A DNA stretch of 64,000 nt from Haloarchaeobius sp. HME9146 (GCF_025399835.1 NZ_JAODVR010000001.1:186001-250000), one strand, 5' to 3'; counted from the stretch's first letter, positions 1-64,000 are shown. The notes: generated by a model not told the origin, from the sequence alone. Translations and numbers: made by a program.

Positions 1-1
1 C

Positions 2-559
2 GTGCTCGACTACCTCGAATCGGCGGGGATGCTCGACCGCACCGGCGGCCTCCGGGCGACCAAACTCGGCTCCCTCGTCTCCCGGGTGTACGTCGACCCC
101 GTCACCGGCGCGTCTGTCATCGACGCCCTGGGTCGGGCGGCCGACAACCCGCGGCTGACCCCCCTCACTGTGCTCGAACTGGTCTGTGACACCACCGACA
201 TGCCGGAACTCTACACCCGGAACGACGAGGCCGGTCGGCTCACCGACGAGGCGATGCGCCGCGAGTCCGAGCTCACGAAGTCGGTGATGGACTTCGACGG
301 CGACTTCCAGGCGTGGCTGGACGTGTTCAAGACCGCGAAGATGCTCTCCGACTGGTCGGAAGGGGCGGACGCCGACACGGTCGCGGAACGCTACGGCGTC
401 GGACCCGGCGACGTGCGCCGCATCGCCGAGCGTGCCGCCTGGCTCCTGACGGCGACCGAGTCGCTGGCGGAGTACATCGCCGACGAGGGGACCGACGTGA
501 CGCGAGTCGCCCGGGTCATCCGGGAGACGCGCGAATCGCTGGTCGAGCGCGACGTGTGA
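2..559 (+). CDS. Hel308-type DNA helicase, C-terminal part (5' end outside window)
   Basis: The first 185 codons seen are the C-terminal end of a superfamily 2 DNA helicase of the archaeal Hel308 group, which unwinds forked DNA during replication-fork repair. The visible part carries the helical ratchet region (LTPLTVLELVCDT, then a helix-rich segment around WLDVFKTAKMLSDW) and a helix-hairpin-helix-like end with YGVGPGDVRRI, followed by AAWLL. These fit the end of Hel308 proteins. The motor domains with Walker motifs lie upstream of the window, so activity cannot be judged. The gene ends with TGA and converges on gfcR with about 22 bp between them. A related COG1204 helicase cannot be excluded. 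Confidence 0.8.
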   Translation: MLDYLESAGMLDRTGGLRATKLGSLVSRVYVDPVTGASVIDALGRAADNPRLTPLTVLELVCDTTDMPELYTRNDEAGRLTDEAMRRESELTKSVMDFDGDFQAWLDVFKTAKMLSDWSEGADADTVAERYGVGPGDVRRIAERAAWLLTATESLAEYIADEGTDVTRVARVIRETRESLVERDV

Positions 560-581
560 TAGCAGGGAGAAGCAGCCAGAA

Positions 582-1298
582 TCAGGGTTCGACGTCGACC
601 AGCGCGCCCACGGGTGCGTCGGTCCGCTCGGCGGCTCGTTCCTTGCCCTCGTCGCCGACCGCGATGAGCGCGAACACGCCCGCCACGTCGGCACCCGCGT
701 CGGATACGATGTCGAGCAGGAGTTCCTGGGTCTCGCCCGACCGGATGAGGTCGTCAACGACGAGGACGGAGTCACCCGCATCGAGCGCCGACGCCGGAAG
801 ATAGTACGTCAGTTCGATGCCGGACTGGAGGCGCTGGCGGGCCTCGATGAACTCCTCGACCGCGGTCTCCTTCGACTTCTTCGCGTACACGCAGTCCGCA
901 CCGAAGTAGCTCGCCATCGAGGCGGCGAGCGTGATACCGTCGGTCGCGGCCGTCAGGACGGCGTCGGGGCGGTCGAACGCGAAGGCGTCGGCGGCGACCG
1001 GCGCGACGAGGTCGAGGAAGGCCTGGTCGAAGACGGCGGCGCTATTGTCGACGTAGCCCTCGTCGTCGACCCGGATGCGCGCGCCCAGTTCCGCGGCGAG
1101 TTCGTCGCGACCGACCCCTTCGACGACCTCCCGGGCCCGGTCGGCGCTCGGGAGGACGTGGCCGTTCACGTAGCGGTTCAGGTCGCCTGCCGGCAGCCCC
1201 GTCAGCGCCGCCAGCTCGTCGTACGTCCGCGTCTCCTTGAGCATCTGGAGGACGTCGACGGCGCGCAGCTGGAGGGCCGCCTTCTCGGCTCGGTTCAT
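582..1298 (-). CDS. gfcR: GfcR-type transcriptional regulator with phosphoribosyltransferase domain
   Basis: This 238-aa protein joins an N-terminal helix-turn-helix (about residues 1-60, with YDELAALTGLPAGDLNRYV) to a type I phosphoribosyltransferase fold. The PRPP loop is clear (VLVVDDLIRSGETQ). This architecture is that of GfcR, which in Haloferax activates genes of glucose and fructose catabolism; earlier annotations often call it PyrE. A separate true pyrE lies at 11.4 kb, which supports the regulator call. I start at the ATG at 1298; a GTG two codons upstream (1304) is possible. It lies 78 bp downstream of thrS on the same strand and could be partly co-transcribed. No sugar gene lies next to it, so any targets are elsewhere. 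Confidence 0.85.
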   Translation of the reverse strand: MNRAEKAALQLRAVDVLQMLKETRTYDELAALTGLPAGDLNRYVNGHVLPSADRAREVVEGVGRDELAAELGARIRVDDEGYVDNSAAVFDQAFLDLVAPVAADAFAFDRPDAVLTAATDGITLAASMASYFGADCVYAKKSKETAVEEFIEARQRLQSGIELTYYLPASALDAGDSVLVVDDLIRSGETQELLLDIVSDAGADVAGVFALIAVGDEGKERAAERTDAPVGALVDVEP

Positions 1299-1376
1299 AC
1301 CCACTATGCACGACTACACAATCATGAATACATCGAATCTGTCGAACCAGAAAGTGGGCACGACCGTGGAGTCGAC

Positions 1377-3311
1377 CTAGCTCAGGAAGTTCGGCTCGAC
1401 GTGCTTCTGGTCGCGCTCGGCGCGGAGGTGCTCGAGGAACTCGTCGGTGTCGACGTCGTACTCCTGGCGCTCCTTGCGGTCACGCACGGAGAGGTTGCCG
1501 GCCTCCTCCTCGTTGTCGCCCACGATGATCATGTAGGGCACGCGGTCGTTGTGCGCGCCGCGGATCTTGCGCTCGATGGTCGCGTCGCGGTCGTTGACCT
1601 CGACACGGAACTCCGAGAACTGCTCTTTGACCTCGTAGGCGTACTCGAGGTTGTCGTCCGAGATGGGCAGGATGCGGACCTGCTCGGGGGCGAGCCAGAA
1701 CGGGAACTTGCCCGCGAAGTGCTCGATGAGCACCATGAAGAAGCGCTCGTAGGAGCCGTACAGCGCGCGGTGGATCATCACCGGGCGCTCGTGCTCGTTC
1801 TCCTGACTGACGTAGCTCAGGTCGAAGCGCTCGGGCATGTTGAAGTCGAGCTGGACCGTCGGGCCGTCCCACTTGCGGCCGAGGGCGTCCGTGAACGCGA
1901 AGTCGATCTTCGGGCCGTAGAACGCGCCGTCACCCTCTTCGAGGTCGTAGTCCATGCCACGCTTCTCGAGGACCGAGGTAAGCTGCTCCTCGGCCTGCTC
2001 CCAGATCTCGTCGCTGCCGACGGACTTCTCGGGACGGGTCGCGAGCGCGACCTCGAACTCCAGCCCGAAGGTGTCGAGGATCTGCATGATGATGTCCATG
2101 ATGGCCTCGACCTCCGCCTCGATCTGGTCGGGGCGAGCGAACAGGTGGCCGTCGTCGATGGTGAACGCCCAGACGCGCGAGAGTCCGGAGAGCTCCCCGC
2201 GCTGTTCCTTGCGGTAGACCTTCCCGTTCTCGGCGTAGCGGATGGGGAGTTCGCGGTAGCTCCAGGAGTGGTCCTGGTAGATGGCGGCGTGACCCGGGCA
2301 GTTCATCGGCTTCAGGCCGTACTCGTCGTCACCCACGTCGAACAGGAACATGTCGTCGTGGTAGTTCTCGTAGTGGCCCGACTGCTTCCAGAGGTCCGTC
2401 TTGAACACGTGGGGGGTCTCGACGTACTCGTAGCCCGCGTCGAGGTTCATCCCCTCGATGAAGCGCTCGAGTTCGCGCAGGATGGTCTTCCCGTTCGGGT
2501 GGTACAGCGGGAGGCCCGGTCCCGTCACGTCCTGGATGGAGAAGAGGTTCATCTCGCTGCCGATCTTGCGGTGGTCGCGTCGCTCGGCCTCCTCCTTTCG
2601 CTCGAGGAACTGTTCGAGGTGGGACTCCTTCTCGAAGGCCGTCCCGTAGACCCGGGTCTGCATCTCGTTCTCCTCGTCGCCGCGCCAGTACGCGCCGGCG
2701 ATCTCCATGAGCTCGATGCAGCCGATCTCGCCCGTCGAGGCGACGTGCGGGCCGGCACAGAGGTCCTCGAACTCGCCCTGGCTGTAGAAGGTGATCTCCT
2801 TGCCCTCGTCGTGGAGTTCATCCAGCAGCTCCAGCTTGTAGGGCTGGTCCGCGAGGCGCTCTTTGGCGTCCTCGTAGCTCACGACCTCGCGCTCGATGTC
2901 GAGGTCGGCCTCGATGATGTCGCGCATCTCTTCTTCCAGTGCGGGCAGGTCGTCGGAGTCGATGTCGACGTCGTCGAAGTCGTAGTAGAAGCCCTCGTCG
3001 GTCGGCGGACCGATGGCGAGCTTCGCGTCGGGGTACTCGCGGAGCACGGCCTGTGCGAGGACGTGGGCCGCGGAGTGACGCATGACTTCGAGGTATTCGT
3101 CGGACTGGTCCGTGACGATCTCGATCTTCGCGCCGTCGTAGACGGTCGCTTCCTTGGCGACGAGGTCGCCGTCGATCTTCCCGGCGACCGTGTCCTTCCC
3201 GAGACCGGGGCCGATCTCGTACGCGACATCCTCGACGCTCGCCCCTTTCGAGACCGCGAGTTCCGAGCCGTCTGGTAGTACTACCGCTATCTGTTGTTCT
3301 GATTTCGACAT
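1377..3311 (-). CDS. thrS: Threonyl-tRNA synthetase
   Basis: The 644-aa enzyme charges tRNA-Thr. It has the full bacterial-type layout: an N-terminal TGS domain (residues about 1-65), the HxxxH editing domain ([11 protein letters not shown], then CAGPHV with the paired Cys and His), the class II catalytic core (motif 2 around [19 protein letters not shown], motif 3 around [13 protein letters not shown]) and an anticodon-binding domain at the end. Bacterial-type ThrRS with this editing domain is normal for haloarchaea, whereas many other archaea use a different N-terminal editing domain. The start MSKSEQQI follows a leader of roughly 125 nt that contains strong inverted repeats (see the leader entry), unusual in a group where leaderless mRNAs dominate. 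Confidence 0.97.
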
Positions 3312-3440
3312 GGGTGACGTTCCTCAGGCTGGTCAGTGTCTGCCAACGCGAGAACCGGTAGGTGAAGTTGTGATTTAGCGGGTACAAACCCGACCTGTAA
3401 AGCAGACACCTACCATCGTACTTTTCCATACCCGGTTGTG
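3312..3440 (-). promoter_or_regulatory. Structured 5' leader of thrS, candidate cis-regulatory RNA
   Basis: The leader holds two 8-bp helices that share bases and so compete. The segment at 3407-3414 pairs with 3357-3364 (GGTAGGTG/CACCTACC in mRNA sense), and 3402-3409 pairs with 3336-3343 (GTGTCTGC/GCAGACAC). A 5-bp hairpin at 3379-3392 (CGGGT, loop TTGT, ACCCG) lies between the arms; its loop contains UGU, which is also a threonine anticodon. The layout suggests two alternative folds, perhaps linked to autoregulation by ThrRS. The pairing is seen directly; the regulatory role is inference. Confidence 0.5.
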
Positions 3441-3461
3441 CGAGAAAAGAGTTGCGTTTCA

Positions 3462-3467
3462 TTTAAT
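3462..3467 (-). promoter_or_regulatory. TATA-like box for thrS
   Basis: The minus strand reads ATTAAA here, within an AT-rich stretch, about 25 nt upstream of a likely transcription start near 3437-3440. This would give thrS a leader of about 125 nt. No other convincing TATA box lies closer to the start codon. Confidence 0.45.
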
Positions 3468-3575
3468 CGAAAACATGCGTGAGAATGTATCACACGGTGT
3501 TGTCGGGGCTTGAGATAGAAAGTCCGACGCAGCACTGTCAGCGAAGGCGCAGTTTCTGGCCGCGACGAGGGCCGG

Positions 3576-4079
3576 TCAGCTGTCCCGTTCGGTGACGGGC
3601 GCGAGTGGCACGGAGTGCTGGTTCCTCACGGTGACGCTGTCAGCCGAGACGACCGACGTGGCGTTCAGCGATGCGACCGCGACGCCTTCGTCGACGGCCC
3701 ACGAGGCCGAGACCGTGGCCGTCTCCCCACGGGTGAGCCTCCCGGTCGAGGCGTTCGCCGAGAGGGTCGTGCCGTCTTCCAGCGTCACGCCGTCGACCCG
3801 GAACTCGTAGGGGTCGTTGCCGGTGTTTCGCACGGTCACCTCGAGGACCAGTCGGCGCTCGCCGTCGACCGTCTCGAAGTGGGCGTCCGTGAGTCGCTCC
3901 GTCTGCTCCGTCGTCAGCACGACCTCGTCGCCGATACCGACGGGCTCACGCTGGTCCGCCGGCTGTTCCCCGCCGAAGAGCTGGTTCGAGACCAGCCCGA
4001 AGAACGTCGCCCCCTCGATGACCAGCGGGATGCCGATGCCCACCACGATGAGCAGTCGGATGAGGGTCCGGCGCTCCAT
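3576..4079 (-). CDS. Membrane-anchored accessory protein of the ba3 oxidase operon, function unknown
   Basis: The 167-aa protein has one N-terminal transmembrane segment (about residues 8-28), then a roughly 120-residue extracytoplasmic part predicted as beta-rich (LVLEVTVRNTGNDPYEFRV, with a later GETATVSASW). This resembles the DUF4352/immunoglobulin-like accessory domains of archaeal secreted proteins. It starts 3 bp after the cbaA stop codon, so it is very probably translated from the same mRNA as the oxidase. It has no Cys and no obvious metal-binding His cluster, so a copper chaperone role is not supported. A structural or assembly role for the oxidase is a guess from position. Confidence 0.7.
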   Translation of the reverse strand: MERRTLIRLLIVVGIGIPLVIEGATFFGLVSNQLFGGEQPADQREPVGIGDEVVLTTEQTERLTDAHFETVDGERRLVLEVTVRNTGNDPYEFRVDGVTLEDGTTLSANASTGRLTRGETATVSASWAVDEGVAVASLNATSVVSADSVTVRNQHSVPLAPVTERDS

Positions 4080-4082
4080 CGG

Positions 4083-5801
4083 TCAGGGGTTGATCGGCGG
4101 CGAGCCCGGCGTGAGCGCCCCATCCGCCAGCAGGTCCACGACCGGGATGCCGTAGGCGATCAGGATGAGGACGATGGCCAGCGCCGTCCACAGCTTGAAG
4201 TTGTCGAGGATGCGCGGGCTATCGCTCGGCCCCGACAGCGGCTCCGGGATGAAGCCGTCGACGACGACCTTGCTCTTCTCGCGGTCCGCGTTCCACGTCC
4301 CGGCGAACACGAGCCAGAACATGCCCAGGGAGACGAACAGCAGGACCGCCCCGATGGCGATCTGGAGCTGCATCTCCGCGACGGTCCCGAACGGCGTCTC
4401 GTACGCGATGCCCGTGACGCGCCCCCACTCGGGTTCGGCCGTCCGGCGGGGCAGGCTCGCGAGGCCAGCGCGGTGCATGGCGTTCGACATGAGCGTCATC
4501 CCGAGGAACCAGACGAACGGTTGGGCGACCGCGACGCCGCGGAACTGCAGGCGCTTGCCGGTGACCTGCGGCCACAGCCAGTACGTGATGGCCATGAACG
4601 TCAGGGCGGCCGCGGTGCCGACGGTGAGGTGGAAGTGGCCGGGCACCCACAGCGTGTTGTGGATGAGGTAGTTGATGTTCATCCCGGCGTTTATCATGCC
4701 GGAGAAGCCCCCGGCGGCGAACATCAGCCCAGCGAGCGCACAGCCGGCGAACGCCGGGTTATCCCACGGCAGGGCGCGAAGCCAGCCGAAGCGGCCCTCA
4801 CCGCCGCGCTGGCGCGCCCCGTGCTCCATGCTGGCGACGACGGTGAACGCCGTCAGCAGGCTCGGCAGCAGGAGGAACATGGTGTTCGTCATCGCGACGA
4901 ACTTGAACCCGCTCGGGATGCCGGGGTCCATGTACTGGTGGTGGAACCCGACCGGCGTCGAGAGGATGAGGAACAGGATGAACACGACGCGGGCCAGCGG
5001 GTCGCTGAACAGCCGGCCGCCCGAGAGCTTCGGCAGGATGGTGTACCAGACGAAGTACGCGGGCATCAGCCAGAAGTACACGACCGGGTGTCCGAAGTAC
5101 CAGAACAGCGTCCGCGTCAGCAGCGGGTCGACCGTCTCGAAGAGGCCGAGCGACCACGGCAGCAGGAAGAAGAGCACCTCGACGGCGACGCCGAACGTCG
5201 AGATGTACCACATCAGCATCGTCGTGAGTACCATGAACGTCTGGAGCGGGACGCGCTCGTCCGGGTTGTCCTGCCGCCAGACGTAGAAGGTACGGAACCA
5301 GTCGAGGCCGGCGATCCACGTCCCGACGAGGAACGCGGCCAGCCCGAAGTAGAAGATGGGGTGCGCCTTAAGCGGCGCGTAGAACGTGAACAGCACGTCG
5401 GCCTGGAACGGAATCTCGCCCGCGAAGCCGCCAAGGATGGCGACCGTCGCGAGGACGGTCCCGAGCGCCATCAACAGCACCCAGGCGCGGGTGATGTTCC
5501 GGTTGGGGATGGGCGTCTCCAGGCTCCGGGTGATGCCCCAGGTGAACAGGCCACAGATGAAGAAGGTCGTGAAAACGAGTGCGAGCAGGACACCGTGGCC
5601 CGTCAGGACGGTGTAGTAGTCCTGCGAGGGCATGATACGCAGGGCACCCGTGCGGTGGAGCGCCTGCACCAGCCCCATCAGGCCGCCGATGAGGAGCGAC
5701 CCGAACGCGATGGCCAGGCAGACCCGGGTGACCTTCGCCTCAAACGGGTACTCGTCGACGAAGTGCGTGTCGGTGGACCCCTGGAGTGCCTCGGCGCTCA
5801 T
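4083..5801 (-). CDS. cbaA: ba3-type terminal oxidase subunit I
   Basis: The 572-aa integral membrane protein is the catalytic haem-copper subunit that reduces oxygen and pumps protons. About 13-14 hydrophobic segments can be followed. Haem and CuB ligands are recognisable: HGVLLAL in an early helix, the CuB His in HPVVYFWLMPAYF, the HH pair in HHQYMDPG, and VPGHFHLTVGTA near the end with the two haem-ligand histidines. The sequence is of the B type (ba3-like), close to the CbaA proteins of Natronomonas and related haloarchaea. It overlaps cbaB by 4 bp (ATGA), a sign of translational coupling. The plus-strand genes across the divergent promoter supply probable copper-loading functions. Confidence 0.95.
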   Translation of the reverse strand: MSAEALQGSTDTHFVDEYPFEAKVTRVCLAIAFGSLLIGGLMGLVQALHRTGALRIMPSQDYYTVLTGHGVLLALVFTTFFICGLFTWGITRSLETPIPNRNITRAWVLLMALGTVLATVAILGGFAGEIPFQADVLFTFYAPLKAHPIFYFGLAAFLVGTWIAGLDWFRTFYVWRQDNPDERVPLQTFMVLTTMLMWYISTFGVAVEVLFFLLPWSLGLFETVDPLLTRTLFWYFGHPVVYFWLMPAYFVWYTILPKLSGGRLFSDPLARVVFILFLILSTPVGFHHQYMDPGIPSGFKFVAMTNTMFLLLPSLLTAFTVVASMEHGARQRGGEGRFGWLRALPWDNPAFAGCALAGLMFAAGGFSGMINAGMNINYLIHNTLWVPGHFHLTVGTAAALTFMAITYWLWPQVTGKRLQFRGVAVAQPFVWFLGMTLMSNAMHRAGLASLPRRTAEPEWGRVTGIAYETPFGTVAEMQLQIAIGAVLLFVSLGMFWLVFAGTWNADREKSKVVVDGFIPEPLSGPSDSPRILDNFKLWTALAIVLILIAYGIPVVDLLADGALTPGSPPINP

Positions 5802-6355
5802 GCGCTCACCCCCGCGGTGGCGTTCGTCGTGTTCCCGCTCGTCCCGTTGTACGTGTACTGGTCAGACGGAACGGCGACGACCTTGCCCTCCATGTTGTGG
5901 TGGTTCGCGCCACAGTACTCGTGGCAGACGATGCCGTACGTATCGGCCTCGTCGAAGCGCGTCTTGATGGTCGCGACCTGTCCGGGGATGACCATCGTGT
6001 TGATGTTCGTCCCCGCCAGCTCGAACCCGTGGATGACGTCGCCACTGGTGATGTGGAAGGTCACGTTCGCGTCGGTCGGCACCCGGATGGGCCGGGAGAC
6101 GTCCGGCGTCCCCGGGTTGTAGCTGAACTGCCGGGCGACGATGTAGACGTGGTACTCGTTCGGGCCGGTCTTGACGACACCCGGGTCGGAGAACTCCGGA
6201 TGCTCGTCGAGTGCCTGTGGGTCGACCTGCCCGCCCTTGTCGTCGACCATCTCGACCCCGGCACCGATGGCACCGTAGGTGATCGTCGCGATGAAGCCGA
6301 CGATGAGCAACAATGCAACACCGAGCCAGAGCTTCTCGAACCTGTGAATGTGCAT
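5798..6355 (-). CDS. cbaB: ba3-type terminal oxidase subunit II (CuA subunit)
   Basis: The 185-aa protein has one N-terminal membrane helix (residues about 10-30) and an extracytoplasmic cupredoxin domain. All CuA ligands are present: H109 in VIHGFE, then C144, E146 (backbone), C148, H152 and M155 in VCHEYCGANHHNM. A single membrane helix rather than two is typical of ba3-type subunit II. It takes electrons from a small copper protein such as halocyanin and passes them to subunit I; no halocyanin gene lies in this window. The start MHIHRF lies 4 bp after the cbaD stop, and the end overlaps cbaA by 4 bp. Confidence 0.95.
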   Translation of the reverse strand: MHIHRFEKLWLGVALLLIVGFIATITYGAIGAGVEMVDDKGGQVDPQALDEHPEFSDPGVVKTGPNEYHVYIVARQFSYNPGTPDVSRPIRVPTDANVTFHITSGDVIHGFELAGTNINTMVIPGQVATIKTRFDEADTYGIVCHEYCGANHHNMEGKVVAVPSDQYTYNGTSGNTTNATAGVSA

Positions 6356-6359
6356 GGTC

Positions 6360-6551
6360 TCACCCGATCACCGTCGGTCCGTTGCCGAGGAACTCGATGA
6401 AGTACATGAACCCCCACAGGAGTACCAGGATGAGGAAGTACACCACGATGAGCGACGCCGTTCCGACAGGGTCGAACTCGTCGTGACCGAGCTCCCTGAC
6501 GACGCCGTCGGCATCGGCGGTGTCCTCCGCCTGCGATACCTCCGAACTCAT
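6360..6551 (-). CDS. cbaD: Small single-helix subunit of ba3-type oxidase (CbaD-like)
   Basis: A 63-aa protein with an acidic N-terminus and one hydrophobic helix (LIVVYFLILVLLWGFMYF). Size, position as first gene of the minus-strand oxidase operon and the helix resemble the small subunit IIa/CbaD of ba3 oxidases, which stabilises the complex. I prefer the ATG at 6551 (MSSEVSQAE) over an upstream start at 6575 because the extra residues MRWRRGVD are atypical. Confidence 0.75.
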   Translation of the reverse strand: MSSEVSQAEDTADADGVVRELGHDEFDPVGTASLIVVYFLILVLLWGFMYFIEFLGNGPTVIG

Positions 6552-6645
6552 ATCGACACCCCGTCTCCAGCGCACCCGCCCTGGGGGCGCGCGTGAACCG
6601 TACTGCTACTCGTGCTGCGCATAGACAGGCAGGCAGTTGTGGGCC

Positions 6646-6662
6646 ACCCACACTATAATAGG
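6646..6662. promoter_or_regulatory. Divergent promoter region between oxidase and copper-assembly operons
   Basis: The 176 bp between cbaD and the plus-strand small gene contain one clear TATA-like element, ACTATAATAG (6651-6660), flanked by CCACCC on one side and GGGGGTG on the other. The element reads TATA-like in both directions, so the two operons may share or compete for one site and be co-regulated. The leader would be about 75 nt on the minus side and about 45 nt on the plus side. Confidence 0.45.
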
Positions 6663-6727
6663 GGGTGAATTCTCATGCTGTTGGAACCGGCGGTAGGCCA
6701 AAGAGGGAGGAACGAGTAGCATGGTCC

Positions 6728-6919
6728 ATGAACCTCGACCGAACGCAATTCGTCGCGGGTGTGGGACTGCTCGGTCTGCTCCCGGTGGTGGCCTACGCCG
6801 CGATAGAGGGGATGTGGCCCGTCGTACTCGCCCTGCTGAACGTCCTCCTCATCTCCGCCGGTCTCTACTACATGCTGTCCCCGACGGAGCACGAGGGCGA
6901 CCACGCCGCAGGCCACTGA
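6728..6919 (+). CDS. Small two-helix membrane protein, probable ba3 oxidase subunit (CbaE-like)
   Basis: The 63-aa product has two hydrophobic segments (about residues 8-28 and 31-49) and a His-rich acidic end (EHEGDHAAGH). The start at 6728 (MNLDRTQF) is chosen because the coding pattern begins there; an in-frame upstream extension to 6665 is low quality. Its position at the head of the plus-strand operon facing the oxidase genes, and its size, match small proteins annotated as ba3 oxidase subunits in haloarchaea. The C-terminal histidines could bind copper, which is only a suggestion. Confidence 0.65.
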   Translation: MNLDRTQFVAGVGLLGLLPVVAYAAIEGMWPVVLALLNVLLISAGLYYMLSPTEHEGDHAAGH

Positions 6920-6923
6920 GCAC

Positions 6924-7454
6924 ATGCGACGCCGAACGTTCCTCGGTGCGGCCGCCGGAGCCGCAGGCCTCGGCATCGGGGCGGGCGCGTGGGCCGCCAC
7001 CGGGGACGGCACCGGGCGACTCCGCGAGACCACCGTCCAGACCCTCGACGCGCGGGGAAGCGAAGCGGGGACCGTGACGGTCCCGGACGACCGCCCCGTC
7101 GTCCTCGACCTCTTCGCGACGGTGTGTGGTCCCTGCAAACCGCAGACCCGGGCGGTCGCTGTGGCCCGCGACCGGCTCGGTGATTCGGCACGATTCATCT
7201 CGGTCACGGGCGAACCCATCGGCGAGACAGGCATCTCCCCCGCTGGCCTGCGGGAGTGGTGGCGCGAGGCCGACGGGGACTGGACGCTCGCGCACGACCG
7301 CGAGGCGAAACTCGTCCACGCGCTGGACGCCCGCCAGATTCCATTCCTCGCTATCGTCACCCCCGACGGCCACGTCGCCTACCGCGAGACGGCCCGGCCG
7401 AGTATCGTCCCGGCCGACCGCATCGTCGCCAAAGTCGAAGAGGTGACGGGCTGA
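6924..7454 (+). CDS. TlpA-like extracytoplasmic thioredoxin
   Basis: The 176-aa protein begins with a Tat-type signal (RRRTFLG, then a Gly/Ala-rich stretch to about residue 25). A thioredoxin fold follows with C68-G-P-C71 in LFATVCGPCKPQ and a cis-proline region IPFLAIVTPDG. TlpA/ResA proteins reduce cysteines outside the cell; some prepare the CuA site of oxidase subunit II for copper. Placement 4 bp after the small oxidase-linked gene and 2 bp before a DsbD-like gene supports a role in CbaB maturation. Another thiol client cannot be excluded. Confidence 0.85.
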   Translation: MRRRTFLGAAAGAAGLGIGAGAWAATGDGTGRLRETTVQTLDARGSEAGTVTVPDDRPVVLDLFATVCGPCKPQTRAVAVARDRLGDSARFISVTGEPIGETGISPAGLREWWREADGDWTLAHDREAKLVHALDARQIPFLAIVTPDGHVAYRETARPSIVPADRIVAKVEEVTG

Positions 7455-7456
7455 CG

Positions 7457-8221
7457 ATGGTCCCCGACCCGGCGACCCTCGGCGTCTTCCTCGTGGTCGG
7501 CCTCCTCGCCGGGGCGCACTGTCTCGGCATGTGTGGCCCCCTGGTCACGCTGTACGCCGACCGGATGGGTGCAGACCGCGAGCGTGTCTCGTTCCGAGAT
7601 ATGCGCCAGCACCTCCTGTTCAACCTCGGGCGGACCCTGAGCTACGCAGCCATCGGGGCCCTGATGGGCCTGCTCGGGATGCTCGTCTTCGACGCGGCCG
7701 CGGTGACGCCACTCGCTGACGGTCTCCGGGCCGTGACGGGCATCCTCGTCGGCGGCTTCATCCTCGTGACCGGTGCGGGCTACCTGTTCCGGGGGCGCAC
7801 GGTCGGCCACGGCGTGTCGATTCCACTCGTGGGCGGCGCGTTCCAGCGCGTGTACAGTACCCTGACGGCCCACGTCGACTCGTGGGTCCGGGGTCCCAGA
7901 ATCGTCGGCCTCGGCGCGGTCCACGGGCTGCTCCCGTGTCCCATCATCTACCCGGCGTACCTCTATGCGCTGGCAACTGGCTCGCCCCTCGCCGGGGGCG
8001 TGTCGCTGGGCGTCCTCGGCCTCGGGACCATCCCGACGCTGTTCGCGTACGGGACCCTCTTCCAGTCCGCCGACGCAAGGTGGCGTTCCCACCTCCATCG
8101 GGCGCTCGGGGCGGCGTTCCTCGTGCTGGGGTACATCCCGCTCTCTCACGGGCTGATGCTGCTCGGCATCCACGTCCCCCACGTCCCGCTCCCGATGCCC
8201 GGCCCGACCATCCCAGCCTGA
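7457..8221 (+). CDS. UreH/DsbD-like six-helix membrane protein (sulfite exporter TauE/SafE-like annotation)
   Basis: The 254-aa protein has about six hydrophobic segments. Near the N-terminus it carries the family signature HCLGMCGPLV, and later LPCPIIYPAYLYA with a Cys-Pro, as in the PF13386 family related to DsbD and CcdA and to the bacterial cytochrome oxidase maturation protein CcoH/CcoS neighbourhood. Such proteins move reducing power or metal across the membrane. Being directly behind the TlpA-like thioredoxin, it may recycle that protein; being ahead of a copper ATPase, it may also handle copper. The ATG at 7457 overlaps nothing and is the first start after the tlpA-like stop. Confidence 0.8.
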   Translation: MVPDPATLGVFLVVGLLAGAHCLGMCGPLVTLYADRMGADRERVSFRDMRQHLLFNLGRTLSYAAIGALMGLLGMLVFDAAAVTPLADGLRAVTGILVGGFILVTGAGYLFRGRTVGHGVSIPLVGGAFQRVYSTLTAHVDSWVRGPRIVGLGAVHGLLPCPIIYPAYLYALATGSPLAGGVSLGVLGLGTIPTLFAYGTLFQSADARWRSHLHRALGAAFLVLGYIPLSHGLMLLGIHVPHVPLPMPGPTIPA

Positions 8222-8236
8222 AACCATCTCCCGCCA

Positions 8237-10627
8237 ATGAGCACGCAGCATCCATCCGAGACCCCGGCCGACGAGACCGCCGACGAGTGCTCGCTTTGCG
8301 GCCTGCCGACGCCGGAGCCCCCCATCACGGCAGCCGACGTGGACGGGACGTTCTGCTGCCAGGGCTGCTGTGAAGTCGCCCGACAGCTCGGCGACGTGGC
8401 GGACGTGGAGAGCCCCGACGACGTGCGGGACGCATTCGAGGAGTCCGCGGAGTCCATCGACGATGCCGAGACGACCTATCTCGCGGTCGACGGCATGCAC
8501 TGTGCGACCTGCGAGGCGTTCCTCGAAGGGTCGGGGCGGCAGGAAGCAGGCGTGGTCGACGTGGACGCCAGCTACGCCAGCGAACTCGTCCGGGTGCGCT
8601 ACGACCCCCGGAAGCGCTCGGAGGCGAGCCTGCCCGACCTGTTCACCACCGCGGGCTACCGGGCCCGCCTGCTGGACGAGGAGCACGAGGACGACGGGAC
8701 CGAACTCATGCGCCTGCTGGTCGGCGGCTTCTTCGGGATGATGACCATGCTGTGGTACGTCCTCTTCCTCTACCCGGCGTACCTCGGCGTGAACCCGGAC
8801 GACCTGCTCATGAACGTCGCCGGGTCGGCGGGCCAGTACCTGCTCGCGAACACCGCGGTGATGGCCGCGGTCGTCCTCGGCTACACCGGCTACCCCATCC
8901 TGCAGGGCGCGTACGTCAGCCTGCGCTCTGGCATCCCGAACATGGACCTGCTGGTCGCGCTGGCCGCGGTGAACGCCTTCGTCTACTCGGTCGCCGTCCT
9001 CCTCACCGGCGGGACCGAGGTGTACTTCGACATCACCGTCGTGGTCGTGCTGGTCGTCTCCATCGGGAACTACTACGAGAAGCGCATCAAGCGCCGGGCG
9101 ACCGACCGGCTGGGCGAACTCACCGAGGAACAGGTCCGGACCGCCAGAAAACGACTGCCCGGCGGCGACACCGTCGAGGTGTCGGTAGAGGACCTCACCG
9201 GCGGCGAGGCAGTGCTGGTCAAACCCGGTGAGCGCGTGCCCGTCGACGGCGTCGTCAAAGAGGGCACCGCCGCGGTCGACGAGTCCCTCGTCACGGGCGA
9301 GTCCGTCCCGGAGCGCGTCGAGGCGGGCGACGAGGTCGTGGGGGGCGCGGTCGTCACGGACGCCCCACTGGTCCTCGAAGTCGCCGAGGACGCCCGGAGC
9401 ACCCTCGACCGCCTCGTCACGCTCATGTGGGACATCCAGACCGGCCGGACCGGTGTCCAGCGCCTCGCGGACCGCCTCGCCGCGGTGTTCGTCCCGCTCG
9501 TTCTCGTCGTGGCCGTCCTCGCCGCGGGCTGGCAGCTCGTCACCGGTGCAGGAATCACGGCCGCCCTTCTCACCGGCCTCGCGGTCCTCGTCGTCTCCTG
9601 TCCCTGCGCCCTCGGCCTCGCGACCCCGCTCGCGGTCGCCTCGGCGGTCGGGGCGGCCCTCGACGAGGGCATCGTCGTCGGCGATTCCAGCGTGTTCGAG
9701 ACCGCGACCCAGCTCGACGTGGTCGCCTTCGACAAGACCGGGACGCTCACGACCGGGCAGATGCGGGTCCACGACGTGGTCCCCGGCGAGGGCACCACCG
9801 AGGACGACCTCCTCGCCCGGGCGGGCGCGGTCGAAGCCCTCTCGGAGCACCCCATCGGTGCGGCCATCGCCCAGGTCGCACCCGACCAGGACCACAACGT
9901 CACCGATTTCGAGGCGCACCCCGGTCGCGGCGTCTCCGCCGACGTGGCCGGCGAGCGTGTCGTCGTCGGCCACCCGGACCTCTTCGCGGCCCGCGAGTGG
10001 CCCGTCCCGGAGACCCTCCACGCCCGGGTGGACGACGCCCGCGCGTCCGGGAACGTCCCGGTCGTGGTCGGCTGGGCTGGCGCGGTCCGGGGGCTCGTCG
10101 TGGTCGGCGACGACGCTCGCGAGGAGTGGGACCCGGTGGTCGCCGACCTCGCCACCGACGAGCGCGAGGTGGCGGTCATCACCGGCGACGACGAACGCGC
10201 CGCCGAACGCTTCCGGGTGAACCAGAACGTCGACCACGTGTTCGCGGGCGTTCCACCCGAAGCCAAGGCCGAGATCGTCGAGCGCCTGCAGGAACGCGGA
10301 ACCGTCGCGATGGTCGGCGACGGGAGCAACGACGCCCCCGCGCTGGCGACCGCCGACCTCGGCATCGCCATGGGCGGCGGGACCGCGCTCGCGGCCGACG
10401 CCGCCGACGTGGTGCTCACCGAGAACGACCTCGCCGCCGTCTCGCGAGTGTTCGAGTTGACGCGGGCCGCGAAGCGTCGGGTCCGCCAGAACCTCGGCTG
10501 GGCACTCGCCTACAACGCCATCGCCATCCCGGTGGCCGCGACGGGCAACCTGAATCCCCTGGTTGCGGCGGTCGCGATGGCCGCGAGCAGCCTGCTCGTC
10601 GTGGCGAACTCCTCTCGGTCGCTGTGA
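8237..10627 (+). CDS. CcoI/FixI-type copper-translocating P-type ATPase
   Basis: The 796-aa pump starts with an unusual Cys-rich metal-binding module (C18xxC21, then CCQGCC at 40-45), typical of CcoI/FixI ATPases. An HMA domain follows with C89xxC92 in DGMHCATCE. The ion path motif C455-P-C457 and the phosphorylated D499 in DKTGTLT are present, as are SEHPIG (nucleotide domain) and GDGSNDAPAL. CcoI-type pumps deliver copper to the extracytoplasmic side for oxidase assembly rather than for detoxification. The gene ends the plus-strand operon opposite the ba3 oxidase genes, which fits this role. Ordinary CopA-like copper export remains possible. Confidence 0.92.
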   Translation: MSTQHPSETPADETADECSLCGLPTPEPPITAADVDGTFCCQGCCEVARQLGDVADVESPDDVRDAFEESAESIDDAETTYLAVDGMHCATCEAFLEGSGRQEAGVVDVDASYASELVRVRYDPRKRSEASLPDLFTTAGYRARLLDEEHEDDGTELMRLLVGGFFGMMTMLWYVLFLYPAYLGVNPDDLLMNVAGSAGQYLLANTAVMAAVVLGYTGYPILQGAYVSLRSGIPNMDLLVALAAVNAFVYSVAVLLTGGTEVYFDITVVVVLVVSIGNYYEKRIKRRATDRLGELTEEQVRTARKRLPGGDTVEVSVEDLTGGEAVLVKPGERVPVDGVVKEGTAAVDESLVTGESVPERVEAGDEVVGGAVVTDAPLVLEVAEDARSTLDRLVTLMWDIQTGRTGVQRLADRLAAVFVPLVLVVAVLAAGWQLVTGAGITAALLTGLAVLVVSCPCALGLATPLAVASAVGAALDEGIVVGDSSVFETATQLDVVAFDKTGTLTTGQMRVHDVVPGEGTTEDDLLARAGAVEALSEHPIGAAIAQVAPDQDHNVTDFEAHPGRGVSADVAGERVVVGHPDLFAAREWPVPETLHARVDDARASGNVPVVVGWAGAVRGLVVVGDDAREEWDPVVADLATDEREVAVITGDDERAAERFRVNQNVDHVFAGVPPEAKAEIVERLQERGTVAMVGDGSNDAPALATADLGIAMGGGTALAADAADVVLTENDLAAVSRVFELTRAAKRRVRQNLGWALAYNAIAIPVAATGNLNPLVAAVAMAASSLLVVANSSRSL

Positions 10628-10664
10628 GGCAACACGTGCGGCCAAGATGGCCGTGACGCGACGG

Positions 10665-10892
10665 TCACCAGCGGGACGCTGGCCCAGTCTGTCCGACGAG
10701 CGCCAGTCCGAGAACCAGTACCACCAGGCCTGCGCCGATACCGAGCACCTGCGTCCAGATGGTGAACGGCTGGACGAAGCTCGCCGCCAGCGGGTCGGCC
10801 GTCCTGTTCCCGAGGAACGCCGTCGCGACCGCCAGCCCGGCCAGCGCCACTGCGCCACCGAGATACCTGACAACTCGTTTCAGGAGCCCCAT
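10665..10892 (-). CDS. Small membrane protein of unknown function
   Basis: A 75-aa protein with two hydrophobic segments (about residues 8-24 and 42-64). I start at the ATG at 10892 (MGLLKRVV); upstream in-frame sequence is Arg-rich and crosses a likely promoter. No family is recognised. It converges on the copper ATPase gene with a gap of about 37 bp. A TATA-like AT-rich run (AAAAAATATC on the plus strand, 10917-10926) lies about 25-34 bp upstream, fitting a leaderless transcript. Confidence 0.6.
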   Translation of the reverse strand: MGLLKRVVRYLGGAVALAGLAVATAFLGNRTADPLAASFVQPFTIWTQVLGIGAGLVVLVLGLALVGQTGPASRW

Positions 10893-10951
10893 ACTCGCCT
10901 CGTGGAGCGACCCGTACAAAAAATATCTCCCGTATTGAACAACCAGCAAAC

Positions 10952-10975
10952 GTCGAGCGAGTGCTACCGCTCGAC
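10952..10975. repeat. Perfect 8-bp inverted repeat in intergenic DNA
   Basis: GTCGAGCG and CGCTCGAC are separated by 8 bases. It sits between two minus-strand small membrane protein genes, about 38 bp after the end of the upstream gene (11014). It could be a transcript-end hairpin for that gene or a protein site near the promoter of the next gene. Confidence 0.5.
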
Positions 10976-11013
10976 GGGGCAACCACGGGTGGGATGACAG
11001 CAGAAACAGCCGT

Positions 11014-11265
11014 TCAGGGACGGAACTCGACCTCGGGCGACTCCCGCGGCTTCTTCCGGCCGAGGAGCCAGGCCCCGCCGACGACCATCGCGCCGAAGAG
11101 GACCGAGATCGCGAACAGGCCGGTCAGTTCGATGCTGACGCCAGCGTCCGACAGCAGGAGGTACGCACCTGCCGAGACGAGGAGCCCGGCAATCAGCAGG
11201 AACACGGCCTGAATTACTTCGAGTTTGATTCCGGGACCAGCGTTCCGACGTTGCTTGATGCTCAT
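11014..11265 (-). CDS. Small membrane protein of unknown function
   Basis: An 83-aa protein with two hydrophobic segments (residues about 17-38 and 47-68), a basic N-terminus and a charged tail. The N-terminus MSIKQRRNAG suggests the tail and head face the cytoplasm. No family is recognised. The upstream AT-rich stretch ATAAAAAC (plus strand, about 11294-11301) could be its promoter. Confidence 0.6.
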   Translation of the reverse strand: MSIKQRRNAGPGIKLEVIQAVFLLIAGLLVSAGAYLLLSDAGVSIELTGLFAISVLFGAMVVGGAWLLGRKKPRESPEVEFRP

Positions 11266-11410
11266 GACAGCTAGAGAGAGGACGGGAAACAGGATAAAAA
11301 CAGAAGCCGATTCCAGAGTGTTGAGAACGGGAAACAGCGGCGGGATGACCGGTTCACTCGACGGTCGGCTGTCCTGTCACGGGTCGCGAAGGAGCGACCG
11401 GCGAGCCGTC

Positions 11411-11944
11411 TCAGTTCTCCGCGTCGGCCAGCAGCTCGCTCGCGGTGACGAGCGCCTCCATCTCGACGCCGGCCTCCGCGAGGTTCTCGCGGCCACCCTC
11501 CTCGCGGTCGACCACGATGAGCGCGCGGTTCACGACTGCGCCCGCATCCCGGAGCGCCTCGACCGCGTCGACGGCGGACTGGCCCGTCGTCGCGATGTCC
11601 TCGACGACGATGACCTCCTCACCCTCCTCGAGCCGTCCCTCGACGAGGTTCGCCGTCCCGTACTCCTTCTGTTGCTTGCGGGCGATGACGTAGGGTCGCT
11701 TCGCCTTCAGCGCGGTCGCCGCGACCAGCGGGACGCCACCCAGGGCGACGCCGGCCAGCTTCGCGTCGGAGTCGGCGACGCGCTCGGCGAACGCTTCTGC
11801 GATGAGGTCGAGACAGGTCGGGTCCGTCTCGAACAGGTACTTGTCGACGTAGTACTCGCTGGTGCCGCCGTGGCTCAGTTCGAACTCGCCGAACTGGACC
11901 GCGTCGGCCGCCTTCAGGGCCGCGATGAGTTCCTCGGACGCCAT
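11411..11944 (-). CDS. pyrE: Orotate phosphoribosyltransferase
   Basis: The 177-aa enzyme joins orotate to PRPP to form OMP in pyrimidine synthesis. [19 protein letters not shown] at the N-terminus and the PRPP loop [13 protein letters not shown] are characteristic; length equals that of haloarchaeal PyrE (the PyrE2 of Haloferax). It is distinct from gfcR at 0.6 kb, which has an extra HTH. The start MASEELI at 11944 is preceded by a TATA-like box at the distance expected for a leaderless mRNA, whereas the 40 upstream in-frame codons cover that promoter. Confidence 0.95.
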
Positions 11945-11967
11945 TGCTCGTGAACGGGATGCGGGCG

Positions 11968-11976
11968 AGCATAAGC
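11968..11976 (-). promoter_or_regulatory. TATA-like box for pyrE
   Basis: The minus strand reads GGCTTATGC, centred about 27 nt upstream of the pyrE ATG, the spacing of a leaderless haloarchaeal promoter. Confidence 0.5.
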
Positions 11977-12127
11977 CCCGTGGATTCGTCCGAGCGTTCA
12001 AAAGCGATGCCGGCACAGACCCGGCGTGGTCTGACCGATACCGGGTGTCGTCTCGCGGGTGCACGGCACAGCGACACCCGTCCCTGCTGCGGCGTGCCGT
12101 CTGTTCGCCACTAAAACCGCCCAGTGT

Positions 12128-12673
12128 CTACCACGGCTCTTCTTTCAGGTGCAACACGTAGGCGATGCCGTTCGTCCCGAGGTGCAACAGCGGCGTGAGG
12201 ACGAGGACGACCGCGAGCACCGGCAGGGTGAACACCTCACCGAACCAGGCCGGGGCGGCGAGCGCCGTCAGCACGAGCGACGCGACCACGAAGTCGAGCT
12301 GGTCGAGGCCGGGGAACGCGGCCCCGCGCTCGCGGCCGGTCCGACGCTTCAGGAACGAGGCGACGATGTCGCCGAGCATCGCGCCGAACGAGAGCGTGAA
12401 CGCGACGACGAGCGGGAAGGTCGGGAGTGTCACTCCGACCGCCACGCTCATCGGGTCGGCGATGGCCGACAGGCCGAACGCGAGGGCCATCCCGGCGAGC
12501 GTGCCGCCGATAGTCCCGCGCCAGCTCTTGCCATCACCGAGCAGCCGGCGACCCTTCCAGGTCCGGCCACCGTCGATGGGCGGGCCGCCGCCGACCAGGA
12601 CGGCAGCGTTGTTCGGGACGTAGGCCGGAAGCATCGCCCAGAAGGCGAGCACGACCGTCGCGACGAGGTCCAT
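12128..12673 (-). CDS. carS: CDP-archaeol synthase
   Basis: The 181-aa integral membrane enzyme transfers CTP to the unsaturated archaetidic acid precursor, giving CDP-archaeol for archaeal phospholipids. It has about five hydrophobic segments and the family motifs [20 protein letters not shown] near the N-terminus and [15 protein letters not shown], which match CarS (PF01864). The start at 12673 (MDLVATVV) is the first Met in the coding region; upstream in-frame sequence is an antisense shadow of the isomerase gene. It lies 25 bp downstream of the isomerase gene on the same strand, though the two functions are unrelated. Confidence 0.93.
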
Positions 12674-12698
12674 ACTCGACCGAAAACAGCCCTGGCTC

Positions 12699-13421
12699 TT
12701 AACGACCTGTGATTCGTCCGAGGTGACCGGGCACGCAGTCGGTCGCTTCCCCGGCGGCCCGGAGCGCGTCCCACAGCGTCGCCGTGTTGCTCGTGACGAC
12801 CGGCACGCCGAGTTCGGCTTCAAGGTCGGGGACGGCCGCGAACGTCCGGTAGTTCGTACACGAGACGAACACCGCGTCGGCCGAGACCTCCGCACCCATC
12901 GCCTCACGGACCTGCTGTGCTGCGTCGCCCGGCGTGAGCGCGCCGATCTCCGTGTTGGCCTCGATGCCGCGCCCGTCGACGCTCGTAACCGACACGCCCT
13001 CGGCTTCGAGGAAGTCCACCTCGCGAGCGTTCAGGTCGTCGGTGTACGGCGTGACGAGCGCGACCGATTCTGCGCCAAGCGCGTCGAGCGCCCGCTTCAC
13101 CGACCGGGCGGTCGCGACCGCCGGGGCCTGCGTCGCGTCCGAGAGGTCCTCCTCTAACTGGGTGTCGAAGCCGGGACCGTGCAGGAGGCTCCCGGTCGTG
13201 CAGGCGTAGGCGACCACGTCCACGTCTGCGTGCGACAGTCGCTCGGCTGCCGCGACCGCGTCGTCGGCCATCGCGTCGAGCTCCTCGACCGTGACGTTCT
13301 GCAGCGGCATCCGGGCCGTGTGGAACGAGACACCGCCGGGCAGGGCCGCCGCCAGCTCGCGTTCGACCGTCGTGTTCGAGGACGGGACGACGAAACCGAG
13401 TTTCGTTGGCTGGCCCGACAT
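12699..13421 (-). CDS. Maleate isomerase/arylmalonate decarboxylase-family protein (Asp/Glu racemase superfamily)
   Basis: A 240-aa protein with the two catalytic-type cysteines of this superfamily, in VAYACTTGS and VFVSCTNYR, and the N-terminal signature [15 protein letters not shown]. Members include maleate cis-trans isomerase, arylmalonate decarboxylase and, more distantly, hydantoin racemase. Standing directly behind hyuB, it is the likely partner step of the catabolic cassette, either isomerising a dicarboxylate or racemising a hydantoin or amino acid; the sequence does not decide between these. The ATG at 13421 is preferred; a GTG at 13427 would overlap the hyuB stop (GTGA). Confidence 0.8.
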
Positions 13422-13423
13422 GG

Positions 13424-15021
13424 TCACACCTTCTCGTCGGCTTCGTCGTCGGCTCGTGCGTTCTCGTCGCGGTCGGCCGGGTCGCCATGGCCGCCCCCGC
13501 CGGGCGTCTTCACCGTGACGGTCGTCCCGGCCTCGACATCTCGCGTCGTCTTCGCCGGGACGTCCTCGCCGTCGATCCGGTTCTCGCCGGTCGCACCGTC
13601 CTCGCCGCCGGCGACGCCCTTCGGCGCGTGCCGGCGACGTTCCGTGAGGAGCGAGACGGTCGCGTCCGCCTCGACGGTCACCGAACGGACGATGCCGAGC
13701 CCGCCGCGGTGTTCGCCGTCACCGCCGCTCCCCGACCGAAGACAGTACTCCTCCACGCGGAGCGGGTATTCGGCTTCGAGCGCCTCGACCGGCGTGTTGA
13801 GCGTGTTCGTCATGCCGACGTGGACCCCGTCGGTCCCGTCGCCGTTGGGCCGGCCACCGGCACCGCCGCCGATGGTCTCGTAGTAGCTGAAGCCGTTCGC
13901 GTCGCGGCTGCCGATGACGAGGTTGTTCATCGTGCCCTGCCCCTGCGCCGGCACCCGGTCGGGCGCGGCCTCGGCGAAGGCGGCCAGCACCACGTCGGTG
14001 ACGCGCTGGCTCGTCTCGACGTTCCCGCCGACGACCGCCGCGGGGGCGGTCGGGTTGAGCAGCGAGCCCTCGGGTGCCTCGACCGAGATGGGGTCGTAAC
14101 AGCCCTGGTTCGGCGGGATGTCCGGGTCGGTCACGCAGCGGACGACGAAGTAGACCGCACTCGTGGCAACGGCCAGCGGCGCGTTCACGTTGCCGTCGAC
14201 CTGGTCCGCGGTCCCTTCGAAGTCCACCGTCACGTCGGTGCCGTCGACCGTGACGGTCGCCTCGATGGGGATGTCCGCGTCGGTCTGGCCGTCGCCCTCC
14301 AGCACGTCGCGAGCGTGGTACTCGCCGTCGGGCAGGGCGTCGAGTTCCGCGGTGATGCGGTCGCGCGAGTAGTCCATCACCGCGTCGAAGGCCGCGACGA
14401 TGCGCTCCTCGCCGTGTTCGTCGACGAGGTCGCGCAGGCGCGCCTCGGCCCGGTCGTTCGCGGCGAGCTGGGCGCGGATGTCGGCCTGGCGCTCGCCCGA
14501 ATTGCGGACGTTCGCGAGGACGATGTCCATCACGTCGTCGTTGACCTCGCCGCCGATGGCGAGTCTGGCGGGAGGCAGTCGCAGCCCCTCTTGGTAGATC
14601 TCGCGGGCACCCGCCGGCATGCTGCCGGGGCTCATCCCACCCACGTCGGCGTGGTGGGCGCGAGAGACCGCGTAGCCCAGAATCTCGTCGGAGTCGTCGC
14701 TGACGGTTATCGGCGAGACCATCGTCACGTCGGGCAGGTGGGTCCCCCCTGGAACGGGTCGTTGAGCACCCACACGTCGCCCGGCTCGGGGTCCTTGGCG
14801 ATGACCGCGTCGACCGCGGCGGGCATCGCGCCGAGGTGGACCGGGATGTGCTCGGCCTGGGCGACGAGGCGTCCCTCGGCGTCGAACAGGGCCGTCGAGC
14901 AGTCGCGCCGCTCCTTGATGTTGGGGGAGTACGCGCCTGTGATAAGCACCTGACCCATCTCCTCCGCGACGCCCTCGAACTGGTTCCGGAGGATCTCGAG
15001 CGTGACGGCGTCGAGGCTCAT
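13424..15021 (-). CDS. hyuB: Hydantoinase/oxoprolinase B subunit, apparent -1 frameshift
   Basis: The product of HyuB type pairs with HyuA in ATP-dependent opening of hydantoin or 5-oxoproline rings. The first part (15021 to about 14750) starts MSLDAVTLEILRNQF and reads in one frame to LNDPFQGGPTCPT-stop; the remainder (HLPDVTMVSPITV to the C-terminal PGGGGHGDPADRD) continues in the -1 frame. The break lies at six consecutive G where seven would keep HyuB in frame as FQGGTHLPDV. Both halves otherwise look intact, with no other stop. The cause may be a base-calling error, a real inactivating deletion, or frameshifting at G GGG GGA. The start overlaps the hyuA stop by 4 bp. Confidence 0.82.
14744..14749 (-). 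other. Homopolymer frameshift site in hyuB
   Basis: Six C on the plus strand read as six G in hyuB. In the zero frame the codons are CAG GGG GGA CCC. The heptamer G GGG GGA fits the X XXY YYZ pattern of -1 slippery sites, and a -1 shift here restores exactly the conserved HyuB sequence GGTHLPDV. Confidence 0.75.
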
Positions 15022-17033
15022 CTTGCATCACCCCCGTGGGTCATCACGAAGGTGCCATCCGGCTGCACCGCCCCCGCCCATTCCGGCGGCACGACGACGG
15101 TACTCTCGTCCTGTTCGAGGATGGCTGGCCCCTCGACGGTCTCGCCGACGGGCAGGGACTCGCGGTCGTACACCGCGGTCTCGTGGAACCGCTCGCCGAA
15201 GAAGGCCTGGCGGGTCCCCTTCTGCGGGTCCTCGCCCGCTTCGTAGCGCACGGAGACCTCGTCGCGCTCGGCGACGGCGGTCGCGCGCACGTTGACGAGT
15301 TCGACCGGTTCGTCCATCCGGTAGCCGTAGGTCGTCTCGTGGGCCTGGTGGAACCGCTCGGCGACCGTCTCGGCGTCGAACTGCGCATCGACGGGCACCG
15401 TGAGCTCGAAGCTCTGGCCGAGGTAGCGCAGGTCTGCGGCGCGTTCGACCGTGGCCTCTGCACCGTCTGCCACATCGTCGAGCACCTGGCTTCCGAGTTC
15501 GTCGTAGGCTGTCTCGACGCGCCCGCGGTCGAGGTCGGCGAGGGGTTGGCGGAGCGTCCGCACCGCGTCGTGCTTCTCGTCGGCCGCGAGCAGCCCGTAC
15601 GCCGAGAGGACCCCACATGCGCGGGGAACCACGACGGTCCCCACGTCGAGTCGCTCCGCGAGGTTCGCGGCGTGCATCGGGCCCGCGCCGCCGAAGGCGA
15701 CCAGCCCGAACTCGCGCGGGTCGTGGCCGCGTTCGACCGTCACGGCGCGGATGGCCCGCGTCATGTTCGCGTTCGCGACCCGGTAGACGCCGCGGGCTGC
15801 CGCCAGGGCGTCGTCCAGTCCAGCCGCGTCGGCCAGGTTCGCGAGGGCGTCCTCGGCGGCCGCCTCGTCGAGCGACAGCTCTCCGCCGAGCGCGGACGAG
15901 CCGCCGATGTAGCCCAGGACGACGTTCGCGTCCGTGACCGTCGGGTCGGTCCCGCCACGGCCGTAACAGGCCGGGCCGGGCTCGGCACCCGAGGACTTCG
16001 GGCCGACCCGGAGCGCGTTGCCCTCGTCGACCCAGGCGATGGAGCCGCCGCCGGCCCCGACGGTGTTCACGTCGACCATCGGGACCTTGATGGGGCGGCC
16101 GTTGATCTCCGCATCGGTGGTTCGCTCGGCCTCGCCCTCGCGGACGAGGCTCACGTCGCTGGAGGTACCGCCCATGTCGAAGGTCACGAGGCCGGAGAGG
16201 TCGTCTGCGGCGTCGCCGGCGGTTGCGGCCGCGCCGACGACTCCCGCTGCCGGGCCGGACATCGAGGTCGTCACGGGCCGGTCGCGCACCGTCCTGGCCG
16301 CGGCGATGCCGCCGTTGGCCTGCATGATGCGCGGGGCCGGGACACCACGTTCTTCGGCGCGCTCTTCGAGGCGGCCGAGGTAGGCGTCGATAGCCGGCTT
16401 GACGTAGGCGTCGACCACCGTGGTCGAGGTTCGCTCGTACTCGCGGAACTCCGCGAGCACCTCGTGGCTGGCCGACACTGGCACGTCGAGTTCCTCGCGC
16501 AGTATCTCGGTGACGCGGGCCTCGTTCTCCTCGTGCTGGTAGGCGTGCAGCAGCGAGACCGCGACGCTCTCGGCGTCACTGTCTTCGATTCGGTCGGCGA
16601 CCTCGCGGACAGCCGCCTCGTCGACGGGTTTCTCGACGCCGTCGATGGTGGTCCGCTCGGGCACCTCGAACCGGCGGCGACGCGGCACCAGTGGGTCGGG
16701 CCGCGTCTCGTCGAAGTCGTACAGGTCCGGCCGGTCCTGCCGGGCGATCTCCAGGACGTCCCGGAAGCCCTCGGTCGTGACGAGCGCGGTCTCCGCGCCG
16801 TCTTCCTCCAGCAGGGCGTTGACCGAGACGGTCATCGCGTGCGTGAAGGCGTCGACCTCGGCGGGATCGATACCCGCCTCGGAACAGGCCTTCTCGATGC
16901 CCTCGACGACGCCGACGCTCTGGTCGGCAGTGCTCGGCACCTTCGCGGTGACGAGGTCGTCGTCAGGGGTCAGCAGCACAACGTCGGTGAACGTCCCGCC
17001 GACGTCGACGCCGACGCGTGTTCGATTCCCCAC
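15018..17033 (-). CDS. hyuA: Hydantoinase/oxoprolinase A subunit
   Basis: The 671-aa protein belongs to the HyuA family, ATP-using subunits of N-methylhydantoinase, 5-oxoprolinase and acetone carboxylase-like enzymes. The N-terminal phosphate-binding motif RVGVDVGGTFTDVVL and the later DMGGTSSDVSLV are of the ASKHA ATPase fold; FGGAGPMHA follows. I start at GTG 17033, one base after the transporter stop, because homology begins at VGNRTRVGVD; an ATG at 17105 would lie inside the transporter gene. The end overlaps hyuB (ATGA), indicating coupled translation. The true substrate, hydantoin, oxoproline or a ketone, cannot be told from sequence. Confidence 0.92.
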   Translation of the reverse strand: MGNRTRVGVDVGGTFTDVVLLTPDDDLVTAKVPSTADQSVGVVEGIEKACSEAGIDPAEVDAFTHAMTVSVNALLEEDGAETALVTTEGFRDVLEIARQDRPDLYDFDETRPDPLVPRRRRFEVPERTTIDGVEKPVDEAAVREVADRIEDSDAESVAVSLLHAYQHEENEARVTEILREELDVPVSASHEVLAEFREYERTSTTVVDAYVKPAIDAYLGRLEERAEERGVPAPRIMQANGGIAAARTVRDRPVTTSMSGPAAGVVGAAATAGDAADDLSGLVTFDMGGTSSDVSLVREGEAERTTDAEINGRPIKVPMVDVNTVGAGGGSIAWVDEGNALRVGPKSSGAEPGPACYGRGGTDPTVTDANVVLGYIGGSSALGGELSLDEAAAEDALANLADAAGLDDALAAARGVYRVANANMTRAIRAVTVERGHDPREFGLVAFGGAGPMHAANLAERLDVGTVVVPRACGVLSAYGLLAADEKHDAVRTLRQPLADLDRGRVETAYDELGSQVLDDVADGAEATVERAADLRYLGQSFELTVPVDAQFDAETVAERFHQAHETTYGYRMDEPVELVNVRATAVAERDEVSVRYEAGEDPQKGTRQAFFGERFHETAVYDRESLPVGETVEGPAILEQDESTVVVPPEWAGAVQPDGTFVMTHGGDAR

Positions 17034-17034
17034 T

Positions 17035-18243
17035 TCAGAGCACCCCCGCGATGGAGAGCAGCGTCCGGATGCCGAGCCACAGTGCGATGGCCGTGACGAT
17101 GCCACCGAGCACGTTCTGCAGGGTCGAGTTGGTGTACTTCCCGAGGATGTCGCCGTCGTTCATCACGTAGATGAGGAAGATGGCGACGATGGGCAGGAGG
17201 ACGCCGTTGGCGACCTGCGCGAAGACGATGGCCTGCACGGGGCTGTAGCCGAGCGCGGAGAACAGCACGCCGATGCCCAGGATGGACCCCCACACCGCGC
17301 GGAACCGCGTGGACTTGAGGTCGGCGTCCCAGCCGAGTGCACCTGCCGTCGCGTACGCGCCGGCCAGCGGCGCGGTCGTCGCGCTGGTGAACCCGGCGGC
17401 GAACAGGCCGATGCTGAACAGCACCTTCGCCTGCGTGCCGACGAGCGGCTCGATCTGCTCGGCCATCGTGCCGACGTTGTCGATGTTCGTCCCGACCGGG
17501 AACGCGGCCGCGGCCGTGATGAGGATGGCACAGGTGATGGCCCCACCCAGCACGATGGAGAGGATGGTGTCGGTGCGGGACTCGGGCAGGTCCTCCGGCC
17601 CGTCCCAGCGCTCCTGGACGCTGCTCGCGTGCAGGAACAGGTTGTAGCCGACGACGGTGGTCCCGACGAGGCCCGTGATGAGGAACGCCGAGCCCTCGGG
17701 CACCGACGGGACGAACCCGGCGGCGACCTTCCCGAAGTCCGGCCCGATGATGATGGCGTCGAGCACGAACGAGAACGCCATGATGGCGATGAGTCCGACG
17801 AGTGCCTTCTCGATGAGCTTGTAGCGGCCGGTCCACAGCAGGGCACCGGCGCAGATACCCATCAGCGGCCCCCAGACGTTCTCGCTGATGCCGGTCATCA
17901 CGGCGAGGCCGGCGGCCCCACCGATGATGTTCCCGGTCTCGTACGCCGCCGTCCCGATACCGATAGCGGAGACCACGAGCGCGATGGCGATGTAGGTCGC
18001 CGCCGGGTTGTCGAAGCGCTCGCGGAGCGCCTCGCCCAGCCCCTCGCGGGAGACGAGGCCGAGTCGAGCACTCATCTCCTGCAGGACGATGGTCGCGATG
18101 ACCGAGAACGCGATGGTCCACAGGAGCGCGTAGCCGAACTTCGCACCCGTCACACTTGCAGTCGTTACCGTGCCCGGTCCGATGAAGGCTGCCGCCACCA
18201 TGGCCCCCGGGCCAACCGCCTTGAGTCGCTGTACGATGTTCAT
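17035..18243 (-). CDS. Atypical Nramp-family transporter
   Basis: The 402-aa protein has about eleven hydrophobic segments and the Nramp fold signature (FLHASSVQERW after helix 6). The metal-binding motifs are changed: canonical DPGN in helix 1 is G22-P-G-T25, and canonical MPHN in helix 6 is V198-G-Y-N201. The Asp, Met and His ligands for manganese or iron are therefore missing. It is the first gene of the hyu cassette, 1 bp before hyuA. Nramp-like genes are known beside oxoprolinase genes (B. subtilis ycsG near pxpABC), so this protein may import an organic substrate or a cofactor ion for the cassette. Substrate is unknown. Confidence 0.85.
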   Translation of the reverse strand: MNIVQRLKAVGPGAMVAAAFIGPGTVTTASVTGAKFGYALLWTIAFSVIATIVLQEMSARLGLVSREGLGEALRERFDNPAATYIAIALVVSAIGIGTAAYETGNIIGGAAGLAVMTGISENVWGPLMGICAGALLWTGRYKLIEKALVGLIAIMAFSFVLDAIIIGPDFGKVAAGFVPSVPEGSAFLITGLVGTTVVGYNLFLHASSVQERWDGPEDLPESRTDTILSIVLGGAITCAILITAAAAFPVGTNIDNVGTMAEQIEPLVGTQAKVLFSIGLFAAGFTSATTAPLAGAYATAGALGWDADLKSTRFRAVWGSILGIGVLFSALGYSPVQAIVFAQVANGVLLPIVAIFLIYVMNDGDILGKYTNSTLQNVLGGIVTAIALWLGIRTLLSIAGVL

Positions 18244-18278
18244 GGTTGACTATGTACGGTAGTATGTCACACAGAAAC

Positions 18279-18286
18279 TCCCTAAA
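18279..18286 (-). promoter_or_regulatory. TATA-like box of the transporter-hyuAB operon
   Basis: The minus strand reads CCTTTTAG about 40 nt upstream of the transporter ATG, which would give a short leader of 10-15 nt. The decamer repeats at 18321-18350 lie about 40 bp upstream of it. Confidence 0.45.
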
Positions 18287-18320
18287 AGGTACTTGAGAAC
18301 GCCGAATACGGGCAGCTCAC

Positions 18321-18350
18321 CGAGTATGAAGTCGTATGAAGACGTGTGAA
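18321..18350. repeat. Three tandem 10-bp repeats, candidate operator
   Basis: CGAGTATGAA, GTCGTATGAA and GACGTGTGAA follow one another without gaps, sharing a (T/G)TGAA end. The 10-bp period puts each copy on the same helix face. They lie between the CopG-type regulator gene and the operon promoter. Ribbon-helix-helix proteins commonly bind such repeats as arrays of dimers, so these are a plausible site for that regulator. Confidence 0.5.
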
Positions 18351-18392
18351 GCGTCGGTGGGGACCGCCGCCGGTGACCAGCCCGGTCACCGC

Positions 18393-18935
18393 CTACCGGT
18401 CGACTGCGGAGAAGATGACCTTCGACAGCCCCTCTTCAACCTCGAGTTCGAACGGGAGTCTGGCCGTGCTCTCCTCGATGAACCCGGTCATGAACCACTT
18501 GACCGACTCGGTCGGGAAGACGACGTGGTACGTCTGGCCCCTGCTCTCGCGCACCGTCAGGAACCCGCAGAACGAGAGCCAGTCGAGCAGTTCGCCGAGG
18601 GACTCGAACCGGTCCTCGTACTCGCGAGCGTGGAACGATGCGACGCGGTCGGCCGCCTCGACGAACTCGGGGTCCGGCTCGCCCTCGGCGTTCTCGACGT
18701 AGTCCAGGAAGCAGTGCAGGAAGTCCACGTCGAGCAGCACGTGCTCGCCGCTGGAGAGCATCTGGTGGTACGATTCGAGGTTCGCCCCGGCGTCGGCGGT
18801 CGCCGCCTCGAAGTTCGCGGCGTAGAACGACAGCGCCTGCCGGACCAGTTCGCTCTGTGGTTTCCCCGTGCGACTGGTGAGCGACTCCAGCGCGGTCACG
18901 GCGTCCTCGTCGAGCGAGACGGTGATGCGGTCCAT
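18393..18935 (-). CDS. CopG-type ribbon-helix-helix regulator with C-terminal extension
   Basis: The 180-aa protein begins with a ribbon-helix-helix DNA-binding domain (MDRITVSLDEDAVTALESL, with the hydrophobic/basic pattern of CopG), then an about 130-residue acidic domain rich in aromatic residues (SYHQMLSSGEHVLLDVDFLHC, RGQTYHVVF) that may sense a ligand or give oligomers. I start at ATG 18935; the upstream in-frame extension to 19151 runs over the proline dehydrogenase promoter. It lies upstream of the transporter-hyuAB operon on the same strand, separated by 149 bp with tandem decamers, so it is the best candidate for its local regulator. Confidence 0.8.
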   Translation of the reverse strand: MDRITVSLDEDAVTALESLTSRTGKPQSELVRQALSFYAANFEAATADAGANLESYHQMLSSGEHVLLDVDFLHCFLDYVENAEGEPDPEFVEAADRVASFHAREYEDRFESLGELLDWLSFCGFLTVRESRGQTYHVVFPTESVKWFMTGFIEESTARLPFELEVEEGLSKVIFSAVDR

Positions 18936-19009
18936 TATCCCCTGATATTCGTCCCGTCGGATATGGCTTCCCCTGTCGAGCGCTGGTGAACGACACACGG
19001 GCCACCGAC

Positions 19010-19043
19010 CCGGACCATCAATCCCTTTATATCGTCGGTCCGG
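19010..19043 (+). promoter_or_regulatory. Promoter of proline dehydrogenase gene with flanking inverted repeat
   Basis: TTTATAT at 19026-19032 is centred 25 nt upstream of the ATG at 19054, a leaderless promoter. CCGGACC (19010-19016) and GGTCCGG (19037-19043) flank it symmetrically, so a regulator bound to both arms would cover the TATA box. Confidence 0.6.
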
Positions 19044-19053
19044 AGTTTCGTGC

Positions 19054-19893
19054 ATGATTCCCCCCATCGCCTCCCGGTTCGTCGCCGGCGAGTCGCCAGC
19101 CGAAGCCATCGACCACGCCCGCGAGTGCAACGAGGGCGACGTGAAGGTCATCCTGAACCTGCTCGGCGAGCACTACGACGAGCGCGGTCCCGCCGAGGAG
19201 GACGCCGAGGAGTACATCCGGCTGGTCGAGGACATCGGCAAGTCCGACATCGACGCCTGCATCTCGGTCAAGCCCTCCCAGATCGGCCTCGACGCCGGCG
19301 AGGACGTGTTCGACGACCTGCTCGGGCGTATCGTCGAGCGCGCCACCGAGGCCGGCACCTTCGTCTGGGTCGACATGGAGGACCGCCACACCACCGACGC
19401 GACCCTCGACGCCTTCGAGAAGTACACGACACAGACCGACGGGAACGTCGGGCTCTGCGTGCAGGCGAACCTCAAGCGCACCGAAGAGGACATCGAGCGC
19501 CTCGCGGACCTCCCGGGGAAGGTCCGCCTCGTCAAGGGCGCGTACGACGAGCCGAAAGAGGTCGCCTACAAGAAGAAGTCGAAGGTGGACGAGCAGTACG
19601 AGAAACTGCTGGAGTACATGTTCGAGCACTTCGACGGCGGCATCGCGGTCGGCAGCCACGACCCGAAGATGATAGACCTCGCCGCGGACCTCCACGAGGA
19701 GTACGGGACGGACTACGAGGTCCAGATGCTCATGGGCGTGCGCGAGGACGCCCAGTACGACCTCGCCGAGCAGGGCGTCGAGGTGTGGCAGTACGCCCCC
19801 TACGGCGGGAAGTGGTTCCAGTACTTCTACCGCCGGGTCCGCGAGCGCAAGGAGAACCTCACGTTCGCGTTGCGTGCAGTGCTCGGTCGCTGA
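19054..19893 (+). CDS. putA: Proline dehydrogenase
   Basis: The 279-aa flavoenzyme oxidises proline to pyrroline-5-carboxylate. It is the monofunctional short form: conserved DACISVKPSQIG near residue 70, VWVDMEDR, a lysine-containing VRLVKGAYDEPKE, VGSHDPKM and the C-terminal YAPYGGKWFQYFYRRVRER, where the paired arginines hold the proline carboxylate. No pyrroline-5-carboxylate dehydrogenase gene lies beside it, so the second step is encoded elsewhere. The promoter is strong and may be regulated. The divergent CopG-type gene shares the 118-bp intergenic region. Confidence 0.93.
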   Translation: MIPPIASRFVAGESPAEAIDHARECNEGDVKVILNLLGEHYDERGPAEEDAEEYIRLVEDIGKSDIDACISVKPSQIGLDAGEDVFDDLLGRIVERATEAGTFVWVDMEDRHTTDATLDAFEKYTTQTDGNVGLCVQANLKRTEEDIERLADLPGKVRLVKGAYDEPKEVAYKKKSKVDEQYEKLLEYMFEHFDGGIAVGSHDPKMIDLAADLHEEYGTDYEVQMLMGVREDAQYDLAEQGVEVWQYAPYGGKWFQYFYRRVRERKENLTFALRAVLGR

Positions 19894-19949
19894 TGAATAT
19901 CGACCGATAGGAACAAACCCATTACCCCCCAGACTGATATCTCGCCTAT

Positions 19950-20612
19950 ATGTCCTCGTGGAAGCGTGACTTCGCGTCCGGCCTCATCGTCGTCATCCCG
20001 GTCCTCGTCACGGTGTTCGTCATCGCGTGGCTCTACGACAAGGTGGCCGCGGTCACCCCGAAACGGGTCATCAGCCCCGATCTGTTGACCGGCCTCGGGC
20101 TCTCTCCGAGCGCCGCACAGGCCCTCATTCAGCCGTTGCGCGTCATGGCTGTCCTCGCTGTCTTCGTCGTCTTCGTCTTCTCCGTCGGCTATCTCATGCG
20201 GACCGCGGTCGGTGGCTTCTTCGAAGAGATAATCGACGACATCGCGAACCGCGTCCCCGGCCTCCGCGTCGTCTACAACGCCTCGAAGATGGCGGCCGAG
20301 ACGGCCCTCGGCGGCACCGAGGCGCTGCAGGCCCCCGTGAAGGTCGAGATGTGGGGTGGCATGCGCATGACCGCGTTCAAGACCGGCAAGACGACCGACG
20401 ACGGCCGCGAGGTCATCTTCCTCCCGACCGCGCCGAACATCACCACCGGGTTCGTCATCGAGGTCGACCCGAACGACATCGAAGAGACCAACGAGAAGGT
20501 CGAGGACGCCCTGACCCGCATCCTCTCGGCCGGGTTCGGCGACGCCGACCGCATGGGCGGCCAGATTCCCATCGAGGAACTCACCGGCGGCGACGAAGAC
20601 GACGACGACTGA
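19950..20612 (+). CDS. DUF502-family membrane protein
   Basis: A 220-aa protein with two hydrophobic segments (about residues 9-29 and 66-90) and the DUF502 signature: SGLIVVIPVLVTVFVI at the N-terminus, the middle IPGLRVVYNASK-like segment (here VPGLRVVYNASKM), and FLPTAPNITTGFVIEV. DUF502 proteins occur widely in bacteria, archaea and plants; function is not established, although plant members (LIKE COV) act in membrane trafficking. The end is a run of acidic residues (GGDEDDDD), a haloarchaeal trait. It follows putA by 56 bp and may be co-transcribed. Confidence 0.85.
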   Translation: MSSWKRDFASGLIVVIPVLVTVFVIAWLYDKVAAVTPKRVISPDLLTGLGLSPSAAQALIQPLRVMAVLAVFVVFVFSVGYLMRTAVGGFFEEIIDDIANRVPGLRVVYNASKMAAETALGGTEALQAPVKVEMWGGMRMTAFKTGKTTDDGREVIFLPTAPNITTGFVIEVDPNDIEETNEKVEDALTRILSAGFGDADRMGGQIPIEELTGGDEDDDD

Positions 20613-20734
20613 CTCCCTGCCCTGTTTTCCACGCCCGTCGCGACCGTTCCAGGAGCGAGACTCCCCGGCATCGATTCCAGCGGCTCTGGCTGGCGAATAT
20701 CGAAGAACGGTAGAAAGACGAGTCGTCGGCGGCG

Positions 20735-21688
20735 TTAGACGTCGACGTACTCGAACCACTCGTCGTGGTCGTCGGTGCGGCGGTGGACCACGTCGAAGAA
20801 GCGCTGCTGGATTTCCTCGGTGACCGGGCCGCGCGAGCCGTTGCCGATCTCGACGTTGTCGACCTGGCGGATGGGCGTGACCTCGGCGGCGGAGCCGGTG
20901 AAGAACAGCTCGTCGGCGGTGTTGAGTTCACCGCGGGAGATGGTCGCGCCGTCGTGGACCTCGTAGCCCAGCTCCTCGGCGAGCGTGATGACGGTGTCGC
21001 GGGTGATGCCGTCGAGGATGGACTCGGCGAGCCCGGGCGTGTAGATCTCGCCGTCACGGACGAGGAAGATGTTCTCGCCGGGACCCTCTGCGACGTTGCC
21101 CTCCTTGTTCAGGACGATGGCCTCGCGGAAGCCGTTGCGGCGGGCCTCCTCCCCAGCCAGGAGGCTGTTGACGTACAGGCCGGTCGTCTTCGCGTTCGTC
21201 GGAATCTGGCTGGAGGAGTGCTTGCGCCACGAGGACACCTTCACCTTGATGCCGTTCTCGAGGGCCTCCTCGCCGAGGTACGCGCCCCACGGCCAGACCG
21301 CGATCATCGTGCGGGTCGGGCACTCGCCGGGCGAGACGCCGAGGCTCTTGTAGCCGTAGTACGCCAGCGGCCGGATGTAACAGGAGGGGAGTTCCTGCTC
21401 GCGGATGAGCGTCTTCGTCGCCTCGGTGAGCTCTTCGGGCTCGTGCTGGATCTCCATGTCGTAGGGCTTGCAGGAGGCGTAGAGGCGGTCGACGTGCTCC
21501 TCCCAGCGGAACAGCGCCGGTCCCTTCTCGGTGTCGTAACAGCGTGCGCCCTCGAAGACGCCGGTCCCGTAGTGCATGCCGTGGGAGAGGACGTGAATCT
21601 GAGCGTCGTCCCAGTCGACGAACTCGCCGTCCATCCAGATGGTGTCGAGCGCGTCGTTCTCTTCGCGCATCTCGTCGAACGTAGCCAT
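20735..21688 (-). CDS. ilvE: Branched-chain amino acid aminotransferase
   Basis: The 317-aa fold type IV PLP enzyme interconverts valine, leucine and isoleucine with their 2-oxo acids. The cofactor lysine is K167 in QIPTNAKTTGLYVNS, and the glycine-rich phosphate site is seen near EGPGENIFLV. HYGTGVFEGARCY near residue 40 is also typical. Length and motifs fit IlvE well; D-amino-acid transaminase is less likely. No other branched-chain genes lie next to it. The start MATFDEM lies 25-31 nt downstream of a TATA-like box. Confidence 0.95.
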   Translation of the reverse strand: MATFDEMREENDALDTIWMDGEFVDWDDAQIHVLSHGMHYGTGVFEGARCYDTEKGPALFRWEEHVDRLYASCKPYDMEIQHEPEELTEATKTLIREQELPSCYIRPLAYYGYKSLGVSPGECPTRTMIAVWPWGAYLGEEALENGIKVKVSSWRKHSSSQIPTNAKTTGLYVNSLLAGEEARRNGFREAIVLNKEGNVAEGPGENIFLVRDGEIYTPGLAESILDGITRDTVITLAEELGYEVHDGATISRGELNTADELFFTGSAAEVTPIRQVDNVEIGNGSRGPVTEEIQQRFFDVVHRRTDDHDEWFEYVDV

Positions 21689-21712
21689 GTCGTAGAGTGC
21701 TGGGGAGATGGC

Positions 21713-21719
21713 AATAAAG
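21713..21719 (-). promoter_or_regulatory. TATA-like box for ilvE
   Basis: The minus strand reads CTTTATT, 25-31 nt upstream of the ilvE ATG, consistent with a leaderless transcript. Confidence 0.55.
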
Positions 21720-21760
21720 ATACCGCGATTATTGCCAGCGGGCGTGCCAGGGCACCGACA

Positions 21761-22120
21761 TCAGGACAGCGGGATGGTGACCTGTATCTCGTCGAACTGG
21801 GGAACCGGGCGGGTGGCGTTCCCGTGGTCGACGAGCTCGATGAGCCCGAAGCTCTCGAGCGCCTGGAGTCGCCTGTTGACCTCCGCGAAGTCGTGGTCCG
21901 TCGTCGCCGTCAGCTTCGCGACGGTCGTCGGGTGTGCGTCGACGATGGTGCGCAGCAGGCGGACGTTCGAGGGGGAGAACAGCCGGGCGAGTTCCTCCTC
22001 GCTCCGGATGCTGAGCGCGTCGCGGTCCCCGCCGCCGAGACGGGCGTAGAACTCTTCGGCGGATTCGAGGCGTATCTGGAGGGTCTCTGGCTCGGAATCG
22101 GATTCCGGTCGCGTCGCCAT
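21761..22120 (-). CDS. Small winged-helix DNA-binding protein
   Basis: The 119-aa protein has a central winged helix-turn-helix (about residues 45-95: SPSNVRLLRTIVDAHPTTVA, then a recognition helix near NRRLQALESFGLIEL) like the HVO_A0114/COG4190 family common in haloarchaea. Such proteins are often antitoxin-like or local regulators; no toxin gene is adjacent. Targets cannot be predicted. It ends about 70 bp from the ilvE start and is transcribed toward it, so it could be co-transcribed with ilvE or act on it. Confidence 0.75.
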   Translation of the reverse strand: MATRPESDSEPETLQIRLESAEEFYARLGGGDRDALSIRSEEELARLFSPSNVRLLRTIVDAHPTTVAKLTATTDHDFAEVNRRLQALESFGLIELVDHGNATRPVPQFDEIQVTIPLS

Positions 22121-22140
22121 AGTTTCACCACCTCGGCCAC

Positions 22141-22150
22141 AACATATAAA
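22141..22150 (-). promoter_or_regulatory. TATA-like box for the small winged-helix gene
   Basis: The minus strand reads GTTTATATGT, 21-30 nt upstream of the ATG at 22120. This is among the strongest TATA matches in the window. Confidence 0.55.
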
Positions 22151-22267
22151 CGTGACTTACTGCAGTCTGCGGTCGGCGAGCAACGGCTTCACGGTGAGAA
22201 CACGTCGGGTTTCGACGTAGCTTCCTGTTATCGGAGAACGGGAGCGAGGCAGGAACGGGTTCGTGGC

Positions 22268-22945
22268 TTACCCGAGTCGCGCCACGAGGTCAGCACCCTC
22301 GACGTAGGGGATGCCCTCGCGCTTCGCGTAGGCGCGGGCGTCGGCCGGGACGAGCGCCTCGCCGGTCTCGTCGTCGAGCATCTCGCAGACGACGACTGCA
22401 GGAGCCGTTTCGGCGGCCTCGGCGAGCGCGATTCCCAGCTCGGTGTGACCCAGTCGTTGCGAAAGCAGTTCGGGGGCGGCCCGGAGCAGGTGGACGTGGC
22501 CGGGCGCGCGGAACTCCTCGACGAACGGGAAGCCCTCGGGGTCGGCGGCGGCCTCGCCCAGCTTCGTGATGGTGAGGGCGCGGTCCGAGTCGGGAATGCC
22601 GGTGAAGGTGTCGCGGTGGTTCACCGTCAGCGAGAACGACGAGCGCTCGTCGTAGCCGAGTTCGTGGTCCGCGGTGAGCGGGTGGTCGAGCTCCTCCTGC
22701 ATGAACGGGAGGTCGAACGCCTCGGACACCGAATCCGAGAGCGCGACACAGACCAGGCCACCGGCGTCGTTTCGCATGCGGGCGACGGCCTCGGGGGTCA
22801 CGCCCTCGGCGGGGTAGACGAGGTCGGTCTCGCCCTCGCGGTCGGCCGCGTCGTGGATGGCGACGGGCTGGCCCGCGCGGAACGCCGCGATGGCGCGGTC
22901 GACGGCGGCGTCGGCGTCGGCCTCGCTCTGCGTGCTCTGGGACAT
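22268..22945 (-). CDS. ribB: 3,4-dihydroxy-2-butanone 4-phosphate synthase
   Basis: The 225-aa enzyme converts ribulose 5-phosphate to the four-carbon precursor of riboflavin. The acidic magnesium-binding motif DREGETDLVYPAE lies near residue 40, and the FTGIPDSDRALTI and PGHVHLLRA segments fit. No GTP cyclohydrolase II is fused. The start MSQSTQSE at 22945 lies 1 bp after the rbkR stop; an ATG at 22963 would overlap rbkR. Pairing with rbkR puts both under one promoter that carries a palindrome. Confidence 0.93.
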   Translation of the reverse strand: MSQSTQSEADADAAVDRAIAAFRAGQPVAIHDAADREGETDLVYPAEGVTPEAVARMRNDAGGLVCVALSDSVSEAFDLPFMQEELDHPLTADHELGYDERSSFSLTVNHRDTFTGIPDSDRALTITKLGEAAADPEGFPFVEEFRAPGHVHLLRAAPELLSQRLGHTELGIALAEAAETAPAVVVCEMLDDETGEALVPADARAYAKREGIPYVEGADLVARLG

Positions 22946-22946
22946 C

Positions 22947-23651
22947 TTACTGCTCCTCGACATAGATGGTCACGTGGTCGTCGTCGGCCAGTTCGAGGGC
23001 GTCGCGGAGGCGCTCGGGGGCGATGATCTCCAGCTGGTCCTCGTCGTGGTGGGTGCGCTCGGGGGCGATGGTGTGGGCGGCCTCGTACGTCTCGCCGTCG
23101 GCGGTCTCGACGGTCGCCGGGTAGCAGATGCAGGGGCCGTAGGTGCGGTCGTCGTCCTCCCAGCCGTCGATGGGAACCGGCGTCATGGCCTCCATCGCGG
23201 AGCGCCGGCGGACGCTCTCGTCGTCGAGTTCGACGTTCAGGGTGCCCGCGAAGGGTTCGTAGCCGAGTCGCTCCTCGAACTGTTCCATGTAGCCCGGCAG
23301 GGAGATGTAGTGTCGTCCCTCGCCCATTCCGCTGGTCACGGTGCCGTACAGTTCGACGCTGGAGCGACCCTCGAAGATGGCACGGTAGTCCTCGTACTCG
23401 CTGCGGAGGGCGCGTTCGCCGTCCTCGGTGAGGGCGACCCACTGGCCGTCGCTGACGGTCTCGCGGGTGACGAGTCCGGCGTCTTCGAGTCGCTGGAGGC
23501 GGCGCGACGCCGTCTGGTTGGACGCGTCGAGTCGGTCCGCGAGCCCCGCACAGGAGACCTTGATCTCGCCGTCGATGGCCCCGTCGAGGGCCAGCAGTTT
23601 CGCGACGGCGAGTTCGTCGTGGCCGACCGCGAACGACGCTATCTCTGACAT
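22947..23651 (-). CDS. rbkR: CTP-dependent riboflavin kinase fused to HTH regulator (RbkR)
   Basis: The 234-aa protein has a MarR-like winged helix (residues about 1-85: [20 protein letters not shown]) followed by the archaeal CTP-dependent riboflavin kinase domain (about 95-234: [28 protein letters not shown]). RbkR is known in archaea to make FMN and to regulate riboflavin genes. The start MSEIASF at 23651 is chosen because upstream in-frame codons cover the promoter and the palindrome at 23693-23706. It is co-directional with ribB, one base apart. Confidence 0.93.
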
Positions 23652-23692
23652 GCCAGTGGCTTGGGACGCCTGTGGGATAAGCATACCGAATG

Positions 23693-23706
23693 TGGAATGC
23701 ATTCCA
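23693..23706. promoter_or_regulatory. Perfect 14-bp palindrome upstream of rbkR, candidate RbkR operator
   Basis: TGGAATGCATTCCA is a perfect palindrome about 42 bp upstream of the rbkR ATG. A TATA-like GCTTAT (minus strand, about 23677-23683) lies just downstream of it, so a bound dimer would sit at the BRE/TATA region and could block transcription of rbkR-ribB. Confidence 0.6.
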
Positions 23707-23867
23707 GAAATGAGATAGTGTATCACGCCAGTGTGACGCAGCGTGAGAAACGGGAGTCTAGTTGGAAGTTTGATTGCGGCAACTAAAGCCCATCGCTTCG
23801 GGCAATGGGACAGGTGTGGCCGGAACGATTAACAGACAAAAATACCATCAAGAGACAAGAACTCACC

Positions 23868-26450
23868 GTGTCAGGTCCGTCGTCCGTGCTGTGGACCGCC
23901 CCCGCGAGCGACGCCTCGAGCCCGTGGGACGAGACGAGCCTCACCGTCGACCGCGTTCCCGTCGACGCGAACGCCTCGGCGACCGCCGTCGCCGACACCC
24001 TCCTCGCCGCCGACCCCGACTGCCTCGTCTGCGAGTTCGCCCTCCCGGGCGACTGCGACGGCCTCGACGTGATACAGGCGGTCCGCGACCGCGACCGGCA
24101 CATGCCAGTCGTCCTCCACACCGCAGAGCCGGACGGTCGCGTCGCCAGCGACGCCATCAGCCTCGACGTGACCGACTACTGCTACGGCGACGACCTCGTC
24201 GACTGCGTCGAATCCGTGCTCGACAGCCCACGCCAGCCCGACGTCGAGCCACGGGAACCCGACCGGCAGGGTGCCGAGCAAGCCACCGAAGTCGCGAGAG
24301 CGGAGCTGAACCGGGTTCTCGACCGCGTCGACGACGGCTTCTTCGCGCTCGACAGGGACAGGCGGTTCACGTTCATCAACCAGCGAGCCCTCGACCTCCT
24401 CGACGTGGCCGGTGACGAGGTGCTCGGCCAGCCGATTCGGACCGTGTACGACGACCCGGCCGACTCGACGCTCCTCGACGCGCTGGAGACGGCGATGGAG
24501 TCCCAGGAACCCACCGCCTTCGAGGAGTACGTCGACCCGATATCGGTCTGGCTGGAGGCGAGCGCGTACCCGGCCGCCGACGGGCTGTCGGTCTACCTCC
24601 GCGACGTGACCGAGCAGCGACAGCGCGAGTCGATGCTCGACGACCTGCTCGGGACGATGCGCGACCTCATGCAGGCCAACACCACGCAGGCCGTCGCGGA
24701 CATCATCATCAGTGCCGCCCACGACATCCTCGGACTGGAGTACGTCGCGGTCCGCCTGCAGAACCCCGAGACCGGACAGCTCGACGTGGTCGCGGGCACG
24801 GACGGCCTGTTCGAGGACCTCCCGGCCCGGCCGACGTACGGGAGCGAAGAGGGGAACCCCGGCACGGCGTTCACCGCCGGCGAGTCGTTCGACTCGACCA
24901 TCGACTACCACGACGAGATACAGTCCGCCCGGTACGTTCCGCTCGGCGAACACGGCGTCATCTCGGTCGCGTCCCGCGACACCGACCCGGTCGGTGACAT
25001 CCGCCGCGGCGTGCTGGACGTGCTGGCGACGAACGCCGTCGCCGCACTCGAACGCGCCGAACGAGAGGAGACGCTTCGAGAGTACGAGACCGTGCTCGAG
25101 AACGTCCAGGACATGGTGTACGTCCTCGACGAGGACGCCCGGTACAGCTACGTGACCGAGCCGTTCGCGGATTTCCTCGGCTGCGAGCGCGAGGACCTCA
25201 TCGGCGAACGGCCTGGCGAGTACCTCGGCGAGGCCAGCACCGCCGCGGTCGAAGACCGCATCTCCTCGTTCACCGGGTCCGACTCCCCCGTGTCCGGCAC
25301 GTACGAACTCACCATCGAGACGGCTGCCGGCGAGTCCGTCCCCGTCGAGATAGAGAGCACCACCCTACCCCAGTGCGAGGAGACCGACGGGTTCCCGGGG
25401 TCGGTCGGTGTCGTCCGCGACATCTCCGACCTCCACAGCACGCGCGAGGAGCTGGAGGCGGAGAACGAACGGTTCCGGAACCTGTTCGCCAGCATCCCCG
25501 ACCCGGTCGTCGAGAACGAGTTCCGTGACGGCGAACCCATCGTCACCGGCGTCAACGCCGCGTTCGAATCGGTGTTCGGCTACGATGCCGAGACCGTCAT
25601 GGGCGAATCCATCAACGACTTCATCGTCCCTCGAACCCGGCAGGAAAAAGCGCAGTCGCTCGACGAGCAGGCGAACGACGACGAGATAATCACGGCCGAG
25701 GTCCGCCGCCGGACCACCACCGGTGACCGCGACTTCCTCTTCCGTGGCATCGGCTACGACCTGGACGACGGGACCCGGGCCGGCTACGGCATCTACACCG
25801 ACATCACCGCCCAGAAAGAACGCGAGCGCCGCCTCGAGGTCCTCCACACCGTCCTCCGGCACAACCTCCGTACCGAACTCACCCTCGTCGGCGGGTATCT
25901 CGACCTCCTCGCGGCCGAGGTCGACGCGCCGGACGCCATCGCGAAGGTTCGTGACGCCGTGACCGAGATAGAGAACCTGAGCGCGAAGGCCCGGACGCTC
26001 GAACGCGTCGTCGACGACGACAGTCACCCGTCCCCGATAGACGTCGTCCCGAAGATCCGCGACATCGTGGCGACCGAACGCGACAACCACCCCGACGCCA
26101 CCATAGAGACCGACCTGCCAGAAACGGCGATTTCGGTCGCCGACGACGGCCTCGACCTCGCCCTGGCGAACCTCATCGAGAACGCGGTCGAACACGGCGG
26201 TGAGCACATCACGGTCTCGCTGACCCGCGAGGCCGAGTCGGTCACCATTCGCGTGGCGGACGACGGCCCCGGCCTCCCCGAGCGAGAGCGGGAACTCGTC
26301 CAGGGCGAACGCGACATCACGCAGTTAGAACACGGCAGCGGCCTCGGCCTGTGGGTGGTCGACGCGGCCGTTCGCTCGCTCGGTGGCGATCTCTCGTTCG
26401 CGGACCCCGAGACGGGCTGTATCGTCGACCTGTCACTGCGACAGGAGTAG
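23868..26450 (+). CDS. Soluble multi-sensor histidine kinase with degenerate receiver (kinase 1)
   Basis: The 860-aa cytoplasmic protein runs: receiver-like domain (about 5-120), PAS (150-265), GAF (270-420), PAS (430-560), PAS (565-660), then the kinase core with H665 in RHNLRTEL and an ATPase domain (NLIENAVEHGG, VADDGPGLPE, HGSGLGLWVVD). The receiver has glutamate (E56) where the phosphorylated Asp should be and ends in YCYGDD instead of a lysine-containing loop, so it is probably not phosphorylated. There are no membrane helices, so it senses internal signals or oxygen/light via the PAS or GAF parts. I start at GTG 23868, which gives exactly the length of the neighbour kinase. Confidence 0.88.
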   Translation: MSGPSSVLWTAPASDASSPWDETSLTVDRVPVDANASATAVADTLLAADPDCLVCEFALPGDCDGLDVIQAVRDRDRHMPVVLHTAEPDGRVASDAISLDVTDYCYGDDLVDCVESVLDSPRQPDVEPREPDRQGAEQATEVARAELNRVLDRVDDGFFALDRDRRFTFINQRALDLLDVAGDEVLGQPIRTVYDDPADSTLLDALETAMESQEPTAFEEYVDPISVWLEASAYPAADGLSVYLRDVTEQRQRESMLDDLLGTMRDLMQANTTQAVADIIISAAHDILGLEYVAVRLQNPETGQLDVVAGTDGLFEDLPARPTYGSEEGNPGTAFTAGESFDSTIDYHDEIQSARYVPLGEHGVISVASRDTDPVGDIRRGVLDVLATNAVAALERAEREETLREYETVLENVQDMVYVLDEDARYSYVTEPFADFLGCEREDLIGERPGEYLGEASTAAVEDRISSFTGSDSPVSGTYELTIETAAGESVPVEIESTTLPQCEETDGFPGSVGVVRDISDLHSTREELEAENERFRNLFASIPDPVVENEFRDGEPIVTGVNAAFESVFGYDAETVMGESINDFIVPRTRQEKAQSLDEQANDDEIITAEVRRRTTTGDRDFLFRGIGYDLDDGTRAGYGIYTDITAQKERERRLEVLHTVLRHNLRTELTLVGGYLDLLAAEVDAPDAIAKVRDAVTEIENLSAKARTLERVVDDDSHPSPIDVVPKIRDIVATERDNHPDATIETDLPETAISVADDGLDLALANLIENAVEHGGEHITVSLTREAESVTIRVADDGPGLPERERELVQGERDITQLEHGSGLGLWVVDAAVRSLGGDLSFADPETGCIVDLSLRQE

Positions 26451-26496
26451 CCAGAAGCGTTTTCGTCGGCCCTCTGTAATCGAAGGCAAGCATACC

Positions 26497-29079
26497 GTGT
26501 CGCACACGCGCTCTCTCCTCTACGTCGGGTCACGCGACGAGGCCACCCGACGGTCGGTGAACGCGACCCATCCCGATGACTGGCAGGTCATACCGGCGAC
26601 GAGCGCCGCCGAAGCCGGGGACGCGCTCGCCGCGAACGCCATCGACTGCGTGCTGTGCGACCACGAGCTCCCCGACGAGACCGGCCTGGCCGTCCTCGAC
26701 GAAATCGCACCGCAGGCCCCGATTCTCTACCGGACAGCCGAGCCGGACGGCGAGGTCGCCGCCGCCGCGACCGCCGCCGGTGCCGCCGGCTACTGCTACG
26801 GGGACGCCGACCTCGGCGAGCGACTGGCGGGGCTGGTCGAGACGCACGGCGACTCCGGCGGTGCAACGGCGTCCTCGGTGGTCGCGCCCGACGCCTCCGC
26901 CGCGGTCATCCTCGAACGCATCGGTGAGGCGTTCTTCGCGGTCGACGACGACTGGTGCTTCACCTACGTCAACCCGACCGCCGCAGCCCGCCTCGAGCGG
27001 ACCCGCGAGGAACTCCTCGGCGAGAACATCTGGTCGGCGTTCCCGGAGGCCACCGACCTCCCGTACTACGAGAAGTACACGACGGCGATGGCGACACAGG
27101 AGCCGGTCTCCTTCGAGGCGTACTACCCACCGCTCGACCTCTGGACCGACGTGACCGCCTACCCGGACCCGGACGGCCTGTCGGTGTTCTTCCGGGACGT
27201 GACCCGGCGCAAGCGCTACGAGCAGATGCTCCCGGGACTCCTGCAGACCACGCGCGACATGATCCAGGCACGAGACCGCGAGACCATCGCCCACCGGACC
27301 GTCGAGGCCGCCAAAGACCTGCTCGGCCTCGACCTCACGGTCGTCCGGTTCCACGACCCCGAGACCGGCCTGCTGGTCCCGACCGCCGGGACCGACGACC
27401 TCGGCGAGGTGCTGGGTAACCGTCCGCCCTACGCCGTCGGTGAGGGCGGCCCCGGCGAGGCGTTCGCCCGTGGCCAACCGCTCTTCCGGACCGACATCGA
27501 ACCGGCCGGCGACGACCGACTCGAACGGGTCGAGGCCGCGCTCTACCTCCCCCTCGGCGACCACGGCACGCTCAGTGCCGCGTTCCACTCCGCCGCGGGC
27601 CTCGGGCCGGTCGAACGCCAGACCGCCGAACTCCTCGCGGCCAACGCGACGGCGGCCCTCGACCGGACCGAACGCCAGCAACAGCTCGAACGGTTCGAGG
27701 CCGTCATCGACTCGGTCGAGGACATGCTCTACGTCCTCGGTCCGGACGGCGAGTTCACCTACGTCACCGAACCGTTCGCCGAGTTCCTCGGCTACGACCG
27801 TGACGAACTCGTCGGGGAGACACCGGACCGCATCACCGAGGACGCCGTCGTCGACCGCATCGAGGCCGTCGTCAGGGACCTCTGGAAGGACGACGACCGG
27901 CGAAGCGGGACCGTCAACGCCCAGGTCATCACCGCCAGCGGGACCACGGCCCCCATCGAGCTCGACGTCTCGCTCCTCCCCGACGACGACGGGCAGTTCG
28001 CCGGGTCGGTCGGCGTCGTCCGGGACGTGACCGACCTCCGGGAGACCCGCGAACGACTGCGCTCGGAGAACGAACGGTTCCGCTTCCTGTTCGACCACAT
28101 CCCGGACCCGCTCGTCGAGTGCGAGTTCTGCGGGACCGACCCCATCGTCACCTCGGTGAACCCGGCGTTCGAGCAGGTCTTCGGGTTCGAGAGCGAGGCC
28201 ATCGTCGGCGAACGCCTCAACGACTTCGTCGTCCCACCCGGCGAAGCCGACGACGCGGGCCGGATCGACCGCGAGATAGTCACCGATGGCGAGGTCACCG
28301 AGGAGCTTCGCCGCCAGACCGCCACCGGCGAACGCCACTTCCTGTTCCGGTCGGTGAGCTACGAACTCGACGGGACCCTGTACGGGTTCAGCACCTACAC
28401 CGACATCACCGACCGCAAGGAACGTGAGCGTCGGCTCGAAGTGCTCCATACCGTCCTCCGGCACAACCTCCGCACCGAGATGAACCTCATCGGTGGCTAC
28501 GCCGAACAGCTCGAACGAGAACTGGACGACGACCTCGACGAAGAGGTCGAACTGGTCGAGGACATCCGGGACGAGGTCCGCCACGTCGCGAACCTGAGCG
28601 ACACCGCCCGCAACGTCGAGCGTGCCCTCGACCGGGCGGACGAGTACTCCGTCGGGAGCCAGGACGTGACCGGGTTCGTCGCCGACGCGGTCGACCGAGC
28701 CCGGGTGGCGTACCCCGACGCCGACATCAGCCTCGACCAGCCGGGCTCGGTCGCGGCGGTCGCGGACGACCGCCTCGAGTTCGCACTGACGAACGCCCTG
28801 GAGAACGCGGTCGAGCACTGCGACGAGCCGGTTCCACGCATCGCAGTGACCGTCGAATCGTGCGGAGAGTCCGTCGAGATACGCATCGCCGACAACGGCC
28901 CCGGCATCCCCGAACAGGAGCGCAAGCTCGTCACCGGCGAACGCGACATCACGCAGTTAGAACACGGCAGCGGCCTCGGGCTCTGGGCCATCACCTGGGT
29001 CGTGAACGCCTTCGATGGCGAACTGTCGTTCGAGACCTCGGACGACGGGAGCGTGGTCGTCTTGCGACTCCGTCAGTAG
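26497..29079 (+). CDS. Soluble multi-sensor histidine kinase with receiver (kinase 2)
   Basis: The 860-aa paralogue of kinase 1 has the same domain order: receiver (about 5-120), PAS, GAF, PAS, PAS, kinase core with H656 in RHNLRTEM and an ATPase domain (NALENAVEHC, ADNGPGIPEQ, HGSGLGLWAI). Its receiver keeps the Asp (D55 in VLCDHELPDETG) but also has YCYGD in place of the usual lysine loop. The GTG at 26497 matches the start chosen for kinase 1; the two starts share ACCGTGTC. Only 46 bp separate the genes. No separate response regulator is adjacent, as is usual for haloarchaeal kinases. Confidence 0.88.
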   Translation: MSHTRSLLYVGSRDEATRRSVNATHPDDWQVIPATSAAEAGDALAANAIDCVLCDHELPDETGLAVLDEIAPQAPILYRTAEPDGEVAAAATAAGAAGYCYGDADLGERLAGLVETHGDSGGATASSVVAPDASAAVILERIGEAFFAVDDDWCFTYVNPTAAARLERTREELLGENIWSAFPEATDLPYYEKYTTAMATQEPVSFEAYYPPLDLWTDVTAYPDPDGLSVFFRDVTRRKRYEQMLPGLLQTTRDMIQARDRETIAHRTVEAAKDLLGLDLTVVRFHDPETGLLVPTAGTDDLGEVLGNRPPYAVGEGGPGEAFARGQPLFRTDIEPAGDDRLERVEAALYLPLGDHGTLSAAFHSAAGLGPVERQTAELLAANATAALDRTERQQQLERFEAVIDSVEDMLYVLGPDGEFTYVTEPFAEFLGYDRDELVGETPDRITEDAVVDRIEAVVRDLWKDDDRRSGTVNAQVITASGTTAPIELDVSLLPDDDGQFAGSVGVVRDVTDLRETRERLRSENERFRFLFDHIPDPLVECEFCGTDPIVTSVNPAFEQVFGFESEAIVGERLNDFVVPPGEADDAGRIDREIVTDGEVTEELRRQTATGERHFLFRSVSYELDGTLYGFSTYTDITDRKERERRLEVLHTVLRHNLRTEMNLIGGYAEQLERELDDDLDEEVELVEDIRDEVRHVANLSDTARNVERALDRADEYSVGSQDVTGFVADAVDRARVAYPDADISLDQPGSVAAVADDRLEFALTNALENAVEHCDEPVPRIAVTVESCGESVEIRIADNGPGIPEQERKLVTGERDITQLEHGSGLGLWAITWVVNAFDGELSFETSDDGSVVVLRLRQ

Positions 29080-29093
29080 GTCGCCGGGACTCC

Positions 29094-30083
29094 TCAGTCG
29101 TCGACGAGCGGGTCGTCCGCCCAGAAGTCGCTGTCCTTCTTCAGCTTCGGGACCCACGTGTCCGCCTCCTTCGAGAGCACGGCGACACGCGACTGTGGGA
29201 CGTCCTTGATCTCGTCGTGCTCGGGCATGTGCTCGGCGACGGCCTCGGTGAACTCGACGACCTCTTCGTGGGCCGGCATCGCCGACCGGTCGAGACGACC
29301 GCGCGAGTGCCCGACGTGCATGTACGCCTTCAGTTCGACGAAGTCCGGGTCCGCCCGCTCGTAGAACGCGGCGTACCAGTCGGGGTCCTTCATGTTCTCG
29401 CCCTTGACCAGGGTCGTCCGGAGGACGGTCCTGGTGTCCTCTTTGGCGGCGAGCACGTCCATCGTGTCGACCAGGTTCTCCCAGGCGTCGTCGTCGACCG
29501 CCTTCACCACGTTGTCGAAGGTGTGGCGCTCGGCCGCGTCGACCGAGACGTACAGTTGCGTGGGGTCACACCGCGAGAGCAATTCAGGGTTGGTGCCGTT
29601 CGAGACGAGGAACGTCGTGATGTCCCGCTCGTGGAACTCGTCGATGAGTTCCGGCAGGTAGGGGTACAGCGTCGGCTCCCCGTCGAGCGAGATGGCGACG
29701 TGGCGGGGCTCCATCGCCTGTTCGAACACGTCCCTGGGCACCTCGTCGTTGCCGCCGTACCCCGCGAGCAGCTCGCGCTGGAGTTCCAGCGTCGCGTCGG
29801 CGACCGCCGCCGGGTCGTCCCACTCCACGTCGCCGAGTTCGTAGGCGTGACCGGCGTGGTCGCGCCAGCAGAACACGCAGCGCTCGTTGCACTTGACGAC
29901 CGGCGTCATCTGCATGCACCGGTGGGACTCGATGCCGTAGAACGCGTACTTGTAGCACTTCCCGTCCCCCGTCAGTGCGTTCTTGGTCCACCCGCAGGTC
30001 TGTGCCGCGGTGTGGTTCACGCTGTGGTAGTTCGGGCTGGAGACCTGCATCGGCCCGTCCCCGGACTCTTCGGAGTCGCTCAT
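29094..30083 (-). CDS. taw1: tRNA 4-demethylwyosine synthase (Taw1)
   Basis: The 329-aa radical SAM enzyme makes the tricyclic wyosine core at m1G37 of tRNA-Phe. The SAM-cluster motif is C-NER-C-VF-C in VKCNERCVFCWRD; additional conserved cysteines precede it (TCGWTKN, GKCYKYAFYG, HRCMQMTP), as expected for the second cluster of Taw1. HVAISLDGEPTLYP and FLVSNGTNPE are typical. No other wyosine gene is in the window. It converges on kinase 2 with a gap of 14 bp. Confidence 0.95.
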   Translation of the reverse strand: MSDSEESGDGPMQVSSPNYHSVNHTAAQTCGWTKNALTGDGKCYKYAFYGIESHRCMQMTPVVKCNERCVFCWRDHAGHAYELGDVEWDDPAAVADATLELQRELLAGYGGNDEVPRDVFEQAMEPRHVAISLDGEPTLYPYLPELIDEFHERDITTFLVSNGTNPELLSRCDPTQLYVSVDAAERHTFDNVVKAVDDDAWENLVDTMDVLAAKEDTRTVLRTTLVKGENMKDPDWYAAFYERADPDFVELKAYMHVGHSRGRLDRSAMPAHEEVVEFTEAVAEHMPEHDEIKDVPQSRVAVLSKEADTWVPKLKKDSDFWADDPLVDD

Positions 30084-30128
30084 TGCAGGCGGATTCGGCG
30101 GCCGAGGGGAAAAGCGAACTGGTGCGGC

Positions 30129-30632
30129 TCAAAGCAGCGCGACGACGACGACGGGCCCGTCGTCCTCCTCGTCTTCTTCCGCATCCTCTTCATCCCGCTT
30201 CTCTTTCTCATCCTTCTCATCCCCTTTCTCCGTTTCATCCTTCTCTTTCCCGTCCTTCTCATCTCGCTTCTCCTTCCCATCCTTCTCTTTCTCATCCTTC
30301 TCCCCCCGCTTCTCCTCGTCCTCCGCTTCCTCCTCGTCATCGTCACCGATAACGATGAGAACGTCGTCGCTCTCGTCGTCCTCCGTGGGCCCGGGTTCGG
30401 TCGATGTGGTCGACTGCGTCTCGGTCGCAGCCGTGGCCTCGGTGTCGGGTTCGGACGTCGACGTTGCCGCGGTCGACTGTGATGCCGCTGTCTGTGTGTC
30501 CGTCGCGCCGCCGGTGGAGTCCACGTCCTGTGACACCGAGGGGGTGTCACCGGTTCCGACCATCGCGACCGCGACCCCGCTGACGAGCAGGACGATACCG
30601 AAGACCGACAGCAACCGCTGGAGCCGAACCAT
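30129..30632 (-). CDS. Membrane-anchored Lys/Glu/Asp-repeat protein, function unknown
   Basis: The 167-aa protein has one N-terminal hydrophobic helix (about residues 8-26), a Ser/Thr-rich linker (about 30-80, likely glycosylated outside), a short hydrophobic strand LIVIG, and then about 55 residues made almost only of K, E, D, G and R in short units such as EKDEKEKDGKEK. It ends GPVVVVALL. The repeat region is rich in lysine, which is rare in haloarchaeal proteins. Its DNA is a long purine/pyrimidine tract. No family is recognised; a cell-surface spacer or ion-binding role is only a guess. Confidence 0.6.
   Translation of the reverse strand: MVRLQRLLSVFGIVLLVSGVAVAMVGTGDTPSVSQDVDSTGGATDTQTAASQSTAATSTSEPDTEATAATETQSTTSTEPGPTEDDESDDVLIVIGDDDEEEAEDEEKRGEKDEKEKDGKEKRDEKDGKEKDETEKGDEKDEKEKRDEEDAEEDEEDDGPVVVVALL
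30165..30350. repeat. Polypyrimidine tract with imperfect short repeats
   Basis: The plus strand is almost entirely C and T over about 180 bp, with many copies of ATCCTTCTC-like units. It encodes the K/E/D repeats of the minus-strand gene. Such mirror-like purine tracts can form triplex DNA and tend to change in repeat number. Confidence 0.7.
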
Positions 30633-30789
30633 CGACAGTGGGTACGCACCGCCGCCCTATTGCTACCCTCTCGATAAGACGCTCGCATCGCGTTGCAGAC
30701 CGTTTCGTACTGTTGCGACCCGGCGACGGTGGCGCGGCTGGCCCGAACGCACGACCCGACACCCCGGGTCCCTTCACATTCAGAAACCC

Positions 30790-30796
30790 CTTTACC
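30790..30796 (+). promoter_or_regulatory. TATA-like box for argS
   Basis: CTTTACC lies 23-29 nt upstream of the ATG at 30819, consistent with a leaderless argS mRNA. Nothing else of note is seen in the 186 bp shared with the divergent K/E/D-repeat gene. Confidence 0.5.
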
Positions 30797-30818
30797 CGAG
30801 AGCGAGGTACGTGGGCGT

Positions 30819-32573
30819 ATGTTCCTGCAGCTACGGACGGAGGTCGAGGACGCCCTCACCGGGGCGCTCGCCGCACGCGACCTCCCCACAGACGACCTCG
30901 GTATCGAGGAGCCACCGGAAGACGTGCCGGCCGTTCTGGCCTCCAGCGTCGCCTTCCGACTGGCCAGCGAGGTCGGCGCACCGCCGCCGAAGGTCGCCGC
31001 CGACGTGGCGGGCGAGATCGACCCCGACGACTACGAGTACATCGGCGGCATCGAGACCCAGGGCCCGTACATCAACGTCCTCCCGAGCGACGCCTACTTC
31101 GTGGGGACGCTCCAGGCCGGCCAGGCCGAGGAGTACGGCCACCTCCCCGAGAAGAACGAGTCGGTGGTCGTCGAGCACACCTCCGCGAACCCGACCGGCC
31201 CGGTCCACGTCGGGCGCGCACGCAACCCCATCGTCGGTGACGCCGTCGCCAACACGCTCGACTTCGCCGGCTACGACGTCGAGCGCCACTACTACGTCAA
31301 CGACGCCGGCCGCCAGATGGCCGTCTTCACCTGGGCCTACGAGACCTTCGACGAGGAGGACCTCGACTCCGAGCCCGAGCGCGACCGCATCGAGTACGAC
31401 CTCGTGCGCTACTACCGCAAGGGCAACGCGTTCCTCGAGGACGGTCCCGCCGACAAGGTCGACGAAGCCGAGGCCGAGATCCAGTCCATCATGCAGGGCC
31501 TCGAAGAAGGCGACGAGGAGACCTTCGAGCGCGTCTCGACCGTCGTCGACCAGGTGCTCTCGGGCATGCAGGAGTGTCTCGCGCGCCTGCCCGCCGAGTT
31601 CGACCGGTTCGTCAAGGAGACCCAGTTCATGTTCGACGGCTCCACCGACGACCTGGTCGCACGGCTCAAGGAACTCGACGAGGCCGTCTACGAGGAGGAC
31701 GCCTGGCAGCTCGACCTCACCGAGCACGGCATCGACAAGAACATGGTGTTCCTGCGCTCGGACGACACCAGCCTCTACACGACCCGTGACCTCGCCCACC
31801 ACGAGTGGAAGTTCGACAACTACGACCGCGCCGTCACCGTCCTCGGCGAGGACCACAAGCTGCAGGCCGACCAGCTCCGCACGACGCTCGACCTGCTGGG
31901 CAACGACGTCGAGAAGCTCGAGAACGTCATCTTCTCGTGGGTCAACCTCCCCGGCGGCCTCGGGATGTCCACCCGCGCCGGCACCGGCGTCGACCTCGAC
32001 GACCTGCTCGACGAGGCCATCGATCGCGCCCGGAACGAGGTCGAGACGCGCATGGAAGACCGCATCCGCGACGACGACCTCACCGAGGAGGACATCGAGC
32101 GCATCGCCCACCAGGTCGGCATCGGGGCGGTCCGCTACGACATCGTCTCCAAGCAGCCGACGAAAGCCATCACGTTCGAGTGGGACCAGGCGCTCGACTT
32201 CGAGGCCCAGTCCGCACCCTACGTCCAGTACGTCCACGCGCGCTGCTGTGGCATCCTCGACGACGCCGAGGAGATTCCCGACGAGGTGGACGCGAGCGTC
32301 CTCACCGAACAGGCGTCGGAGGACCTGCTCCGCGTCATCGCGCGCTTCCCGGCCGTCGTCGAGGCGGCCGCCGCCGACCTCGAACCGCACTCGGTCGCGA
32401 CCTACACCCGCGAGTTCGCGGAGACGTTCAACGCGTTCTACCGCGAGTGCCCGGTACTCAGCGAAGAAGACGACGAACTCCGCCAAGCCCGCATCGCACT
32501 CGTCGCGGCCTCGCGCCACACCATCGCGAACGCGCTGTCGATCCTCGGCGTCGCCGCGCCCCACTCGATGTAG
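30819..32573 (+). CDS. argS: Arginyl-tRNA synthetase
   Basis: The 584-aa class I synthetase charges tRNA-Arg. It has the N-terminal tRNA-binding domain (about 1-110), the ATP-binding HIGH-type motif at HVGR (about residue 130, in [15 protein letters not shown]), the ArgRS-specific [13 protein letters not shown], and the DALR anticodon-binding domain ([19 protein letters not shown]). The KMSK motif is replaced by MSTRAG, common in ArgRS. The start MFLQLRTE at 30819 is preceded by a promoter at leaderless distance. Confidence 0.97.
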
Positions 32574-32615
32574 GGGCACCAGGGCCGGGTGCACCGCTCA
32601 CGAGACCAGCTGCTG

Positions 32616-32620
32616 TTTTT
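32616..32620 (+). terminator. T-tract terminator after argS
   Basis: TTTTT follows a GC-rich stretch about 43 bp after the argS stop, between convergent argS and the MinD-like gene. Archaeal termination commonly uses such T-runs. Confidence 0.4.
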
Positions 32621-32663
32621 CGGAGCATCGGAGAAGCAGTGACGACCGTCGACGCGGCGGGAC

Positions 32664-33572
32664 CTATTCGTTGGTGCTGTCGTCGGCTTCCGCGTCCCGG
32701 ATCCCCAGATCGTCTTCACCGTCGATCTCGGAGATGGCCGCGGACACGTCGTCCTCGCTGGCCGCCTGAGCACCCTCGTCAGGCACCTCGCCACCATCGG
32801 TGTCGGGACGGGGCTGCTGGCGCTTCGGTGCCTCGAATCGCGGCCGCTCGTCGGCCGACGCCTCGCCGACCAGCCGGGCAGCGAGGTAGCGGTACGCCCG
32901 CGACGCGCGGCTGCGGGGCGAGTGGACGACCAGCGGCGTCCCCGCGAAGACGCTCTGTCTGACGGCATCGTCCTCCGGAACCGTGACCAGCAAGGGCAGG
33001 TCGAGCCCGTCGGCGATCTCTTCGTGGTCGATATCACTGCCGGGGCGCGTCCGGGTCAGGACGAGTCCCGCGAGCGTGCCGCCGGCCCGGTCGGCGAGTT
33101 CGCACGTCTTCGTCGCGTTCTGGAGCGCGGCCGGTTCGGGCGTGGAGACGACGATGATGGCGTCCGCGAGCCCAAGCGGGAGCACGGTCTCGTGGCTCAC
33201 GCCGGCACCGACGTCGAGCAGGACGTAGTCGAACTCCTCGCGCAGCGTCGTGACCACATCGCGGAGGTTCTCGGTCTTGACGCCGGCGTAGCTGTCGAGT
33301 TCGTTCCCGCTGGGGACCGCCCAGATGCCGTCCGCCAGCTGGTACGTCGCGTCCATGACGGCGGCCTCGCCGGCGAGTACCTCGTGCAGGGTCACCGAAT
33401 CGGGGCTGAGGCTGACGAACCCTGCGAGGTTCGCCATCCCGAGGTCGACGTCGACGATGGCGACGCGGTTCCCCGCGCCCGCCAGCGCGGTCCCCAGATT
33501 CACTGTTGTCGTCGTCTTCCCGACACCCCCCTTCCCGCTCGCGATAGCGTACACCGACTCCTGCGTGGTCAT
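32664..33572 (-). CDS. MinD/ParA-family ATPase
   Basis: The 302-aa protein carries the deviant Walker A GKGGVGKTTT (residues 13-22), VDVDLGMANLAGF (switch I) and LLDVGAGVSHET (Walker B), all typical of MinD-like proteins. The core ends about residue 235; the last 65 residues are an acidic, disordered tail with no visible amphipathic membrane-targeting helix. Haloarchaea have several MinD homologues; known ones affect positioning of archaella and chemotaxis arrays rather than cell division. Which paralogue this is cannot be told. The start MTTQESVY at 33572 lies 27 nt from a TATA-like run. Confidence 0.88.
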   Translation of the reverse strand: MTTQESVYAIASGKGGVGKTTTTVNLGTALAGAGNRVAIVDVDLGMANLAGFVSLSPDSVTLHEVLAGEAAVMDATYQLADGIWAVPSGNELDSYAGVKTENLRDVVTTLREEFDYVLLDVGAGVSHETVLPLGLADAIIVVSTPEPAALQNATKTCELADRAGGTLAGLVLTRTRPGSDIDHEEIADGLDLPLLVTVPEDDAVRQSVFAGTPLVVHSPRSRASRAYRYLAARLVGEASADERPRFEAPKRQQPRPDTDGGEVPDEGAQAASEDDVSAAISEIDGEDDLGIRDAEADDSTNE

Positions 33573-33883
33573 GCTAGGTGGACAGACTCGTGGACGACTA
33601 AAAAACGTTGAGGGGGACACTGTAGCACGACAAACCCTCACCCATCGAGCCCGTGGGCTGGCTGTCGCATCGGGGGCGAACAGGCGGCAGCCGCGTCGCC
33701 GGTCGAGGGTCTGCCGCGCACCCGCCTCGGCCACTCGACCGGTCCTGGTCAGGACACACCGGCGCTGGCCCCGGCATCGTATATGAACCCTCGACCACCG
33801 TCTCCGGGCCGCTACCGTGGGACGTGTGGGCACGCGAGCCGCAAGGAACAGTTACTTACCGCCCGCCCGGCCTAGAATCGCCA
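33573..33883. promoter_or_regulatory. Divergent intergenic region of the MinD-like gene and aRF1
   Basis: These 311 bp hold no gene. On the minus side GTTTTTTAG (33598-33606) is the probable TATA box for the MinD-like gene; on the plus side TTACTTACC (33851-33860) is about 26 nt upstream of the aRF1 ATG. A 9-bp inverted repeat, CCGGTCGAG (33699-33707) and CTCGACCGG (33734-33742), lies in the middle with a 26-nt spacer. Confidence 0.5.
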
Positions 33884-35125
33884 ATGAGTGAGCAGGAGGG
33901 CGAGGCGCAGTCCGACCGAAAGAAGTACGAGTTCCAGAAGATCATCGAGGAGCTCCAGGACTACGAAGGATCAGGCACCCAACTGGTCAGTATCTACGTT
34001 CCCGAGGACAAGCAGATCAGCGACGTGGTCGCCCACGTCACCCAGGAGCACAGCGAGGCAGCCAACATCAAGTCCAAGCAGACCCGGACCAACGTCCAGG
34101 ACGCCCTGACGAGCATCAAGGACCGGCTCCGCTACTACAAGAACCCGCCGGAGAACGGGATGGTGCTGTTCTCGGGCGCGATCGACGCCGGCGGCGGCCA
34201 GACCGACATGGTCACCAAGGTACTCGAGGGGCCGCCACAGCCCGTCGAGTCGTTCCGCTACCACTGTGACTCGGCGTTCCTCACCGAGCCGCTGGAGCAC
34301 ATGCTCGCGGACAAGGGCCTCTACGGGCTCATCGTCCTCGACCGGCGCGAGGCCAACGTCGGCTGGCTCCGCGGCAAGCGCGTCGAGCCCGTCAAATCAG
34401 CGAGTTCGCTCGTCCCGGGCAAGCAGCGCAAAGGTGGCCAGTCCGCCCAGCGTTTCGCCCGCCTCCGCCTCGAGGCCATCGACAACTTCTACCAGGAGGT
34501 CGCCGAGATGGCGAACGAGCTGTTCGTCCCCGAACGCCACGAGATGGACGGCGTCCTCGTCGGCGGTCCCTCCCCGACCAAGGACGAGTTCATGGACGGC
34601 GAGTACCTCCACCACGAGGTCCAGGACATCGTGCTCGGCAAGTTCGACGTCGCCTACACCGACGAGTCCGGCCTCTACGACCTCGTCGACGCCGGCGAGG
34701 AGGTACTGGCCGACGCCGAGATAATGGAGGACAAGGAGCTGATGGAGACGTTCTTCAAACAGCTCCACAACGGGAACAAGGCGACCTACGGGTTCGAGCC
34801 GACCCGCCAGAACCTCGTGATGGGCTCGGTCGAGACCCTCCTCATCTCCGAGGACCTCCGTGACGACGTGGCCGTCTACGACTGCGGCGGCACCGAAGAG
34901 TACGAGGTCGTCGACCACCGCAAGAACACGCCGACCCACCAGTGTGAGGACGGCACCGAGGTCGAGGCCGAAAAGCGCGAGGACGTCATCGAGTTCCTCA
35001 TGAACATCGCCGACCAGCGCGGCACCGACACGAAGTTCATCTCCACCGACTTCGAGAAGGGCGAACAGCTGCTCAACGCCTTCGGTGGTATCGCCGGCAT
35101 CCTGCGCTACTCCACCGGCGTCTAA
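33884..35125 (+). CDS. prf1: Peptide chain release factor aRF1
   Basis: The 413-aa factor recognises stop codons and triggers peptide release. The decoding motif NIKS is at 61-64 (EAANIKSKQTR), and the catalytic GGQ is at 184-186 (QRKGGQSAQRF). The third domain follows with a central-domain zinc-like region (YDCGGTEEYEV, THQCEDG). Length and motifs are standard for archaeal aRF1. The start MSEQEGEA at 33884 is chosen because the promoter lies just upstream; an earlier in-frame start at 33653 would include promoter DNA. Confidence 0.96.
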   Translation: MSEQEGEAQSDRKKYEFQKIIEELQDYEGSGTQLVSIYVPEDKQISDVVAHVTQEHSEAANIKSKQTRTNVQDALTSIKDRLRYYKNPPENGMVLFSGAIDAGGGQTDMVTKVLEGPPQPVESFRYHCDSAFLTEPLEHMLADKGLYGLIVLDRREANVGWLRGKRVEPVKSASSLVPGKQRKGGQSAQRFARLRLEAIDNFYQEVAEMANELFVPERHEMDGVLVGGPSPTKDEFMDGEYLHHEVQDIVLGKFDVAYTDESGLYDLVDAGEEVLADAEIMEDKELMETFFKQLHNGNKATYGFEPTRQNLVMGSVETLLISEDLRDDVAVYDCGGTEEYEVVDHRKNTPTHQCEDGTEVEAEKREDVIEFLMNIADQRGTDTKFISTDFEKGEQLLNAFGGIAGILRYSTGV

Positions 35126-35198
35126 ACCGGCGGCCGTTCCTCGGTTCTCCTGCTCTTCGCACCTCGTCCGAGCGCGACGCTTCGCTTCGACGACGCCG

Positions 35199-36065
35199 CT
35201 ACCTCGACTGCTCGGAAACATACCACAGACTAGTCAACGAGAGGAGGACCGGCCTGCTATCGGTGAGTTCTCTCGCCAGCTCGTTCGAGGCTGGAAGGGT
35301 GAGACCGTCGGTACATAGCTCGGATACTTGCGAGTCCGAAATCGGTGGAGACGCGGTACACGAGCGAGGAGTCGTCTCCTGCTCGGTCGTCCATGCGCTG
35401 AGCGAGAGCGCCGCCGGCGGCCAGTCCGGTGTCTGTACCGGTGGTGAGTGAATCGTGTAGGGCTGGTCGCCGACGATAACCGTGCGGTCGCGAACCATCT
35501 CGCCAGCCGGGACGGCCACCATCCGTTCGATTCTGTTCTCGCGCCCGGGCTCGGTCTCGGAAACGAGAGTCCGAACCAGAGACTGCACTGGTCGGGGGAA
35601 CGTCGACAACGGTTCGCCGTCCGAGGGAGACGAGTCTGTCAGGGTGTACCAGAGTCTGTACCGCGCGGCGGTGGTACTACGCAGCTCGATAGCAGGCCCA
35701 TCGGCACCCGTCGTCAGTGGGCCAAGTTCGCCGTGGGGGAAGACCCCGCCTGCACTCCCGAGCGCGGTGTATTCGAACGCTGGAATCTCCTGAAAGATAC
35801 GTGACTGGTACGACGATACATCCCCGAGCAAGAGGTCCTGTTGGCGCGAATCGACGACCCACAGTGGCGTGTCGGCGGTGAGCGCACCCCGACTCACCGG
35901 GTTCGCCGTGAACCGAAGATTTGTCCGGTCCGTCGAAGTCCCTGATAGAGTGGGTGAGTGCTCGCCCGGGGTCGACGACCCGCTATTCGATCCCAGTTGC
36001 TGACAGCCGGCGAGGGTCAGACTCGCGGCGCTGGCAAGGGACGAGAGGAGCGACCGCCGTTTCAT
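35199..36065 (-). CDS. Tat lipoprotein of unknown function
   Basis: The 288-aa protein begins with a twin-arginine motif and lipobox (KRRSLLSSLASAASLTLAGC, cleavage before C20), then a Ser/Thr/Gly linker. The mature part has no domain I recognise; it contains LWVVDSRQQDLLLG, YRLWYTLTD and a pair of cysteines near the end (TPRSCTASP, SELCTDGLT). Codon choice is less GC-biased than in its neighbours (many codons end in A or T), so the gene may be newer to this genome or evolving quickly. It converges on aRF1. Confidence 0.7.
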   Translation of the reverse strand: MKRRSLLSSLASAASLTLAGCQQLGSNSGSSTPGEHSPTLSGTSTDRTNLRFTANPVSRGALTADTPLWVVDSRQQDLLLGDVSSYQSRIFQEIPAFEYTALGSAGGVFPHGELGPLTTGADGPAIELRSTTAARYRLWYTLTDSSPSDGEPLSTFPRPVQSLVRTLVSETEPGRENRIERMVAVPAGEMVRDRTVIVGDQPYTIHSPPVQTPDWPPAALSLSAWTTEQETTPRSCTASPPISDSQVSELCTDGLTLPASNELARELTDSRPVLLSLTSLWYVSEQSR

Positions 36066-36105
36066 ATTCTGACCGATATGTATAGAGAGTAGATAAATAC
36101 CCGAC

Positions 36106-36498
36106 TTACTCCAGCAACTGCTCCAGCTGCTGCCGTCGTCGCCCGATCGCCACCGACGGCTGCAGGTGCGAATCCGTCTCGAGCTCCTCGAGTACGAGCA
36201 TCGGGTCCACGCCCTGTCCCTCGACCCGTTCGAGCAACTCCTCTATCTTCCCGCGGTTCAGTGCGAGCGAGGAGAGCAACCCAACGATGAGTGCCATCTC
36301 GACCGCGGCCACCTCGTCCGCGGGAAACGCCTCACTCACCTGTGAGAAGTCGGCGCTCGCGGGCGCACTCTCGACGGGCTGGAGATGGAGACACGACGTG
36401 CAGATGGCTACCGCCTCGCTGCCACCCGGTGCGTACGACGCGACCGCGTCGGGCACCTGGAACGGGACGCTCTCCGACCGACACTCGGAACACTGCAT
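36106..36498 (-). CDS. Zinc-ribbon protein of unknown function (DUF6276-like)
   Basis: The 130-aa protein has a four-cysteine zinc ribbon (C3, C6, C33, C36) followed by an acidic helical part (VAAVEMALIVGLLSSLALN, then KIEELLERVEGQGVDPMLVL). Similar small proteins are annotated DUF6276 in haloarchaea. Function is unknown. It follows the Tat lipoprotein upstream on the same strand and precedes atpD by a gap of 87 bp. Confidence 0.7.
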   Translation of the reverse strand: MQCSECRSESVPFQVPDAVASYAPGGSEAVAICTSCLHLQPVESAPASADFSQVSEAFPADEVAAVEMALIVGLLSSLALNRGKIEELLERVEGQGVDPMLVLEELETDSHLQPSVAIGRRRQQLEQLLE

Positions 36499-36585
36499 AC
36501 GAGGAAGGAAACGCCCGATTGCCTAAAATCTAGGCGGCGCTACGCGCGATACGGCGAGAGACGAACAGAGATGGGGGAAAGAGAG

Positions 36586-37278
36586 TCAGTCCGCGGCTGC
36601 AACGACGTCGGCTTCGGCTTCCTCGGCCTCCTCCTGCCGAGCTTCCTTCTCCTCTTTCTCCTTCTTGTCCTTGATCTTCTTCATGCGGAAGATCTCCTCG
36701 CGCTCTTGCTCTTCGAGCTTCTGCTCGATGTACTCCTGGTTCTCCTTGAGTTCGGGCAGGAGCTTGAACTCGAGTGCGTTGACACGACGCTTGGTCGTCT
36801 CGATCTCGGTGAGCATCTTCTTCATCGCCGTCTCGACCTCGGCGGCGAGGATGATGGTCTCCAGCAGTTCCTCGTAGGCTTCCGCGGCCTCGTCGATGCG
36901 GGCGGAGGTGCCCAGCACACCGTAGCCACGCTCGTCGAGGGACTTCTGGACCTTCGAGGACTCGATCTCCGGCACGACGACGCCCATGATGTTGCGGGAC
37001 TCCGTCGTGATCTCGGGGTGCTCCTTCAGTGCGGCCGCCGCCCCGCGGACCGCGACGTCACCCTCCATGGCGCGTGCCATGTTGATCTTCTTCTGTGCCT
37101 CGTCGTAGTTCTCCTCTAAGTTCTCACGGACGTCCCGTGCCTGGTCGAGGATGTCCATGAACTCCATGATGAGGCCGTCGCGCTTCTGTTCCAGCGTGTC
37201 GTGACCCCGCTCGGACAGCTCGATGCGATCCTCGATCGCCATCAAGTTCTTGCGAGTGGGCTTGACGTCGTTGGCCAT
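36586..37278 (-). CDS. atpD: A-type ATP synthase subunit D (central stalk)
   Basis: The 230-aa coiled-coil protein is the central rotor stalk, equivalent to V-ATPase D. It begins [21 protein letters not shown], the family N-terminal signature, and consists of two long helices with an insert in between ([14 protein letters not shown]) and a highly charged tail. The start MANDVKPT at 37278 is preferred over one six codons upstream. It is the last gene of the atp set, separated from atpB by 147 bp containing a palindrome, so it may also have its own transcript. Confidence 0.95.
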
Positions 37279-37325
37279 TACGAGGGGCTTGCACACCCAG
37301 CCTGTTAACCCTTTACGATTGTCTT

Positions 37326-37341
37326 CACGCGCGAGCGCGTG
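37326..37341. repeat. GC-rich palindrome between atpB and atpD
   Basis: CACGCGC-GA-GCGCGTG is a perfect palindrome in the 147 bp between the two genes. It could fold in the mRNA as a processing or termination signal or act as a DNA site. All other gaps in the operon after atpK are 22 bp or less. Confidence 0.45.
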
Positions 37342-37425
37342 CGAGGCGGCGAGACTTGCCTTTCGAGGGGGCTGACTGCCGGGCGCTGTCGCTCACGGCG
37401 CGGAAAGAGAGAGAAAGATACCTGT

Positions 37426-38832
37426 TCAGGCTTCGACTGCCTGCCCTTCTTCGACGTAGTACTCCTCGATGAGGTCCTCGTCGATACGGTTGAGCTCCTC
37501 CTTCGGGAGCGTCGAGAGCAGGTCCCAGCCGATGTCGAGCGTCTCGTCGATGGTACGGTCGGTGTCGTACCCCTGCTGGACGAACTCCTCCTCGAAGCGG
37601 TCGGCGAAGTCGAGGTACTTGTTGTCGAGTTCGGACAGCGCCTCGCGGCCGACGATGTTCACGAGGTCGCGCAGGTCCTCACCCTCCGCGTACGCGGCGA
37701 AGAGCTGGTCCTTCACGTCGGCGTGGTCCCCACGGGTGAGGCCCTCACCGATACCGTCGTCCATCAGGCGCGAGAGGGACGGCAGCACGTTGACCGGCGG
37801 CTTCACACCCTGGGAGTTCAGGTCGCGGTCCATCATGATCTGCCCCTCGGTGATGTATCCGGTCAGGTCCGGAATCGGGTGCGTGTCGTCGTCACCCGGC
37901 ATCGTGAGGATGGGCAGCTGCGTGACCGAGCCCTCGCGGCCCTCGATGCGCCCTGCGCGCTCGTAGAGCTGGGCCAGGTCGGTGTACATGTACCCGGGGT
38001 AGCCACGGCGACCCGGAACCTCTTCGCGGGCCGCACCGATCTCGCGCAGCGCCTCACAGTAGTTGGTCATGTCCGTGAGGATGACCAGCACGTGATAGCC
38101 CTTGTCGAACGCGAGGTACTCTGCCGTGGTCAGGGCGAGACGCGGGGTGACCGTCCGCTCGACTGCGGGGTCGTCCGCGAGGTTCATGAAGACGACGGAG
38201 CGCTCGAGTGCACCCGTGCGCTCGAAGTCGTCCATGAACTCGTTCGCCTCTTCGGCGGTGATACCCATCGCGCCGAAGATGACTGCGAACTCGGTGCCTT
38301 CGTCGTCCTCGCCCTCGTCCTCCTCCGGGACGGTCGCCTGACGGGCGACCTGGAGTGCGAGGTCGTTGTGCGGCAGCCCAGATGCCGAGAAGATCGGCAG
38401 CTTCTGGCCGCGAACGAGGGTGTTCATGCCGTCGATGGCGGAGACGCCAGTCTGGATGAACTCCTCGGGGTACTCACGCGAGTACGGGTTGATAGCCGCC
38501 CCGACGATGTCGCGGCGTTCGTCCGGGACGATGTCCGGGCCGCCGTCGATGGGGCGACCGGACCCGTCCAGCACCCGCCCGAGGAGGTCCTCGGTGACGG
38601 GCATCTTCATCGTCTCGCCAAGGAAGCGAACCGAGGACTTGCGGTCGATACCTTCGGTGCCCTCGAAGACCTGGATCGCCACCACGCCTTCTGAGGATTC
38701 GAGCACCTGGCCACGCTTGGTCTCGCCGTTCGGGGTCTCGATCTCGACGATCTCGTCGTACCCGATGGCCTCGTCGACCTCGGCGAACACCAGCGGACCG
38801 CTGATCTCTGTAATCGTCTGGTACTCCTTCAT
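37426..38832 (-). CDS. atpB: A-type ATP synthase subunit B
   Basis: The 468-aa non-catalytic hexamer subunit alternates with AtpA. It shows the expected [21 protein letters not shown]-type motif (residues about 70-90), [19 protein letters not shown], and [32 protein letters not shown] near the middle. As expected for subunit B it lacks a true Walker A. It starts 4 bp after the atpA stop and ends with EEGQAVEA. Confidence 0.97.
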
Positions 38833-38836
38833 GGTC

Positions 38837-40600
38837 TTAGTACATCTCCCGGAGTTCGTTCGCGAGCTCGTCTTCGAGCTCCTCGACGTACTCCTCGTAG
38901 TCTTCCTGCACGCCGATGCGGTTGAGTCGCGGGGCGGCGTCGGTGTTCTGGATCTCGTCGACGGGGACGCCAGCGTCGAGGGCGTTGAACGCCTCGTCGT
39001 TGAACGTCTTGATGGCGTCGAGCATCATGTAGATCTTGTCGGGCTCGCAGTACGTGTCCACGTCGTGGAACGCGTTCTGCTGGAGCCACGCCTCGCGGAG
39101 GTAGCGAGCGACCTCGAGGGTCAGCTGCTGGTCGTCCGGAAGCGCGTCCTTGCCGACGAGCTGGACGATCTCCTGCAGTTCGGCCTCCTCGTCGAGGACG
39201 TCGACGGCCCACTGGCGCTTCTCCGGGAAGTCCTCGCGGACGTTCTCTCGGTACCAGGGGTCGAGCTGGTCCTTGTACAGCGAGTAGGACTCGTTCCAGT
39301 TGATGGCCGGGAAGTGACGACGCTCGGCGAGGTCCGCGTCCAGCGCCCAGAACGTCTTCACGATACGCAGGGTGTTCTGCGTGACCGGCTCGGAGAAGTC
39401 ACCGCCCGGGGGCGAGACTGCACCGATTGCGGACACGGAGCCCTCCGTGCCGTTGATGTTCTCGAACTTGCCTGCACGCTCGTAGAACTCGGAGAGACGC
39501 GCGGCGAGGTAGGCGGGGTAGCCCTCCTCACCGGGCATCTCCTCGAGACGCGAGGAGATCTCGCGCATGGCCTCTGCCCACCGCGAGGTGGAGTCGGCCA
39601 TGAGTGCCACGTCGTACCCCATGTCGCGGAAGTACTCCGCGATGGTGATACCCGTGTACACACAGGATTCACGCGCGGCGACCGGCATGTTGGACGTGTT
39701 CGCGATGAGGCACGTCCGGGACATGAGCGGCTTGCCCGTCATCGGGTCCTCCAGCTCCGGGAAGTCCTCGATGACCTCGGTCATCTCGTTGCCACGCTCG
39801 CCACAGCCGACGTAGACGACGATGTCCGCGTCGGCCCACTTCGCGAGCTGGTGCTGGGTGACCGTCTTCCCGGACCCGAACGGTCCCGGAATCGCGGCCG
39901 TCCCACCCTTCGCGATGGGGAACAGACCGTCGAGGATGCGCTGACCGGAGACGAGCGGCTCGCGCGGGGTCTTCTTCTCCTTGGACGGTCGCGCACGGCG
40001 GACCGGCCACTCCTGGTACATGGACACTTCCTCGCCGTTCGCGAGTTCGACGACCGTCTCCTGGACGGTGAAGTTGCCGGACTCGACGGACGAGACCTCG
40101 CCACCCTCGAAGTCGGGGGGCACCATGACCTTGTGCTCGATGCTCTCGGTCTCCGGGACGGTCCCGACGATGTCGCCGGGCTCGACCTCGTCGCCTGCCT
40201 CGACCTCCGGGGTGAACTCCCAGGTCTTCTCCAGGTCGATACCTGGTGCGTCGACACCGCGGTCGAGGAACGCCGAGTTCATCTTCTCCTCCAGTTCGTC
40301 GAGCGGGCGCTGGACACCGTCGTAGATGGCGTCCAGCATGCCGGGCCCGAGGTCGACCGACAGCGGCTCGCCCGTGTTCTCGACGGGTTCACCGGGGCCG
40401 ACACCGGAGGTCTCCTCGTACACCTGAATCGTGGTCAGGTTCCCTTCTATCTCGATGACCTCGCCCATCAGACCTTCGTCGCCGACGTAGACGACGTCGT
40501 TCATCCGGGCGTCGAGGTCCGCAGCGGTCACGACAGGACCGCTCACGCTCTCGATGACGCCGTCCTCGCGGACGGTGTCGGATTCTGTTGCTTGACTCAT
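38837..40600 (-). CDS. atpA: A-type ATP synthase subunit A (catalytic)
   Basis: The 587-aa catalytic subunit has the P-loop [11 protein letters not shown] at about residues 237-247, the A-type non-homologous insert before it (about 110-190), and [20 protein letters not shown]. No intein is present, which is worth stating since archaeal and vacuolar AtpA genes often carry one. The start MSQATESD at 40600 is 3 bp after the atpF stop. Confidence 0.97.
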
Positions 40601-40603
40601 GGT

Positions 40604-40927
40604 TTAGTCTTCATCCATCAGGTCGATGCCGATGGCTCGTTTGATCTGGTCGCGCAGCCCGCTGCTTCCCGAATCGCCACCCAGCGTGACGAACACCGGT
40701 TCGACGCTCGTCTCGACCGTCTTTCGCGGGTCGCGCGAAAGATAGTCGAGGTCGTCGGCGTGGATGACGACGATACCGATACCGTCGTCCTCGGCGACAC
40801 GGCGCACGGCGTCGTCGAGTTCCTCGTCCTTCTCGTCCTCCGGGACGTTCTCGAACGCTCGGACGCCGGCCAGCCGGAAGCCGGTGGTGAAGTCCGGACT
40901 GCCGATGACAGCTATCTCCTGGCTCAT
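40604..40927 (-). CDS. atpF: A-type ATP synthase subunit F
   Basis: The 107-aa subunit binds the central stalk and affects coupling. Typical residues: IAVIGSPDFTTGFRLAGVR at the start and IGIVVIHADDLDYLS in the middle. It overlaps atpC by 4 bp and precedes atpA by 3 bp, so translation is likely coupled. Confidence 0.95.
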   Translation of the reverse strand: MSQEIAVIGSPDFTTGFRLAGVRAFENVPEDEKDEELDDAVRRVAEDDGIGIVVIHADDLDYLSRDPRKTVETSVEPVFVTLGGDSGSSGLRDQIKRAIGIDLMDED

Positions 40928-41985
40928 ATGGTGACCAGCTCCGCTTCGATCTCCTCTTCGTTCAGTCCCGCTTCCTTGCCGCGCGCGATGGCGCGGATGT
41001 TGTCAATCTCGCGTTCCTTCGCGATGAGGTACGCGAGCACCGGACAGATGGAGAGCGGGAACACGTGCGAAAGGTGGTCCGCGTACTCCTGCAGGGCCGC
41101 ATCGAGCGCGTGCTCGAAGCCGATGAGGCTCTCCGCGTCCTCGAGTTCAGAGAGTGCGGCCGAGAGGTCGCTCCCGTACGTGCTGTCGCGGATGCGTGCG
41201 ACGAGCTCGTCGGTGTTGCTGACCAGCTGCGTGAGTTCTGCGGCGTCGAACAACCGCCCACCCTCGATGAAGTACTCCGAGGGGTCGATGTCCGCGCCAC
41301 TGCGTGCGAGACGCAGCGCGTTCCGGACGTTACGGAAGTCGATCTCCGCCTGCAGGAACTCGAGGTACAGCGCACTGGGGCTGTCTACAGCGTCGGTCGT
41401 GCCCACCTCGTCCAGCAGGTGCTCGTAGAACGCACGGTCGACGGCGTTCTCGAGCGGGACGAGAACGTTGGACTCCTGGTACTCCTCGAACGCGACCTCG
41501 AGGTCGGGCCCGAAGAGCGTGCCTTCCAGCAGCTCCACGGCATCCTCGATGGACTGGGCCTCGAGGAGTCGCTGCAGGAAGCGCTCGTCGAACTCACCGG
41601 CGCCGATGAGGTCGGGTTCGACCTCCTCGGCCGACGAGTCGGCGTACAGGCCGCGCAGGATCGTCTTGACGTTCCACGCGTCGAACTTGCGCAGGTACGC
41701 CGCGATCTGGTTGTAGATGCGGCCGTTCGCCCATTCGAGCACGTCTTCGAAGTTCTTCGCGAGGTTTCGGTTGAGCGCGTACTCGATGAGGTCGACCCCG
41801 CTGTGACGGGAACCGAGCGCGTTCATCTCGGCCTCGTACTCGGTCTCCTCCATGTAGCGGGCGATCTCGCCCGGCCCCATGCGTACGAGCTTCCGGTAGT
41901 CCTCGTCACCGAACAGCTTCGCTCGACGTGCCCTGACGCGGGCGTTGACGTATTCTGGATTCGAACCGCGGTCGCTCTTGCTCAT
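40924..41985 (-). CDS. atpC: A-type ATP synthase subunit C (V-ATPase d homologue)
   Basis: The 353-aa soluble subunit caps the membrane rotor ring and links it to the central stalk. The N-terminus NPEYVNARVRARRAKLF and the C-terminus YLIAKEREIDNIRAIARGK are diagnostic for the family. It overlaps atpE and atpF by 4 bp each. Confidence 0.95.
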   Translation of the reverse strand: MSKSDRGSNPEYVNARVRARRAKLFGDEDYRKLVRMGPGEIARYMEETEYEAEMNALGSRHSGVDLIEYALNRNLAKNFEDVLEWANGRIYNQIAAYLRKFDAWNVKTILRGLYADSSAEEVEPDLIGAGEFDERFLQRLLEAQSIEDAVELLEGTLFGPDLEVAFEEYQESNVLVPLENAVDRAFYEHLLDEVGTTDAVDSPSALYLEFLQAEIDFRNVRNALRLARSGADIDPSEYFIEGGRLFDAAELTQLVSNTDELVARIRDSTYGSDLSAALSELEDAESLIGFEHALDAALQEYADHLSHVFPLSICPVLAYLIAKEREIDNIRAIARGKEAGLNEEEIEAELVTI

Positions 41986-42566
41986 TGCTCGTCGAACAGC
42001 TGGGAGCTGATTTCTCGCAGGTTGTCCTCCCAGACGTCTTCGAGCACCGAGTCGAACGTGTTGTTGACCCGGAGACGACTCTCCTCGCTCTCGACGACGA
42101 CGCCGCCGAGGCAGTCGTACTCGCCGGCGTACTCGTAGCCGTCGTAGTCGGCGAGAATCGTCTCGAGCAGGTCTTCGTCGCTGGCGCGGCCGTAGACGAC
42201 GGCGCTGTCGACGGTTTCGAACTCCTCCGCGGCTGCGTCGAGCAGTGCACGGGTGAGTTCCTCGCGCTCGTCACCGTCCAGGGCGACGATCTCGGACTCG
42301 ACGTCCTCGCGGACCTGTTCCAGCACGTCGCGACGCGCTTCGAGGCGCATCTGCTTGGCCTCGAGTTTGGCGCTCGAAAGCTGCTGCTCGCGCTCCTGTG
42401 CTACCTTTCGTTCGGCCGCGCGCTCTGCCTCTTCGAGCGTCTCCTCGGCGTCGGCTTCGGCTTCCGAGATGATCTCCTCGGCCTCCGCCTCTGCGTCCTC
42501 GCGGATTTCCTCCGCACGCGCGCGGGCTTCGTCTCGTATGTCCTCAACGACTGTTTCCAAACTCAT
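41982..42566 (-). CDS. atpE: A-type ATP synthase subunit E (peripheral stalk)
   Basis: The 194-aa peripheral stalk subunit starts with a long charged coiled coil (AEEIREDAEAEAEEIISEAE) that pairs with AtpH, then a globular head contacting AtpA/AtpB. It ends at a 4-bp overlap with atpC and follows atpK by 22 bp. Confidence 0.94.
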   Translation of the reverse strand: MSLETVVEDIRDEARARAEEIREDAEAEAEEIISEAEADAEETLEEAERAAERKVAQEREQQLSSAKLEAKQMRLEARRDVLEQVREDVESEIVALDGDEREELTRALLDAAAEEFETVDSAVVYGRASDEDLLETILADYDGYEYAGEYDCLGGVVVESEESRLRVNNTFDSVLEDVWEDNLREISSQLFDEQ

Positions 42567-42587
42567 TGTAAGAAAGTGGGGAGCGGT

Positions 42588-42863
42588 TTAGACGAAGAGC
42601 GCGACCAGCGCGAAGATCACCAGCGTCTCGGGCAGGACCGTCAGGACGATCCCGATACCGGTAGAGATGGAGTCTTCGGCGAGTGCGCCGACTGCGGCGG
42701 CACCGATGCCGCGTTCTGCGTACCCTGCACCGATCGCGGCCAGCCCGATACCGAGAGCTGCACCGGAGTCTGCGGGAATCGCGGGAGCGTTACCCTCCTG
42801 CAGGGCGATGTCTGTTACGTTGTTCAGTGCGGTCATTCCGACGTCGGCGAGAGCTTCGAACAT
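42588..42863 (-). CDS. atpK: A-type ATP synthase subunit K (membrane rotor ring)
   Basis: The 91-aa proteolipid forms the rotor ring. Two membrane helices (about residues 33-58 and 65-91) and the ion-binding glutamate E79 in VLPETLVIFALV are clear. One hairpin per subunit makes it like the bacterial 8-kDa form, not the doubled form. Whether it binds protons or sodium cannot be decided safely; the helices lack the usual Gln/Ser/Thr sodium cluster around E79, pointing to protons. I start at ATG 42863, the first Met of the homologous part; the upstream in-frame stretch is non-coding in character. Confidence 0.93.
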   Translation of the reverse strand: MFEALADVGMTALNNVTDIALQEGNAPAIPADSGAALGIGLAAIGAGYAERGIGAAAVGALAEDSISTGIGIVLTVLPETLVIFALVALFV

Positions 42864-43092
42864 GTTTACGTATACCTCGTGGTTTGTAACCGGACAATCG
42901 CTAATCACCGCACTGGCTTCATAAAACTTCCCAAAAGAAACCGCCGATTCTGCCGGTATAACAGCTAATTGGCGGAGTCCATGGGGTTTATACTTTCGAT
43001 TGACGCCGGGTTTCCTGACAGTCGGAAGAGACGAATCTGAACAACTGTGAGGAATCAGCCGCCAAACAGCGAGAGAAACGAAAGGGCCGAGC
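42864..43092 (-). promoter_or_regulatory. Intergenic region between atpI and atpK, candidate internal promoters
   Basis: This 229-bp gap is the largest in the atp operon. On the minus strand it holds two TATA-like stretches, AGTATAAAC (about 42985-42994) and GTTTTATG (about 42920-42927), which could drive an extra transcript of atpK and the genes after it. The rotor subunit is needed in several copies per complex, which would fit a boost at this point. No gene is seen. Confidence 0.45.
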
Positions 43093-45306
43093 TCAGTCCT
43101 CGGTGGTGTAGGTGCGCTCGTACCCGAACGGGTTGAACACGCGACCGCCACCCTCGTAGAACTTGTCGAAGAACTCGACGTACTCGAGACGCACTCCCTG
43201 CAGTCCTGCGCTCGTCACACCGAGCAGCAGGACGACGAGGTGGCCGACGATGAGGATGAGGACGCCCGCGAGCGCCATCCCGATACCGCCGTGCAGCAGG
43301 CCGCCGAACATGACCTCGGTGACCTCGTGGCCGTGGTACGTCCCGACCTCGAGCATGTGCTTGGGGTCGTGGGTCGTCCCGAAGTGCCACTCGGCACCCT
43401 TCTCGGTCTCGACGACGTACACCCCGAAGAAGAGCAGGTTGACGACGAACGCCATCCCTGCCTTCGCCAGGATGACTGCCCCGATACGCAGGTAGGACAG
43501 GACGTTGACGAGCACGTTGACGGACTCCAGCGCACCGACGAGGAGACCGAACCCGCCCATGTGCTGGACCTCGCCGTAGATCATCGCGACGAGCCCACCG
43601 ACGAACAGCACCAGACCGAGGGTGCCGATGGCCGGCGAGAACCCGGTGAATCCGAGGTCGTAGACGGCCTTCGAGCCGCCGAACGACTGGAACAGGAAGT
43701 CAGGCTTCAGGCCCTCTGCCTGCGTGCTGAAGATCCACATCCAGACCCCGAACATCATGGTCGCCCACGAGCCGTTCTCGATGAACGCCGTGACGGGACC
43801 GTGGTCGAGGTCGTTGATGAACCCGAAGACGTACCCCACCGTCAGGTGGAGCAGGCCGAGCAGCATGCTCACGACGAGCCAGGTCTGGCCGTACTGCAGG
43901 TAAGCTGGCTGGAGACCCTTGTGCATCGGCGGGCTGCCGCCGAACAGGACCTCACCCAGCACGTGTAAGCCGAATATCTCGCCGTACAGGATACCGAACA
44001 GCATGGTGAACCCACCGGCCCACAGGCCGATGCCACCGAGTGCCTTCAGCACGTCGCTGTTGGTGCGCGTGTAGAGCAGGAAGCCGACCGCGGTGTAGAT
44101 GAGCCCGTATCCGAGGTCGCCCAGCATGAACCCGTAGAACAGCGGGAACGTCATGAGCAGGACGATAGTCGGGTCGAGTTCCGTGTACTTCGGTCGGTTG
44201 ACCATCTCGATGAGGAACTCGAAGGGTTCTGCGGCCTTGTTGTTCTGCTGGACGGTCGGCGGTGCGTCACCCATCGTGACGACGCCACCGTCGGCGGCCG
44301 CCTCGGCACCACCGGAGGTCCCGTGGGACTCGCCCGGCATCTCCGAGGAGCCGACCGCGTGGCCCTCGTGGTAGTCGGCGCGTTCTATCTCCTGGACCTC
44401 GGCGTGGTCGCCGACCGCGGAATCGAGTTCGCGCGTGAGGGTGTCGACCTCGTCGGTCGGGAGCCACCCTTCGGCGACGAATGCGTTCTCCGTCGTCGCG
44501 AACTGCAGCGGCGCTTCGGACTTCTGGACGTCGATGGACAGGCGCTCCTCGGCGGCCAGCAGGAAGCCGGCGGCGTCGAGGCGCAGGTCCTCGAGTTCGT
44601 CCTCGACCGTCGTGAGCTTCGATTCGAGCTGCTGCCGACGGTGGCGCAGTTCGTCGATGTACTCGGTCGGGTCGCCCTCCCCGTCGGGAATCTCCTGACG
44701 GGTGAAGTTCGCGCGGACGAGCAGGTCGTCGAGCAGGCTGTCGCTCGCGTTCGACTCGGGGTACGCGAAGACGGCGATGAGGTCGCCGCCACCGCTCTCG
44801 ACGTCGAACGACCGGATCGCCTTCGCCCCGTTGAGCTCGGCTTTCACGGCCTCGACGTCGCCTTCACCGACCGCGACCTGCAGCGAGTCGTAGCCCGAGA
44901 GCAGGTGCAGCGGGATTCCGAGCTCCGCGAACGGTGCGAGCGAACTCACTTTCTCGTCGAGTTCACGCACTTCCGCCTCGAGCTCGTTCCGGCGGTCATC
45001 GAGACGATTCGCCTCCTGGCGAACCTCTTCGAGCTCCTCCTCGAGCGCGTCGTCCGTGACGATGCGGCTCGGGCCGGCGTGTTCGGCCTCGACACCCAGG
45101 ATGCTCTTGATGGAGCGAACGGTGACGAGTTTCTCTGAGGCGTCCTCGGCACCCTCGACGGGGTTCCCGTTGGAGAACCCGTCCCAGGAGCCGTCGTAGT
45201 CGCTCAGGTGAACCAGGCGGAGATCGTGTACCGTCTCGATGACGTCGTCCATGACGGACTTCGAGCCCGTCACGGACACCTTGCTCATTTGCTCAGGTCT
45301 GAGCAT
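43093..45306 (-). CDS. atpI: A-type ATP synthase subunit I (a subunit, stator)
   Basis: The 737-aa subunit has a cytoplasmic half of about 390 residues with a coiled coil (LEEELEEVRQEANRLDDRRN) and a membrane half of about seven or eight helices that carries the ion channel. FPLFYGFMLGDLGYGL at the start of the membrane half and SYLRIGAVILAKAGMAFVV with the essential arginine later are diagnostic. An acidic Gly-rich linker (around residues 330-360) with several His and Met joins the halves. The start at 45306 overlaps atpH by 14 bp. Confidence 0.96.
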   Translation of the reverse strand: MLRPEQMSKVSVTGSKSVMDDVIETVHDLRLVHLSDYDGSWDGFSNGNPVEGAEDASEKLVTVRSIKSILGVEAEHAGPSRIVTDDALEEELEEVRQEANRLDDRRNELEAEVRELDEKVSSLAPFAELGIPLHLLSGYDSLQVAVGEGDVEAVKAELNGAKAIRSFDVESGGGDLIAVFAYPESNASDSLLDDLLVRANFTRQEIPDGEGDPTEYIDELRHRRQQLESKLTTVEDELEDLRLDAAGFLLAAEERLSIDVQKSEAPLQFATTENAFVAEGWLPTDEVDTLTRELDSAVGDHAEVQEIERADYHEGHAVGSSEMPGESHGTSGGAEAAADGGVVTMGDAPPTVQQNNKAAEPFEFLIEMVNRPKYTELDPTIVLLMTFPLFYGFMLGDLGYGLIYTAVGFLLYTRTNSDVLKALGGIGLWAGGFTMLFGILYGEIFGLHVLGEVLFGGSPPMHKGLQPAYLQYGQTWLVVSMLLGLLHLTVGYVFGFINDLDHGPVTAFIENGSWATMMFGVWMWIFSTQAEGLKPDFLFQSFGGSKAVYDLGFTGFSPAIGTLGLVLFVGGLVAMIYGEVQHMGGFGLLVGALESVNVLVNVLSYLRIGAVILAKAGMAFVVNLLFFGVYVVETEKGAEWHFGTTHDPKHMLEVGTYHGHEVTEVMFGGLLHGGIGMALAGVLILIVGHLVVLLLGVTSAGLQGVRLEYVEFFDKFYEGGGRVFNPFGYERTYTTED

Positions 45307-45625
45307 GTACCTCCTCCGTGAATGTTTCGAGGACGTAGTCGACGACCTCGCTCGTGCGTCCCTCGGCGCGGGTACGGAGTTCCTCGCGCTCCGCCTCTCC
45401 CTCCTCGAGGATCTGCTCGCGTTCCTCGGCTATCTCGGTGCGAGCTTCCTCAAGGCGGTTCGACTCGAGCTCACGTGCGTCGTCCTCCGCCTCCTGGCGG
45501 ATTTCTTCGGCACGGTCCCGGGCCTCGGCGATGCGCTCGTCGCGGTCGGCTTCTGCCTCGGCGACGATGTCGTCGGCCTCCGTCTCGGCCGTCTGAATTC
45601 GTTCGAGAACCTCTGGCCTCGGCAT
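45293..45625 (-). CDS. atpH: A-type ATP synthase subunit H (peripheral stalk)
   Basis: The 110-aa protein is one long charged coiled coil (about residues 5-90) that pairs with AtpE as the stator stalk. It begins MPRPEVLERIQTAE and is the first gene of the operon. A TATA-like box lies about 30-39 nt upstream of its ATG. Confidence 0.9.
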   Translation of the reverse strand: MPRPEVLERIQTAETEADDIVAEAEADRDERIAEARDRAEEIRQEAEDDARELESNRLEEARTEIAEEREQILEEGEAEREELRTRAEGRTSEVVDYVLETFTEEVHAQT

Positions 45626-45654
45626 GGCTTGAACACGCGTGAGTTTACATAGCG

Positions 45655-45664
45655 GCTATAAGGT
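45655..45664 (-). promoter_or_regulatory. TATA-like box of the ATP synthase operon
   Basis: The minus strand reads CCTTATAGCC, 30-39 nt upstream of the atpH ATG; the leader would be short (about 5-10 nt). It is the main promoter expected for atpHIKECFAB. Confidence 0.5.
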
Positions 45665-45778
45665 AGTTGCGAAAGGTGCTGGACCGGGGTTTCACCTGAG
45701 TGCGCCGGTCAATCACGAACGTTCACTCACGATTCAATCGCGACAGAACTATGGCGGGACGTTGCTAAACCCCGGCCA

Positions 45779-46480
45779 ATGGGAATCCTCGAAAACAAGG
45801 CTCGTGCACGCCTGTTCTACAAGTATCTCTCGAAGGTGTACGATACCATCAACCCGTTCATCTGGAACGAGGAGATGCGTACCGAGGCCATCGGGATGCT
45901 CGATATCGAGCCCGACGACCGGGTGCTCGACGTGGGCTGTGGGACCGGCTTCGCGACCGAAGGACTCCTCGCTCACGAGAACGTCGACGAGGTCTGGGGC
46001 CTCGACCAGAGCCCGGACCAGCTCGAGAAGGCCTACGCCAAGTTCGGCAAGCACGGCCCGGTCCACTTCCACATGGGTGACGCCGAGCGTCTCCCGTTCG
46101 CGACGAACAGCTTCGACGTCATCTGGTCGTCCGGCTCCATCGAGTACTGGCCGAACCCGGTCCGTGCGCTGCGCGAGTTCCGCCGCGTCGTGAAACCCGG
46201 TGGCCAGGTGCTCGTCGTCGGGCCGAACTACCCGAAGACGACGGTCATGCAGAAGGTCGCCGACGCCATCATGCTGTTCTACGACGAGGAAGAGGCGGAC
46301 GAGATGTTCACCGCGGCCGGCTTCGAGGACATCCAGCACCGCCTGATGGGCCCGGAGTACGACCCCGACATCGCCATCACGACCGTCGCACGTGCACCAG
46401 GTGCAGACGATGCGGCGGACGAGGCGGCCGAGGAGGGCGAGACCATCGAAGACGACGCCGGCCCGGAAGCCGAAGCCTGA
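45779..46480 (+). CDS. SAM-dependent methyltransferase, ubiquinone/menaquinone type
   Basis: The 233-aa class I methyltransferase has motif I VLDVGCGTGFAT (residues about 49-60), an acidic post-I motif (VWGLDQSPDQL) and the IEYWPNPVRALREFRRVVKPGG motif of the UbiE/MPBQ-like family. Its N-terminus (ARARLFYKYLSKVYDTINPF) resembles quinone-ring methyltransferases, so a role in menaquinone methylation is plausible and unproved. The last about 30 residues are acidic and disordered. The last 202 bp overlap a convergent pilin gene. Confidence 0.85.
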   Translation: MGILENKARARLFYKYLSKVYDTINPFIWNEEMRTEAIGMLDIEPDDRVLDVGCGTGFATEGLLAHENVDEVWGLDQSPDQLEKAYAKFGKHGPVHFHMGDAERLPFATNSFDVIWSSGSIEYWPNPVRALREFRRVVKPGGQVLVVGPNYPKTTVMQKVADAIMLFYDEEEADEMFTAAGFEDIQHRLMGPEYDPDIAITTVARAPGADDAADEAAEEGETIEDDAGPEAEA

Positions 46481-46944
46481 GAACGGGCGACCGTCTCGAC
46501 CTGCCCGACCACCAGTTCCTCGCTGTAGAACGTCACCACGACTCGCGAGTCCGGTGAGAGCGTCGGCCGGTTCGTCCCCGCGATCCTGACGCTCGCGGTC
46601 TCGCCTGCGGTCCACGTCGAATCGGCTGCGGTGTTGAACGGCCCGGTCGGCCCCGGCGCGAACCCACGCGCGGAGAAGAACGGCACCGGTGGCTGGTGTG
46701 CGAGCCGTGTCCCATCGACCTCGACCACCACCCGCAGGTCTCGCACGTCGACCGTCTCACCACCGGTGTGGGTCACGGTGATACGCCCGGTGTCGGCGTC
46801 CGCCGTGGCCGCGAAGCTCGCACGCGGAGCCTCTGTCGGTGGGGTCTCGTAGACGCCGACCACGACGACGCTCGCGAGGACGAGCGTCACCGCGAGCAAG
46901 AGCGCGGTACCGACGACGGGGGTGACTGCACGGGGAGAGAGCAC
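46279..46944 (-). CDS. Type IV pilin-like protein (DUF1628) with antisense-overlap tail
   Basis: The 221-aa protein begins with the archaeal pilin-type N-terminus RAVTPVVGTALLLAVTLVLA (PF07790), without a long leader, followed by a beta-rich domain to about residue 150 (VDVRDLRVVVEVDG, DSRVVVTFYSEELVVGQ). From about residue 155 it runs through the 3' end of the methyltransferase gene on the other strand; this Ser/Ala-rich tail looks like an antisense reading rather than a folded domain. The reading frame has no earlier stop, so the overlap is real if the gene is translated. It may be a prepilin or a secreted pilin-like protein. Confidence 0.7.
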   Translation of the reverse strand: MLSPRAVTPVVGTALLLAVTLVLASVVVVGVYETPPTEAPRASFAATADADTGRITVTHTGGETVDVRDLRVVVEVDGTRLAHQPPVPFFSARGFAPGPTGPFNTAADSTWTAGETASVRIAGTNRPTLSPDSRVVVTFYSEELVVGQVETVARSQASASGPASSSMVSPSSAASSAASSAPGARATVVMAMSGSYSGPIRRCWMSSKPAAVNISSASSSS

Positions 46945-46983
46945 GCGGGCTCTGGCCGCGGCTTCGGATAAAAAGGCTCGGCG

Positions 46984-48183
46984 TCAGGACGAGACGCTGA
47001 CGTTGATGGGACCCTGTGGGAGTTCGACCGTGACCTCGTAGTCCCCACTCGGCTGGGTGAACCAGTGGATGCCGTCATCGTCCGTCTGCCCGACGACCGT
47101 GCCATCCACCATCACCGGCGCAGCGATGGCGTCGCCGCTGAGGACGTTCTGGACCTGGATGCGTGCCGGGCCGCCGTTGGCCGTCTCGTTGATGACGACC
47201 TCGACGCCGTAGTCGGTCGCGTTGACGCTGTTGCTGACGGGGAGCGCGGAGACGGTCAACTGCTGGTACTCGCGGTACACCTTCCGCTGCGAGCCATCGA
47301 CGTAGATACGGATGGAGCCCTGGTCCAGGGGGCTCTCGTAGAACCAGCTACCGCGCCTGAACTCCCAGATGTTCACGCCGGAGCTCTCGCGCACGTACGG
47401 GTATCTCCCCTCGGTGTACTCCAGGAACTCCGTTCGGTTGTCGAACCCGTTCGTCGTGTCGGTGTCCCAGTGGTCGAGCCTGACCGCCTCGCGGTAGTAC
47501 TCCAGGTCCGGGCCAGTCTGTGCGAGCAACTGGATGACGACACCGGACTGTGAGCCCTGGACCTGGGCCTGCAGCGACCCGTCACGTTCGTTGTTCAACG
47601 TCCGGAACAGGGCCGACCGGGTCGGTGTGCTGTACTCGTTTGCCTGCCTGGTGAGGTACCCGAGGGATGCACCGGTCGAGCGTTCGAGCCGCGCGATGGT
47701 GTCCTTGGTCTGTTCGGCACGGTAGCCGACGAGTGCGAGTCGCTTCAACAGCTCTCGCTCGGAGATGTCACCGGCTCCGTACGCTTCGATCGCCTGCCGT
47801 TCCTGCTGTTGCAGCGTGTCGACCCGCGACTCCACGTCCTCGATGGCCGCCTCCACGAGCGCCTGCCGTGCCTCGTCGGAGGACGCGGCACCGAGGCGAA
47901 CCGAGAGGAGTTCGAGCTGGTAGTTGCTGTCGACGGTCTCACGGTTCATCGCCACGGCGGCACCGAGATCGAGCCCGGGCGTACCGTAGCCCTGTGTGGA
48001 GACCGTGTCGAGTTCGAGTCGTCGCGTCGTGTCGTTCGAGATGGACGTGCGACTCGTCACGTCCGCCGACAGCGTTGGCCGCTCGGCGGCGGTGTCTGCG
48101 GGGACCGCGGGTGCGCTGGCGGCCGTCCCGATGGGCGACAGGACGAGGAGGGCCAGCAGGGCGACGCACGTGAAACGTCTCAT
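46984..48183 (-). CDS. Secreted haloarchaeal protein (DUF7096-like), function unknown
   Basis: The 399-aa protein has a Sec signal peptide (MRRFTCVALLALLVLSPIGTAASA), an alpha-helical half with a coiled coil (VESRVDTLQQQERQAIEAYG) and a beta-rich C-terminal half (STNGF-like loop, YVDGSQRKVYREYQ, NVSVSS end). It resembles proteins annotated as DUF7096 in haloarchaea. No membrane anchor is seen at the end. I start at 48183, after a TATA-like run at leaderless distance. It is divergent from a membrane-anchored winged-helix gene, and both are likely controlled from the same 152 bp. Confidence 0.65.
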   Translation of the reverse strand: MRRFTCVALLALLVLSPIGTAASAPAVPADTAAERPTLSADVTSRTSISNDTTRRLELDTVSTQGYGTPGLDLGAAVAMNRETVDSNYQLELLSVRLGAASSDEARQALVEAAIEDVESRVDTLQQQERQAIEAYGAGDISERELLKRLALVGYRAEQTKDTIARLERSTGASLGYLTRQANEYSTPTRSALFRTLNNERDGSLQAQVQGSQSGVVIQLLAQTGPDLEYYREAVRLDHWDTDTTNGFDNRTEFLEYTEGRYPYVRESSGVNIWEFRRGSWFYESPLDQGSIRIYVDGSQRKVYREYQQLTVSALPVSNSVNATDYGVEVVINETANGGPARIQVQNVLSGDAIAAPVMVDGTVVGQTDDDGIHWFTQPSGDYEVTVELPQGPINVSVSS

Positions 48184-48335
48184 TGGTCGCCCGTACTGCG
48201 CGACGGTACAAAAACCGGTCGACGTGTCTCGAACGAGCACGAAAACCCTCGAGAGCCGGCGAGACATTTCATAACGGCTGCTGATGTTTTATCTCGATGG
48301 AAAGCGTTTTTTCCCCGCGGCATGGACGCACCTGT
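48184..48335. promoter_or_regulatory. Divergent promoter region of the two envelope genes
   Basis: On the plus strand GTTTTTTCC (48305-48313) is 23-31 nt upstream of the ATG at 48336; on the minus strand GGTTTTTGTA (48206-48215) is 23-32 nt upstream of the ATG at 48183. Both fit leaderless mRNAs. Confidence 0.5.
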
Positions 48336-49679
48336 ATGCGGTCCCTCTCTGTCGTCACAGCCGCCCTCCTCGTGCTCGCCCTCTTCACCGGGGTCAGCAC
48401 CGGCGTGCCGAGCGGTGCTCACGCGGGCACACCGGCCGCGTCCCCCGACCTCGCGGTCGCGCAGGACGAGTTCGAACCTGCAGACCCCGGAACGGTCATC
48501 GAGGTGAACGTGACCGAGTCCGGCGACGCGCAGTGGTCCGTCTCCTATCGCTACCGCCTGACCGGCGAGAACGAGACGACCGCCTTCAGGCAGTACGGTC
48601 GCGCCGTGGCGAAGGGACAAGAGCAGTTGACGTTCTCGGCCGAGCTGTTCCAGCAGTTCGCCGACCAGGCATCGACGTGGACGGGCCGGGACATGGAGAT
48701 CCGGGACACGTCGTGGCAGGAACCGGTCGTGCGCGAGCCGGCACAGCCCGGCACGGCGACCACCACGACGGGGAGTGACGAGATGAGGACCAGAATCGGC
48801 GTCCTCACCTACACCTTCACGTGGACGAACTTCGCCGAGGTCCAGGGGGACGGCGAGGTTCGCGTCGGGGACGCGTTCGGGACCGAGAACGAGACGTGGC
48901 TGCCGACGCTGTACGAAGGGCAGCGGTTCGTCATCAACGAGCCGCAGAACTTCGCCATCATCAACTCGCCGGCCGACAAGGGCCCGCAGAACAGTTCCCT
49001 CATCTGGGACGGCCCACAGACGTTCGAGCCGGGCTACATCGAGGCGACGTACGTTCCGCGCGAGCCCTCGCAGACCCAGACGACACCCGGCACGACGCCG
49101 GGCGGCCTCGGTGAGGAAGGCGGTCTCCCGCTCCAACTCATCGGGTTCGGGCTCCTCGTCGTCCTGGTCGCCGCCGGGAGCTACCTGTTCGCGCGGTGGC
49201 AGACCGAACGGGAGCAGTCCACCCCAGCTGCCACCCCGAACGGCGGGCACGACACGGTGACGGCGGACAGCTCGACGACCGACGGTCCGCGCCAGTCGGA
49301 GACCACAGACACCGATGCTGCGACGGATGCGGCGACAGCCGCGAGCGCGGGCGCGGCAGCCGCGGACGAAGCTGCAGAGGACGAACCCGAGGCCGAAGAC
49401 ACCGCGTCCGACGCGGGCCAGGAGGAAGCGGAGGAACTCGACCCCATCGACGTGGAGCTCCTCTCGGACGAAGAGCGCGTCCTCCGCCTGCTCCGACAGA
49501 ACAACGGCCGGATGAAGCAGGCGAACATCGTCAAGGAGACCGGCTGGTCGAACGCGAAGGTCTCCCAGCTGCTCTCCGGCATGGACGACGACGACGAGAT
49601 CGAGAAGCTCCGCATCGGCCGGGAGAACCTCATCACGCTCCCGGGCGAGAGCATCGGGGACTTCGACGACGACGCCTGA
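48336..49679 (+). CDS. Membrane-anchored protein with extracellular domain and cytoplasmic winged helix
   Basis: The 447-aa protein has a signal peptide (about residues 1-28), an extracellular beta-rich domain (30-250; IEVNVTESGDAQWSVSYRYR, like DUF7345), one membrane helix (about 266-288; LIGFGLLVVLVAAGSYLF), an Ala/Asp/Glu-rich linker and a C-terminal winged helix (about 378-440; EERVLRLLRQNNGRMKQANI). This arrangement suits a one-component transcription regulator that reads an outside signal directly. No DNA target is visible. The start at 48336 has a promoter at leaderless distance. Confidence 0.75.
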   Translation: MRSLSVVTAALLVLALFTGVSTGVPSGAHAGTPAASPDLAVAQDEFEPADPGTVIEVNVTESGDAQWSVSYRYRLTGENETTAFRQYGRAVAKGQEQLTFSAELFQQFADQASTWTGRDMEIRDTSWQEPVVREPAQPGTATTTTGSDEMRTRIGVLTYTFTWTNFAEVQGDGEVRVGDAFGTENETWLPTLYEGQRFVINEPQNFAIINSPADKGPQNSSLIWDGPQTFEPGYIEATYVPREPSQTQTTPGTTPGGLGEEGGLPLQLIGFGLLVVLVAAGSYLFARWQTEREQSTPAATPNGGHDTVTADSSTTDGPRQSETTDTDAATDAATAASAGAAAADEAAEDEPEAEDTASDAGQEEAEELDPIDVELLSDEERVLRLLRQNNGRMKQANIVKETGWSNAKVSQLLSGMDDDDEIEKLRIGRENLITLPGESIGDFDDDA

Positions 49680-49772
49680 CGGACGACGCGTCCGGAGGCT
49701 CCTGACAAACGATTTTCACAGGGTCCCGCGTTTCGTAACCATTTACGTGGGTGCCGGCATAATCAGCCGTTG

Positions 49773-50573
49773 ATGAAGGTTCTCGTCACCGTCAAGGAGG
49801 TGGCCGCCGTCGAGGACGAATTCCAGATCGATGGGACGTCAATCGACGAGACGTACCTCGAATACGACCTCAACGAGTGGGACGACTACGCCGTCGAAGA
49901 AGCCGTTCAGCTGCAGGAGAACGGCATCGCCGACGAAGTCGTCGCCGTGACCATCGGGCCCGAGCGGTCCGAGGAGACAATCCGCATGGCCCTCGCGAAG
50001 GGTGCGGACCGCGCGATTCGCGTGTGGGACGACGCCATCGAGGGCACCGACCTGCTCGACGTGGGTGCGAAGACACGCATCCTCTCGGCGGTCGTCGCCG
50101 AGGAGGAGCCGGACCTCGTCCTCAGTGGTGTCCAGGCCGACGACGATGGGTTCGGCGCAACGGGCGTCTCCCTCGCCGACGAGATCGACTACGAGTGGGC
50201 CGCGGTCGTGAACGACCTCGACCACGACGCGCTCGACGCCGAGAGCGTCGCGAAGGTCCACCGCGAACTGGAGGGTGGCGTCGAGGAGCTGACCGACGTG
50301 GAGCTCCCCGCCGTACTCACCATCCAGACCGGTATCAACGAGCCGCGCTACGCCAGCCTGCGCGGTATCCGGATGGCCCAGCGCAAGGAGATCGCCCCGA
50401 AGACGCTCGACGACATCGGCCTCGACGCCGACGCCGTCGCCAACGACCTCGAACTCACCGACATGTACGAACCCGAATCCGAAGGGGACGCCACGTACTT
50501 CGAGGGCGGCCCGGAGGAAGAAGCCGCACAGCTTGCTGACCTCCTGCGGGAGAAGGGGGTGGGTGCGCAATGA
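49773..50573 (+). CDS. etfB: Electron transfer flavoprotein beta subunit
   Basis: The 266-aa subunit forms with EtfA a soluble FAD protein that passes electrons from acyl-CoA and other dehydrogenases to the quinone pool. MKVLVTVKEVAAVEDEF is the family start; the AMP-binding region with AKGADRAIRVW follows. The end overlaps etfA by 4 bp. No EtfQO gene is in view. The ATG at 49773 is preferred to a TTG one codon earlier. Confidence 0.94.
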   Translation: MKVLVTVKEVAAVEDEFQIDGTSIDETYLEYDLNEWDDYAVEEAVQLQENGIADEVVAVTIGPERSEETIRMALAKGADRAIRVWDDAIEGTDLLDVGAKTRILSAVVAEEEPDLVLSGVQADDDGFGATGVSLADEIDYEWAAVVNDLDHDALDAESVAKVHRELEGGVEELTDVELPAVLTIQTGINEPRYASLRGIRMAQRKEIAPKTLDDIGLDADAVANDLELTDMYEPESEGDATYFEGGPEEEAAQLADLLREKGVGAQ

Positions 50574-51526
50574 GCGACATCCTCGCAGTCGCCGAGCACC
50601 GCCGCGGTGAACTCCGCGACGTGAGCTTCGAACTCGTCACGGCCGGCCGCGAGCTCGCCGACGCGACGGGTGGCGACCTGCACGTCGCCGTCATCTCGGG
50701 CGACCTCGACGACTTCGCCGAGCAGCTCAAGCTCGAGGGCGTCGACACCATCCACACCGTCTCCGACGGTGAGGAGTTCAACCACGACGTGTACGCCCAG
50801 GCCGTCACGCAGCTCTACGACGCCATCGGCCCGCAGGTCCTGCTCATGCCGAACTCGGTGAACGGGCTGGACTACGCGCCCGCCGTCGCGAACCGCCTCG
50901 ACCTGCCCTACGTCAGCGACGTCGTCGGGATGGAACTCGACGGCGACACCCTGACCGCCACGCGCGAGATGTACGGTGGGAAGGTCGAAACGGCGACCGA
51001 CGTGCCCGCAGAGCACGTCGCAGTCTCCATCCGGAGCGCCGAGTGGCCGACGACGGAGGAGACGGGCGACGCCGCCGTCGAGTCCTTCGACGTGGACCTC
51101 GACGAGGATCTGATCCGCTCGACCGTCACCGGCTTCGAAGAGGTCGGGTCCGGCGACGTGGACATCAGCGAGGCGGACGTGCTCGTCAGCGTCGGCCGCG
51201 GTATCGAGGAGGAGGAGAACCTCGACCTCGTTCGTGACCTCGCCGACGCGCTCGACGCGACGCTGTCGTCGTCGCGCCCCATCGTCGACGCTGGCTGGCT
51301 CCCGAAGAACCGCCAGGTCGGTCAGTCCGGGAAGGTCGTCACGCCCGACGTGTACATCGCCATCGGCATCTCCGGGGCGGTCCAGCACGTCGCCGGCATG
51401 AAGGGTGCCGACACCATCGTCGCCATCAACACCGACCCGAACGCGCCAATCTACGACATCGCGGACTACGGTATCGTCGACGACCTGTTCGACGTCGTGC
51501 CGGCGCTCATCGAACAGTTCTCCTGA
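50570..51526 (+). CDS. etfA: Electron transfer flavoprotein alpha subunit
   Basis: The 318-aa subunit has the FAD-binding C-terminal domain with [21 protein letters not shown], then [20 protein letters not shown], and the [20 protein letters not shown] motif. All match EtfA. It overlaps etfB by 4 bp (ATGA), so the subunits are made together. A T-run terminator follows. Confidence 0.95.
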
Positions 51527-51540
51527 GCGGCCCGCTACCG

Positions 51541-51546
51541 TTTTTT
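51541..51546 (+). terminator. T-tract terminator after etfBA
   Basis: TTTTTT occurs 15 bp after the etfA stop, followed by CGGGTTTTCGG at 51569-51579, giving two T-rich stops in succession. Confidence 0.5.
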
Positions 51547-51829
51547 GCCCGAGTAATCCCGGGTTTTCGGCATTATACAAACACCGGGTATGTTTTACAC
51601 CGGCCGTACGATTCCGTTCGGAACACGAGTGAACGCGCCCAATCAGGACCCGTTGGGAGGCTGACGGGAGGGGCCGTGAACAGACCGTCAGATTCCGGGA
51701 AACTAAACTGGCATTCTTTTTATGATTAGGCGGGGTGTGCGTGGGTAGCCACCGAACCGCACACTCGAAACCGCAAGACAACCATGAGGAACAGACTCAT
51801 ACAACCTCCATTGTAACTCGGCAAGAAGA
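51547..51829. other. Intergenic DNA between etfA and the BMP lipoprotein gene
   Basis: Apart from the terminator at its left end, this stretch holds no open reading frame with coding character. An AT-rich TTCTTTTTATG (51715-51725) could be a second upstream promoter, giving a leader of about 110-120 nt. No RNA gene is seen. Confidence 0.4.
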
Positions 51830-51854
51830 TATAAGTATTCGAGGATATACCTGC
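51830..51854 (+). promoter_or_regulatory. Promoter of the BMP-transducer operon with shared element
   Basis: TATAAG (51830-51835) is 26-31 nt upstream of the ATG at 51861, inside AAGATATAAG. CGAGGATA (51840-51847) and CCTGC (51850-51854) follow; the same two elements occur in the same order upstream of the second transducer gene (55607-55619), suggesting common control or duplication of the promoter. Confidence 0.5.
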
Positions 51855-51860
51855 CGAGAT

Positions 51861-52979
51861 ATGGATAGGAGTATCACGCGGCGAGGGATACTGACTGGTG
51901 CCTGTGGTGGCATCACGTCGGCCCTCGCCGGGTGCACGTCCGTCGTACCCGGGATGGGAACGGGAGACGGCGATGGTGCCACAGAGACGGCGACACGACA
52001 GTTCGACCAGAGCGAGACGTTCATCGGGATGCTGTACGCGACCAGTGGGCTGGACGACGACTCGTTCAACGACATGGCCAACCGCGGGGTCAAGCTCGCT
52101 CGCGTCCGTCACGGCATCGAGTACAAGAACGCGGTGCCGGAGACCGTCGACCAGATCCAGGCGCTGCAGACGGAGTACGCGAAGTCGACGAACCCGCAGT
52201 TCGACCTCACCGTCTGCATCGGCTTCCTGCAACAGGAGCCGTTGACGAAGACCGCGAAGGAGTATTCCGACCAGAAGTTCATGCTGGTCGACGCGGTCGT
52301 CGACCGGGACAACGTGGCGAACTACGTGTTCAAGGAGCACGAGGGCTCGTTCCAGGTCGGCGTGCTCGCCGGGTCGCTGACGTCGCAGGGGTTCTCGGCG
52401 GGGGCCGGCCAGACCCGCGTCGACCGGAAGACGGTCGGTTTCGTCGGCGGTATCGAGTCCGACCTCATCAAGAAGTTCGAGGCCGGGTTCATGGCCGGGG
52501 CGAAGTACGCCGACGAGGACGTCGAGGTGCTGCGCGAGTACGTCGGCAGCTTCAGTGACGTCGAAGCCGGTCGGCAGGCGGCCCAGTCGATGTACGACGA
52601 GGGCGCGGACATCGTCTACCACGCCGCCGGCGGGACCGGCGTCGGGGTGTTCCAGGCCGCCCAGGAGAACGGTCGGTTCGCCATCGGCGTCGACTCGGAC
52701 CAGTCCGAGACCGACCCGCGGTACGCGAACGTCATCCTCGCGAGCATGGTCAAGCGGGTCGACACGGCGGTGTTCAACGCCATCGACACCATCGAGAAAG
52801 GCGAGTTCGACGGCGGATCGGTCCAGTCACTCGGGCTGGACCGGAACGGTCTCGAGGTGGCGTACGGGAACGTGGTCGGGCCAGAGATACCCGAGCTGGC
52901 GAAGCTCCAGGTGGACGACACCCGGTTCAAGATCGTCAACGGGGAGATCGACGTCCCCACGACGCCGGAGGAGGTCTGA
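51861..52979 (+). CDS. BMP-family substrate-binding Tat lipoprotein
   Basis: The 372-aa protein has a Tat lipoprotein signal (TRRGILTGACGGITSALAGC, lipid Cys near residue 26) and an acidic linker. The mature domain is of the basic membrane protein family (PF02608): GLDDDSFNDMANRG near the start, KTVGFVGGIESDLIKKFEAG, AGGTGVGVFQAA, GVDSDQSETDP. BMP proteins such as TmpC, PnrA and Med bind nucleosides in ABC importers. No permease or ATPase gene is adjacent; a transducer gene follows after 1 bp, so the protein probably presents its ligand to that transducer. The ligand is unknown. Confidence 0.92.
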   Translation: MDRSITRRGILTGACGGITSALAGCTSVVPGMGTGDGDGATETATRQFDQSETFIGMLYATSGLDDDSFNDMANRGVKLARVRHGIEYKNAVPETVDQIQALQTEYAKSTNPQFDLTVCIGFLQQEPLTKTAKEYSDQKFMLVDAVVDRDNVANYVFKEHEGSFQVGVLAGSLTSQGFSAGAGQTRVDRKTVGFVGGIESDLIKKFEAGFMAGAKYADEDVEVLREYVGSFSDVEAGRQAAQSMYDEGADIVYHAAGGTGVGVFQAAQENGRFAIGVDSDQSETDPRYANVILASMVKRVDTAVFNAIDTIEKGEFDGGSVQSLGLDRNGLEVAYGNVVGPEIPELAKLQVDDTRFKIVNGEIDVPTTPEEV

Positions 52980-52980
52980 G

Positions 52981-55419
52981 ATGGCGGACGACTCTCCCTC
53001 CATCGGTGCGCGACTCACGCCGGGGTTCATCCGCCGGCGCTACTCGCTGAAGTTCGCCGTGTCCTTCCTGCTCGTCGTCCTCGTCATCGGCTCGGTCGGT
53101 GCCGTCGGCTACGTCCAGACGAAGGACACGGTCGAGACGAACACGCAGGCACAGCTCGAGGAGACGAGTTCGCTCCGGGCGTCCTCGCTCTCGGAGTGGA
53201 CCGAGAGCATGCGCATCCAGACGCGGACCGTCTCTGCCGGAGAGGAGCTCCGGGGCGACGAGCAAGGCTCGTCCTACGGAACGGCGGAACGGTACCTGCA
53301 GACCAGGGAGTCTCGCCTCTCCGGCGACATCCTCGGCATGCACCTGGTCAACAGCTCGAACGGCCGCGTGATGGCCAGTACGGACCCAATCTCGGGGTTC
53401 AAGCTCGAGGAACTCGGCGTGCCGTGGGCGAACGCGAACGTCTCGGGGAAGTCCGCCGAGAAGGCGGACGAGGTGTGGGTGTCCGACAGTTCCTACGAAT
53501 CACCGCTGACGCCGTACACCCAGGGTGACGTGGTCGCGTTCGCGAGCGCAGTCCCGAACTCTGACGACCGCTACGTCGTCGTGGTGACGCGTATCCAGAC
53601 CCACCTGGACACCATCAAGGACTCCGAGACCGAGGGACAGACCCGCATCATCAACGAGAACGGTGGGACCGTGTTGACGCCGGGCGGTTCGGTCGACCAG
53701 AGCGTCCACGGTGACGGGCTCTCGGCAGCGCGGTCCTCGGGTGACACCGCGTTCGAGACCGCGGGCAGCCAGGTCCACGCGTACGCCGCCGTCGACGGGA
53801 CCCAGTGGGTCGCGATCACCAGCGTCGAGACGAACGAGGCGTTCGCCGTGCGTGACACGGTCGGCCAGAACGTCCTGCTCATCATCGCGAGCGGCCTGCT
53901 CGCGCTCGGGTTCGTCGGCGTGGTGCTCGGTCGCCAGACCGTCACCCCGCTGGCGAAGCTGCGCGACCGCGCCAGCCAGATGGAAGACGGGAACCTGAAC
54001 GTGAACCTGGAGACGCGCCGGGTCGACGAGATCGGCCGGCTGTACGGCGGGTTCGCGGAGATGCGTGACTCGCTGCGCGACCAGATACAGGAGGCTGAAG
54101 CCGCCCGCAGCGAGGCCGAAGCCGCCCGGACCGAGGCCGAGCGCCTGAACACGCACCTCGAACGGAAGGCGGACGAGTACTCGCAGGTGATGCGGCGCTG
54201 TGCGGACGGCGACCTGACCCAGCGCATGGACGCCCAGTCGCAGAACGAGGCGATGACCGACATCGCCAACGAGTTCAACGAGATGATCGGCCAGATCGAC
54301 GAGACCGTCGCTCAACTGCGCGTCTTCGCGACCTCGGTCGCGAGCGCGTCCGAGGAGGTCACGGCGAGCGCCGAGGAGGTCCAGAGCGCGAGCCAGCAGG
54401 TGTCCGGGTCGGTCCAGGAGATCTCGGACGGAGCCGAGCGCCAGAACCAGCAGTTCCAGTCGGTGTCCGCCGAGATGGACTCGCTGTCGACCACCACCGA
54501 GGAGATCGCGGCCTCCTCGAACGAGGTCGCAGACCTCGCCCAACGCACGGCCGAGACCGGCAGTGCAGGGCGCGAGGCCGCACAGGAGGCCATCGCCAGC
54601 ATGGCCGAGATCGAGGACGAGTCCTCCGAGGCCGTCGAAGCCATCGAGGACCTGGAGGCCGAGATGGCACAGATCGACGAACTCATCGAGTTCATCACGG
54701 ACCTGGCGAAGGAGACGAACATGCTCGCGCTGAACGCCAACATCGAGGCGTCGCGTGGCTCGGCCGAGGGCGCGAACGGCGATGGCGGCGACGGGTTCGC
54801 CGTCGTCGCCCAGCAGGTCAAGGAACTCGCTGCGGAGACCAAGGACGCGGCCGAGGACATCGAGGCGCGTCTCGAAGGCATCCAGGAGAAGACCGACCGC
54901 ACCGCCGAGGAGGTCCAGAAGACCTCGACGCGCGTCTCGGAGAACCGTATCGCCGTCGAGAACGCGGCGGACGCACTCGAACAGATCGCGACGTACGCCC
55001 AGCGGACCAACGACGGCGTCCAGGAGATATCGGCAGCGTCCGAGGAACAGGCCGCCTCCACCGAGGAGGTCGTCGCGATGGTCGACGAGGCCGCGACGAT
55101 CTCGGAAGAGACCACCGCCGAGGCCGAGAACGTGGCCGCCGCCGCCGAGGAGCAGACCTCCTCGCTGTCGGAGGTCACGAAGAGTGCATCCAGCCTCGCC
55201 CAACAGGCGTCCCAGCTCAGCCGTGCACTCGACCGGTTCGAGACCGAATCCGACGGCACCAGTGGGGAGGGCCCGCTCCTGGCCGACCAGCTGTCGGGCT
55301 CCGGGGACGCGGGCGACGACGCGTCGGCCGACACCGCAGACGCGGGCGACGCGGACGAAGACGACGCGAAGAGCGCGTTCGAGTTCGCGAACTATCCGGA
55401 GCAGGGCAGAGAGGACTGA
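52981..55419 (+). CDS. Methyl-accepting transducer 1, partner of the BMP lipoprotein
   Basis: The 812-aa receptor has a cytoplasmic N-terminus, membrane helix 1 (about residues 24-45), a large extracellular sensor of dCACHE type (about 46-300; SETEGQTRIINENGGTVLTPG), membrane helix 2 (about 300-320), a HAMP domain, a coiled coil (EAEAARSEAEAARTEAERLN), a second HAMP-like region and the signalling domain with tip DLAKETNMLALNANIEASRG. Several Glu/Gln pairs suit methylation. It starts 1 bp after the lipoprotein gene. The acidic tail ends EFANYPEQGRED. It would pass binding-protein signals to CheA. Confidence 0.92.
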   Translation: MADDSPSIGARLTPGFIRRRYSLKFAVSFLLVVLVIGSVGAVGYVQTKDTVETNTQAQLEETSSLRASSLSEWTESMRIQTRTVSAGEELRGDEQGSSYGTAERYLQTRESRLSGDILGMHLVNSSNGRVMASTDPISGFKLEELGVPWANANVSGKSAEKADEVWVSDSSYESPLTPYTQGDVVAFASAVPNSDDRYVVVVTRIQTHLDTIKDSETEGQTRIINENGGTVLTPGGSVDQSVHGDGLSAARSSGDTAFETAGSQVHAYAAVDGTQWVAITSVETNEAFAVRDTVGQNVLLIIASGLLALGFVGVVLGRQTVTPLAKLRDRASQMEDGNLNVNLETRRVDEIGRLYGGFAEMRDSLRDQIQEAEAARSEAEAARTEAERLNTHLERKADEYSQVMRRCADGDLTQRMDAQSQNEAMTDIANEFNEMIGQIDETVAQLRVFATSVASASEEVTASAEEVQSASQQVSGSVQEISDGAERQNQQFQSVSAEMDSLSTTTEEIAASSNEVADLAQRTAETGSAGREAAQEAIASMAEIEDESSEAVEAIEDLEAEMAQIDELIEFITDLAKETNMLALNANIEASRGSAEGANGDGGDGFAVVAQQVKELAAETKDAAEDIEARLEGIQEKTDRTAEEVQKTSTRVSENRIAVENAADALEQIATYAQRTNDGVQEISAASEEQAASTEEVVAMVDEAATISEETTAEAENVAAAAEEQTSSLSEVTKSASSLAQQASQLSRALDRFETESDGTSGEGPLLADQLSGSGDAGDDASADTADAGDADEDDAKSAFEFANYPEQGRED

Positions 55420-55591
55420 CGGCGAGCACAGCCGAGGACGTGGGCGAGCGTCGCCCCGTCCGTTCAGATGGTTAACTCATCTTCGACTAAACATTCTACA
55501 GACATATACGCCCTCTGCCACGTCTCTGGCTGCGGAAAGGCAGAGATAGAATCAGCCCGTTACCGTTCGAAAAGTAACGGGAACGGCGGAA

Positions 55592-55619
55592 AGATACATA
55601 CGTTTCCGAGGATACCTGC
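55592..55619 (+). promoter_or_regulatory. Promoter of transducer 2 with the shared element
   Basis: AGATACATA (55592-55600) is 25-33 nt upstream of the ATG at 55625, followed by CGAGGATA (55607-55614) and CCTGC (55615-55619), the same pair as before the BMP gene. The rest of the 205-bp gap between the transducer genes shows no gene. Confidence 0.45.
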
Positions 55620-55624
55620 ATGTA

Positions 55625-58024
55625 ATGTCAGGTGTGTTGGGACGTCTTGTGCCGGGACCGATCCGGCGAAGTTACGCGTTGAAGTTCGCACTCGCGCTGT
55701 TCAGTGTGCTCGTCATCATCGGTGGGGTTGGCGGCTACATCTACTTGCAGACCGGGACAGTGCTCGAAGAAGACACGGGGCGGGAGCTGAACGCCAGTGC
55801 GAAGATCCAGGCACAGTTCATCGACCAGACACTCCGTGAGACCAGAACAGAGGTCGAGCGTCTGAGTACGTCCGACGCCGCCCAGGACGACAATACGAGC
55901 TCCGAACGACGGGCGTTGATGCGAAGTGCGGCCTCGGACGAGTACGTCGACTCTATCTATCTGGTCGACACGTCATCGGGGGCGATAGATCAGCAAGTCG
56001 GACGGGGAACCGGTGCGGACGGGGACAGCCTCACCGACGCGTTCCAGACGAAACTGAACGAGATGGAGTCCGCACAACTGGGCCAGGTCGTCACCAGCAA
56101 ACCCTTCCAACTCGGGGACCGGAAAGTGATGGTCGTCCGGAGTTCGGTGCCGAACCAGGCCGATAAGTCGTTCGTCGCGGTGCTCGACATGCAGTTGCTC
56201 TCGGTGACCGCGCTCCCGCAGGTGAGTTACGGAGAGGTCGTCGTCGTCGACGGCTCCGGGACGGTGATGCTGTCGGCCGATGCGTCTAACATCCTCCAGA
56301 CGGACACGGTTCCAGCCGGCGAGATCGACGGGTCCAGGGGCTTCAAGACCCTCGACACCAGCGACGGCGAGAAAGCGTTGAGTTACCGCCAGCTGACGAC
56401 CGAGGACTGGACCGTCATCCGACGGGTCCCGGAGTCACAGGCGTTCGCGCTCCAGGACACCATCCTGACGCAGCTGGTCGCGATGCTCGGACTGGCGTTC
56501 GGGAGTATCATCCTCATCGGGATGACCATCGGCCGGAACACGGTCAAATCGGTCGCGAACCTGTCCAACAAGGCCGGTGAGATCGAGGCGGGTGACCTCA
56601 ACACCGAGATCGAGAGTTCGCGCGTCGACGAAATCGGCCAGCTGTACAACTCCATCGACAACATGCGCGAGTCCCTGCAGGACCAGATCGCCGCGGTCCA
56701 GCAGGCACGGACCGACGCCGAGCAGGCACAGGCGGAAGCCGAGCAGATGAACCGCCACCTCGAACGCAAGGCCGACCAGTACCGCGACGTGATGCAGGCG
56801 TGTGCGGCCGGGGACCTCACCCAGCGCATGGACGCCCAGTCCGAGTCCGAGGCGATGAGCGACATCGCCAACGAGTTCAACCGGATGGTCGCGGAGCTGG
56901 AGGAGACGACCGACCGCGTCAAGACGTTCGCGAGCGACGTGGCGACAGCGTCCGAGGAGGTCACGGCGAGTTCCGAGGAGGTCCGCTCCGCGTCCGAGCA
57001 GGTCACGGAGTCGGTCCAGGAGATCTCGGACGGGGCCGAACGGCAGAACCAGAGCCTCCAGTCGGTCAACACCGAGATGGACGCCCTGTCGACCACGACC
57101 GAAGAGATCGCGGCCTCCTCGAACGAGGTCGCCGACCTCGCCGAGCGCACGGCCCAGACTGGCCGGAGTGGTCGTGACGCCGCAGAGGACGCCATCGAGG
57201 GCATGAGCGAGATCCAGGAAGAGTCCAGCGAGGCAGTCGACGCCATCGAGGACCTCGAGGCCGAGATGGAACAGATCGACGAGCTCATCGAGTTCATCTC
57301 CGGACTGGCGAAGGAGACGAACATGCTCGCGCTGAACGCCAACATCGAGGCGTCGCGCGGGGCAGCCGGTGGGGACGGTGGCGCTGGTGACGGGTTCGCC
57401 GTCGTCGCCCAGCAGGTCAAGGAGCTGGCACAGGACACCAAGGACACCGCGGAGGACATCGAGAAGCGCCTGGAGACCATCCAGGACCAGACCGACCGCA
57501 CCGCCGAGGAGGTCCAGCGCACCTCGAACCGCATCGCCGAGCACGCCGGCTCCGTGCAGGCGGCCGTCGAGGCACTGGACGAGATCGCCGAGTACGCCCA
57601 GCAGACCAACGACGGCGTCCAGGAGATCTCTGCGGCATCCGAACAGCAGGCGGCCTCCACGCAGGAGGTCGTCGCGATGGTCGACGAGGCCGCGACCATC
57701 TCGGAGGAGACCACCGCCGAGGCCGAGAACGTCGCTGCTGCGGCCGAAGAGCAGACGACTGCACTCACCGAGGTGTCTGGCAGTGCGAGCGACCTCGCGG
57801 ACCAGTCCGCCCGCCTGAGCGAGGCCCTCGACCGCTTCGAGACCGACACGGAGCGCGTCGAATCCGACTCGTGGGGTGACGCGGAAGAGGTGATGTTCGA
57901 GGAGACGACCGAGGACGAAGCGACCACGCCTGCTGGCGACCAGCACGACGAGATGGCAGCAGAATCGCCAGAGGGTTCGGCGGACGAGCAGTCCGACGAC
58001 ACCTTCGAATTCGGCGACCACTGA
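55625..58024 (+). CDS. Methyl-accepting transducer 2
   Basis: The 799-aa receptor has the same plan as transducer 1: membrane helices at about residues 20-42 and 285-305, an extracellular sensor between them, HAMP regions, coiled coil and a signalling tip (GLAKETNMLALNANIEASRG). The signalling half is nearly the same as in transducer 1, in DNA as well as protein, while the sensor half differs (QFIDQTLRETRTEVERLS, EVVVVDGSGTVMLSAD). Codons in the sensor half are less GC-biased than in the signalling half, so the gene looks like a mosaic. It ends EQSDDTFEFGDH. Ligand unknown. Confidence 0.92.
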   Translation: MSGVLGRLVPGPIRRSYALKFALALFSVLVIIGGVGGYIYLQTGTVLEEDTGRELNASAKIQAQFIDQTLRETRTEVERLSTSDAAQDDNTSSERRALMRSAASDEYVDSIYLVDTSSGAIDQQVGRGTGADGDSLTDAFQTKLNEMESAQLGQVVTSKPFQLGDRKVMVVRSSVPNQADKSFVAVLDMQLLSVTALPQVSYGEVVVVDGSGTVMLSADASNILQTDTVPAGEIDGSRGFKTLDTSDGEKALSYRQLTTEDWTVIRRVPESQAFALQDTILTQLVAMLGLAFGSIILIGMTIGRNTVKSVANLSNKAGEIEAGDLNTEIESSRVDEIGQLYNSIDNMRESLQDQIAAVQQARTDAEQAQAEAEQMNRHLERKADQYRDVMQACAAGDLTQRMDAQSESEAMSDIANEFNRMVAELEETTDRVKTFASDVATASEEVTASSEEVRSASEQVTESVQEISDGAERQNQSLQSVNTEMDALSTTTEEIAASSNEVADLAERTAQTGRSGRDAAEDAIEGMSEIQEESSEAVDAIEDLEAEMEQIDELIEFISGLAKETNMLALNANIEASRGAAGGDGGAGDGFAVVAQQVKELAQDTKDTAEDIEKRLETIQDQTDRTAEEVQRTSNRIAEHAGSVQAAVEALDEIAEYAQQTNDGVQEISAASEQQAASTQEVVAMVDEAATISEETTAEAENVAAAAEEQTTALTEVSGSASDLADQSARLSEALDRFETDTERVESDSWGDAEEVMFEETTEDEATTPAGDQHDEMAAESPEGSADEQSDDTFEFGDH

Positions 58025-58156
58025 GCGGGAACACGGTCCCAGTTCCCCCACTCGACCCCACACCGTCGTGCGGTCGATACGGAGAGGCGGTAGCGCGGTC
58101 CCGATTGCGGACACGTTCCGTCACCTACTTTTTGGGGCGTTCCTAAGCGGTCGGTG

Positions 58157-58999
58157 ATGGAGTTCCTGGAGCGCCGGCGTGGGCTGGTCGACGACCGGTT
58201 AGTGGAGGTGCTCGACGCCGTCGAGCCCGGCGAACTGGCCGACGAGCTACGACACGTCTCGCTCTCGGGCGGCAAGCGAGTCAGACCGACCGTAACCGTC
58301 CTGGCCTGCGAGACGGCCGGTGGCGACGCGGAGGACGCCGTGGACTTCGGCGTCGGTATCGAACTCGTGCACAACGCGTCGCTGGTCGTCGACGACATCA
58401 TCGACCAGTCCGACATCCGCCGCGGAACCGCCGCGGCGTGGGCCGAGTACGGTTACGGCCCCGCGATAATCGCCTCCGACGGGCTGCTGGGCGAGGCGTT
58501 CGCGCTGTTCTCCTCGGACCCACAGGCGATGCAGATCGTCGCCGAGGCGATGGTCGAACTCGGCGAGGGCGAGGCGACGGAGATCGCCGCTCAGCCGACG
58601 AACGAGCGCGAGTACATGGAGCTCGCCCGGCGGAAGACGGGCGCGCTGTTCCGGGCGGCCGCCGAACTGGGCGCGGTGGCGGCCGGCGCGGACGCCTACA
58701 CCATCGAGGCACTCGGCGAGTACGCCGAGCGCGTCGGTATCGCCTTCCAGATCCGCGACGACGTCCTCGACGAGACCGCGGACGCCGACGACCTCGGCAA
58801 GCCGACCGGGCAGGACGCAGAGATGGACCGCCCCTCCGTGGTGCAGGTGACCGACCTCACGCCCGAGGAGGCCAACGAGCGCGCCGAGGCCGAGGCCGAA
58901 GCCGCGCTGGAGGCGCTCTCGAAGGTCGACACGGGCGACTCGGAGGCCAGCGAGTACCTGCGCGACCTGGCGCGGTTCGTGGTCGTGCGGGAGCGGTAG
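58157..58999 (+). CDS. Polyprenyl diphosphate synthase
   Basis: The 280-aa enzyme elongates isoprenoid chains for archaeal lipids or quinones. GGKRVRP (38-44), the first Asp-rich motif DDIID (79-83) and the second DDVLD (201-205, in QIRDDVLDE) are present. The residues just before the first motif are small (A74, S75), which usually permits products of C20 or longer. Prenyl synthases of this size include geranylgeranyl and farnesylgeranyl types; which applies cannot be told. The start MEFLERRR at 58157 follows a TATA-like CTTTTTGGG at leaderless distance. Confidence 0.9.
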   Translation: MEFLERRRGLVDDRLVEVLDAVEPGELADELRHVSLSGGKRVRPTVTVLACETAGGDAEDAVDFGVGIELVHNASLVVDDIIDQSDIRRGTAAAWAEYGYGPAIIASDGLLGEAFALFSSDPQAMQIVAEAMVELGEGEATEIAAQPTNEREYMELARRKTGALFRAAAELGAVAAGADAYTIEALGEYAERVGIAFQIRDDVLDETADADDLGKPTGQDAEMDRPSVVQVTDLTPEEANERAEAEAEAALEALSKVDTGDSEASEYLRDLARFVVVRER

Positions 59000-59044
59000 T
59001 CGGTTCGCGGAAAGCCTACAACCGAAACGCTCGATTCTGACGGT

Positions 59045-59509
59045 ATGTCGAATGGCTCAGCAACCACCGGGGAGCGACTGCTCGTCTTCGTCGGGGCCAT
59101 CTTCGCACTCTTCGGGTCGTACCAGGCATGGGCTCGGACGAATCCGGAGACTGAGGTCACGCTGCTCATTCGCGTGTACAAGATGGAACCCGGTCTGGGG
59201 CCCCTCATCTGGCCTGTCGTCCTACTGACCCTCATCGCGGTTGGAATGGTACTCGTCGGCCGGCGAGACCAGCAGCGTTGGGTCGCCTCCGGAGTCGCTG
59301 GCCTGTTCACGCTTACCGCGACCCTTCTCTACGCGGTGGCGATACGGTCGGTCGACGTGCTCCCGCCGCAGCAGGGGATGTTCGTTCCAACGGTCTGGTG
59401 GTACGTCGCGGTTCTCGGTGGCCTCATGCTGGCTGCCAATGGCCTGGGTCGGCTCGTTCTGGTGAGGCTCTCCAGAACGAGATGGCGGTGGCTTCCGAGG
59501 CCTGTCTGA
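59045..59509 (+). CDS. Four-helix membrane protein of unknown function
   Basis: The 154-aa protein has four hydrophobic segments (about residues 12-28, 53-70, 82-98 and 116-137) and a basic Arg/Trp-rich end. I recognise no family. It starts 45 bp after the prenyl synthase and converges on the DUF373 gene. Codons are slightly less GC-biased than in the neighbours. Confidence 0.65.
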   Translation: MSNGSATTGERLLVFVGAIFALFGSYQAWARTNPETEVTLLIRVYKMEPGLGPLIWPVVLLTLIAVGMVLVGRRDQQRWVASGVAGLFTLTATLLYAVAIRSVDVLPPQQGMFVPTVWWYVAVLGGLMLAANGLGRLVLVRLSRTRWRWLPRPV

Positions 59510-59528
59510 AGTCTCCTCGCCTGCCAAC

Positions 59529-60629
59529 CTATCCCGTCTCCGCGTCCGTCTCCGCCCCTTCCGAGAAGTGCGTCTCCGCGATGGCGAACGCGAGCGTGCT
59601 GATGAGTCCGAGCAGCGTGCCACCCGTCAACACGGCCGCGAGGTTCGAGAGCGTCATCAGCCCGAGGAAGAACGCCGAGACGGCGTGCAGCACCGCGCCC
59701 ATGGCGACGACGTAGAAGGGTGCGTTGAGATAGCGCCACTCGAGGGTGTCGGCGATGTACTCGTCCGTTATCTGGCCGAGACTGGTCGTGACGCCGGCGG
59801 CGGCGAACCAGCGGACCGAGCCGAACGTGAGTGCGGCGAGCACCTGTGACGCCGAGAGGCCCGTCTCGGCCTCGGCCTGTGCGATAGTCAGGTACTCCGC
59901 GCCGCTGACGCCCCCGACGACCAGCAGGGCAGCCGCGACGACGTAGGAGAGCAACGTCATCCGGCCAGCGTAGAGGCTGTTCCGGACGCGCTCGAACGTC
60001 GAGTCGATCTTCTCGCCGAGGCCGAGGCCGCGCGAGAGGAGGTAGAACCCGAGCAGCGCCGACGCCAGCCCGAGGACGCTCCCGACGGTCACGTCCATGA
60101 ACGTCGCCGCGATGGCGAGAGGATACACCAGCAGGAGGATGCCGATGGGGACGAGCAAGGTCCCGCGGGTCTCCGGGTCGTTGAGCACCTGCTTCATGGT
60201 GTAGTACATCGATTCGAGGTCCTGGGCCTGCCGGACGACGACCCGGCGGACCCCGTCGACCTTCACGCGGGACCGGATGACGGGGATGACGGACTCGTCC
60301 TGGGCCCCGTCGGTGACGATGAGCGCGGTGACCTCCTCGCTCGTGGAGAGGCCCGCCAGCACCTCGTCGACCTCCTCGCCGACCTTCCGGTTGGCGCTCA
60401 CGTCGCTCTTCTCGTTCCCGGTGACGGCCGCCACCTCGACCGCCTCGTCGTGGATGGTGTCGAGCAGGTTGATGCCCTGGAAGAGGACGTTCACGTCAGA
60501 GTCCTCGGGGTCGGCGGTCGCCAGGGCGACGGCGGCTTCCTCGACGTTCTCTCGGCCGACAACAGGGGTCCGCGTCCCTGTCTTGCGACCGATGTCGTCG
60601 TCGAGGTCGACGCACAGCACGAGCAGCAT
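59529..60629 (-). CDS. DUF373-family membrane protein
   Basis: The 366-aa protein has a soluble N-terminal domain (about 1-140; VLCVDLDDDIGRKTGTRTPV, ALIVTDGAQDESVIPVI) with a Rossmann-like look and about six or seven membrane helices after it. The family is widespread in archaea and without known function. The N-terminal acidic clusters could bind a metal or nucleotide. It is transcribed toward the four-helix protein gene. Confidence 0.85.
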   Translation of the reverse strand: MLLVLCVDLDDDIGRKTGTRTPVVGRENVEEAAVALATADPEDSDVNVLFQGINLLDTIHDEAVEVAAVTGNEKSDVSANRKVGEEVDEVLAGLSTSEEVTALIVTDGAQDESVIPVIRSRVKVDGVRRVVVRQAQDLESMYYTMKQVLNDPETRGTLLVPIGILLLVYPLAIAATFMDVTVGSVLGLASALLGFYLLSRGLGLGEKIDSTFERVRNSLYAGRMTLLSYVVAAALLVVGGVSGAEYLTIAQAEAETGLSASQVLAALTFGSVRWFAAAGVTTSLGQITDEYIADTLEWRYLNAPFYVVAMGAVLHAVSAFFLGLMTLSNLAAVLTGGTLLGLISTLAFAIAETHFSEGAETDAETG

Positions 60630-60655
60630 TCAGTGCGTGGGTTCGCCGTTGCCGT

Positions 60656-61516
60656 TCAAGTGCTTTTGGTTGCTGGCACCGCGTCGGGCGGGACCCGGCA
60701 GAACTCGTGCTCGCGGAGTCGGCGCGGCGCGTCCGGGTCGTGCGAGGGCAGGACCACGGTCGGTCGCTCCGCGACGAACCGGAGGATGCGTCGCTGGGTC
60801 TCGCGGTGGGTGTCAGCGTCCATCGCCACGCCGTCGACGCGCCGGGCGAGCAGGCTCTGCTGGTCGAAGGCGGCGTCACCGGCGAGGAACAGTTCGCCGT
60901 CGCCGGTGTCGACCACGACCGAGAGGTGACCGTGGGTGTGTCCCGGTGTCGGGACGAGGAACACGCCATGAGCGAGATGGTGTGATGCCGAGAAAGGGCC
61001 GATTTCGGGGCCGTCGAAGGTGATACACGTCGGGGAGAAGTTCGCCGGGAGGTGCTCCCGCAAGGTTCCGTAGCGCGCGCCGCCGGCCATCGCGTCCTCG
61101 TACTCCCGCCGCGAACAGACCACCTCGGCGTCGGGGACGTCGCACAGGCCGTCGACGTGGTCGAAGTGTGCGTGGGTCAGGACGACCGTGGCCACGTCGT
61201 CGGGGTCGAACCCCAGCCGCCGGAGCTGTGGGTCGAGTTCGTCCTCGGGAGCCACGTCGACCTGAAACTGCCACCGGTAGAACCAGCGCGCCAGCGGGGG
61301 GTAGTAGCTGGAAAGTGAGGCCGCCGCGCGTTCGCCCGTGTCGACGACGATGGGACCCTCGGGGTGGTCGATGACCCAGCCGAGGATGGGCAACGGGTCG
61401 TGGAAGTTCGGGTCGAGCGCCCAGCGCAACGTCCGCACGGCCCGGGACTGGCCGCGGCCGCGGTAGTGCGCCTCCTTCACGCGAATCGAGCCGAACCGGA
61501 GGGGGTGGACGTCCAT
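60656..61516 (-). CDS. MBL-fold hydrolase, N-acyl homoserine lactonase-like
   Basis: The 286-aa metallo-beta-lactamase-fold protein has the zinc motif H115-A-H117-F-D119-H120, then PGHTHGHLSVV, LAGDAAFDQQ and a final His in LPSHDPDAP. The order and spacing fit the AHL-lactonase (AttM/AiiA-like) branch, but related enzymes open other lactones or hydrolyse other esters. No signal peptide is visible, so it acts in the cytoplasm. It is divergent from the YqcI/YcgG gene. Confidence 0.8.
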   Translation of the reverse strand: MDVHPLRFGSIRVKEAHYRGRGQSRAVRTLRWALDPNFHDPLPILGWVIDHPEGPIVVDTGERAAASLSSYYPPLARWFYRWQFQVDVAPEDELDPQLRRLGFDPDDVATVVLTHAHFDHVDGLCDVPDAEVVCSRREYEDAMAGGARYGTLREHLPANFSPTCITFDGPEIGPFSASHHLAHGVFLVPTPGHTHGHLSVVVDTGDGELFLAGDAAFDQQSLLARRVDGVAMDADTHRETQRRILRFVAERPTVVLPSHDPDAPRRLREHEFCRVPPDAVPATKST

Positions 61517-61634
61517 GGAACCCGTACGCCGCCGGAGAGTAAGAGCCGTTCGTCGGTCGTGTGGGACGACCCTGATTTCTCAGGCGCTGGGAAGCAACCG
61601 TGGCGTACTAACCGCTGCGCGCTAACTCTGGTGC

Positions 61635-62426
61635 ATGAGTAGACGGGCCGTCACCAGCGGGTCGGACCAGTTGACCGGGACCGACCTCACACGCCTGTTC
61701 GACCAGGAGCGCCTCCACCAGCGCCTCGACGCGGGTACCCTACCCGACTGGGCCGTCGAGCACTACGAGGAGTTCCGGAGCGCCATCCTCGGCGAGCGAA
61801 ACGGCACGCCGTTCCCCTGTTACTTCGGCGTCGACTCCGAGGAGAAGGGCTGGGCCCTGTACACGTTCGTGCCCGGCCTGGACGACGAATCGCTGCTGCA
61901 CTTCCGTGACGTGATGCTGGCGTTCCTGAACACGTACGAACACCACTCGCCGCGGACCTCGCTGGTCGCGTTCTTCCAGCACGACGGGACCGACCTGCCC
62001 GAGGCGGAGTGGTACGAGCGCTACTGGCACGTCCTGCAGTTCCTGCACGACAACGACCCGGAGGCCTGGCCCGAGGAGTTCCCGACCGACCCGGACCATC
62101 ACCAGTTCGAGTACTGCTTCGGCGGGCACCCCATCTTCCCGACGGTCCGGGCCCCGAGCTACGAGCAACGCCACAGCCGCCACAACCCGCACGGGCTGGA
62201 GGTGACGGTCCAGCCCCGGGCCGTCTTCGAGGGCGTCACCGGCGACACCGAAGCTGGACAGCGCGCCCGCGAGGTCATCCAGGGTCGCCTGGAGGACTAC
62301 GATTCGGTCTGCCCGCACGCCCACCTCGGCGAGTGGGAGGACGACACGAGTCACGAGTGGAAGCAGTACATGCTGCCGGACGGTGAGGAGGAACTCGAAG
62401 AGTGCCCGCTGGAGGTTCGGGCGTGA
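61635..62426 (+). CDS. YqcI/YcgG-family protein
   Basis: The 263-aa soluble protein matches PF08892: PFPCYFGVDSEEKGWALYTF near the N-terminus, YWHVLQFLHDNDPEAWPEEFP, and a conserved FGGHPIFPTVRAPSY. Family function is unsettled; some members are linked to haem-dependent guanidine N-hydroxylation (GntA). The conserved Cys and His (SVCPHAHLGEWED) could hold the haem. The end overlaps the next gene by 4 bp (GTGA), so the two are probably translated together. Confidence 0.8.
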   Translation: MSRRAVTSGSDQLTGTDLTRLFDQERLHQRLDAGTLPDWAVEHYEEFRSAILGERNGTPFPCYFGVDSEEKGWALYTFVPGLDDESLLHFRDVMLAFLNTYEHHSPRTSLVAFFQHDGTDLPEAEWYERYWHVLQFLHDNDPEAWPEEFPTDPDHHQFEYCFGGHPIFPTVRAPSYEQRHSRHNPHGLEVTVQPRAVFEGVTGDTEAGQRAREVIQGRLEDYDSVCPHAHLGEWEDDTSHEWKQYMLPDGEEELEECPLEVRA

Positions 62427-62986
62427 GCGAGGACGAGGAGTCAGCGCGACCCGACGCCCTGCTCGTCATCGACGCCCAGTGCGGCTTCGACGAGCCCGGC
62501 TGGGGCGAGGAGCGTTCGACGCCGGAGGCCGAGACGAACATGCAGCGCCTTCTCGAGACCTGGCGCGAGGAGGGCTGGCCGGTCGCCCACGCGAAACACG
62601 ACTCGACCGAGGACGGCTCGCCCCTGCGGCCCGACACCGCCGGGAACGAATTCAAGGAGGGGCTGGAACCCGAGGGCGAGGAACCGGTGTTCGCGAAGAC
62701 CGTCAACAGCGCCTTCATCGGGACCGATTTGGAATCCTGGCTGCGCGAGACGCCCCACGGTCGGGTGGTCATCTGCGGGCTCACCACCGACCACTGCGTC
62801 TCCACGACGACCCGGATGGCCGAAAACCTGGGATTCGACCCCGTGCTGGTGGCCGACGCCACCGCGACGTTCGACCGGGCGATTCCCGGCGGCGGCCACC
62901 TCTCGGCCGAGGAGAACCATCAGGCCGCCCTGGCACACCTCTCGGGCGAGTTCGCGACGGTCGTCGACACCGACGAGTTAGTCTGA
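62423..62986 (+). CDS. Isochorismatase-like cysteine hydrolase
   Basis: The 187-aa enzyme has the catalytic triad of the family: D17 (LLVIDAQ), K92 (FAKTVNSAF) and C125 (TTDHCVSTTTRM), with the cis-peptide ICGLTTD. Members hydrolyse amides such as nicotinamide, biuret or ureas, or vinyl ethers such as isochorismate. The GTG start at 62423 overlaps the YqcI/YcgG stop, hinting at a shared pathway in which that protein oxidises a substrate and this enzyme cleaves it. The 3' end overlaps psiE by 9 bp. Confidence 0.88.
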   Translation: MSEDEESARPDALLVIDAQCGFDEPGWGEERSTPEAETNMQRLLETWREEGWPVAHAKHDSTEDGSPLRPDTAGNEFKEGLEPEGEEPVFAKTVNSAFIGTDLESWLRETPHGRVVICGLTTDHCVSTTTRMAENLGFDPVLVADATATFDRAIPGGGHLSAEENHQAALAHLSGEFATVVDTDELV

Positions 62987-63487
62987 CGCCTCTGCCTCGG
63001 CGGTCGACCCGGCTTCCTTGTCCCCGGCGGTCCGTTCGATGTACAACAACACGCCGAGTCCGAGCAGGACGACCGTGTAGGCCGCCGCCGTCAGCAGCGC
63101 CTCGGTCTTGCTCGCGTACACGTCGGTTCGGAAGACGATTATCTTCCGGACCATCGCGATGACGCCGGTGTAGACGACGATGCGGACGATCTCGGTCGTC
63201 TTCGACTTCTGGGCGTAGGCGAGGACGGTCTGGTACACCTCGACGATGATGAACAGCAACAGCGCGGTGTCGATGAAACCGACCACCACGAGCGGGTCGG
63301 TGATGTCCCCGTTGCCGACCGCGCCGGCGATCTGCATCCCCAGATCGAGCACGCCGACAGCGAACAGGAACACCATCACGACCGCGGCGGCGAACTCGAT
63401 GGCCTGCATGACCACCTCCGTCAGTTCGACCCCGCGGTCGAGGGTGAAACGGGGTCGCTCGGGCGGGCGCGGCAGGTCAGTTGCCAT
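62978..63487 (-). CDS. PsiE-family membrane protein
   Basis: The 169-aa protein has four hydrophobic segments and the PsiE-like pattern with ALLLFIIVEVYQTVLAYA and VYTGVIAMVRKIIVFRTD, ending in an acidic tail. PsiE was named for phosphate-starvation induction in E. coli; function is unclear. The ATG at 63487 is directly preceded by a 9-bp inverted repeat that may control its expression. It converges with the isochorismatase-like gene. Confidence 0.8.
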   Translation of the reverse strand: MATDLPRPPERPRFTLDRGVELTEVVMQAIEFAAAVVMVFLFAVGVLDLGMQIAGAVGNGDITDPLVVVGFIDTALLLFIIVEVYQTVLAYAQKSKTTEIVRIVVYTGVIAMVRKIIVFRTDVYASKTEALLTAAAYTVVLLGLGVLLYIERTAGDKEAGSTAEAEASD

Positions 63488-63488
63488 A

Positions 63489-63513
63489 TCGTGCTAGAGG
63501 AAGGCTAGCACGA
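63489..63513. promoter_or_regulatory. Inverted repeat next to the psiE start codon
   Basis: TCGTGCTAG and CTAGCACGA are separated by 7 bases and end one base before the psiE ATG (63487). As RNA it would make a stable hairpin against the start; as DNA it could be an operator. Confidence 0.5.
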
Positions 63514-63666
63514 AGAAGGGGCAGAACCCTCATCGGGCGAGGTGGTCGGGAGTGCCGACTACACCCGTCGCACTGCACCGGTCGCGAACGTGCCATGCAC
63601 CCCCGAGCCACGCCGTCTCCATTTCGCACGCTTTTTCCCGTTCGGCCCGATTATACCGTACAACGA

Positions 63667-64000
63667 ATGATCTCCAAGGGCTGTGAGCAGTGCGCGGAAG
63701 GCGGAAAGATGGTCATGTTCGTCTACGGCTACTGTGACCAGCGCGACTGCTTCTACTGCCCGCTCGGTGAGAACCGCAAGAACGTCACCGACGTCTACGC
63801 CAACGAGCGCCTCGTCGAGTCCGACGAGGACGTTATCACCGAGGCCAAGCGCATGGACGCCCTGGGCACCTCCATCACCGGCGGCGAACCCCAGGAGGCG
63901 CTGGACCGCACCTGTCACTACCTCTCCCTGCTCAAAGACGAGTTCGGCGAGGACCACCACACCCACCTCTACACCGGCATCACCGGCGGCCGCGAGAACA
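63667..64000 (+). CDS. Radical SAM protein, N-terminal part (3' end outside window)
   Basis: The first 111 codons start MISKGCEQCAEGG and show C6/C9 as a possible extra metal site, then C23, C28 and C31 in YCDQRDCFYCPLG, which would be the iron-sulphur motif. The spacing is C-X4-C-X2-C rather than the usual C-X3-C-X2-C. SITGGEP, the glycine-rich SAM contact, follows. It resembles archaeal COG2108-type radical SAM proteins. The gene runs off the window, so the rest cannot be judged. Confidence 0.85.
   Translation, partial: MISKGCEQCAEGGKMVMFVYGYCDQRDCFYCPLGENRKNVTDVYANERLVESDEDVITEAKRMDALGTSITGGEPQEALDRTCHYLSLLKDEFGEDHHTHLYTGITGGREN

Follow-up and report, generated by a model that had tools for sequence, protein, structure and literature searches.

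We describe a locus of Haloarchaeobius sp. HME9146 that likely encodes a binding-protein-mediated chemotaxis receptor for nucleosides, in which a lipoprotein of the BMP/PnrA family would have the adjacent transducer, here called MCP1, as its partner. The locus lies in a window of 64 kb, by which we mean the whole stretch of DNA analysed, and the coordinates of its features are collected in Table 1. At the level of sequence this reading is supported by the order of the genes, the families to which the proteins belong, the fact that the pair is conserved and stands apart from ABC genes, the residues of the binding pocket and the CheA and archaellin genes that the genome encodes. The parts that we infer are nucleoside binding, contact between the BMP and MCP1, co-transcription of the two genes and a taxis response, which would probably be attraction.

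Table 1. Features of the BMP-transducer locus, with positions counted from the first nucleotide of the window.
Feature	Position	Strand	Basis or remark
BMP/PnrA-family Tat lipoprotein, proposed nucleoside receptor	51861..52979	+	PF02608 (E=2e-59), PDB matches, pocket residues
MCP1 transducer: TM1, dCACHE-like sensor, TM2, HAMP, signalling domain; proposed BMP partner	52981..55419	+	
MCP1 extracytoplasmic sensor, as modelled	53098..53880	+	AlphaFold2 pLDDT 86.5; Foldseek E about 1e-9
MCP2 transducer, lineage-specific and loosely associated; has a sensor of its own	55625..58024	+	Pfam search
Promoter-like element AAGATATAAGTATTCGAGGATA	51826..51847	+	13 bp before the BMP start codon
Promoter-like element, second copy AAGATACATACGTTTCCGAGGATA	55591..55614	+	10 bp before the MCP2 start codon

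The lipoprotein gene and the adjacent transducers

The first gene of the pair starts with ATG and encodes a protein of 372 aa, whose sole Pfam family is PF02608; in a Pfam search this family spans the protein over its full length (profile positions 5-299 of 301), and no membership of PF13458, the family expected for BasB, was found. The N-terminus carries a twin-arginine motif and a lipobox (MDRSITRRGILTGACGGITSALAGC), and the initial annotation, which had described a Tat lipoprotein of the BMP class, was therefore correct on this point. The ATG of MCP1 follows 1 bp past the stop codon of the lipoprotein gene (52977-52979). MCP1 is 812 aa long and has the make-up of a transducer, with two hydrophobic, membrane-spanning segments (near residues 20-48 and 293-319), a HAMP domain (8.5e-15) and an MCP signalling domain (MCPsignal, 3.8e-30; Pfam search). 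Its sensor matched dCache_1 across the whole domain at 2e-4, a value under Pfam's cut-off, and the AlphaFold2 model of the sensor resembles the dCACHE domains of CtaA, PctB and Mlp37 in a Foldseek comparison with the PDB. As modelled, the sensor has the fold of a full dCACHE, in keeping with the earlier description of a transducer with a dCACHE-type sensor 1 bp downstream of the lipoprotein gene.

A second transducer, MCP2, had also been counted as part of the unit. The gene is indeed present, and its product (799 aa) contains HAMP and MCPsignal domains, but its membership is doubtful since the window genome and one genus-mate (G282) are the only ones, among 101 genomes of the family, to have MCP2 at the BMP-MCP1 locus, and since no lipoprotein gene was found in the flanks read of homologues of the MCP2 sensor. 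The sensor region of MCP2 gave no Pfam match, and its 49% overall identity to MCP1 is concentrated in the cytoplasmic part; MCP2 may be an independent receptor. A promoter-like element, defined as AAGATA followed by a short spacer and TNTNCGAGGATA, precedes both the BMP gene and the MCP2 gene. This pattern has exactly 2 matches in the 4.19-Mb genome, both at this locus, with a chance expectation of 0.02 in the window and no match for the reversed control, and the element is absent from G282. That the BMP and MCP2 genes share such an element suggests common control or a local duplication.

Conservation and history of the pair

When the MCP1 sensor was used as a query against 392 genomes of the order and the matching loci were read, a BMP gene was found directly upstream of the 35 best matches, and a copy with a next-tier score in a Halobacterium genome (G064) is also directly downstream of a BMP gene. 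The pair of a BMP and an MCP1-type transducer was found in 36 genomes of this sample, too often for chance adjacency, and forms a conserved unit. The BMP and sensor genes are separated by an estimated -10 to +138 bp, with a median of 11 and most values between 8 and 18. The other sensor relatives that were read are not adjacent to a BMP gene, save three in another genus in which the gene order is reversed. At one locus (L204, in G353) the BMP-transducer pair lies a few kb from a second transducer that has a related sensor and a PF13458 neighbour.

A census within the order covered 117 genomes, of which 81 contained a BMP match; gene context was read for most of the matches. Among 147 distinct haloarchaeal BMPs, 106 are linked to ABC genes, 39 are linked to an MCP gene, 2 are linked to neither and none is linked to both, which answers the search for BMP-MCP neighbours lacking ABC genes that the initial annotation had proposed. 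A start with a Tat signal and a lipobox is present in all the MCP-linked BMPs (39/39), and an ABC-linked BMP is present as well in every census genome that has an MCP-linked one (14/14). Some ABC-linked operons contain two BMP genes in tandem upstream of a single ATPase gene (L042, L044, L046-L049, L052 and L063).

Quick maximum-likelihood trees, built without bootstrap and containing some long branches, place the 36 MCP-linked BMPs with the gene order of the window in one clade (SH-aLRT 99), and the remaining 3, from the other genus, in a second clade among ABC-linked proteins. In this second pairing (L114, L118 and L216) the transducer gene lies upstream of the BMP gene. Since the MCP-linked BMPs fall into two separate clades, the tree indicates that BMPs have switched between importer and transducer at least twice, and those linked to transducers appear to have arisen from the ABC-linked haloarchaeal BMP family. 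In the sensor tree the 36 BMP-paired sensors again form a clade (SH-aLRT 100), which is sister to 22 sensors paired with PF13458 lipoproteins; a partner of this family was found for 22 of the 27 non-BMP sensor relatives read. Tat lipoproteins of PF13458 directly precede MCP1-related sensors, with no BMP, at L197, L198, L200, L201, L203, L207 and L208, and the same arrangement, likewise with no BMP, is present at L210, L215, L218, L225, L226, L230, L231 and others. PF13458 is presumably the BasB-like class, as expected for a binder of branched-chain amino acids, and its proteins have the same type I binding-protein fold as BMPs. Over the 36 loci, distances between BMPs and distances between sensors are correlated with r = 0.96, a value reached in 0 of 2000 permutations and to which shared species history contributes.

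The initial annotation had read the locus as a pair of binding protein and transducer that works without a transporter. Conservation, the full separation from ABC-linked BMPs, the structure of the trees and co-diversification all uphold this reading. As in BasB/BasT-type systems, a Tat lipoprotein gene stands beside a transducer gene with no transporter genes, and the partnership is co-inherited.

Proposed ligand and partner of the lipoprotein

The residues of the nucleoside sandwich have been described for BmpA and PnrA (PMC13325309, PMC7093131), and we mapped them between the BmpA/PnrA and window numberings by motif and spacing. The initial annotation had proposed such a comparison with known nucleoside binders, and all of these residues are kept in the window lipoprotein (F69, N70, D144, F206, F231, V277, D278 and K298). 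Across the MCP-linked clade, F69, F206, F231, D144, D278 and K298 are invariant or present in 35 of 36 proteins. By sequence and fold, the nearest solved relatives, at 27-33% identity, are S. pneumoniae PnrA, Lbp, Aeropyrum 4PEV, BmpD and TmpC, and the ligands among them are uridine, adenosine and thymidine for PnrA, guanosine for Lbp, adenosine for BmpD and inosine for TmpC. Two BMPs that have neither an ATPase nor an MCP gene next to them lie among genes of catabolic type, one (L055) near a nucleoside hydrolase and a phosphomutase, the other (L072) near a PfkB kinase, a DeoC-type aldolase and a phosphomutase; in the BMP tree the MCP-linked clade groups most closely with the L055 protein (SH-aLRT 90). 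Nucleoside degradation does occur in haloarchaea, via an unusual pentose bisphosphate pathway (PMC9700705). The pocket, the nearest structures and the catabolic genes close to related BMPs lead us to infer that the ligand of the window lipoprotein is a nucleoside.

Binding-protein taxis towards another ligand, such as a nucleobase, a vitamin (riboflavin or another one) or a related compound held in a shifted BMP pocket, seems unlikely to us, albeit the BMP family also includes binders of riboflavin (RfuA), of AtzT type, of B6 type and of nucleobases. The MCP-linked clade does differ from its relatives: at one position of a loop known to tune specificity, Asp is present in 33 of 36 MCP-linked BMPs, as opposed to Gly in 74 of the 75 near ABC-linked ones, and R75, R81 and R287 are conserved across the clade and uncommon among ABC-linked relatives. 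However, all 36 proteins keep the pocket residues with little or no variation, among them both stacking Phe and the Asp and Lys that contact the ribose, the riboflavin binder RfuA is only 19% identical to the window lipoprotein, a much lower similarity, and S. pneumoniae PnrA, which binds nucleosides, has Asp at the same loop position. The change from Gly to Asp may have shifted the preference among nucleosides, so that the exact ligand could differ, and the three arginines are candidate contacts with the sensor.

A search of the whole 64-kb window for homologues of the BMP-type ATPase and of the two permeases found none, which bears out the earlier remark that no permease or ATPase gene is near; the window lipoprotein thus has no linked set of an ATPase and two permeases of the kind that marks a BMP-type ABC importer. 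The locus is preceded by ETF beta/alpha genes and followed by a polyprenyl synthase gene, neither of which is obviously related to it. The genome holds 2 copies of PF02608, the other of which lies about 2.6 Mb off on the same contig, in an operon (L043) whose order is BMP, ATPase, two permeases, cytidine deaminase (PF00383) and nucleoside phosphorylase (PF01048). The E. coli maltose-binding protein is an example of one binding protein with two partners, and given that a BMP-type ABC operon is present elsewhere in the genome, the window lipoprotein could in principle be an accessory binding protein of such an importer, its adjacency to the transducer gene reflecting shared regulation only. We consider this quite improbable: a BMP heads the L043 operon, so that this importer has a binding protein of its own, the MCP-linked BMPs lie in clades apart from the ABC-linked ones with none linked to both, and they co-diversify with the sensor. 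Dual service of the lipoprotein, to transducer and importer alike, is possible. Still less credible is direct sensing by the dCACHE of MCP1, with the BMP only concentrating or scavenging the compound. The sensor is modelled here as a full dCACHE like that of direct amino-acid receptors, yet lipoproteins of two different families are the consistent partners of its relatives, and a sensor that binds its ligand directly would have no need of them.

We propose the following model for the nucleoside receptor formed by the BMP and MCP1. The lipoprotein would be exported by the Tat machinery and anchored outside the membrane, where it would close around a nucleoside. The closed BMP would then dock on the dCACHE-like sensor of the co-transcribed MCP1, and the signal would pass via the HAMP domain to the CheA/CheW array and on to the archaellum. 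A separate ABC importer, which has a BMP of its own, would take up the nucleoside. Since related sensors pair with PF13458 proteins of a like fold, the MCP1 sensor, by analogy, probably recognises a common feature of closed binding-protein lobes. As the genome encodes one CheA-type protein and has six archaellin-family matches, taxis is plausible in this organism.

Known systems and the probable Halobacterium counterpart

Binding-protein-mediated taxis is already known in haloarchaea. BasB/BasT of H. salinarum, which responds to branched-chain amino acids, Met and Cys, likewise has a lipoprotein receptor beside a two-TM transducer with no transporter genes, and the sister sensors of MCP1 pair with PF13458 lipoproteins in other haloarchaea. 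In contrast, the binding protein here is a BMP (PF02608) and is expected to bind nucleosides. Because the MCP1 sensor is sister to the PF13458-paired sensors, the window pair is a variant of the BasB/BasT scheme; with PF02608 in place of the PF13458 expected for BasB, it is not a member of the same pair family. CosB/CosT of H. salinarum, for compatible solutes, also follows the scheme of binding protein and transducer, but the ligand differs, and CosB presumably belongs to a binding-protein family other than BMP. The bacterial nucleoside receptors PnrA/TmpC, BmpD and BmpA share family, fold and pocket with the window lipoprotein (best matches at 27-33% identity); however, they are considered partners of ABC importers, whereas here the partner gene is a transducer. 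Haloarchaeal BMP-ABC operons such as L043 differ in that they encode an ATPase and two permeases; the loop residue of their BMPs is Gly, whereas the MCP-linked clade mostly has Asp.

The Halobacterium genome G064, whose bacteriorhodopsin is 98% identical to the H. salinarum protein, has a lipoprotein/transducer pair on one strand and, on the opposite strand, a transducer followed some 6 kb on by the BMP/transducer pair. This order and these strands match those of OE2196F/Htr18, Htr4 and OE2170R/Htr6, with the BMP at the position of OE2170R. Given this match, OE2170R is very probably a BMP and OE2170R/Htr6 the orthologous pair by synteny. The Halobacterium lipoprotein beside a transducer at L160 (11481-15190, minus strand), probably OE2196F/Htr18, gave no Pfam match and may come from another binding-protein family. 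Schlesner et al. 2012 report that two putative binding proteins, OE2170R and OE2196F, were co-purified with Htrs, Htr6 and Htr18 among them (PMC3579733). For OE2170R/Htr6 the work gives co-purification only, the text consulted stating neither ligand nor family (PMC3579733). The co-purification of OE2170R is the sole experimental hint of contact between a BMP and a transducer, and AP-MS does not show that contact is direct.

The literature that we searched, outside which some key papers fall, contained no report of a BMP in taxis, of its double recruitment or of a nucleoside ligand in this role, and a search for BMP/TmpC proteins in Halobacterium and for OE2170R yielded nothing beyond PMC3579733. 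The initial annotation had suggested a new ligand class for taxis, possibly nucleosides. The pocket, the structures and the catabolic neighbours favour that ligand; the pair itself very probably has a precedent in OE2170R/Htr6 and is a variant of the BasB/BasT scheme. Although the co-purification of OE2170R with the taxis complex in 2012 lowers the novelty of the finding, it makes the hypothesis testable in a model organism.

On balance we lean towards a broader view, namely that these loci represent a widespread class of haloarchaeal chemoreceptor whose nucleoside-binding protein was taken over from ABC importers on two occasions, that the class would mediate taxis to nucleosides from extracellular nucleic acids and that a nucleoside would be the ligand of Htr6. 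For most haloarchaeal transducers no signal has been assigned; as of 2012, only 8 of the 18 in H. salinarum had one (PMC3579733). For at least one orphan, Htr6, and for relatives of it that occur in dozens of genomes, the BMP-transducer unit would provide a concrete ligand class. As one sensor family is combined with two binding-protein families, specificity may change by a swap of the lipoprotein. The unit would also link motility to nucleoside catabolism, and many haloarchaea probably use a BMP lipoprotein to swim towards nucleosides, for example those released from decaying DNA or RNA.
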